Shown piece by piece: positions 1 through 64,000 of a DNA stretch of 64,000 bases (position 1 is its first letter; every line of letters starts with the position of its first letter). A model generated the notes under the pieces. That model saw only the letters and a list, made by a program, of their open reading frames with translations, was not told the origin of the DNA and did not search any database. The position numbers and the translations under genes were made by a program. The stretch is from Liolophura sinensis. Lineage: Eukaryota; Mollusca; Polyplacophora; Chitonida; Chitonidae. The stretch lies in NCBI RefSeq assembly GCF_032854445.1, contig NC_088301.1, positions 37,745,187 to 37,809,186 on the forward strand, given 5' to 3'.

Positions 1-430
1 GGAATGGGGCGGAATAAACCCAATGTGCCGTCGAGGTGCTGTGTAAGTTCCCATCCGCCACAAGGAAATAAATGTTCTTTTCAAATTTCGAGTCGCCTTC
101 TACATAGAAATTATTCAAGTTGGGTATCCAGTTTAGAATTCTTGAATAAAACTGTGTTGTGTTATTGCGCAATGGCATTCTCGCAAGAACTATTTAGGAG
201 ACTAAGAGAGCACGTCACAAAAATGGGACTGCATTTCGTCAATAAAAAATTCTCAGTCGTGGCTTTAAAGTATCCTTAGAATTGCACGTGAAACAAAAGT
301 GAGCAATTTTTCAGCGAAGGAAAACTAACGTGATTTAATTGGAATTAACTTCCCTGCATTTGTGTTTTTTTTTTTTAGATAATTGTGCTTGTCATGGTGC
401 TAGAGGAAGTGTAAGTTGCTACTATTTAAG
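1..430. other. Unassigned sequence at left edge
   Basis: An open frame on the plus strand (4-279, 91 codons) crosses this stretch. It has no recognisable domain and no clear splice context, so I do not call it a gene. There is a short T-run near 366-376. No other structure was seen. Confidence 0.4.
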
Positions 431-560
431 CATTTACATGTGCAGTCAGAATAAAATCCTAAGGTAAATTGACAAGAGGCCGTATTTCACCGGTTACGTG
501 TGACCATTTGAAAGCTACCACATTGTCATCGCTGCACTGGTTTTAATCTCTATGCTGTAT
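431..560 (+). repeat. R1 short interspersed repeat, copy 1
   Basis: First of at least six copies of a repeat of about 130 bp. Recognisable blocks in order are CATTTACATG, a variable AATAAAATCCTAA block, TGACAAGAGGCCG, CACCGGTTACGTGTGACC and a CTGG-TTTTA tail. The same order recurs at about 9642-9735 (+). In reverse it recurs at about 10812-10885, 13070-13140, 13960-14088 and 24848-24975. No coding potential is visible. It is probably a non-autonomous element or part of the untranslated end of the nearby retroelement family. Confidence 0.6.
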
Positions 561-764
561 GTCTTCAAATACATTATAAGCATTCGTGTTTAATACATCA
601 GCAGGGTGCTTTCATGGACAGTGGCAATCAAAGTTCGACTGAGATCCCTATTTTTATTGAATAGGACTATGGGCTTCGAGTAAATACTACTTCTCGTCTT
701 TTGCATGTAACCAACATCATTAACTATTTATAAATTATTTCCTGCACATTTCTTTGGGAAATCG

Positions 765-1330
765 TGTTTTAGGTTGTTTTGGAAACGGATGGTCTTTGTT
801 AGAACCTGCGTGTTGTGTGACGATTTATTTATTGTCAAGGTCATTCAATCAAACGCCTTCGTAGGTTTTATAGTGAACATAATTCTCCTGTAAGTAAATA
901 TGGACAGGAATGTCTTGACACTCTGCTTCATGACTGTCTAATTTCGCTAAAAGCGGGGCTAGGGGCTGTATGTTCAATTAGAGCGCCACATAGGATGTAT
1001 GAACAGTTGTCAAAGCGCAACTGAGATGCATATTTTATTATCGAAAGCTGATATTATAGCATGGTGCTTATTTTGAACATTGATTTCTCTCAGTCGCCTA
1101 GAACATACCTTGAGAAAGTGTTGACTGCTTCTATTTGCATGATTCCGTCCTTATACTTTCTAAGTCCTTTGGTGGTTTGTGTTATGCGTTGTTTTTTGGA
1201 ATTGGCCTTGCGATTATTGACCTGGAACTTCCTTATCTGTTGACGGCTGGAATACAAATGTGTGTTTCCACGCAAATATTAAATCCTCTTTCATGGTGTA
1301 TGAGTAGTAAAAGAATTAGATTAGATTCCG
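765..1330 (+). mobile_element. Decayed YIDD-type retroelement, 3' fragment (copy A)
   Basis: This stretch aligns by eye over some 550 bases with 7960-8530. Shared blocks include CATAATTCTCCTGTAAGTA, TCGCCTAGAACATAC and a TTGGTGGTTTGTGTTA-like block. Its first part, read in pieces, resembles the C-terminal end of the reverse transcriptase preserved more fully in copy B (FVRTCVL, then an F-Y-x-x-H-N-S-P-V-S block). Stops and indels show it is dead. The rest is probably 3' untranslated sequence of the same element. Confidence 0.65.
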
Positions 1331-3090
1331 ATTGTCAGCGGTCTTTCATGTTGTTTTGTATTATAGCTGAAAACTATATATCCATGGTTTGTATGTAGAA
1401 ATGTATTATAAAATGGAGAATACGTCATAAACAAAGAGAAGTTTGTGAAAATCATTTTAAGAAATTTCACTGATTGGAATTAAATTTCCATGTATCAGTC
1501 AGTTGAAAGTGAATTGATGCTTCATAACTATTTACTTGAGTAATGGTACCTTACAGTTAATATTTACAACTGATGCAATTGTCAGTTTTACATAGGAAAT
1601 ATAATGGGAGCAGGTGTGGCAATTGTGATTGACCGATGTTTTAGAAGCCTCTGCCATGGTTTGAACTCGTTTCTGCAGTAACATGGTTGTACAACTGTTA
1701 TTACATTGGAGCTCTAAAATTGTTTTCTTCGAATGTGACTATAATAGGCAAACGTAAATTTTAATTTAACGGCATAGTCTGTAAGAACAAAAATTGTCTG
1801 GAGACTTGTTATCGCAGAAGGTTAAATGTGGTCTGTTGAGGGATTCTGAGGTCGTGACGCTTAAAATGGTGGAAAAGACTTGGACTTATAAAGAAAAGTG
1901 TGAAAACAAATCATTTAGTGTCATGTCCTAGTCGAGAGTAATTTGACAGCCTTACAAGAGAGGCACTCGACTGATGTCTCTTTTGTGATAGCTGCAGAAC
2001 AAGGCTTCACGCTTCAATATCCAGTAAGTCGGACTGAATGAACTGTGATATAGCACCGATGGTTTTACGGACACATAACAACGCACTTAAAACCACTTGC
2101 CTGTCACACCCAAGGCGTTATACATAAAGCCTGGAGAAGCAAGAAAACCTGTCATTTGGAAATTATAGTTAAGGTTCATGCTAGAATGTAATCATTTCTC
2201 CTCAGAGTGTGTGGACAACTGACTATAGGCACACAACCGCATGTTTTAAATGGTGAGTTATTTTTCATGTTGAGAAACCTTTTGTAACTGGGAATTTTAC
2301 CTGTGTCGAAATGGGAATGATTGTTTCGTCATATATTTTTGGTTTATAGTTTTACTTTTTAATCAGCATAGGAAATTAATATTCAAAAACCTTTGGACAA
2401 CGTCCCCCGGAAGTATAAACACAAATTATAACGGAAATAAACTAGAGACAAACAACTGATGTATTTAGTAGAATCATGAATATATCTAATCTCAACAGGA
2501 TCATTTTCTGATTGAAAATTATATTTTTAGCCGTATACTGGATAATTCATGTATCTTCTCAACTACACATGTCGTATGACAATAACTAATAATGCCGTTA
2601 ATTCTCGAAATTTCTTTGCATGAAAAAAAAAAGATCAAGAAATGACACACTCGGTGATTGGCCTGAACCTTGGTCGCAGCTTTTACTTATGAATTAAAAC
2701 TTACATGAGCAGACCCTGGGAGGCAGATATCTACTCACTAATTAATCCACAAATGTCAATCAAGCAGATTCTGGGAAACAGGCCTCTACTGATACCAGTT
2801 ACGATGTAATCAATCAATTATGTATTCCAAAATGGAGCAGCCATTTACTGATTCCAATGTCAATATTTGCCAAATGTCAAACTCACATAACAGTACAAAT
2901 TATGGTCATAATCAGACACAATCTTCCAGATGAGGCGAATCCGCCAAACGATCAGACATCCTCTAATAGCCAACAATCATCTCAGACTAGTGGCAGGTAA
3001 AGTTGTCGCGGAGAAGAAGTCCAACCCAACGTTTTTATACAAACATTTCAACAAATCATTATCAATTACAAATTATGTAACGTGTGTAAA
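1331..3090. other. Intergenic, no gene seen
   Basis: AT-rich sequence without exons I can support. A short A-run lies at about 2622-2632. A plus-strand open frame at 2930-3124 overlaps the tail of the minus-strand Ngaro-like element and is treated as a shadow. Confidence 0.45.
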
Positions 3091-3109
3091 CACATACGTG
3101 GAGATGGCT

Positions 3110-3585
3110 AACAAAGGTTTCTAAGCCACCCTACAAAGTATTGATGAAAATATCATTCTCTAAAGGGTACAAATAAACACCATCAGGTATGAATGTTCAG
3201 GTAAGTGGACGATGTATCAGGGTGTTTAACGTAGGCCCTACTAAACTCATTACATGTGTAGCAATAGAGAGAGGCTGTGACAATACGATTAAAGATCTGA
3301 GGAAAATGAATTTTTCATATGTGATGTCTAACTTCTTTTGTTCCCGTGTGACACTAAGGCTGATATTACCAAGATTGTTAGCTCCACAATGAACCACCAG
3401 GACAGACGGCTCAGCCCCAAATTTTCGTAGTCTACTGTCTCCCTAAGCTGCAAGGCTGACATTTTGCCTTTTCCTTGTCATTAAACTGACAAGTTGAGTC
3501 TCTCCAATCCGAGATGTATACCACCCGGTCGAGAGCGGATTTTCACGAAAGCATTCCGAAGATCCCACGGTTAACACAAGTATAT
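3110..3585 (-). pseudogene. SGNH hydrolase-like domain remnant of the Ngaro-like element
   Basis: Minus-strand pieces give a block I-like T-V-G-S-S near 3570, then V-V-H-C-G-A-N-N-L-G-N near 3365-3400 (a block like HCGxNDxG, where the D is N here), and finally P-D-G-V-Y-L followed by N-D-I-F-I-N near 3150-3180, which resembles the C-terminal D-G-V-H-L motif. The catalytic H of the last motif appears as Y. Stops and frameshifts occur between the blocks. Its place after the recombinase is where Ngaro elements carry this domain. Confidence 0.7.
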
Positions 3586-3626
3586 GTTAATATTAGGAAG
3601 TGTAATATTTAACCCAGCTAGCCTAA

Positions 3627-3800
3627 GAACGCTTCGCCTGAATGTGCCACTTCACCACCTGTCCATGAGTTTGATTATGTCGTCGCATATACCTCTCATG
3701 TGGTAATAGCTGCACAGGTCCAAATGAATGAGATTTAAGTGATTTACTGTCCCTACCCACAGATGTGATTGCCTTAGATAAAACCGCTGAAAACTGGTAT
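3627..3800 (-). pseudogene. Tyrosine recombinase C-terminal remnant
   Basis: The minus strand reads a block K-A-I-T-S-V-G-R-D, then K-S-H-S-F-G, then a stretch ending H-G-Q-V-V-K-W-H. In the family the HSF is normally followed by the catalytic R of the HxxR box. Here it is G, so a key residue is lost. The part upstream of this, back to the RNase H remnant, is too decayed to read. Confidence 0.6.
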
Positions 3801-4449
3801 CACAGGTTTTTCGCCGAAATGACTATAAAGACGAAAAGCAATCGAGGATCTGACAGCTAGATATATTCTTAGCAAATTTGTCTGCAAATATGTCGTTACC
3901 GACTCTATCCGTTTTGACATGTGAGCCTTTCCGATATTGATTGGTTTTGGGATAAGTAAAGATATACTGAGTTGTTTTTCTCAGGTGTTGTATGTTGTAT
4001 TGATAGCACTGTGTCAGAACTATTATGCCCGGTCACTGCGATCTTAGCGACTCACAGAAAAACATGAAATGCTAAGCAGTAGGCACTTGAAAAAATACTG
4101 AGAAGAGAACAGTATGGGAAGAATAGCAATACTGCATGACAGCATGTCAGCAGTGATGGGAAGTCTGCTGTCTCGGCTTGACTTGGTCGTTTTAAACCCT
4201 CTGGCAATTTTTTGTTTTACAACAACACTAAATATCAGATCGGAGAACGAATGTATGCGGTTATAAAAGCTTAACCCCGCTAACTTGGGCTATGAAACGA
4301 ACTATATTATATAATGGTAAAGGTCAGATATGTTCAAGGTGAAATACTGACCGAAATTCTACAACACTAGCAAGAGAAATATATATTTGGCAGTTGCTCT
4401 CAGAAGGAAAGCTTGTTCAACAATTGAGTATTTTATTTTCGATATCATG

Positions 4450-5036
4450 GTGTGAAATGCCGGAGGAATTTACTCCAATTGTGGCTCGGCATCTGGGTCG
4501 AAACAACAGAACCGGTCCCACTGAAAACGAGATAGAGCATCGGTTATACAATTCTTTATACCAGGTGTATGTTCAGATTTTTCTTTGAGAGAATGAAACA
4601 TTATCTACCCAGAAAGTCAACTTCCTATTACGGAAGACGCTTCCCCGTAAATGTAATGACAGAACAATAGGAATAGTTTCCAAAAAAGTTAGATTCGGAA
4701 GCAATCCCATTCCCTTCCGTTGAAGGCCACAAATAGTATGCCAAGTAACCATTAAAGTAAGTCCGACAGCCCAAATCCTGCTTTCCTCCATTTTCAGTGA
4801 ACAGCTGGAGAGACTCACTGGAAGACCATCTAGGATCAGGCCAAAGGCTAGAGCCATTGAAGTGTTCCAGAAAACCCAACCAGACTTTAATATCTTCTCA
4901 CATACTCTTAGAGATCCGAATTTTATGGAGAGGTAATCTTACACCAGACAAAGCGACGTTAAGCCTCCTGATAAAAGATAAAGCGGGTATAGCTCTGGAA
5001 CAAAATGCCAGTAGCCGGTTGACTGAATATTCTTAA
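4450..5036 (-). pseudogene. RNase H domain remnant of the Ngaro-like element
   Basis: The minus strand gives an A-I-P-A-L-S-F-I-R-R-L connector, then W-L-G-F-L-E-H-F-N-G, L-Q-L-F-T-E-N-G (family L-F-T-D-A-S), A-Y-Y-L-W-P, and L-T-F-W-V-D-N-V. After a short break comes D-A-L-S-R-F-Q-W, typical of the segment just after RNase H in DIRS-type polyproteins. The first catalytic Asp is Glu and the frame shifts several times, so it is inactive. Confidence 0.75.
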
Positions 5037-5063
5037 CGGGGCTTTTTAAAAACCATATAAATA

Positions 5064-5770
5064 TTATAAAGCATGTTTCAACGCCAAAACTTTATCCTGT
5101 GGTATTCTGACCCCCATTGTAGTTTTGTGTAGTCCTGAATATACAAGGGTAGTTGTAGGTCCCATCGTTTTTTTCCTCGATAAGAGAAACTCCTGTGAAC
5201 AAATGTCTCTAAATGTGTTCATTAACATCTTACATTCCAATGGATATGTAGTCATCCTAGTAATAGCTGAATGTATCAAGTTTAGTTCCCTGTTTAACAA
5301 CCCTCTCTGAAGATGACGAAAGACATTACAACTTATGGAAGATCCCATAGGTAAGCAGTTATGTATAATAAAGACCCTTAAGTTTAAATCCAAGCAAATC
5401 GAAATCTGCTGGGTTGATTGGTAGTAATCCAAATGCAGTCTTTATGTCCTTTTCCCCCAGCTTCCTATGAGATTTCGATTACCTCGTCGAATGATCTGTA
5501 CTAAACAGAGCAAAGCTTTGAATCATTGAAATCATTAAAATATCGCGGATATGATAAATAAATAATCAACCTGAAACTCCCACCCCAGCCTTTCTTTGAT
5601 ACAACGCCAATAGGTGTTTTATGTAATGAAGCAATTGGCGGTGACTGAAACAGCCTAGCGATGCGCGCGAGATTAATTGCGGTGTCTGCTTTAAACTGGG
5701 TTGCTTGGACCTAAACAGTGAAGGCTAAAGCGAGGTTTAAACCCATCGAGCAGTTTGGCAATATCTTTTT
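5064..5770 (-). pseudogene. Reverse transcriptase remnant of the Ngaro-like element
   Basis: Minus-strand reading begins with L-L-D-G-F-K near 5750. It then passes through an R-R-G-N-R block, S-T-Q-Q or N-P-A-D-F-D-L-L-G-F near 5400, the characteristic L-P-M-G-S-S-I-S-C box near 5340, and a catalytic box in which tyrosine is followed by an in-frame TAG and then D-D (near 5255). It ends with I-P-Q-D-K-V near 5080. The order matches DIRS-type RT. A stop lies inside the YxDD box, and other frameshifts are present. Confidence 0.8.
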
Positions 5771-5966
5771 AGGGATAATAGTTTAACATGGAATGAAGTT
5801 TAATAGTGTTAAATGGACTTTTTTCCAGTTGTCGGAAGTTTTAGGGCTAGAGAAATTGGAGAAACGCTGATTGTGGTAGGCTTGAAGTTGTTTGTAGTTG
5901 TGGAGCTGCGAAATCCAGGGTTGTTAGCCTGAAAGGAGACTGCGAACAATGCAGTGAGGGATGACC

Positions 5967-6245
5967 TTAGACCTTTGTAGGAGTACGGGCAGACATTCCG
6001 AAAACATTTCCCCTTGAAGTTGAAATCATAGCACTTTGACTGAAATTGTCTCCGCCAAAAACTGCCAATGACTGCTTATCTGAAATTTGTGTGGTTGTGG
6101 AGTTCATATAAATATACCAGAGATCAACATCTAGGGAGCACCTCGAAGAGGCTAGATCCCTGGATATACGCAATCGGAACTGTTCGTCGTACGTTCTCCA
6201 CCCCATACCACTGTTTCTGGATGCACCTAATCTGACAGACAGCAT
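5967..6245 (-). pseudogene. Gag-like upstream remnant of the Ngaro-like element
   Basis: This is a 92-codon open stretch on the minus strand, upstream of the RT remnant. It contains W-R-T-Y-D-E-Q-F-R-L-R and a following D-L-W-Y-I-Y-M block, resembling the Y-D-x-x-F-R segment and downstream L-W of the first protein of DIRS-type elements. The zinc-knuckle-like part normally following is not recognisable. It is assigned by position and the Y-D-E-Q-F motif. Confidence 0.55.
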
Positions 6246-6250
6246 GTATT

Positions 6251-7240
6251 TTTAGATGCCTGATGAGTGTTCAGGAGGAGGAGTCGTAATGTAAATGTTT
6301 ATGTAAATGACGAAGACACCTGTTCATGTGCTCAAGTCCTTTACCTTTTGCTTAACATCCCTGGGTTGAACCACTAACTCAATCCCCACCAATCAGTATC
6401 ACTTTGTGTTGCACTATAATTGCATTCTTATGTAGTAATTTTGGCAAATCAACGCCCCTTCCCCTGTGGTATAGTTGATGTAATCAAGACATGAATGGCA
6501 ATGTCTTCATGTATACCAGGTATGGCAAGGGGATTAAGTGAACTGAGTGTACTTATGACAGAAGTTCTCTCACGTGAAGTTCCACCAGACTGGCAAGAGA
6601 GATTGCCTCAAACTGTGGATCCCCGAAGCTCAGCATCTTATTGAGGTCGCTTTCTCATCACCTCAACAACTGATTTGCATTGTGCCAGAAGTTTTCGCTG
6701 TCGGGGCAATTCTGGTCGAGGAACAGTCGGTCGGTGCTGGTGCCGATCCACTTCTAGTTCTAGGCCTAGTTTTGGCATTTTTCTTAGGCATGTTGAATGT
6801 TTGAAATGATCATAATGATCCTTGAATTGTAACGGTACTAAACCAGGCAAAAACAAAAAACAACGGCAAAACAGTCGAAACAAATTTCTGTAAGGACACA
6901 TAAACTCAACTTCGATAATTAAAAATTTGTTCACATATTATCAAGGAGGGTTAACTCTAACTGAAAATCATACGCGTTGAAAACGAATAATACTTAGATG
7001 AACCTGGAACTAATATAAAATTTATATAGGAATATTAAATTTGGAATAGAAAGCATGCAATGAGTAAATGAAAAAGTAATTTGCACAAAAAATGGTGTAA
7101 ATGGAAGAAGGTTGGACCTTCAGTCCTTGACAGTTGGCTTGAGCTATTAAAGAAAAAGGTTGTGTATGCAATCACCCACATTAAACATAATTCTCATGCG
7201 ACAGCCAAGTTCTGAAGGATTCTACTGTGTGAGGTGCACT
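6251..7240. other. Intergenic between two retroelements
   Basis: AT-rich sequence. Open frames on both strands at 6574-6804 and 6638-6934 overlap each other and show no known motif. No exon or RNA gene was seen. Confidence 0.4.
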
Positions 7241-8530
7241 CGATGACCTTCAAAAAATACGTTAATGTTCCTGCTGACAAACCCAATGATATAATATTTA
7301 TCTGCAAGAAAATTACAGGTTCTTGTAGAAGAGCTTAATATCATTACACCAACTGTTGCAACATCAACGTATTCTAGAGGAACTTTAAAAAAACATCAGT
7401 CCTTTCTCAAAAAGAGGCGTGTTTCCGTACTTTCCCGCCACACCAATATACCACTACATTCCAAAAATGCATAAATCCCCATACAACACTTGCATTATTG
7501 CGAGATCGAAAAGCTGTACGACCAAACTTGAATCTACTCTCTTAACGAAGGCATTATAAAAAGTATATATTGTGCCTCCTTTTGGCTGATCTATACCTGT
7601 TCTCGTATGAACACGACCATATGCAGAAACTATTAAGGAGTAATCCGCGCCAGGCCCGATCTTTTTCATTCACTACAAGGTATATTGATGACCTGATCGC
7701 CTTAAACAGTCCATATATAGAAGAGGCTGTGAAAGATATATATCTTCGCTGGATTTAAAGGAAACCAAAGCCTCTCCAGATGGTACATCTTATCTGGACC
7801 TATATACGTACAAAGACCAAAACGGTTGCCTCGATCTTTCGCAGACTGTACGATAAGAGAGGTAGTTTCAGTTTTAACGTTGTAAATTATTCTTCCTTGG
7901 ATAGCAATATACCGAAGGGTCCTGCATATGGTGTATACATATCTCGCCTTGTAGCTTTTATTAGATCCTGCGTGTTGTGACGCGATTTCAATCAACGTCA
8001 CACGTTATTATTGCCAAAACTAGCTTGTCTAGGTTATTCTTAAGTTTTACAATGGACATAATTCTCCTGTAAGTACTTGTGGACAGAGCCTCCAGAATCT
8101 CTGGCACTCTGCTACATGTCTGAGTCTAATTCCACTTAACTCGGGGCTAGAGGGATGTATATTCATCGTGCTGAATTAGATGACCACGTTGGATATATGA
8201 ACAGTTGCAATCAAAGCACCAATGAGATACAGTCTTATAGTCTAGCATGGTACACGGTGTGAATATTAATTTCACTTTGTCGCCTAGAACATACAGTGCG
8301 TTTTTCGTACATTCTTGAAAACTGTTGAATTTCCTTCTCTTTGTATGATTCTGTCGTGCTTTCGTCCTTTATATACTTTCTTAGTTTTTTGGTAGTTTGT
8401 GTTAAACAGCATGTTGGAAATCTCCTTGCGAAAAATTGACGCGGAACTTTCTTATTGGTTTGCGGCAGGTATACGAATGTCTGTTTCGACGCATAGATTT
8501 ACTGAAACTGTTTAACAGAATTCTTTGGAT
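7240..8530 (+). mobile_element. Decayed YIDD-type retroelement, longest copy (copy B)
   Basis: Pieces of a reverse transcriptase are readable in order: N-V-P-A-D-K (near 7262), I-P-K-M-H-K-S-P-Y (near 7460), L-L-A-D-L-Y-L-F-S-Y-E (near 7577), the catalytic R-Y-I-D-D (7678-7692), S-Y-L-D-L-Y (near 7792) and A-Y-G-V-Y-I-S (7924-7944). The order fits one polymerase, but the centre between the second and third blocks is deleted and frames shift. Sequence after about 7980 is shared with copy A and is probably the end of the element. I think the family is Penelope-like or close to it; the clade is uncertain. It ends about 80 bases before the first coding exon of the aquaporin gene. Confidence 0.72.
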
Positions 8531-8612
8531 TGCTAAGTTACAACGTGGTGCAATGCCTTTGGAGAATGTTGCTTTTTGATGCAAGATTTTTTTATGTTAC
8601 AGGTGTCTGGAC

Positions 8613-11600
8613 ATGGCTGTCAAGTCCTTTTCAATAACTACTTCACGACTTCGGATTCGCAGCGCGTGGATACGTGACATTCTTTCCGAGATATTCGCCA
8701 CCTATGTATTTGTTGTAAGTTTTCTATACTAAGAATACTATTGGAATAATGGGGTCTGTATGACCATCTACAATCACCATACGAGATATTGTACGCTCCT
8801 GCGTGTTTTTTGCTCTGTATAAGAGAAGTGATGACATTCGTCTTAATATCTCATTCTATATACTTTCTTAGATATTTGGTGGTGTGTGATGGGTAACATA
8901 CAGGAATATGTTCTAGGTCTTCTTTAAAAATTCTGTCTGATTTGGTGATACATTTTTGTTTTGAAAAATCTTTGGCCATGCACGGTGTGACATTTCGCCA
9001 GTAATATAACGAGGTTCATTGAATCCATAGTGCAAAAAAGATGTATTGAATGCTGATATCACTCACACATTTGTTAAAAATGAAATGAAAAATTGTAAGT
9101 TGTCGTAATTTATCAATTTTGCGAAAGCGGAAGTCAATTTATTTAAATTTTTCTATTGCTTGTTTTCTCAACTTAACTCGCTTTTAATTTTGTCTTGATC
9201 GTTCCCCCTGAAATGCTTTGACCTGGGACATGCCGTTGGATGCTTTTTTTCTTTTTCCAGCTGTTGGCTATTGGTGTTGTGGCTCAGGAAGTTATGAACG
9301 GTGTAGGCCCTTCCACCGGACTGGTCATTAACTTATCTATCAGCCTCGCCCTCACGATGGCTATTTACGTCAGTGGCAACGCTTCCGGTAATCTCTCAGG
9401 GCATTATTAAGCAATTCACATCAAAAGAACAATATAGTCAAATGCGGAAAAATAATAAATGTGAAATTACATGTCCAACATGTATCTCAAATGTAACAGC
9501 AACGTAAAAAAGATAACTTTATCATAATTTCAATTGTAAATGAATTTTTACTGTTATTTTAGAATAGCCCAAATAAGCACTTCGTTTGCCGTATTGTCAT
9601 CAGTATTTACGAATAGAATGCTATAATTTGCTACATTTTCAACATTTACATGGACAGTTGGAATAAAATTCTAACTGAGGTAAAATGACAAGAGGCTGAA
9701 TTCATCCACCATTTTACTCTATGCTGTAAGTTTTTCTTATAGTCCCCATAAAATTTCAGAAACTTATACTGAACGTAAACGGTTGAGGGAGTATCTTGCG
9801 GAGGCTAGTTTTAAAACTTGTCACGTAGAGTGAAGCTATCACACCCTTATCCGAATCTAAGAAGAGCGGTGACTAATAAATTGCATTTATCACCGACGTA
9901 TTTTTAAACCACGTTGTTGAGCAGAGGAGGGAGAGAGTATAAGCTGCACGGGTGATCATGTTCCTACTATAAACACTGCCGTGACTGGTCTGAGTTTACT
10001 CTTCATGCATACTGTGTTTTGTACTTTAATAACTATGTCGATGATACATTTTGTCCTTTAGTAATCCTGACGATAAAATACTATCTAGACAAGTGTTATC
10101 TCTAATTATCTTATTTGTTGTATTTATTTATTTGATTGTTGTTTAACGCCGTACGAAGGAACTTTTCACTTATATGATGGTGATCAGTTTTATCAGTGGA
10201 AGGGAACTTCAACTGGGGTAAACCATGGATCTTTGGCGTATTACCGACGAACTTTCACACGTCTAGTGATGTACACCGTATTTGTAGAAGACAAGTTGCC
10301 TTCAGCGGGAATCCTGGGACGATTTAAACCCATACCCTGTGTATCCTGATGATTGAAAGGCAAGTCATTTGTTACATGTAACAAATAAATACATACAATG
10401 TATAATGGTATAACATAAAGGGACATCTCATAGTTTCCAGTTCCACCGAGAGAGCGCCTTGCTTCATTATAAATGTGTTCAGGAAACAAATTAAACAGTG
10501 GCTATCTTCGGTTTGTATCAGGTGGCTACGTGAACCCAGGAATCGCTTTGTCCATGTGCCTGACGGGTTACCTGAGGTGGAGGAAATTCCCAGTGTTTGT
10601 TCTCTGTTACTTCGTCGGGGCCTTCCTGGCATCTGCTACTGTGTATGCAGTCTACTATGGTAATATACATATAACTTTCATTCTTATTTAATCTTATACA
10701 CCTTGTATTCTACACAGTTAAGTCTGGATAACAGAAAAAGTACCGAAACCTAAGCGTCAAGTTTGACGTTCATACATCACTCCTAAGCCACGAAGAGGTG
10801 TCCTAAGTTGATAATCACTCTACAGCATGGAGGGCAATACAAGAGCTGCGACAACAGTGTAATATAGTTGGTAAATGGTCACCAATCATTTCCAAAACAA
10901 TTTACCTAAAACACCAGTTCACAACGCAATATGTAGGACATATGTAAATAAGGTCCGAGATTTTTAAAAAAAACTTGATTTAACTAAATATTTATCCAGA
11001 CTGCCTTGGGGAACAATTCTTCCTGTTTTTTTTTTAACAAATTGCAAATGTTGTGAATGTGAAAATGTTGGTAAACTTTGGTAAATACCCCTACAAGACA
11101 CCTTGGAGTGAAAGGTGTATATTTGATTTGATATATATTTTTAATCATGTTCATGTCTTCCAGAAGACATAAACATGCTTGACGGTGGGGAACGTCGTGT
11201 TTCTGGCGTGAATGGTACTGGGTTTGTGTTCACCAGTTATCCCACCAACCCCAACCTCTCCAAGGGAACAGCCTTTTTAGAAATAGTAAGTATTTTAGGT
11301 AGTAAACATATCGATAGCCCCAGTAAAAGAAATAAAAGTAACAGAGATCAAATTCAAGCGGCGCGTAATGAAATTTCTTCTGGAGAGTTCTACCAGGTCT
11401 TACAAACTTCCAAAGTTAATGAAATATAGGACTTCAAGAAACAGTGAACTTCAGATCTTTGATTTCTTCTTAAAGTTGACAGCGCATACATTGCTCGTGA
11501 TCTGCACCTTAGCTCTAGCGGACGAAAGAAATATGGCACCCTCTAAAGGAATGGTTCCTATCCCCATTGGACTTAGTGTGTTCACCATATGCACAGGCTT

Positions 11601-12452
11601 TTCTCACAACACTGGTTGTCCAATTAATGCTACCAAGGACCTGGCTCCTCGCTTCATGTTACTCGCTGCTGGATATGGTCCCGAGGCTTTGACGTGAGTT
11701 TGACACACATGACTTCAATTTCTGTTGCAAAAATATGTTACTCAGTGCTTAACTATGGAGCACTGGATAACTCATCGTTTGGTAATTGTTGTACTTTAGA
11801 TTGCAATGTTTGGAGTAAGGTACAAATAGTTGATCTTCTGTTAACCTTTTATTTTTAAGAATAGATATCTTTTTTTTATATAAGATTATAAAATTGTCCT
11901 TTAGTGCTTTCGAACTCTTGTGATTGGCTTGGCAAAGGCCTTAATTTGCGATCTCTGTATTTACTATAAATATTACTCCACAGATATATGGACTACTGGA
12001 TCTGGGTCCCTCCAGTGGCCAGCATATTTGGCTCTGTCCTGGGCACTTGGCTGTATCAGCTTATTATCGGACTACAGTGGGAACCTCTGAGAGAGTTGGC
12101 AACAAATAGGGACTTGACATTGGATGAAAAAATATTGATGCAACGTATGTATCTCGTAATTGTTCCTGTTTTAATTCAATATACACTTTACGATTGAAAA
12201 CAGGTAGTTACACTACACTGCTAAAAAGTTCTTAGATGTCTATGAATATGGAAAGAAGTCAGTCGTCGTGTCATATATGAGCTGTTTCTCTAACATTTCC
12301 TTCCTTATTCAGATGGATTTGTCCTGCGAATGCCACCATTCTACACGACTGCATCGAACAGGATTATGGAGAATAGGGGTGCTTTGTTCCACCGTATGAC
12401 CCTTGGACCAGACAGTCAAACACTGAACCACCAGCAATTTAATGTAATATAA
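8613..12452 (+). CDS. Aquaglyceroporin-like channel with altered pore motifs
   Basis: Seven coding exons join in frame to 335 aa: 8613-8714, 9261-9387, 10522-10659, 11164-11285, 11476-11693, 11984-12144, 12313-12452. All junctions are GT-AG. The product is a six-span membrane channel of the major intrinsic protein family. The segments S-W-x-Y-P-like loop (TSYPTNP), N-T-G-C-P-I then D-L-A-P-R, and the W-I-W-V-P-P final helix fit the aquaglyceroporin branch (water, glycerol, urea). The first half-helix motif is NPG (residues 81-83) instead of NPA. The second is NAT (214-216), followed by Lys217 where an arginine forms the selectivity filter in nearly all family members; the branch-typical Asp (218) is kept. 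An acceptor just before the start (AG at 8601-8602) suggests an upstream non-coding exon. Family is sure; substrate is not. Confidence 0.92.
9642..9735 (+). repeat. R1 short interspersed repeat, copy 2
   Basis: It lies in the second intron of the aquaporin gene. It has CATTTACATGGACAGTTGG, an AATAAAATTCTAACTGAGG block and TGACAAGAGGC in the same order as copy 1. It ends in TTTTACTCTATGCTGTA, also found at the end of copy 1. Confidence 0.6.
10118..10345 (+). repeat. SINE-like interspersed repeat in aquaporin intron
   Basis: It starts with TTTGATTGTTGTTTAACGCC and a TATGATGG block, then carries AAACCATGGATCTTTGGCG and GACGAACTTTC. The same later blocks recur at about 31650-31820 (AAACCAAGGACCTTTGGC, ACGAACTTCC). 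The T-rich, TTTAACGCC-bearing start resembles the tail of the tRNA-derived SINEs at 38 and 52-53 kb, so it may be a relative. No polymerase III boxes were identified. Confidence 0.5.
10812..10885 (-). repeat. R1 short interspersed repeat, partial copy 3
   Basis: In reverse orientation: CTACAGCATGGAGGGCAA, then GCGACAACAGTGTAATA and GGTAAATGGTCACC. These match the reverse of copy 1 in order, though diverged. It sits in the third aquaporin intron. Confidence 0.45.
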
Positions 12453-12696
12453 CGAATGTTGAATTTGTACCAAATTGCTTTTGCTTTTCCACCCAAAGTG
12501 GAATATATGACGAACAGTTCAAACTCCTCATACTAGACAATCATTTTGTTTTAACCCATTTCTGGCAGGTTGGCATATAATCATAGTTCTAATTATAAGA
12601 AGCTATTTGTATTATAATTGTTTAAATATTTCTCATCAAGTCAAACTGGATAAAATCTTTCCAGACATAATTTAATCAAACGTTTTTGGTACAGGA

Positions 12697-12702
12697 AATA
12701 AA
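12697..12702 (+). terminator. Candidate poly(A) signal of the aquaporin gene
   Basis: AATAAA about 245 bases after the stop codon, the first perfect hexamer seen downstream. It would end a short 3' UTR. No transcript evidence is available. Confidence 0.45.
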
Positions 12703-12894
12703 TTTTATTTTTAAAATTCATCTCGATAAACTCGTTGAACTTGGCTTTTGCTTTTATTAGTTTTAGAGTTCCCATATTCTTCATCGAGATCAGTCTGATG
12801 ATATACTGTAAACTGCATTGGCGATTCGCTTACACAGAAAAATGTTCGCATATGGCACAGTTGGTGCAGAAAATGTAACCAAAACATATTTACT

Positions 12895-12990
12895 GAGACG
12901 CCAAATGTTCGAGACGTCACACCTAATATACGAGACGGTACACCAAATACTCGATACTCCAAATATTCGAGACGGTACACCTAACATTCC
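12895..12990. repeat. Degenerate short tandem repeat
   Basis: Several imperfect units built on CGAGACGGTACACC(A/T)AA and ATATTCGA, about 20-22 bases each. It lies downstream of the aquaporin gene. Confidence 0.5.
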
Positions 12991-13069
12991 ATCATATTGT
13001 TTTATTTATTTCATTATTGGTTGACGCCTGCTTAACAAAATATATTCGAGATGATATCTTACCATACAA

Positions 13070-13140
13070 AAGACTACAGCGTGGAGTGTGATAGCTGGCA
13101 AATAGCTACACGTAACCGGTGAAATCAGGCCTCAAATATA
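13070..13140 (-). repeat. R1 short interspersed repeat, partial copy 4
   Basis: Reverse orientation: CTACAGCGTGGAG, TGTGATAGCTGGCAAATAG, then CACGTAACCGGTGAAAT and CAGGCCTC, in the same order as the other reverse copies. Confidence 0.55.
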
Positions 13141-13384
13141 TATAGCTCGGTGATTGTTTCATTCTTGTAAATGCTTAAATAGGTACAAAGACTGCATATC
13201 TGACTATCTTGCATGGTCCTATCCTTGGATAAGGCAACAGCTATAGACAGCATGTGATGGATCCTGCACATTCCCTCCATATCCTAGCAACGGCATCTTG
13301 TAGAATTTAAAATAAAAATGGTAAACGTTTAAAGGAATGAAGGCGAGTATAAAGGGATAATATAAATTTTGAAATTACAGGTTA

Positions 13385-13585
13385 TCCTTGATTATATAGT
13401 AATATACAACGGGGCCTTATATAAGGCAAGCATGTGCATATCTCCTCTTGTAGCATTTGTTAGATCTTGTGTAAAATGTGATGATTTCAATAAGGTTCAT
13501 TTAAAAAAACTGGTGTGTTGGTGATACTCCATCAAACGCCTTCATTTTAAGTTTCCTAAATTCTACAGGTACTATAACATTGTGA

Positions 13586-13681
<96 letters not shown>

Positions 13682-13815
13682 GAGGGCTAGCGTTCCTGAC
13701 CTGGTATATAATCTGACAATTCATCATCATTAAAAACTGTTGACAGCTTCTCTTTCCACGAATTCGTCCTACTTTCTTACTTTATGTACTTTCATAGTCT
13801 TTCCGATTAACCCGG
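13385..13815 (+). mobile_element. Decayed YIDD-type retroelement, fragment (copy C)
   Basis: Bases 13435-13560 match copies A and B. Read in frame they give a block like S-P-L-V-A-F-V-R-S-C, the C-terminal part of the reverse transcriptase in copy B, followed by the AAACGCCTTC block of copy A. After an (AT)n interruption, 13735-13815 resumes with the CTACTTTCTTA and ACTTTCATAGTCTTT blocks that lie near 1150 and 8370. It is non-coding now. Confidence 0.6.
13590..13677. repeat. (AT)n microsatellite
   Basis: About 44 near-perfect AT units inside retroelement copy C. Array length may be unreliable in the assembly. Confidence 0.95.
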
Positions 13816-13818
13816 GTG

Positions 13819-13933
<115 letters not shown>

Positions 13934-13959
13934 TAAATATAATATGTGAGACTACATCA

Positions 13960-14088
13960 CTTGCAGAGAGTAAAACCAGAGTAGCGACGACAGCGTGATA
14001 GGTGACAAATGGTCTCAACTAAACAGTGAAGTACGGCCTCTTGTCAGTTTATCTTCGTTGGGGCTTTCAATGCAACTGTTCATGTAAA
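13960..14088 (-). repeat. R1 short interspersed repeat, copy 5
   Basis: This is the best reverse copy. GAGTAAAACCAGAGTAGCG, ACGACAGCGTGATAGGTGAC, AAATGGTC, TACGGCCTCTTGTCA, a GTTGGGGCTTT block and CTGTTCATGTAAATG occur in the exact reverse order of copy 1. Confidence 0.65.
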
Positions 14089-14275
14089 TGATAGAACCGT
14101 GGCTAAAATTAGGTAAATAAAAGAGTGGTGTTAATTGTAACAGATGACGTCAATAGTTTAAAGTGGCTCAAAATGATGTGATGTTATCGCATTTAATAAA
14201 CGATAGCTTGAAAACTATGCTCCTAGACGAGGTTTCGTGGACTGATTGTCCACCAGCAAAATTGTGGCTGTTGTA

Positions 14276-14637
14276 AGTGAGTGAGTGAGTACTTGGGGTT
14301 TAACGTCGTACTTAACAATTTTTCAGTCTTATGACGACGAAGGAGTCCTTAGAGTGCATGTACGTGTAATGTCCCTCCTTGTTATCTGGTACTGCTTCAC
14401 TGAAACGACTTACCGAAGGCAAGTAAGCAGCCCCACCTGAGCCATTATACTGATACGAGTCAACCGGTCGGGGCAACTTACTTGCCTTAGTTAAGGCCTC
14501 TAAGTGAAGCAGGACTAGATAAAAGAGCGGTGGAAATCCGTTCTGCACATTAGATGCTCTTTAAAGACTCTTTCGTAGTCATGTGACTTAAAAATCATTA
14601 AGTACGACGTTAAACGCCAAGCACTCACTCACTCACT
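14276..14637. mobile_element. Inverted-repeat element with GTGAGTGAGTGAG ends
   Basis: The left end reads AGTGAGTGAGTGAGTACTT then GGGGTTTAACGTCGTACTTA. The right end is its reverse complement with few changes (GTACGACGTTAAACGCC, then AAGCACTCACTCACTCACT). The terminal inverted repeats are about 55-60 bp and the whole is about 362 bp, with no coding capacity. I recall near-identical ends as very common in mollusc genomes, which supports the organism guess. A target duplication was not clear. Confidence 0.8.
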
Positions 14638-14689
14638 TTTATATTAACAGGGTAGACTAATCATTTGTAAGTGTGGAAGTGAACAATTC

Positions 14690-15019
14690 TGTCAGTGGTT
14701 ATGCCCCCTGCTGTATGAAGTCATGCAGAATATGTCCTCTTCTATGATCCTTACACACACGCTGGTTAGTCAGGATGAACAAGCTGTTACTTGTCTGTTG
14801 TTGGTACCGCTGACCCTAGAACAAGCACTATATTACAGCATTACATGTATTTATACAAGACCTGTGCTCTGTCCAACAGTTAGACATCGTGAAAAAAAAC
14901 CTGACCATAGGGACATATTTTGAGTATGGCGTTAAACGTCAATCCAATAAACATATATCTTAAAACACCATGGATAAAGTAGAAGTAAGAAAAGAGTAGT
15001 CTTATATCTGGTTACTTAT
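14690..15019. other. No gene seen
   Basis: Contains a plus-strand open frame (14723-14923) without recognisable motif and a short GGCGTTAAACGTCAATCC block near 14928 that looks like the end of a SINE-type repeat. Confidence 0.4.
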
Positions 15020-15335
15020 TTATTTGGATCCTATTTGATTGCTCTGATACTACGGCGACCGGCGTTATGGTGCATGATGGTGGGAGGAAACCGGGTAGAG
15101 CCCGCGGGAAACCCACCACCATCCATAGGTTGCTGTTAGACTTGCCGACTTGCGACCGGAGAGAAAGCCAGCGATCGCCTTGGGAAGAGGCTTCTTTGTC
15201 ATTGTTCTGTAGCCTAGTATTTATTTTTTATTTAATAGACGTTTTATTCCTTAGTCAAGAATATTTCCCCTATACGACGGCGGCGAGCATTTTGTTGGGA
15301 GGAAACCTATCAGTGCCCGGGGTTAAGAGTAGTCT
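15020..15335 (-). repeat. Two truncated tRNA-type SINE fragments
   Basis: First fragment about 15020-15180 (CGACCGGCGTTATGG, GGTGGGAGGAAACCGGG, GCGGGAAACCCACCACCATCC, then GGAGAGAAAGCCAGC). Second fragment about 15225-15335 (TAGTCAAGAATATTTCCCC, ACGACGGCGGCGAGCATTTT, GGGAGGAAACC). These are the body blocks of the fuller minus-strand SINEs at 38000-38270 and 52727-53190. The tRNA-like head is missing. Confidence 0.6.
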
Positions 15336-16878
15336 ATAATGCAGTAAAATACCTAGACGCGAACTCTCGCCCAGACTGAACGATGAACTACAAATCTTGA
15401 TTCAGGCTGGAAAAGCTGGTGTCAAGTTATGTAAACCAAGTCACAGAGATAGGACAGGTTCTAGGACAACTGAGTGTTTATATCCTGTCAAGAGTTAACA
15501 GTATATGAGTTATTACCAGTTGCTAGGTGCGCCTAGCTGCAGGCCATGTGGTACACATGATACTGTAAGGTGAGTGAACTCGAGAGCTATTACACTTCTG
15601 GCTACATTTTATCATTCTCCACATACTCCAGGAGTACATCGCTATAATACAGTGAAATGAAATAGAACTAGTAGTATCGTTTCCATGTCAGACTTCAAAA
15701 TAATAATATTTTGACTAAATGTCCATTTAATTGGTTTTCATTTGACATCAATGTAAAAACGAAATAGACTTTCCACAGACAAACAATGTCTTTCATTTTT
15801 AAGTGCACGGCCAAAATACTCAAATTGAGTGATATGTAAATTACTCAGACGTTTACCACACACGAAGTATAAAATAACTTAAGTTAATATTTAATGATGT
15901 GTGCTTACCATATCCTAGGCGACGTCACATACACAAAGATAGGCATAGGAGTAATCCTGACCCACTGGGATAGCCTCACGAACCAACGTTTATTGCTGAT
16001 CAGAACCTTAACGTTCACAACAACGTCGAAGAGAGGACGTGAGCTATATTTTTATCCTGGGTCAACCTTCTCGAATGTCTTACGTAATGGTCTATTATAC
16101 AAGCAATGACATTCCCTTTGCTTTGAAAGGCCAGACCAACTGCAGGGATTTGTTATTCTTTTATACATAACCAAAAGAGTATGGATGGTACACTTGACTA
16201 TTTATTTGGTTGCTTCAGGCGACAAGGGCACTGGATGAAACTGATTTCATCCGATGACTTGGGCGTAAGTATATAGGTGTTAGTAAAATATTCACCGAAA
16301 CGCCTTCAGTCTATTTTATTATTTAATTTAGCAGCCATAGCAATATTTTTATTGTCAACAAATAAGACAAGGTCTTGATAGATGACAACTTCTGGGATTA
16401 TTCTTGCGACACTCAGTGCAGAAGCTGACACCGATGTCAAGTGTTTGCTTGAAGCCCACTAAGAAATTATATACGCCACTCAAAGAAACAATATCCTACT
16501 GGATTCGATATCGGCATGCAGAACGTGTAGGATTTCTGGCGCGCTCCCCTTTACAATTGCCTCTCCTGGCGTTAACCTTGTGTTAAGATTTGATATATTA
16601 ACACGTTTTTTGTATTTGGCTGACATAGTAATTTTTACTCCCTGTTTGTAATCTGATTAACACATCGTTCCCACATGCACGGAATACTGTATTCAATGTC
16701 CTCAGTTAAACTTGAGATTAGTTACGTATTTCTCTGTGTTGGTAATGCATGATATTTATTCTTGTTTTGAAAAATAGGTGATGATGGGTATAGCTATGGC
16801 ACGTTTAGAATTTACATTTTATTTTTTTTTTCATGTTTAGAATTAAATCAAATCAACATCTGGCGAACAGTTGCAGTC

Positions 16879-17524
16879 CAGGCAGCGAAATTTGGCGCGA
16901 ACGAAACCGTCGGTCGCGCAACGGTTACGTGCGGTTCAATTTGGCTAACCGGAAAATCGGTTAGGCCAACTGTCCAACGAGAACGTCCTTAGAGTCAGTG
17001 TGCATTAGGTAACTACAGATAAACTGGACTGAACAGCTTTCATAACCACAACGCGGCCAGTATGCGGTCAGCCACAGCCAGCTGCCTGTGCTGGCCACAT
17101 GGAAATGTAATCATTCATATATGCTTTACAGGCTTTGAGATAATACTCAAATTATTTATTTTGACTTATCTTTTCACATATAAGCCTGTATAACGGAATT
17201 TCACGTAAAAATGTGCCACAGGAGTCAAGTACCAACCAGGCAACACACAACGTTGAAACACCGTGTGAGTGTAAAATTTCTCTTTCTTTTGTTCACCAAC
17301 CTTACGGTATGAGCTGCTAGATATAGAAAAGAAAAACAAACATAACATTGAGCTGAACTTTTATTAATGATCCAGAATGATGCCTGAAACATAAACCACG
17401 TAAACAATTAGCGTAACCGATCGGGTTGATAAACATACGTGGCGTAACCGAATGATCGGTTAGGCGAGGCGGAAAAGACGTAACCGATTTCTGGGTTTCG
17501 CCGGCAGGCCAAATTTCGCTGCCT
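16879..17524. mobile_element. Non-autonomous DNA transposon inserted in another repeat
   Basis: The left end CAGGCAGCGAAATTTGGC (from 16879) is the exact reverse complement of bases 17508-17525. Inside, both halves carry GGTTAGGC and AACCG-type subrepeats. The duplicated flank CAGTC (up to TGCAGTC, depending on where the ends are drawn) borders it. Removing the element and one flank joins GAACAGTTG-CAGTC to AAAGCCC-AATTGAGATACAT. That junction is present without the insertion near 8187 (retroelement copy B), so this is a true nested insertion. No transposase is encoded; superfamily is not assigned. Confidence 0.8.
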
Positions 17525-17559
17525 GCAGTCAAAGCCCAATTGAGATACATATCTTGATT

Positions 17560-20500
17560 AATGACACTTACGATATTAATAAACAGATTAACCGCGCTTT
17601 AAAATCATTCAAATCTGTCCTCCATCAGTATGTAGGTCAAATGCAAATACATGATCTAAATCCGCTAAACGTGGGTGATCATAAACATTATATAGTTACT
17701 GTAATGATCAGGCGAAGATTCAGTCGATGCTTTATATACATTGAACTTCATCTTTTTTCCCAGTACTCTGGTGTTTGAGTTAAACAAAAACAAGAAGTCT
17801 ATCAGTGAGTGTTTTTTTTTTTCGTGGAATGTGTTATACACCTTAATCAAATTACTGAATGCGTTGAGTTTGCTTTAATTCTGTTTCACTTCCGCCAAGT
17901 TGTTCGAGTGAAAGGCTACCATTTAGAGTAAAACTCGTTGATATAATGTTACAATATTGCATTTGTTTAAAGGCGACTTGTTTATGTTGGAGGGTACCTT
18001 AACATGTTTTCGTTCAATACCTTTACCACAGAATTGTTGAATAACGCAATGTCGCTGTAATCGTGGTGTATAAAAAAGATTCACGAAGCTTTACTATGAT
18101 TGTGTTAGCCACAAATCATTACCCTTTGCACCAAGCAATGACGACATGTAAATTGGTATTCAGATGTCAGTTTACATGTTTAAAGTTGGATTATCATTCG
18201 AAGGTTCACCGTGCTGTGTCTTCTCTTTCGTATCAAATCGAAAGAAAAGCCGTAATCCCATTCAATTCATTATTTAATCTCCATCAAAATATGATATGAC
18301 GGAAAGGGCAAGAATAATGTTGAGGATAAGAATCCAGTGAATGTCTGATTTGTTCGTGCTATAGGTTATTGCAAAGGGCTGTCATACTTTTCATTGTCTC
18401 TAATTACTTTCTAACGGACATTTGTGAAGTACAATGTCTGTGTTTAGTCCCCAGCCAACCCATGACGATGATCACACGTGCACAAAGAAGAGCAGTGCCT
18501 TTATTTACACAACGGTGTTTATTGTGACGACGATCAGTCGGACAGTACGCAGCACCACAAGTTTGTTCATGCATTATGTGGCAGCCTATGTGCACGTGTC
18601 TAAATTAGAAGCGAAGCAAATGATATAACAATATATAGCGTATTGGGTAAATGAGAAGTGGGACATTACATACAGCGTAGTAACACATCTGAACCTGACA
18701 ATCTTCAATTTATACAGGCTTCCAAAAGATGTTGGTTGTCGTCTTGGTGCCATACTCAGAAATTTTTCACTCATATATAATGTTGATCAGATGTTATGGA
18801 TGGAGAAAACTGGAGCGAAAAAAAAAAGATGTGTGAAGTCGACAAATGCCTGATCTATCCATTAATGATTTATGAACAACAACGCCTTTTTGACGTGGTG
18901 TAAATTAATCACCCAGGGTAGTCTAATGTCATGTTTCCCTAATCGTGCTTAATAATCACTGAAGATTATATTCCCTGCGTACTGCCTCGCGCAGCCTTTT
19001 CGTGCAGGAAATCACCTGATACCTTCTTGTTCTCGCATTATAGTCTCATCTTACACTCTATCAGAGCTTTGTCCATTCCACAGTACATCGCTGTTAGTGG
19101 CAACGCGTATAACCACACAAATATCTTACTTCTATGATCTGGATGAATGTAATGGCATAATGTGCCGTGTTACATGATGCTATCTGATAACATAAATGTA
19201 AAAAGATCTGTGGAGTAAAATAAATCAATAGATCAAAGGTTTCGTGAAATGAGAACATACCCTGAAGAATAGATGAGAGAATATGCAGCACATGTATGTT
19301 TGCATTATCAAAAAATTTAGATTTCTTATTTCTGTTTTATAAAAGACATGTAATAGATAACCTGTTTCTGTAATCATCGATGCCTCGTGCATACTTTTAT
19401 ACAGTAATGTTTACCGAATGTCAGATCATCGCCAACACTTCAACATACCGCTCATTTAGCTGGAAGCAGTCAGGCATATTTAAAGACAATATGTTTCTTG
19501 TTTTATTTCAGTGTTTTACTCAGTTAACATAGTACAGCAGTACAGCGACCCAGTATTCAATAAATAAACAATCGTAGACAATCATGAAACGCTACACAAA
19601 TGAGTCCATCTTCAATAAACTTAACCATCGTTTCGGCACGTAAATTTAATTATTAATTCAAACGCGAGTATGTCTACTGTTTATGTCGAAAGCCATATTC
19701 TGGATAAATTGATGTAGTATGTACAAGAACACTAGATTTCCTTGCCTATGTGCCGAATTTGAGTAAGGTTGTTCCGAACTAATCCATTATTTCAGGTTTA
19801 GACTCATGAATCGTCGGATATAATCACATTTATCCCTTGAGTACGTACTCCGCTGATCTTTATATTCAGGTATACCGCGTACAAAGCATCAACAAAAGAT
19901 AACTCCTATAGTACAGTACGCCAGCATACTGACGCCACGGTGAAGTGTGTGTAATTGTGACATGACGTTAAAGGAGAAGAAAATTTAAATATCAAACAAA
20001 TACGATTGAAAAGAGTATGTATTTCCTCGCTTGACCATCGGGAAACCGGAATGTTGGATGTAGGTTCCGAGTTTACACGAACAAGCCGGCGGTTTTAACG
20101 ACTGTCAATGGCTGAGAGGCAACACGCCCCAGCATAAATTACAGTGTGTTGAAGATGGAGGACGCGATGAACTCAGCGATTTATGCCAGCTTTGCCGTTT
20201 TCAGACTTCACGTGTATGTCGAGGAAAAATCGCAAACTTATGAAGCAGGCACCACCAGATAGAAAAAAAAATGCTCTTTTCAGCCTATAGTGTCATTGTT
20301 TTAAGTTTTCTTCTCCTTTAGGAATGGTATTAAGAATCGTATGGTGACCTAACGTGACTTGGTTTGAAATCCTGAATGAATCTAACCTTACGCTACTCCT
20401 CATTTGGGTAATACCGCTGGATCATTTACTCTACAACTTACGTTATCAGGAAATTTGCGGAAACCCATGATGATACATCTAAGTCCCATATCCTTATATC

Positions 20501-21258
20501 GGCTCAATTAATTTGTCACATTTCATCTCTATACCTAGTACACCTATTCTTAACCCTTAATGTCAGTATACCCTCCCAGAGTGTCGGCGCACGAGAAAAC
20601 TGACGTCTGTTATCTGTTATATGTACATACGTTATAACCCGACCTTTTATCGTCCTGTTTTACATTATTCTGCACAAAATGTATGTACATACACTGTGTA
20701 GAAGAGTCACAACTTTTTTTTAAGTACACTCGAAAAGAAGGTAGGTAGATTTAAGATCACAATGAACTGATAATCAATTTTCAAGAGTTAAACAGTTTCA
20801 AGGTGGCACAACATTATATTTTGAGTGTCCAGTGTTCCCCACCCCTCAATGTACCCCTACCCCCACCCCAGCCACAAGCCGCGAGGCCTCTGTCTGTGCA
20901 TATTGATTACGACTGTAAGTAAACGAGCCTTAGACTGTGACCGGCTACACTTCCTGCTGCCGACACGTTTAGCTCACCCTGCGTCCAGTTATCAACTAAC
21001 GTCGCCTTAGCAACACTAAACACAAACCAAACAGATCGCCAAACCGGCGTTATCATGTGGTGTAAACAGCGGAGTTGACATTATACTGCCAGGAACCCCA
21101 AACTGTTAAAAGGCAGCATAGAGGCCAGTTGGATAGCAGACACAACCGGAAAGGCTTCCAGTCCCTCACTGTTATCACAAAAGTCCACCTGGGGTAAATT
21201 CGCCCGTACGCCATTAGGTTATTAAGATTCGCATCCAGTTCAAAGTTCAAAGATTCCA
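17560..21258. other. Gene-poor stretch upstream of the lipidated-protein gene
   Basis: About 3.7 kb, AT-rich. Open frames of 60-78 codons occur on both strands but have no recognisable domains or paired splice sites. The last 200 bases (21050-21258) should hold the promoter or 5' leader of the next gene; no clear TATA box was seen. Confidence 0.4.
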
Positions 21259-31541
<10,283 letters not shown>

Positions 31542-31649
31542 ACTACAAATAGTTAAAAAGTATACTGATTTTACTTAATGCATTCCATGCCCTAATCAAG
31601 CTGGCTAGAATAGCCGAATGTCAAGGTTAAGTCGATTGACTGATTGATA

Positions 31650-31820
31650 ATTGATGTTTATCGGCACACTCGAGACTTATTCATATACCCGATGGCAAGG
31701 TAAACCAAGGACCTTTGGCAACTTACTTACGAACTTCCTGACACCGCATTTGTAGATGTCTTTAACGAACGAAAGATAGCGTAAACGTACCTGTACCCTG
31801 TTTATCGGACGAAAATGAAT
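31650..31820 (+). repeat. SINE-like interspersed repeat
   Basis: Shares AAACCAAGGACCTTTGGC, ACGAACTTCC and CGCATTTGTAGA blocks in order with the repeat at 10118-10345. It lies just after the stop of the lipidated-protein gene. Confidence 0.45.
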
Positions 31821-31914
31821 CAATATTGCGACAACGCTTTACCTCAACATTTGTATAACGTAAGCGGCCTTTATCCAAAGAGGATTACCAGGCCTACAGC
31901 ACGAGCTCTACGAT

Positions 31915-32164
31915 TTAGTGGCTAAAGTCAATTTCTTCGGTGCAGTTCAGAATTTTACTTAACTTCCCTTTTACCATCTTCAATTCAAGCGTGATGTCCT
32001 CGTTGTCCTCGCCCTGGAAAGAGTACAGCAGGCCAACAAGTATACAACGCATTTAGGCATGCATGGGGTTAGCTGGGTATTCGAAATCGGCCCCAACGTA
32101 ACAACAGAAAGTTTGTCGGGTAACTTACGGTGTGCAACGTTTCTTCCAGCCAGAAAAACAAGTC
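31915..32164 (-). CDS. Putative last two exons of an unknown minus-strand gene
   Basis: Exon 32164-32129 (36 bases) is bounded by CTCCAG and GTAAGT. After a 115-base intron ending CTCTTTCCAG, exon 32013-31915 runs to a TAA. Both join in phase 0 to 44 residues: D-L-F-F-W-L-E-E-T-L-H-T, then G-E-D-N-E-D-I-T-L-E-L-K-M and a K-rich tail ending D-F-S-H. The composition (alternating hydrophobic and acidic or basic residues) looks coding and helical. Upstream exons were not found between here and the Tc1 element at 32936-34467. The product is unknown. It lies tail-to-tail with the lipidated-protein gene. Confidence 0.42.
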
Positions 32165-32298
32165 CTGGAGAAAACGAAACAAAGTTAGAGTGCCTCATGT
32201 TATGGTATTGATAATTATCAAGCTACTCGTATCTCTGAATAGCACTGATTCACAGGAACATGCGTTGTTATTCTTTTGTATTATGTCCGTCAAAGCTG

Positions 32299-32304
32299 AA
32301 TAAA
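32299..32304 (+). terminator. Candidate poly(A) signal, plus strand
   Basis: AATAAA about 760 bases after the stop of the lipidated-protein gene. It could end its transcript, which would then overlap the minus-strand exons at 31915-32164. Confidence 0.3.
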
Positions 32305-32457
32305 ACTTTCGACGTGCAGATATTGAGTAATAGTCTTGGCTGATGGCCAATCACTCATGGTGCACTGAGGTACAGATCGACTTTAAGTCAATATTTCTCA
32401 CGGATACGCTCTGCTTATTCACTGTTATATAAAACACATTAAACCTGGTAGGATCAT

Positions 32458-32490
32458 ACGAAGCGCTTACCCAGCCGGTAAGCGCTTCGT
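32458..32490. repeat. Perfect 13-bp stem, 7-base loop
   Basis: ACGAAGCGCTTAC, loop CCAGCCG, then GTAAGCGCTTCGT. The stem is GC-richer than its AT-rich surroundings. Function unknown. Confidence 0.7.
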
Positions 32491-32935
32491 GTGGACCCAT
32501 ACGTCAAGACTTTAAAGAATGACGAAGTCGATATAAACTCTACGCATAAATTTCAGATGCATGACAAGAGACACAAAACTTGGGATAATATTGTATCATT
32601 TTTTAATAAGAGGAACAAGATAAGCACCATCTGATCTTGTAACAAATCTTGAATAACATTGCGTCACAGATATAGATCTGCGTTCATATTTACTTTACAT
32701 TTCTTTCTCTGGAATAATAGAATAATACATTCAATGCACAATGGTTTATGAGGCGTATCCGTAGTTGTATAATTAACAGTCAGGCATAAAAGCATAACGT
32801 AAGTATGATCCACATGCACAAATTATACAGATGTTCAAAAATAAAACAATTCGTGTATTTGCGGTATGGTGTGAAATCTCATGGGCGAAATAATTTACAG
32901 TTACACGTAAGTCTTGGATATAACATGTCATAATA

Positions 32936-34467
32936 TACTATCCAAAAAAAGAAACGCATAGGTGTTTTGTTTTATTTTAAAATGAAATAAATACATTTTG
33001 TCTTCATTTTATGAGCAAAATGTGTTTTAATATTGTTAATAGTCACAGTTAGCACACATTTTATTCCTCAAAACATTTCTTGGTTGAAAATGTTGAGTTT
33101 GGAGGCCGTTTTTGGAAGAAGTAAAAAATACAGCACCACACTGCATTACTCGTAGTCTTACACGCCGAACTTAAGCATGGAAAGCATGCAGTGTGTGACT
33201 ATAAAACCGCAACTTCGGGCCGGAAATCGGCGTCTTTCAAGTGGTGTTTTCAAGCTGATTCAACATGCCACGTCTTGACACTGTCACAAGAAATATTGCC
33301 ATTGGAAGACTTCAAGCTGGAGAGTCCCAATCGTCCATTTCTAGGCGTCTACACGTCAGCCAGCGCACGATTTCACGGCTTGCTGCCCGCTACAACAATA
33401 CTGTGACCACAAATGACCGTCGGCGTTCAGGTCGACCACGTGTCACTACAGCAGCCCAAGATCGCTACATAAGGGTCCTCCATTTGCGTGACCGTTGTGC
33501 TACAGCTAAAAGCACAGCAGCCAGCATACCGGGACTGAGGAGGATATCAGGTCAGACAGTGCGGAACAGGCTGAGGGAACATGGACTGAGAGCCAGGAGG
33601 CCCTATGTTGGGATCGTGCTGCGTCCTCACCATCGCGCCAATCGCCTCCGATGGTGTAACAACGTGACTGCATGGAATCTACGCAACTGGCGACGCATTT
33701 GGTTCAGTGATGAGTCCAGATTCCTACTGCAGAGACGTGATGGTAGAAACCTGGTTTACAGACGTGCTCACGAACGTTATGCCCCTAACTGCGTACGCCA
33801 AATGGACAGATTTGGTGGAGGGAGTGTGATGATGTGGGCAGCAATATCGTATACTGGTCGTACAAATCTTGTCCACGTTCAGGGAAATCTTACGGCCGTA
33901 CGCTACCGAGACACCATCCTGCAGCCACACCTCTTACCTGTCATTGACGTTCAGCGGGAATTGTTCCAGCAGGACAACGCCAGACCGCACACGGCACGTG
34001 TCACAAGGGACTTCCTCGCCGAAAACAATGTAAATGTGCTACCCTGGCCGTCCCGTTCCCCGGATCTTAACCCAATTGAGCATCTGTGGGATGAACTTGA
34101 TCGACGTCTACGCCAACGTCAACCTCAACCCCAAACGCTTCAAGAGCAAGTTGCATGTTTGCAGGAGGAGTGGCAGAACATTCCCCAGGCCTCTATCCAG
34201 CGTCTCATCCAGTTCATGACAAGGCGTGTCAGAACTGTTATTCGTGCCCGTGGTGGTCACAACAGATACTGACATTTCACTCAAGTGGGAGACTCATTGT
34301 GAGTGTCTTACCTCAAGTTGATGGCCTTGTTGTCTAGATATGGACCCTTCCTTAATCTGTGTAAAAAAATATGTGCAGAATAGCAATTCTTATTTAGTTA
34401 TGCATAATTGAAAAGACTGCATCACCTCCGCAAAAAACAGGTTATGCGTTTCTTTTTTTGGATAGTA
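32936..34467 (+). mobile_element. Complete Tc1-type transposon
   Basis: The left end TACTATCCAAAAAAAGAAAC (then GCATA) is repeated as its exact reverse complement at the right end over 25 bases. The flanks carry TA on both sides (32934-32935 and 34468-34469), the standard Tc1/mariner target duplication. Length is 1532 bp, with one open transposase gene in the middle. Nothing in the ends or the gene looks broken. Confidence 0.95.
33265..34272 (+). CDS. Tc1-type transposase, DD34E, intact
   Basis: 335 aa without interruption. Residues about 1-100 form the paired-like double helix-turn-helix that binds the terminal repeats (S-Q-S-S-I-S-R-R-L, then R-R-S-G-R-P-R, a GRPR-type linker). The catalytic core has the first Asp in W-F-S-D-E-S-R-F, the second in Q-Q-D-N-A-R-P-H, and the Glu in N-P-I-E-H-L-W-D with exactly 34 residues between the last two, the DD34E pattern. 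Its length fits the family (about 340 aa). It is GC-richer than its surroundings, as expected for a mobile gene. Its role is cut-and-paste movement of its own element in the nucleus. The first ATG is used and no intron is needed. Confidence 0.96.
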   Translation: MPRLDTVTRNIAIGRLQAGESQSSISRRLHVSQRTISRLAARYNNTVTTNDRRRSGRPRVTTAAQDRYIRVLHLRDRCATAKSTAASIPGLRRISGQTVRNRLREHGLRARRPYVGIVLRPHHRANRLRWCNNVTAWNLRNWRRIWFSDESRFLLQRRDGRNLVYRRAHERYAPNCVRQMDRFGGGSVMMWAAISYTGRTNLVHVQGNLTAVRYRDTILQPHLLPVIDVQRELFQQDNARPHTARVTRDFLAENNVNVLPWPSRSPDLNPIEHLWDELDRRLRQRQPQPQTLQEQVACLQEEWQNIPQASIQRLIQFMTRRVRTVIRARGGHNRY

Positions 34468-34933
34468 TACTTTTATCTCATTAAGAACTTTTAAACCATC
34501 ACACAGTTGAACTAATGATATATATATGGAATCCCAAACTGCACTTGAAAATTATCTTCTTCAGCAGTAATAGACTATTTCCAAAGGCATTTTGAAAAGG
34601 TCTCTTTAGTAGAAAATGTAAATATCTGAACACTTCTAAACTTTATATATTATGACACAAGTGATAAACATTAAGACCAGCCACTATTAAACCATAAAAT
34701 GAGTTCTATAATGTGTTTACTTTAAATGCAGCAATTTTTTTCCTTAACCATGAAAATGGAAAGGATATGGCACTTTTGTGCTTCTTGCATATAATTGCTT
34801 CCATGAGTTCAAATTAACATTTAGTGTTGTAAAACACATGACTTTAACATGTGCAAGTGGCGACTTGGGGATAATGTAAAATAGGATCATCAAATGTAGT
34901 CCTGGTCTGTGTTCACAGTTGGGATATTGGTAG

Positions 34934-37900
34934 TCACTGGTCCTTCACATCACCAATGATGGCAATGGCTTCAATTTCAACTTTAGCCAGCTGCAAAATT
35001 TAAGCAATACATGTATTATGCCTACACATTTGGTACACAAAGCAAGCTTTCAATGATGCTAATTACTGGCAAAATTATCTGACGGTTATTTAGGTATGTG
35101 CAGGTGTTTAAACATGATACAGCCTAAAGTTACATGTGGTACGTTTAAAATGACTTCAAGAATGGATAACATATAAAATCACCTAGCAAACTTACTGCCT
35201 TTGACCAACGATTATGTCCATGATAAAGTTACTCGTTTTGCCCAATTCTGAGTTTTATTGGTCTTAGAATGGTCGATATTCTACTGGAAAAATGTAAGTT
35301 TCTGCACCAAACATAATATTTTATTACCTTTATTTGTCTGTACATAAGCATTCTTTGGATGAATTTTTAGGGCAAACTTTCTTACAAACCTTTGGCAGAT
35401 TGGCCACCTGGTAGGCTGCACGCGCAGGAAAGGGAGCAGAAAAAACTGTAAAAAAAATCAGTAGTATTTGAAAAACTTTGCAGTTTCTGCAAAATGGAAA
35501 TGAAGAAACACTACAACTCCTGCAAATACATAGACAAAGCACATGAACCACATTTAGTAACTATAAACATGGTCATAAAAGCTTCTTTATTAATCCTACA
35601 GTTTCTGTGTGCCACAACTGCTGCTCACTTACAAGTCAAAATGCCATGTCATGGTGTGCACATACTAAAGGCTTGCACAGCTGATCAGCTGAGGAAATGG
35701 ACTGTCCTATGTTGAGGTTTATACTTAGCCTCCCAATTCAGACACGGGCTTAGACACAAAAGAGTGAAGGCCACGAATTGGGTAACTCACCGTAATTAAC
35801 AACCACGCAAAGCATCAACATGAATATAACGTTCCCATCATGTTATTGCGCAGTACTTTTTGAGATACTACTCCTAACATTTACCTTAACATTGATTCTC
35901 TGTTACACAAGACACTAAGACGGAAACTTATCACAGAAAGAGACATACAAATGAACAGGTGGACAGAAAGATGTCAAGGTCCAAGGTGCATGAAACTAGC
36001 AAATGTCATTCATAAATCACAGTTTCCAAAGCAATTTAAAATAAAACACATTATGAGGCGATCTTGATGGTTGAACTTGGGCAGAATTCAGTGGGGACTT
36101 TTTAGACAAACAAAACTACAGGATGATCAGGATACTCACACCTGCAATTCTACTGCCACTTTCACAAAAAAATCAGTTTTTCGTAACTTTTCTTGTAGAT
36201 GATGTCATCACAAGGAGCTATAATCTAGGCAATGACTTTTCCAAAAAAAGTTATGAGAAATGTGACCTGCGAAGTTCTGTGAAAGCGGGACGTCTTTGCA
36301 TGCAATATAATAACTATAATGGAGAAAAGTATTGTTTATGTTGGTGACAGCTAGGTATATCTTTCTATATATTTGCTGTAACTTCACAACAGAAGTAATT
36401 CCTTCCTCTAATATACACACATATAACATAAGAACAAGATGAAGGTAGTTAACACTTACATGTTCCATAGACAGAATTGACAGTGGCATAATCATTGATA
36501 TCAGCCAGCAAGATAGTTGTTTTCACCACTGAAAAGAGCAAAAATCCAATATCCTGTTTTACAAAGCATATACATCTTCATATTTCCTATGAAAATCTGG
36601 AAGCTGTTCACACACTATTGTTCAGTCTGGGCATTGCATGTTAAAAATGTACCAAGCGGAGACTGTGCCTATAGTTACTCCACCATAATACGTGATTCTT
36701 TACAAAGCAGAGACAAATCCTGATGACTGTCCAGAAGTTTCCCAGGTGTGGTCACAGTGACAGTGACTTGAAGTAATATGTGTATGTGCTTTTATTCTTC
36801 AGAACTTTGTTAAGCCCTCAGTGACAATACTTCCATTTCCATTATATTCAAAAGGCAGACAATGTACATAAATAAGGATGCCTAAGATCTCAATAACAAT
36901 CTGAAATTAGTGCAATGTTTGCATGTTTTATTTGTAAATAATTGTACTACATATATGTCTCGTGGGCACACTGTGGTAAAGGTTGAGTAGAGCAGTAAAT
37001 CAGATAATACTTAACAACAATACCTTTGTTAAATACTGAATTTGCAGTCCTGAAGTTTAACAGAAGTGTAAATTATAAAATCATGAACACCAACAGCTTT
37101 TATACCTTTGCTGAATGATGAATTTGCAGACTCGAGGATGCTTCCTATGTTCTGTAGTGCCTTAAAACATAAGAAATAAAGGTGATGTTTACTTCCATGG
37201 TTCACACTCTGTAACAATCTTTGAAACTTTAAAAAAGGTTATTCACATCAATGAATGCCTAGAAGAACCTTGGACATGTTAGAGTTTATTTTCATCATAT
37301 ATTTGCTGGTATCTGCACCAAATTTTTTGAAATATTTGTGTCATTTCTGAATAGCTCAATCTCCATTCTAAATATCTCATTGAAATAACATTATGGTTGG
37401 CCTTTTCTTTACCTTTTGGCAAGTCCTTTTCATCACCCAGCACTATCCAGAGGGTAAATGCGATGGTAATCCCATTTGTTTAATATTATTTATTGTTTTT
37501 AGCAAAGAAAAAAAAAGCACAAAATAATTTCCAATAGCTCACAATGTTGAAAAAAATATGGGCTGTGTTGGTGGTTTCTGGACATTTGTGGCAGGATGAT
37601 GAAGAGAATTGTGCTACATTTATTAGCAAACATTCAAAAAAATAGGGATGGATACAAAACAAGACATTCTCCCAAAAGTCAGCTCTCTTAAAGCCAAGGA
37701 TATTCCCTATCAATAAGGCAATGACAGAGGTACCGGGACTCAGAAAAGTTAATGGCACGAAAACAAACTAACAAACAAACAAACAAACACATGACATTAA
37801 TTATTAGGCATGTTTCACCTGTTTTGTTTGAGTTGCCACATCTTCAGGCAACTCCATGGATTCAGGATTGAGCCCAAGTTGTCCTGAGACATATAGGGTC

Positions 37901-39051
37901 TTATCAACTGCCACAGCCTGGCTGTCAACAAAAAACAAACTACATGCATGTCACTACATATTATGATTATGTTTATGATTCATACTGCAATTTTGCATAT
38001 TTATTTGGTTCGTGTTTTACGCCAGTCTCATGAATACTGCACTCATATGGCCACAGCCAGCATTATGGTGAGAGGAAACCATGCAGGGCCCTGAGGGAAT
38101 CCCGCACCATCACCATCAGGTTGGTTTCTAGCAGATTTTCGCACGTATGATGGCAGAAGAAGACAGCATGATCTGGAATTAAACTCAAAGTGACTGCATT
38201 GGTGAGAGGCTACTGGGTCATTGTGCAGTGCTGGCATGCTAACCATTCAGCCACAGGGACCCCGATTAATACTTCAAAGCAGCAGAACTAATGTTCTGTG
38301 GCCTGTTAAACACAGTGTCTGTGATCACAGGCTAATTAGTTCATTGCAAATTCTACCATGATCACATTGGTCCTCATAGTAGCCACACTTCAGTCTACAT
38401 AGGAGTGTATATATACTGAGAACCACTGCTAAATTTGCTGTCTGGATCTTTCACCTAGAAAGAAATGAACTCCTTGAAAATGTATATCTGTTTCTGAAAA
38501 TTGATCCACAATATCATATCAAGTTTTAATTTTAATTGTACTTAATGTTAATTTTGGTGTATGTGGTATTGAACCATGCGAATTTTGATTTATCTGTCTC
38601 GTTAAAATGTTTGAAAACATCATCACAGTTTAATTTAATTAGACTTATAGTTAAGTTTTAAAAGATGTATTAGACCATGTGATATCTTTGATGTACATGT
38701 ATTTGTTTTATTTGAGTTTTATAATCTGACAAAGAATTTTGCACAAACGTGACAGCATTAAGGTTTTGAATGGAGCACACTGGTGAGTCTTCACATGCAA
38801 GTTATAGTCTATCACATTCGTCTATCATGCGATTTTAAGAAGAATAATTCTCCATTTCTGTTTGTGTCAGCAAGTGTGCAGTACAGATACTACTAGGGAG
38901 TTTAGCAGTTCACATGTGGTTGATCTAAGTGTACACGCAGTCACTAAAATAAAATGACACACCTGTAACGTATAAGATTATTTTACCTATACGGTCCAAT
39001 GGCTTTCGGGGCCTTTGGTGTGCTGATTATACGACGAATTACTTGTGACAT
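34934..39051 (-). CDS. RIDA: RidA / UK114 reactive intermediate imine deaminase
   Basis: Six exons on the minus strand, in order: 39051-38987, 37921-37819, 37160-37106, 36528-36460, 35445-35390, 34990-34934, giving 134 aa (human protein 137). The enzyme hydrolyses reactive 2-aminoacrylate and related imines produced by PLP enzymes and acts as a trimer in cytosol or mitochondria. Seen motifs: I-S-T-P-K-A-P-K-A-I-G-P-Y at the N-terminus, L-Y-V-S-G-Q-L-G, then P-A-R-A-A-Y-Q-V with the active-site Arg106, and V-E-I-E-A at the C-terminus, together the RidA signature. All introns are GT-AG. The frame stays open upstream to an ATG at 39213, which would add 54 residues. I chose the inner ATG because it matches the family start. 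It is divergent from the membrane-protein gene at 39675. Confidence 0.95.
35800..35920. repeat. R2 repeat, third partial copy
   Basis: CTCCTAACATTTACCTTAAC followed by ATTGATTCT and a TACACAAGACA block matches the middle of the R2 pair at 30070-30360. It lies in an intron of RIDA. Confidence 0.45.
38000..38270 (-). repeat. tRNA-derived SINE
   Basis: On the minus strand it starts with a tRNA-like head (CCCTGTGGCTGAATGGTTAG, a box A-like block). It continues through GAGTTTAATTCC (box B-like) and the body GGTTTCCTCTCACCATAATG, and ends in a T/A-rich tail with GGCGTAAAACACG. The same body is found at 15 kb and 52-53 kb. It sits in the first RIDA intron. Confidence 0.75.
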
Positions 39052-39674
39052 GTTTACAGAACTTGTACAACGTGCTGTAAAAAATAACTTCACGCAGCAG
39101 TGGGAACTCAACAGCTGTAGCCTACAGTTATGACAGTAGGATGAGGAAGGTTTATGACCAGTAGACCTCCACAAGAGACCGGAAATTCGCAAGAAGGACC
39201 GTACAGTGTGCACGTAAAATACAAGACGGGAAAATATGAAGGATTTTTCATACCAGTGTTTACAACATATAAAGCAATCCTGAGTTTATATTAATGTTAT
39301 ATGTGATTGTGTTCTTCAGTATTTACATGTATGTACTTGCCAGCTTATGCCATGCCACGTGAAACAAGGGTAAACACGGGATGACGTCATTGGTTTCATG
39401 AAGTTTACTACGTGTTAAGGTGCCTTTAACTAAGTGCACTTTATATCTCTACAACATGGGTGTTGCCCTGGTAGTTAAGGGTCTACTTAGCTAAGTGAGC
39501 TTCATGAAACCGGCCACTAGGTGTAGCGTTGTGGTGCAGCTACGCTGTGGTGTTGATTGCATGACCGCTGGACGTCATTTTGAAAGAGGTGAAACGGCTG
39601 ACGTCACAATCACGTCTCGTCGGCTAAAAGTTTAAAAGGTAGGCAATAGTCGCTTTACCGTTTACGGAGGACCA
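39052..39674. promoter_or_regulatory. Shared divergent promoter region with two CRE palindromes
   Basis: It separates the starts of RIDA (minus) and the membrane-protein gene (plus). Perfect TGACGTCA sites, the CREB/ATF binding consensus, occur at 39382-39389 and 39599-39606, and a GACGTCAT half-copy at 39571. No TATA box is evident. The part from 39052 to 39213 may be coding if RIDA starts at its upstream ATG. Divergent arrangement and site identity are seen; co-regulation is inferred. Confidence 0.55.
39392..39511. mobile_element. 120-bp inverted-repeat element in the divergent promoter
   Basis: GGTTTCATGAAGTTTAC at the left is matched by the reverse complement of GTGAGCTTCATGAAACC at the right. 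Inner parts also pair (TTAACTAAG with CTTAGCTAAG-type sequence). It is MITE-like. It lies between the two CRE sites. Confidence 0.65.
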
Positions 39675-42078
39675 ATGGAAACAAGTGTAAGTAGTTCAAC
39701 CAGTTACAACATGAGAACGGCATGAAGGCCTATATTATAAATGTTATATGCCAACTGTACGGAATATACAGGAATTTGCAAAACCAGAGCTTAACATTAC
39801 AGCGTGTGACAGTTTTAGGGTATATACTATACTGTAGTTGGAAATGTAGCTGTACATAAATTGCCAAAATTACCAAGTAGGCCTATTACTGTGCAATGGT
39901 GAATTTCGCAGAACCGTATCGCTCATCCTTCTCCATACAGACTGTAGGCCTACATGTTACCGGAGATCGAGTCTCATCTGAGTGCTTGTTTGGTTTTAAT
40001 CCACGTTGTACGCTATAGGGATCATTTTCTAATCTGTAGTGCCGTGGATACAATAACCAAGCACTGAAAGTTTTGCTACATATGTAGAAAAGCTTCACAT
40101 ATATATGCGCTGCATCAAGTCTAACTTAAGATCAAGGAGGTCGTTTTTTTTTTTTTTAAACAGTTGCATTCACAGCTCGTCAAACTGTTCTCAGATTGTT
40201 CTGTTCCTGTTGACAATCTTTGTTTTATGTTAGTAAAAGTTTTCAATGCATATACACCTATGGTTTAAATTCAAAAGTAAGCAGCTGTCGCTACCGGATG
40301 CATGGGATTACAGGCACTTGGGTACATCTTCATGATATATACAACATATACTGCATGGTACATGGTTTGTCTTTCATATTCAAAGATTGCTAAACTGGTA
40401 TCTGAAGAGAAAAACTTTCCCGAGAAATCGGCATTCGAAGGTAAGCTACTTTGTTCCCCAGATGTTGGTGTTCATGAAGTGAGTTTATCATAAGAGTTCA
40501 TAAATGTACTCATGCATGTACGCATCTATGTGTGGTGCATAACACAATATATATTCAGTCAGGGTAGATTGCATTAAAGCGCTGTTCTGATACGTTCTAA
40601 TGTATTAGTCATTCTTGGCTGCAGCTCATATGAAATTGGTTTCGTTAGTTACTAGTAGTTAATAAACTGCTACAAACAGCAAAGGCACGGAACAAAACTG
40701 ATTATCGTTGTTTCACCCCCAGCTAAAGACAACAACGCACAATTCACTGATGGAGAGTCCCATAGGGGGGACCACGAGATATCTTTCACATCCCAAGAGG
40801 CAGAAATAAATAAGATGGGCTCAGATTACCCTCTTAATGATCCAGTCCAGTCCCAGTCCTCATGTAAGTCGGCTTTACACTCCTTATATATAATTTTGTC
40901 CATGTTTGTCAACAGGAGTTTTACATCAAAGATCACTAACATATCTTCTATTGTTACCGCCCCATTTTCCTTACACTTTTGTGTGTTTTAGTTTAACTGT
41001 GGTGTTTGTAGTAAGATTAGAGGATCACTTCTTCTGGGCATTGGTTTATCAAACTATGTTGATATCTGACCTGTATTTTTATATTTAATGAATAATCATT
41101 AAGCTATCACATCGGACGGCACAGCAAGATTTAGATAAAGTTATTCTTATCCATGCAGCACCCAATCTTAAATTTAGAACATGCGGCAATTGAGAGGGAG
41201 CTGCAAGGAATGGGAAGGACGTTTGTCGTCGCAGCTAGCGAGAAATTTTCATGGAACGAATTTGTCCATAGATTTTTTCCCGAGAAACATGCGCTGTGTT
41301 CACGTGTTCTCTAACCCCATATACAGGTCACCGTCACCTGAAGACACCCTCAGCTATCATTACTCAGGCATGATTTCCCTGTACCAAATATATTTCAATC
41401 TTGATGCACATCGATACAAGTACTTCTTGTTCTGCCTTTGTATATTTATGTCACAAGATGATTACCGCAAGCTCTGTTTATATCAATTCAGGCACATCTT
41501 TGTTTGCTGAATATGAGGACAGTATAGACGACTATGACCCAGACAGACACGATCCTCCTCCTTTGGAATCCCAGCCGCGGAAGTCCTGCCTCAAGCAAAA
41601 ACCTTTGAAAGAAAAATGTTACGTGTCATTTCATCTGGAACATGAAGTCAAGTTCTTCTTCGTAGAGAATCTGGCTAGCATGAGGCCTGTGGAGCAAAAG
41701 ACAATTCTAAATGACCCTACACGGTACGAGAACTGGCACTGCTCTCCAGCTTTTCCACCTTCCCCAGTGTCGCTGCCAACGCAAATGGCAACTTCACCTG
41801 ATCCTAACCATCAGAGATTAAGAGGTCCACATATCCCACAGGAGGAGAGTGAAAGCTTCCAAAAACTCTGCGACAAGCCCGACATCAAACCATTACACAC
41901 TGTGGCCGTAATATACAAAATTGACAGAGACCAGCCACAAGTTCAACGGCATAAAAATCCGCGGCCTAAAAAACGTGGCTGTCTTCGGAAGTTTAGTTCA
42001 AGCTGCATACGAGTTAAGTCATCGTTAACTCGTTGCTTCTCATGCCCATCGGAAGATATTTGTCTCTATCTTCACTGA
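39675..42078 (+). CDS. Unrecognised single-span membrane protein
   Basis: Four exons give 288 aa: 39675-39686 (METS), 40314-40440, 40723-40863, 41492-42078. The small first exon has a strong ACCAATGG start context and a GTAAGT donor. The alternative is to begin at the ATG at 40302, which replaces only the first four residues (MGLQ). A hydrophobic segment rich in Y, T and W (residues about 5-25) is the only membrane span, so a small type of membrane anchor with a cytosolic tail is likely. The tail is polar, with acidic clusters (Y-E-D-S-I-D-D-Y-D-P-D), P-rich stretches, a K-S-C-L-K block followed by K-C-Y-V-S-F, and a basic Cys-containing end (K-K-R-G-C-L-R-K). I do not recognise the family. 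It is divergent from RIDA. Confidence 0.75.
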
Positions 42079-42100
42079 GTCAGTCTAAATACATTTTTAA

Positions 42101-42106
42101 AATAAA
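42101..42106 (+). terminator. Candidate poly(A) signal of the membrane-protein gene
   Basis: AATAAA 22 bases after the stop codon, which would leave a very short 3' UTR. Later signals may be used instead. Confidence 0.4.
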
Positions 42107-42969
42107 TTTGAACTTTGTATTGATTATATGGCCGTTGTGTGGTGATGGGTATTGTACCTTTGCAGCATTTAAGTATCTCACACTGAATCACGAGTAAGAA
42201 AATGCTAACCCTTAGTCCCAGAGTCCAATCGTGAAGGTAGAATATTCTACGGTTAGGGATCTCGATTTCACACTGAAAATGTATCTGGCGAAACCAAGCA
42301 AGCACCACTATAATGCTGGTTAATGTTACACTGAAATTTGTTTAGAAATTCGACGTTTTTGTATTGTTTTTGTATAAGACAGTGTGTTATTGGAAAGATA
42401 TAAAGATATGTAATGTATGATGTGTGGTATGGATTTCAGAAGTTCAAAGTGATGATCAACAAGACGTGGTTGATTTCTGACAACTGCGCCTATGGCTTAC
42501 CGTGTTGACTTTTTGGTGATCTTTAGGTTTTTCATACCCTGTTGAAGGAACATTCATTCCACGAAATCCATTCAGGAAGATTCCATCTGATTCTTGGGTC
42601 ATGCAAACATGAACAAGATTTAAGCACGCCGCATAATGACAAAATCCTCGATGATATATGTATATATACATTCATCGAGCTTCATATTCACAGGAAATGA
42701 TGTCTCACTTTGTCCTGACCAGTGAAATTCATGATTATACGATTCAGATTTAAAATTACTACTGTACTGCCCGTTAAAAATAATGCATATTTGTCACACT
42801 GTTTAAAGGCATGCTTCTATTTATCATAACATTCATTCAACAGCTAATTTACACACGCATTTTTTGAAGGGCGTTTCCTGGTGCATCAGATTTACACCCA
42901 ACAAATATGTAGCCGATAGGATGAAGGATAGACATATACTACACAGATTCCATCCTTTATAGTTATACT
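42107..42969. other. Intergenic, no gene seen
   Basis: AT-rich spacer between the membrane-protein gene and a SINE. No supported exon. Confidence 0.4.
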
Positions 42970-43225
42970 GGCTAACTAAGTTGACTTCCAAGACAAGTGA
43001 TGTCCAAGACACCGGAGATGGCACCCCACCCAGTCACCCCACACCTTGCCAACCAGTCGTGTTTCCTTGCTCTAGCCTCTCAGCACCGAGCGACAAGTCA
43101 CGCAGCAACAAGTACCATTTTTAAAATATTTGGTATGATCCAACCCGAGTTTGATCCTGGATGTCCTGACTTCGAGGAGGACTCTATAACTATTAGGCCA
43201 ATGAAGCGTTTAGTTAACCCATGGA
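42970..43225 (-). repeat. tRNA-derived SINE, second family
   Basis: On the minus strand the head at about 43215-43137 reads TGGCCTAATAGTTATAGAG (box A-like), GAAGTCAGGACATCC and GATCAAACTCGGGTTGG (box B-like). The body follows: ATTTTAAAAATGGTACTTG, GCTCGGTGCTGAGAGG, CTGGTTGG and GACTGGGTGGGGTGCCATC. I recall this head and body from mollusc genomes. An 82-codon open frame across it on the plus strand is a shadow. Confidence 0.75.
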
Positions 43226-44624
43226 GGTATATCTATATATATTAACAACAAGTCGATGTTAAAATCGTCTTTTAGTGTCATCGACGGTATTGAAGTTTAG
43301 ACAGTGATAGTGATAGGATCTGACTTGTATGTGGCCTCGCCCTCCAAATAGGGATAATTGCTTCTACAGAAATCTCTTACCCTTAACAGATCAATGAAGT
43401 CGTAGTTTCAAATTCAGCTCCATCGAGTTTTGCCCAGTGTAAAGAGATTTATCCTCCACGTTGGCCTACCAGGCAAGCCGCTGTTATTTCCTGTGGGATA
43501 TACCCGTACTTACTCTCCTTATATAAAAAAAAAATTCTTGGAAATTTAATAAAATAGATAAATAAAATGTGATTAAACACGCATGAAGGCAGTAGACTGT
43601 CGACTTGTACATTGTAATGCGTTACGATTGCAAATATATTGGTAAAGGTACGAGTGTTACACTCGCTTAGCCATGTCCGTCCTCTCTATGGACGCCTTCG
43701 CTGAAAAGTAGAGGGCCCACGCTTAACCTCGCTACTGTAAACCTCGCGTGCACATCCATCTCATACCGGTACACATGTGACTGGAGGCGGGGAGTTTTAC
43801 TTCTGGTAAAGCCGCCTGGAATTTCTGTTTTAATTTTTTATTGTCAGAAAATGTCCCATTACTGGCCAAGCTAATTAGCTATTAAGTAAGTTAGTGCTTT
43901 GTCAGCCTACCTAGACCTGAGTTATTAAGTCCTTTGGGGGTTGTGGTTGCGACGAAAATTGGCTTCCCACCAACCAGGGAAAATGGATAATATTAATATA
44001 TTACATGTAATTGTACATAGTCATCGAAATGGGGAAATGTCAAGCTGCACAATGTTGTCCAAGCAGTCTTCTTCTTTGGATACAGTGAACATTCAGCCTA
44101 CAATAGATAACAGAACTGCAGCTCTCCTTTTTAGCCCAGCATTATTTTGATCAGTATTTATTTAAACACTAATTAAATTACCGTATTTAACCTGAAGCTT
44201 AGATTTTTCCATTCTGCTTCATACTGACTGATTCTGCTACTCTATAAGGTCAAACTTTTTTTGTGAACTTTGATTCATTATTTGTTTTCAGAAGAACTTT
44301 GAAGCTGTCATCTAAAGTATCAATTTAAGGCGGCTAGGCCTTTATGTGCTTTTGCAGATGCATTGTTTACATACCAAACTTTAGGTGAAATCCAATGATA
44401 TAATTACCTGTCAAGGTTATATCTACCTGCAAATGGTACATTTCAGTGCAATAACTGCCTCAAATATTGTCTGATTTTGAAAAATTTTTGTATGTTTATG
44501 TTCACAGTGGAACCTCGTATCAAGGTTCAACATTGTGTATAGATGAACTATATTTTTGCAGTGGTTTGAACAAATGTTTGTAACATTTGGTAAGAACATT
44601 CAAGAATATCTTTATCTTAGCAGG
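43226..44624. other. Spacer upstream of POP1
   Basis: No supported exon. The POP1 5' leader and promoter should lie in the right part. An acceptor-like TTATCTTAG just before the POP1 start suggests a non-coding first exon somewhere here. Confidence 0.4.
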
Positions 44625-47600
44625 ATGACAATGAGCATGCCACTGAAGAAACCAGGAAGGAAAAGGAAGCTTGATGAAGATGAGTCTGTCAATGTCCTCA
44701 TCAAGGCACCTTCAGGTAAACATGGGATTGGTGGAACCTGTGGTTTTTCAAAATACTAGTATTCTTTAAACACCAGATTTCAGAATGAAGATGTGAATAA
44801 AACATATCTGATGATTAGAAAAATTATGTTTGTAAACACGTTGCAGTTGTGTTGTAAACTTATATTTAAGTGATATTATTTTTAGTAAAGCATTTCTTCT
44901 TGACTGGTGAGGTCAAGGGTATCAAAGCCAGCTGCTTCTTTAGGAGGTTCAGATCCCTGGTGATAGTAAGTGGTTTGCCATAAAGCCTGACAGCTGTCAG
45001 CATAATAAAATGTGTAAAATATTCTAGAGCATGGCATAAAACATAAGACATGATTTAAGGGTAGAGAATAATTGCCCACTAGTCCCGATAAAATAACAGG
45101 AACATTCTACTGCATATGTGATAACGGCATCTAGTATTCATAGGTTATTAAACCCAATATGAGCTGATGTTGATGGGTTGTGTATTTGCATGCCACTGCA
45201 GAATAGAATCTATTCTATCTATTTAGTCATTCAGTAATATATCTAGTCATTCAATAATGTGTTTTATCATACACCAAACCTCAATCAATTACCTAGGGAG
45301 TAAAGTTTAGTTACTGAAAATGAAAATTTTACAAAAAAATTCATGATGGTAAAACTGATAAAGATAGAACTTTTTTATGAATGGCTCAAGAATGTATACA
45401 GAGAGAAAAGACAAGGTGCCATGACATAAGGATAATGTCACACTATAAATGTCAACATGTAATATTAAAGTGGCAGGATTGTCACAATGTTAAAAGATAT
45501 ATGTAGGCAAACATGGATTGTTTGGTAATAAATTGCTTTATGTATAAACCAAGGCGTTCAATTTTGCAGAAATCAATCTTTTGGATTTTGCTGAAAATCG
45601 AGCCAAAGAAATAAGAGACTTGTCACAATTGTGTGAGTCACTTGGTGGTGCAAAGAGGGTTTTCCAGACTCTGCCATGGCACATGAGGCGGCGAGCAATG
45701 AGTCACAATGTGAAAAGATTACCACGAAGGCTGCAGGAGCAAGCTGCTAAGGAAGTGAGTTTTATGATACGATTAAATAAAGTAGTAGACTATTGCAATT
45801 AACAGGTTTTTTCTTTTTTTTGCACCAGAATCCATGTTACGGTAAAAGTTTTCAGCAGTTTATGTATTGTTTGGCGTCTCTTTGGTAGACGTGTTCCCAA
45901 ATTCAAGTTTTATGAAAAGGTCATGTTATGCCCAGCAAAGAATCGCCTGATACAGGGAAAGTGTGTGTTGGTGCAGAACATGTCCATGTATCACTTTCTG
46001 GTTCTTAACAGAATGTTGCATGCATATTGGATCATTTGCATCAACCATATCTGTAGTCAAGTTCATGTTTTAACAGATTTGCAGTAAGTTGGATGTGACA
46101 CAGAAAGGATGAGATTACTAAGCCAGTGATCACTTTTTTTTTTCTTAACTGTTGAGAAAATTTTTTGTTTCCATAATACAGTATGAGTCGCTAGAGCAGA
46201 AAAAGTCGATATCCAAGAGACCAAGCCGAAGACATCGACGAAGGCCGAAGAATCTGCTGACAGAATATGCTCGCAGACAACGCAAACATGTCTGGCTAGA
46301 AACCCACATCTGGCATGCAAAGCGGTTCAAGATGGTAGATCTCTGGGGTTACAGAATCCCTCTACATCCTTGTGAGAAAAGTTTGCGTGCATCCTATAGA
46401 GCAATTGCCAGGCATTGCTTGCTTCAGGTATATATATTGAATGTACATATTAGATCTTGTTTGCCTGATAGCTTGTCTCTACTACTTTAGTGCAGCAGCT
46501 GAATTTTTAGTGCCCAAGGTAATTAAAAGTTTATGGTCAGACCTGTTATGGTATAGAGGAATGTGGGTGATGGTATGTATGTTTGTATGTTGACCTAGCT
46601 CTGGGGTTGGCGGTGTTTCAAACTTATCTTCCACATTAAGCGCTCTGAATCATTACATTCACTTACCTGGAACTTGATCCTGTTGCCTGCACTGTTCTCA
46701 AAGTGTTGCAATGAAACAGATCTCCTGCTGTCTTAAATTGTGAATTCATAACACCTCACTATCAGGAATAAAGTTCTTAACATTACAGTTAACGCAAATG
46801 TAACAGAGGCATCCACTTGGGACGAAATCATAACTTCACAAACCATCATTTATGAATCATGTAACCACGTTGCCTGGGTGGACTTCTCTGCTCTGTCCAG
46901 AATTAAGATCATCTCTTTTGCACAATAGTTGCTTATAATTCCTTCTGTTCAAATGTTATTAGAACACAAATTAGAAGTTAGAACTCCCAAACAAGTTGTC
47001 TATTGCCCTTTTAGTAGTGTAATCATTTCACAAGTTTGTCTTTTTCCGAGAGATGTTGAGTAGGGCCTACCCTATTGAAAATGGCAGTTGGTGAAATTTG
47101 ACTTCCTGTTGACATGTTAATTTTTGTTAACTGTGAAGTTATAGCATAATTTTGCTATATTATATGCTGTTGGCCAAGGCTTCCATTCCTCTGATGGTAA
47201 TTGCGTCAAATCTATTATCCAAATTCTATTATCTATTGGCCGACAGCATACAATATTGCAGAATTCTAGGTTCAAAAATGAATTGTGATGGAGTTTGATA
47301 TCATTTACAGTCAGGTATGAACCTGAATGCTACTTAATGAACATCATCTTAGACCAATACCTCCCTGCTATTTTGTGTTATATGTTTTTATATTTATTAA
47401 TATATAACTTTCCAAATATGTTTTTCAGGATGTGTCATTTTTGTGTTGCATCGAAGTAAAAGGATCTGAAGAGCTCATTCTGTACGGACTAAGTCATGTG
47501 ACAAGTCCAAAAACGGGTAGGTGTAACAACAACTCTAGATTTCCCTGACCTATATAGCTCAGAAAGGGGAGGGGGGGATTTGCCTGAAAAAAAGAAAAGT

Positions 47601-50600
47601 GTTATTACTTTTTGACCATTTGGCTAAGGAGTGTTGTTTTAGTGGTCAGTGTCTTTCCATCCATGCATATCTACATTTATGTAAGTTATCCTCAATTTCC
47701 TTTTCAGTTCTCTTCTCTCCCAATGAATGCTTGTAGCCAGGCTTACCAAACTTACATGTACAGTAGTCTGTGCACTGTAATCATAGAACTTTGTTAATGA
47801 ACAAGATATGGCATGAAATCATTATGAATCATTTGTTTACAAATGAACAAACTTTTGGTTAGGCAAACATGAATTGGACATTTTGTTCTTCTTCTGTTGT
47901 AGGGAAAACATTTGCTGCGCATGCCTGTCTCAGTGGGTCAAGAGAAGGCCATACAATAATGTATTCATACCAGAAGTATCCATATGATGCAATTGGACCT
48001 GTGCAGTTCATCTGGAAACCAAAGGAACAATCAAGCAACTGTGGGCCAGGGGAGATGGAGAGGCGATTATGGATTTGGTGCCACCCACTGTGTTATAAGC
48101 AGGTGTGGCAAGAGCTTTGTTGCACCTTTTCAATGCCTGAAGCAGATGAAATTCAGATGCAAACTTCAGAACAAGAAATGGATAACAGTATGAGAGCTGT
48201 ATTAAAAAACCTCAACGTCACAAATGGCTCAGTAACTTTGTCCTCATTAAAAGACACTCTTGTGCGCTTCAGACTATGGGGTCCTCTGTCACAGTCAGTA
48301 TTGTCAGACTTGTTTAAGGAGCCAGTTGTTAAGACAGACCCAAACTGTTCAGAATATTGGTGGAAGAAGTACTATGAGGAACATCAAGTAGAAGTTCACC
48401 AGCATCAATGGCGCACATGGAATTCACTAAAAATGTGCCAGTCTCCCTCTGAGGTACCTCCCCACTGTGTAGTTGGGCTGACAGTAAGAGACCCCAGAAT
48501 TTTTTTGCCACCCAAGAAAACCAAAGCAACCCAAGAAACGGATGATGAAAGACTGAAAGATCCTTTTAACGAGAATAAGGGTAGGTTGATTTGTCATGTA
48601 ACAGTGGATAAATTGTTATTAATCAGCAAGCAAGATGTTGTGATACCATCCTGTATCTTCATGCAAAAAAAATGGTTTTCTAAATTAAATTTTATAGTCA
48701 TGGTTTTAGTGTGAAGTCAGTCATTAAACTATATTATTCAGTTTCAAGGATTTCAAGAAATTAAAAATACTTTGCATAGAATTTAACAAAATAAAGACGA
48801 TATGCAACAGATTGTTCAGAAAAAATGTGTACACTTACCAAATCAAACTTCCTTTATAAAATATTTTCCCAATGTAACCTGACCCTAATAGGCCAGTAGG
48901 AATTTCTGCTTGTTTCATTCTCTTTTTTTTTTTTTTTTTTTTGTTTATATTTTTTTATTCTGGCTCAAGGCAAAGTAGGGATTTTAGTAGAATTTAACTC
49001 TGAGGTGAAAATAAAATTTCTCCAAAAACTTGGATAAGTTTTGGGATATTGAGTAAGGTTATGCCCAACAAACAAATACTTCATGATGGCCAAGGGGCCC
49101 ATTCTTTCTCCCATTCCACTTAAAATTGTCTGACAAAGTGATGCTAGTTTTACAGTTGTCAATCTTCCATGCAGTTAGATCTTTGGTACACCTCAAGTCT
49201 TCATTTACTCATGCTGTGATCCTTTATAAGTGAATATAAAATACATGCATTTACGATAAACAGGCAGCATTGAAGCTTCGGTTCTCCCTCCATGTAGTGC
49301 TCTTTCACCTCTGTGGGATGAAGACATCCGGAAATCTACTGGTCAGAAGTTGACAGAGCATGAGGTTAATAAGAGGAGGTCTGATCACCCCATAAATGGT
49401 GAGTGGAAAAGTACATCAATTTTGACTGCATTAGCATGGATGGAGTGCTTTGTGATTAGACTTGGCTGTGAGTTGTTCTTATCTTCTGTTGACTAACGTA
49501 CAGCCATGTTTTTTCCCACGCTCTTGTTTGTGGGGCCTTGGTCTTACCTTAAGGTCAGTGATGGATGAGTGGCAATTTACGAAGTGTACAGTTCATTGAA
49601 AAACCATTCTTCTACCAATATGGTGTGCAAATATGTATACCATGGGAATTTGCCAAGGGATGGTGGTTTACTCAACCCATAAAACTGACTGCCGTGGTTT
49701 AAGTGAAGAATTGTTTAGCATGGAGTTGGGCAGCAATCAAATAAACACAGCCAAGTTTGATTCAAGATCTGTTAAATTTGCTGTGGCTTTACGCAGGCTC
49801 TGCCAACCTTCGTCTGGGCATACACATGTAATTGCCTTTAGACTGTTGATATGTAGATGGAAACGAAGTGTTTCCTCATATGTGGAAGTGGAATCTTCTG
49901 CAAGTAGGTTCCCTCTTTTGTTTGAAGTTCTGATAATGCTATGCACATTTGACCTCTTTGTCAGTCAAACTTTTTTTATTATTTGTTTTATTATTTATCA
50001 CATTCATATTTCCTTGTTTGACAGGAAATTTGTTGCAGTTGGGAGATGAAGAATCGCGGATTCCAGTAATTATAATTCAGCGCCCTGGAGAGCAAGGGAG
50101 ACAACCGAGTCAGATGAACAAAGGAGCTCTGCAAAACCAAGGTAGTGTTTGTGTGGGATTCGGAAATGGATGGGACATGATCCTTCCTTCTGGTTGGGGC
50201 ATGGCATTCTGGATAGCCCTTGTTTATCGTGGAGCTCGTGTTGGAGGATGCAGAGAGGCAGAAAGTGTCCAGAAAGAAGTTGGAGAGCTGTATTTTCCAT
50301 CAGACTTTCCAGACACCTCATCATGTAAGCAAGAGGATGAGTCTGTGAAGAAGGAGCTTACAGACAAGCATGGCCGCTACCCTCCAGCAAAACGACCAAA
50401 TTTTGTGAAGTTTGGTGTTGTTGAGCCTTTCACATGCCCTTGGCAAAGACTTGTAGACGAGTGGGCTGAAGGTTGTACAGAATCAGAATCGTCTGATAAT
50501 GCTAATGAAGGATCAGCTGAAGGTTCCAAGACAGTGTTTTATGTTCTTCGTGATAAATCCATGTTAAAACAGCTAATTTCCCATATTTGGAGTAGGTCAC

Positions 50601-51070
50601 TAGATGTAAATTGCTTGCCAGAGGATATGTTGAAAGTGCTGAGGAATGCTGTTGTAGCTGTTAATGTAATGATGCACAAAAGAGGTACTCCAACAAAATT
50701 TGCTGCAATCTGTTTGCCTAATGAAGATGATTTGAAAAGTCTTCAAGCAGATCCCAGATATGGTGGTCCAAAGGAGCCATTGCACAAAGATCCTCTTACA
50801 GATAGAAAGTCCAAGAAAAAGGGCAAACACAGCAAGATTACAAAGTCGGAAATTTGTCCTAATCTTGGATTTCCAGGAACTCTGAAAGAGTCTTCTAGTA
50901 GGTTAATAATAGGCTTTCTAACCAAAGGTGGATTTTCACTATGTCATGGGTCTGGCTCGGGAGTGGGATTTTGTTCAGGCCTTGGCCTTCTTCACATCAA
51001 ACCTCCTTTTCTGTGTCTGATCAGAGCCCATAATTCTTTACAGTATTGGTTTGCAAATATTGAGACATGA
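44625..51070 (+). CDS. POP1: POP1, large protein subunit of RNase P and RNase MRP
   Basis: Seven exons: 44625-44715, 45570-45754, 46182-46427, 47429-47516, 47903-48580, 49264-49398, 50025-51070. They join in frame to 822 aa (human 1024). POP1 is the scaffold that holds the RNA and other proteins of the nuclear ribonucleases which trim pre-tRNA 5' ends and process pre-rRNA. The basic start P-G-R-K-R-K-L fits a nuclear signal. The N-terminal POP1 domain is marked by [16 protein letters not shown] (residues about 62-77) and [12 protein letters not shown]. The middle has G-P-V-Q-F-I-W-K and L-W-I-W-C-H-P. The POPLD domain in the last exon has [10 protein letters not shown] and Y-R-G-A-R-V-G-G, and [10 protein letters not shown] follows. 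The last residues L-Q-Y-W-F-A-N-I match the family end. The chosen ATG follows an acceptor; an in-frame ATG at 44574 is possible. Confidence 0.95.
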
Positions 51071-52726
51071 GTAGTAATACATAATAGGTGTTAAATTTTT
51101 TTTTTGCCTTTACCATCAGTCCCCGAGTTTTCTGTAAGTCTTATAGGTCATACTGTAGGCAACACAGTTTGTCATTAAATACACTGGAGTTCTGTCAGGT
51201 GCTTGGATTGAAGGAAAAATTGACCATTTAAGCTGTGTCGATGTTTATAGTCTGACCTGCATACAGAAAATACTGTGAAATTAATTTTTGTTTTCTTCAA
51301 GATCACTCCTTGTAGCAAATTTACAGTTTCCAAATATCCAACATCTCAGTGCAAGAAATAGCCTTGGCTAGTTGAACACTTTCTGTTGTTATGCTTGTGT
51401 GGTTTACCCCCCCCCAAGCGCAGATTCTCCTGTATAAAACAGCTGAATTCTGGAGAATCCATTTCCTGCCTTTCATTTGCAGGGAATCCACAATAAAGGC
51501 TGATATTCCTGCAGCTCAATCGGTCCTTTTACTGACTCGCAATCATTTTCACCATCCTAAAATACCCAGTGGGAGGGTGGTAGACTCAAGCTCAAGTCAC
51601 CCTAGATTCATGCCTTACTACTTGCTTCACCTTTCTCTCATGCGTTGTATATTGGCAAGTTCTGTGGTTTTAGCTAGTTCTATGTTTTTAGCCAATAAAA
51701 TAATCAAGTACTTCATGCACCATCCAGAACCTTGTGGCTGTCACGGCTCTGCTTAGGAAAAATACAATGAATGACCATAGTGTTTCGATCTACATATTGG
51801 ATTACCAGACAGTTCTTGGAGTCAAGAATGACTATAGGTCAATCAGAAGAGTTAATGAATAGGCTTTTTTCAGTTTTATTGTGAAAATGAGAGATAGACA
51901 AGAGATTCTCTGAAAATCCAGCAGTTTTTTATATTTGTGTCTGTGCTGTCCATCCAGTATAACATCAGAAAGTGTTGTCCAGACTTATTCTGTGAATTAT
52001 TCCGCCATATCGTGCCAAATCCTGGTCAGCTTACTGATGTTATTCCTTGAAGGAAATGAGTCAACAAGAAATGTAAATACCGGGTGTCAGAAAAGTTGAA
52101 TTAGAGCTTATTGTTCTTTGGTAATACACTATTGTATGGCTTGCTGACTAATGTGCAAGTCGAACATTAAATTAATTTGTAATTTTCTAATGATTCGAGG
52201 TTGTTTTATTCATGTCCTGTCTTTATATGTCATAGGCCTATTCAGTATTTTTTCCCATCAATGTTCAATACTTACAGGATAAAAGTGTCCTTAGCATATC
52301 CATCTGACCACAAACAATTGATTTCAAGATATGCTGAAAAATCTGGATCCGTGGGTAAACATGTCATTGACAGATTCTGTTAATTTGAAAAGCTGGACAT
52401 TGTTGTAAATAAAGCAGGTTGACTGCAAGATCCTTCGGGTCCTCTTATACTAGAGAGACCGACCACCAAGAAAATGTTGTGAAAAGGCTCTAAGGTGAAG
52501 TTGAAGATTGGCAGTATTTATTCAGGTGAGCCACAGTATTCAAGGCAGATCATGGAATCAATGTCCTCGTGAGTATTATGTAAAAAAAAAAACATTTATT
52601 TGAAGAAAGTTGTCTGTAATACCAAACTCTAGGCCAATTTTCCCACTTCCAGAATAATTTTTTCACTCTAATTGAAATTAGAGTTTCAAAGCATTCCAAA
52701 GGAAAGCTGCAAACTGATTTACGTAT
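51071..52726. other. POP1 3' UTR and spacer
   Basis: AATAAA hexamers at 51694-51699 and 52408-52413 could end the POP1 transcript. A 121-codon open frame (51391-51756) has no known motif and probably lies in the 3' UTR. Confidence 0.4.
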
Positions 52727-52942
52727 TTGATTGGTGTTTTATGTACTCAAGAATATTTTACTTTTACTAAGGCGATCAGCATTATGGTGGGAGGAAACTG
52801 GGCAAATCCGGGAAGACCTTTCCACTGACTGGATAGGAAGCCAGCATGGGTGAGATTTGAACTTGGAGCAATCGCATTGTGGAGAGGCTACAGAGTCATT
52901 GTTCTGCACTGGCATGCTAACCACTCAGCCTGGGACGCCAAA
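52727..52942 (-). repeat. tRNA-derived SINE
   Basis: Same family as 38000-38270. The minus-strand head GGCTGAGTGGTTAGCATGCC is at the right, AAGTTCAAATCTC is the box B-like part, then the body CAGTTTCCTCCCACCATAAT. The tail contains TAAAACACCAATCAAATACG. Confidence 0.75.
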
Positions 52943-52997
52943 AGCTGCAAACCTTGTGAGCCTTCGATTTGTCCTGTTCTTCTGTTTAGAATATTAT

Positions 52998-53190
52998 TTG
53001 ATTGGTGTTTAACACCATACGAATGAGTATTATTTTACTAATACAACAGTGGCCAGCATTATGGTGGGAGGAAATTGGGCAAAGACAAGGGGAACCCACC
53101 TACCGCTGGAGAGGAAGCTAGCCTACTCTGAACTTTAACTCGCATTGGTGAGGGGCTCCTGGTTCATTGTGCCATGCTGGCATGCTTACA
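52998..53190 (-). repeat. tRNA-derived SINE, adjacent copy
   Basis: A second copy in the same orientation only about 55 bases from the first, with AAACACCAATCAAAT tail, AATTTCCTCCCACCATAATG body and AGCCCCTCACCAATGCGAGT. The tRNA-like head is cut at CATGCCAGCATGG. Confidence 0.7.
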
Positions 53191-53192
53191 AC

Positions 53193-53800
53193 CTATTGAA
53201 ACATATATCTTCTGACAATTTCCTCCACTTGATTTGAGCCATTCTGCTTCTCGAAACAATTCCGACCCTTCCAAAACAAAGCTGGATGAGATGGAAGAGA
53301 TTCCATAAGATTTTCTCCCAAATCAACTAAGCCAACTTGATTCAGTGAAGTCGATGACATCCACATATGCCAACATAGCCACTCTTCCACAGGCACTTAC
53401 ATGCACTCTTAGAGTGTATACAAGCCTTCCTTTAGAATTAAGCAGCATTTGGTCGGTCTGGTCTGTGATCACATTCCCAAAGTAATATGAAGAAATGTAA
53501 TCAAAACTCTACCTTTGAGGTTTCGCACAACCTGACTCATAAGTCTAAACAGTTCATGCACAACGGCTGGGTATTTCATTTTGTCAAGCTCCAAGGCTGT
53601 ATTCCAAGAAACGTTTCCTGTTATTCTCTTTATTGTACTAGTTAATGACACAGATACAGGTCTGCTGCAATATCCTCTAATAAACTTTCACCAATGGAAT
53701 CCTTAATAAGGGGCCTAGGCAAGTGCCCTCCCGAAGGTGAGGCCATATCCTAATTCACCAGACTTTTCATGATTTACCAGAAACATGTTTCTTCACAGAA
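53193..53800 (-). other. Open stretches of unknown origin
   Basis: Two minus-strand open frames (53651-53469 and 53396-53193) lie in line and may be pieces of one decayed coding sequence. The first contains W-N-T-A-L-E-L-D-K-M-K-Y and ends near a GTAGAG donor-like site; the second has L-F-W-K-G-R-N-C-F. I recognise no domain. They could be a fragment of a mobile element next to the SINE pair, or an unrecognised exon. Confidence 0.25.
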
Positions 53801-54403
53801 TTCTTACAATGAGCAACACCGACAGAAATGTATACATTCTGGGGAGTATCTTTTTTTTTCTTTTTCACCTTCTTATTTTGTTGGAATTTATTTTATCATC
53901 CTCGTTCCCAGGAATTACACTATAAACTACTGGCATGAGGTATGCAATTGGCTGCACAGCAAGCAAGTGGGACTTCTGCATCAAAAGTCTCTTGGTGCCA
54001 AATGCTGGACGTGTTCCTCTCTGTGGTTTCATGCACGAAGTCACCGAGGTACTGGCAATGTAACATGTCCCATTTCAGCATTTTCCTGGTATCCCATTGT
54101 TTATATAACTCAAAGAAAGGTGCAAAGAAGCTTGATATTTTACCTTTTTTTTTTTTTTTTTTTTTGAGTGGACATATAGGTAACAATCTAGTTTCAACAC
54201 TGCTTACTGTTAAACAGCACCACCAATAAAACAGATAATCTTAATAAATAATGCAAATATACTTATTTAGGCATTTGTTAAACAAGCAAAGAAAAAGGTG
54301 CGAATTACACTGCTTACAGTTTACTTTGTACATATTTTGTGAACTAAATGTAATATTTCGTACAACGGTTTCCTCTTTGGGTTTCCACTAATCTGTTTAT
54401 CTT

Positions 54404-54563
54404 TTAAAAGGATACGGAATCAACACCGATTCGTTGACAGTGGAGACAGGGTTTCCTGCGTCAAACCTTTCAGCTTTGGTTACACTTGAATAAATCTGTC
54501 GTACATAAAATCCAGCTATCTCTCTCATACCAGCCAATCAGAATCAATTCTGTATCCCTTTAA
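54404..54563. mobile_element. TTAA-flanked MITE, copy 1
   Basis: The left end TTAAAAGGATACGGAATCAA and right end (reverse of TTAAAGGGATACAGAATTGA) form imperfect inverted repeats of about 33 bp, with inner CCGATTCG / CAATCAGAATC parts. TTAA is present at both ends. Total is about 160 bp. TTAA targets are typical of piggyBac-type and Kolobok-type elements. Confidence 0.65.
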
Positions 54564-54599
54564 CGCATTTAGCCCTGAATGTGTGTTACATTACATGCT

Positions 54600-56237
54600 T
54601 GATGTGTGCTGACATGCAATTACATGGGTTGTCACAGATTATTTCACCTCATCTAGAGAGAGAAGATATACTTTAGTCTATCCATACAGGTATGTTCATT
54701 TCCTTCCACATGTTTAGATTCCAGGAATACTGAAGTATACATCATCTTCGGTGTTATACAAACAAGACATACCCGTATCTCTGCGGGTATGTATATATGT
54801 GGTGAGAAATTCAGACTTCTATTTTGATGAGTTCAAGACATAAGACAATGATATACATGTAAAACCAGTCAATAGTCGTGAGAAAAAAATATTTTCACCA
54901 GTGTTCCATAACCCAAGAAAGGAATAAATAAAAGCAAGTAGCACTTATTGAAATAAGCCTGACATTCCCATTGAAGAATATATTTAGCAAGATTTCTCAT
55001 TTCCAATGTTTCTCCTGTTTTCCCCATCAATCTCAGGGGGAGTCACAAATACTCCTTGACTGCACCTTGCAGCATTCCAGTCTTAAGTGCTGTCTCACTT
55101 AAATGACATGCAAAAATGCCATTCAGGACACCTTACCTAGACACTGAGCTGACATTTACTTGCTTTATGCTAGTTGCACATTTCTTACTACAGATATTTA
55201 TAGTGAATATAGTATTTATAGTATTTTTTATAGTATTTATGCGAAAGTGAAGATGATTCTGTTCAATAAAAGTACAATATTTTGGGCAACCAAAGTAGCC
55301 TGGCTCTATTAGCACTTCAGTGTCTGGAACACATCTTGCATTTGCTTCAACACAGCACACGTAATATATACCTGTTCAAATTCAATATATACTGATATTA
55401 GTCACTTTAAACAATTTTCAAAATTAAATCTTGAACAGAAATAAAAACTCATACCAAAGGAAAATACATAAAATCACACCTATGTTACACTGTACATGAA
55501 GTAACAAAAGCATACTCATAAATGTAATACAAGTTGATCACAGTAAAGCCCACTGAATGATTCCAATGATGCGATACTAAACAAGAAGGTGAACCTGGCT
55601 GGAAACGTCAGTAAAACTGAGGTATCAAAACATTCTGAAAGCACCAGGTTTACCTTCATGTAATTCATCCACAGCCAGATTAAAATAAATCACCTCTATA
55701 ATCATAATAATCTTAGGAAAGGGTGAATGAAAGCTACTCACTGCTTAAGGTCACCAAAGGGCTGTGGATGGTGACAGAAACCCTTTGTACAATACGCAAT
55801 ACAAATGAAAACCTAGTTTACATTACATGTTTCTGAATTATAAAGTACATGTATAATCGTCAGAAACACATGCAGAAAAATATCCCTAAATGAGCAAAGG
55901 AGGAGAGATGGCAATGGTGACTGATCACCCACTGATACAAATTACATTTTACTGGTGAATTACTAGTATCGCAGGTAATTGCAGGTGAACTAAAAAACTG
56001 ATGGTGTGTACCCTAAAGTGCCCGTTGTTCATATAATGCCATTCAATGATACAAAAAGTAACAATTCACGAATGCTGGTATCACCTACATGTACATGTAT
56101 GTATGTCATTCAATATTAGTTAGTCTCACATGCCCAAACATTCATTGTGCTCAAATCTCAAATATGTCTAAAAGGCTCATGAGCTACTCCATTTAAATAA
56201 AAATGATGAATTAACTATAACCGAGAAGGGGCTGTTA
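54600..56237. other. Spacer downstream of the thioesterase gene
   Basis: AT-rich, with no supported exon. It should contain the 3' UTR of the minus-strand thioesterase gene at its right end. Confidence 0.4.
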
Positions 56238-61022
<4,785 letters not shown>

Positions 61023-64000
61023 CTGAAAGTAAGAAAGAAAGATTGAAATCAGTGTTCATTGTCATTGGTGTTTTATAGAACTCGTACTACATGTACAGGT
61101 GTAGATTTTACAGGTATAGATACATGTATTACAGGCAAATGCTAGAGGTTCTCACTACTTCTTGATGACGACTATATAATGAAACACAGAGAGCAGAGCA
61201 TTTCTCCTATTTTTTTCTTTCTTTCTCAGCTGGCAAAGAACAAAAACTAGCCCATCCTATTTATATGTACATGTATGATTATCTATTACACATATGTATC
61301 TAACAAATGTGTTACATCCCACAAGAAAGTATGAGCTCAGGTTACCATATAACTGTACATGATGTATATCCAAGAATAAATTTTCTAAAATCCCCATACT
61401 CTTTCATAATTGTTCTTTCTCAGTAAGCGTTGAGGGAGAGGTGTATCATTCAGGAGGGGGATAAGATAATAACTTTAAACTAAGATTCCAAAAATTAGAA
61501 AACTTTGTTGATTCCATTACAATTTGTTTGTTCATTTTCAAATTTCAAAATGCGAAATCTATTTGTTGGGCACAGTAAAAAAAAACAAACAAAAAAAAAA
61601 AAACTGTATATACTTGCATTATTTTAAAAAGAAATTAATAATTCAAATGAAGAAACTTTATGTGAAAAAATAAAATACAATGTCAGTTTTAGAGTAGAGC
61701 TAAAATTCCATGTTTTCCCCTCTCCAGTTAAATCCTAATTAATAATATAATTATTTTCCCTATAAAAAAAACAACTGACATGAAATGTAATTTACACCAT
61801 CATGCAACGCCACTAGCTAGATAGAAATGTAATTACGTCACAAATTTTAGGAATTGCCAGTGATTTAATAATTCATGAATCAATGAATATTATATGGCAG
61901 ATGTCCAGCACATGTTTTAACGGCCTCTAAATGCAACTAAAATGCCAATACTTCTTGCATTATGCATCTACAATTCAGTCAAGTAACATGCATCTGAACA
62001 GTGACTAGTCAGTTCAGCTATCTGCGCAACAAATGTTTTCCTTATAGTAAGCCATGTGCAAATATCGTGGTATGTATCAGGGAAATATCTAGTCACTTTG
62101 GTTCCGGAAAACGTTTGGACTCCTAAAATCTTGGCTGCCCAAACTAAACAAGCTGTATTAAAACTAACAGGTAATTTAAACAAAAATATGATGATTAAAT
62201 TTTTCATACAAGTTTCTTTCACTGACAGATTTAAAATCTTTTAGAAACTATCATTTTGAGTTGCATTTTAAAATTTCTTGATGCACAGTAACAATGTCAC
62301 CATTAAAGCTTGGGATCAGAATCTTTAATGTTTTTCTAGATATGGCCCTGTGTATGCACATATAATTACAGCACACAATAAAATATAAATGATATACTGT
62401 ACACATTAATCTCCCGAATGTACAAATATGCTTTATAAAGCATCAGCTCTTTGGATATACTAGTGTAAATGTAACAAACTTATAACTGCCCACTGTATAT
62501 TTTCCCTAAAGCTTATAAATGTATGTACATGATATAACTAGAGGCAGGTTATGTACTGTATGTATGTACTGTAATTCTTCCTTGCATTACTTCTCGAACA
62601 ACAGCTAAACTGAAAGTGCACCCTCACAACTGATTTTCAATAGGCATCTATGTAGGTATTTCAGGACATCAAGTTTGAGAAACTCTTAGTGAAGGAGTAG
62701 ATAAGGCACAATTCAGTAAAATCTTTGCTGTCATGATCGATTTCCAAATGGCTTCTGTTCCAATATTAGGCACAAACACTGTAAGCATCCCAAGTCTGAA
62801 AGCTCCAAGTGAAGCGGTTCGGTCTCTGAAAAGTTTATTGATGGCTGTACAGACAATGGTGTACCATAACATACATGTAACATAACACAGCCTGTCTTCA
62901 ACAGTGAGTGTAAAAATTCAAAACTCAAGAATTAGACACCTGTTATTTATGTCAAAATATATGAACATCACTTTTGGAATCGAAATGGAATTAAATGAAC
63001 TGTTCTTCAGACACCCCCCTTCCCCCTCCAAAAAATAAAAAAGAGTAAAAAAGTAAGTAAGTATAAAAAAGTATAAAGTATAATTTACATCATTGGTATC
63101 CTCACACACCCAAATATCATGAACTCAAAGCTAAATATTACTGGTACTAAGACACTGTATCCACTGGATGATTGTTTTCTTTCCTCAATGAATCACACCT
63201 ACAGTGGCTATGGACACGAGTAGCTAGGATGACAGGCTGCAACAGCAATATTGATCCTGGACTACTCCAGTGGAAGTGATTATGATGGACCACAAGCCAT
63301 AGTGTACATGTACATTGTACACTCCGCACCGTTCCTGTGTCACTCGATAGTTAATCACTGCCACCACCTCTTGTAGAGGAGCCCATTAACCTGCCCATAC
63401 TGCAGGACATGAGAACGACAACCACAGACAATCATATATGTACATGTCCTTTCCAAGACTACATGATGGACTGATGAAGCCCCAAAAGGCTATACATTCT
63501 GTCATTGCCAACATCTTCCACAGAATTCTGCATGGGTGTAAGAGGTGTGAAGTACTTGTGCATACGCATAATTTGATTTGTTACCATTATTCGAAGCCTC
63601 ACACCATTTATGACTCTTTTGGGATCTTGGTATCATGATCATTCATGGGTACATTCAATTCGTTCCTCTGTGGCCACTGGAGGAGGTGGTGGCCAATGTC
63701 ATTTATCATTTATTGGCCACTATAGGAGACCAGTGGCACCACTGCTGGTATTGTAGTGTCAGATATCAGGAACAAGGAAGCTGCCACCAAAGGCAATCAC
63801 ACTGACAAATGCAAAGTACTTCAAGGTCAAATTCAACACTTTCATATTAAAATTTTCAATGAAACACTGATCATTAAACTTAAAAGAATATTCCATTTAA
63901 CTGTTTTCTGCACATACATGCCGAAATGAATGCGTTGCTTCCCATTAGCCTAAATCCACAGACTATCTGTATATTGCATTTTACGAAAAACATATATTAC
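61023..64000. other. Right-edge stretch without supported genes
   Basis: AT-rich. An A-rich tract lies at about 61578-61604. Several 60-98 codon open frames occur on both strands (for example 61968-62222 minus and 62669-62928 minus) without known motifs. It is expected to contain or precede the first exon of the thioesterase gene, but I found no convincing ATG exon with a phase-0 donor. Confidence 0.4.

Follow-up and report, generated by a model that had tools for sequence, protein, structure and literature searches.

The gene described here lies in a 64 kb stretch of Liolophura sinensis DNA (the window) and encodes an aquaglyceroporin (Glp) in which both pore boxes and the selectivity-filter arginine are altered. 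With a probability of roughly 0.6, judged from sequence comparison, it represents a distinct, long-established Glp subfamily, the pore of which would have been rewritten before a gene duplication and held since, and which would conduct small uncharged solutes. A paralogue on contig C10 carries nearly the same pore motifs, therefore the odd pore is older than the duplication. The protein would have the fold of an ordinary six-helix aquaporin.

The window gene, on contig C7, occupies 8613–12452 on the plus strand, with seven exons that join in frame and encode 335 aa and a stop. The six introns all have GT-AG borders and lie in phases 0, 1, 1, 0, 2, and 1. An earlier interpretation made from the letters of the window (the sequence-only reading) had described exon frames and splice sites intact over seven exons, which is borne out; it had the right gene, but its coordinates, 10522..11693, span exons 3 to 5 only. 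Coding exon 1 (8613..8714) contains the Met start, the beginning of TM1, and Glu26, and is matched by exon 1 of the C10 paralogue. Coding exon 2 (9261..9387) covers TM1-TM2, including Ile61 at the H2 position of the filter. Loop B with the sequence SGGYVNPGI (box 1, N81-P82-G83) and TM3 are encoded by coding exon 3 (10522..10659), and an extended, Glp-like loop C and Glu162 by coding exon 4 (11164..11285). Coding exon 5 (11476..11693) holds TM4-TM5, Cys202, Cys211, box 2 (N214-A215-T216), Lys217, and Asp218. TM6 is in coding exon 6 (11984..12144) and the C-terminal tail and stop are in coding exon 7 (12313..12452), all of these being on the plus strand. Exons 2, 3, and 5, at 127, 138, and 218 nt respectively, are equal in length in the window gene, the C10 gene, and the canonical Glp genes on contigs C1 and C8. 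Exon 4 is 122 nt in the window gene, 9 nt shorter in C10 (113 nt), and 119 nt in C1 and C8. An alternative start of exon 4 is possible 3 bases downstream, with an AG also at 11166, and an AG at 8602 makes a further upstream 5' exon possible. A candidate AATAAA-type poly(A) signal (12697..12702, plus strand), a consensus match only, starts 245 bases past the stop. GC content is 0.48 in the coding sequence versus 0.32–0.35 in the introns. There is no second copy of the gene within the 64 kb window, the sole match beyond its own exons having an E value of 9.7.

Other elements are present around the gene. Long (TA)n and (GA)n microsatellites are found directly downstream at 13589–13935, and decayed fragments similar to Penelope-like reverse transcriptase ends, identified by eye, flank the gene at 7295–8000 and 13400–13560; the piece at 7546–7755 has no Pfam match. 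Two diverged direct repeats, 1048–1108 with 8234–8294 (77%) and 858–907 with 8037–8086 (84%), have copies about 7.18 kb apart and are probably parts of one repeat family. A Tc1-like transposon, probably young, is present at 32934–34469, bounded by 27-nt perfect inverted repeats (32934–32960 and 34443–34469) and containing a 337-codon frame (33259–34269, plus strand) with DDE_3 and HTH_Tnp_Tc3_2 above the Pfam cut-off. Exons of POP1, an RNase P/MRP subunit, are located at 46149–51067 on the plus strand, where Pfam places POP1_N in 46149–46487 and POPLD and POP1_C within 49937–51067. A minus-strand frame at 38983–39285, ending VIRRIISTPKAPKAIGPYR, has no Pfam match; it resembles the first exon of RIDA, and RIDA beside POP1 would agree with the human gene order.

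The filter Arg is highly conserved across aquaporins. The sequence-only reading had reported N-P-G at box 1, N-A-T at box 2, and Lys at the position of this Arg, and all three are present in the joined translation. The residues aligned with Lys217 are Arg217 in human AQP10 and Arg218 in AQP3. The change is nonetheless understated by that reading, as H2, H5, LE1, and the loop-B His are altered as well. The filter is Ile61 (H2), Cys202 (H5), Cys211 (LE1), and Lys217 (LE2), with all four residues differing from those of human AQP10 and AQP3. Human AQP10 and AQP3 are 37% and 33% identical to the window protein, over 257 aligned positions each, and share with it the fold family, the extended loop C, and the Asp after the filter residue. 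At H5, LE2, and the loop-B His site they carry Gly, Arg, and His, where the window protein has Cys, Lys, and Tyr (Tyr79), and the window protein is set apart from them also by the Ile at H2 and the Cys at LE1. Both pore Asn, Asp218, Arg222, and Glu26 are retained, and Glu162 occupies the site of an Asp in four canonical Glps. In AQP10 the loop-B His, H80, is described as a pH sensor in an extract of PMC6232157.

Matches to solved structures place the protein among the Glps, with AQP10 first (4e-53), accompanied by AQP3 and AQP7. Weaker matches are to GlpF (2e-21) and to classical aquaporins, the best of which is an Aquaporin 1 (8e-11), with AQP2 at 2e-8. The MIP domain of Pfam (PF00230) is found at 105 bits in the window protein, against a cut-off of 25, and at 101 bits in the C10 copy. 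In a nine-row tree the grouping of both copies with the Glps over the classical aquaporins has 100/100 support, the classical aquaporins of the same genome being three partial rows. Each of these three is a single open frame running past the 3' end of an exon into an intron, so that their residues past about column 200 are meaningless. The order among the Glps is left unsettled by the tree. The Asp after the filter position and the basic residue four on are D218 and R222 in the window copy, with equivalents in C10; these are Froger positions P2 and P3. Since the boxes are NPG and NAT, Glp membership rests on descent rather than on the box motif. Two NPA boxes are typical of Glps without being universal, AQP7 and SjAQP departing from them, and the filter Arg, here Lys217, is likewise typical and is departed from in TbAQP2. 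In AQP7, Pro is replaced by Ala in box 1 and Ala by Ser in box 2, according to an extract of PMC10010469. The unorthodox AQP11/12 are marked by a Cys at the ninth position after box 2 (extracts of PMC8700629 and PMC11316224); this site, residue 225, is occupied by Leu in the window protein and by Met in its C10 counterpart.

The C10 paralogue was found by searching the genome (609 Mb, 632 contigs) for the MIP family, which gave 30 matches, and scanning these places with the window protein. It is on the minus strand and has the same intron phases as the window gene. Exons 1 to 3 are located at 27769719–27769624, 27766709–27766583, and 27763462–27763325, exons 4 and 5 at 27761532–27761420 and 27760681–27760464, and exon 6 runs from 27758948 down. 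No convincing counterpart of exon 7 was found in the surrounding 50 kb (best E value 1.5). The translation contains SGAFVNPGIALSMC and ICTGFSKNTACPINSTKDFAPR, giving N-P-G at box 1 and N-S-T-K at box 2, with a V/C/C/K filter and Phe at the position of the loop-B His, where the window copy has Tyr. Identical in both copies are N-P-G, both Asn, T216, K217, C202, C211, and Asp218. When the whole genome was searched with the window protein, at least 24 matches resulted: 7 are window exons, 6 belong to C10, 5 to the Glps on C1 and C8, and 6 lie elsewhere. There is no third copy of the NPG/N-[A/S]-T-K type among these matches. The canonical Glps of the same genome, at about 4.74 Mb on C1 (L016) and about 4.32 Mb on C8 (L017), have NPS rather than NPA at box 1 and NPA-R at box 2. 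Their filters are G/G/Y/R (C1) and W/G/Y/R (C8), and they share 34% and 35% identity with the window gene, respectively. The C1 Glp is also without the loop-B His, having Val, and exon 1 of the C8 Glp was not found.

Selection was assessed on the window/C10 pair over 273 codons, with the tail after residue 278 excluded. Residues are identical at 187 of the 273 codons and 66 of the 95 fourfold sites differ. The pair has a dN of 0.209 and a pS of 0.797, which is past the Jukes-Cantor limit; because the synonymous sites are saturated, a Nei-Gojobori dN/dS is not computable and codon maximum likelihood was used. The two-sequence estimate of omega is 0.029, which is to be read as roughly 0.01–0.05 only, given the saturated synonymous sites; the comparison is of two subfamily sequences from one genome. 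Values of 0.01 and 0.05 fit about equally (2dlnL 2.1 and 1.3), and omega of 0.1 (2dlnL 9.8) and 1.0 (2dlnL 224.6) are rejected. The box 1 codons, AAC CCA GGA in the window gene and AAC CCG GGC in C10, differ in third positions only, as do the codons for T-K (ACC AAG and ACG AAA). With the residues shared, the fourfold sites diverged, and omega at 0.029, the odd pore is maintained by purifying selection. The statement of the sequence-only reading that this does not look like random decay is strongly supported, the motifs being common to an old paralogue and the pair being under strong purifying selection.

There are 69 columns that are invariant in C1, C8, AQP10, and AQP3, and 38 of these are unchanged in both copies. 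Both copies have the same new residue in 16 of the 69, including G202C, A216T, and R217K, and have changed differently in 7, including P215A/S. Four are altered in the window copy only and four in C10 only. The tree joins the two copies at 100/100, with a stem of 0.92 changes per column and tips of 0.15 and 0.22. When the columns of loops B and E are removed, support is 100/100, the stem is 0.94, and the tips are 0.19 and 0.23. The long stem and short tips are read as a likely burst of change followed by constraint.

Among bacterial Glp loci, 79 of 80 have NPA and NPAR, and Lys is found in none; the remaining row, which ends after 33 residues, has no readable motif. The bacterial set is the best 80 of at least 590 confirmed matches (at least 593 pattern matches), and 76 of the 80 rows carry the pattern, which allowed R/K, P/A/S, and A/T. 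This baseline leans towards canonical sequences because its rows were chosen by how closely they resemble the canonical C1 Glp. Two pattern scans for relatives on viral contigs gave 3 and 53 matches, none of which was confirmed. No Glp with a filter Lys and both boxes altered was found in the extracts of the literature searched, specialist mollusc papers aside, and absence of such a Glp from print is not claimed. N-P-G boxes occur in SjAQP of Schistosoma japonicum, in Paramecium AQP1, and, at box 1, in an annelid aquaporin (annelid: extract of PMC8700629). SjAQP, compared here by box 1 alone, has N-P-G at box 1 like the window protein and passes water, glycerol, and urea in oocytes (extract of PMC5062077), therefore N-P-G at box 1 is by itself compatible with normal function. 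Paramecium AQP1, with NPA-NPG boxes, is permeable to water, glycerol, and urea according to an extract of PMC13332306. In the literature searched, the Glp that comes closest in having changes at both boxes and at the filter Arg is Trypanosoma brucei AQP2, which has NSA/NPS boxes and Leu264 at the filter Arg, alterations that are stable within the brucei group (extracts of PMC8311954 and PMC7473772). The filter charge is gone in TbAQP2 and retained, as Lys, in the window protein, and we infer that the two pores are of independent origin.

A small-solute, cation-excluding pore with altered selectivity appears likeliest because the protein retains the Asn pair, the positive charge, and the Asp typical of Glps. 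The two Asn and the charge of Lys217 would still keep cations out, and the [Ile/Val]-Cys-Cys-Lys filter and the lost box 2 Pro would alter which solutes pass and at what rate; altered selectivity of the window protein is plausible on these residues. Cys211 occupies the position of the mercury-sensitive Cys189 of AQP1, so that it may be accessible to thiol reagents and block by these is predicted.

It is possible, if unlikely, that the protein is maintained and yet non-conducting or nearly closed, with a scaffold, adhesion, or regulatory role for which the fold is kept and transport lost. The filter, both boxes, and the loop-B His are all altered, as such a protein might show. The box 2 Pro is Ala in the window copy and Ser in C10, so this site is not fixed, and its loss, together with the change of the loop-B His to Tyr/Phe, could impair the pore. 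Purifying selection is equally expected for a non-conducting protein. However, conservation between the copies is above the overall 187/273 in several pore segments, namely the loop B half-helix (18/21), TM2 (17/22), TM5 (16/19), and the loop E half-helix (15/20), compared with 18/34 in loop C; TM4 (13/22) and TM6 (16/24) are no better than overall. With these segments conserved, and with T216, C202, C211, the Asn pair, Lys217, and Asp218 common to both copies, a solute-passing pore is more likely than a closed scaffold.

An ion-permeable aquaporin, most plausibly for anions, in which Lys217 and the changed NPA region would admit charged solutes, is distinctly improbable. AQP6 provides a natural anion-permeable aquaporin (extract of PMC4150397), and TbAQP2, with its boxes and filter altered, passes a dicationic drug (extract of PMC7473772). 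In TbAQP2, however, the Arg is replaced by a neutral Leu and restoration of the Arg stops pentamidine (extract of PMC7473772), whereas the window protein keeps a positive charge. Cation exclusion has been linked to the pore Asn residues and to the filter charge (extracts of PMC10010469 and PMC4150397), and the Asn is retained in both boxes of both copies. Since the pore segments are conserved and the Asn pair, the Lys charge, and the Asp are common to both copies, cation conduction is disfavoured, and the ion selectivity suggested by the sequence-only reading is weakly supported.

That reading had also mentioned mollusc-specific glyceroporin groups, probably the malacoglyceroporins, and this assignment, which the name and the impression of a molluscan host invite, is very improbable. 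Malacoglyceroporins are described with Phe at the first filter site and the second-site His replaced (extract of PMC8925068). In the Glp-grade window protein the first site is Ile61, and in C10 it is Val, so that by this description the pair is set apart and the name is unfitting. Another study found no support for a malacoglyceroporin clade, and freshwater gastropod sequences so named fall in a tree of classical lophotrochoaquaporins (PMC6796509). The altered core motifs might suggest a pseudogene or a fault in the assembly, but the chance of either is negligible. Both are ruled out by the C10 paralogue and by the test for selection, the reading frame and splice sites being intact and the motifs being near-identical in an independent gene on another contig with saturated synonymous sites and omega of 0.029. 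In a simple simulation of neutral change, run at six divergences and with the indel rate assumed, the joint probability of an intact gene with all four key residues changed was at most 2.7e-7.

Returning to the maintained solute pore, a further and speculative suggestion, of low probability, is that the pair represents an animal Glp subfamily undescribed in the literature searched, in which the cysteines of the [Ile/Val]-Cys-Cys-Lys filter would form a redox- or metal-sensitive gate, the permeant would be unusual, and Lys217 would act as a cation guard. The long stem and short tips would fit a gene that changed rapidly as it took on a new function and was constrained afterwards. The maintained duplicate pair, with its Lys, altered boxes, and two filter Cys, offers a natural experiment on which pore residues a channel needs to pass solutes and to keep cations out, and the N-[A/S]-T-K-D signature is usable to screen other animal genomes.
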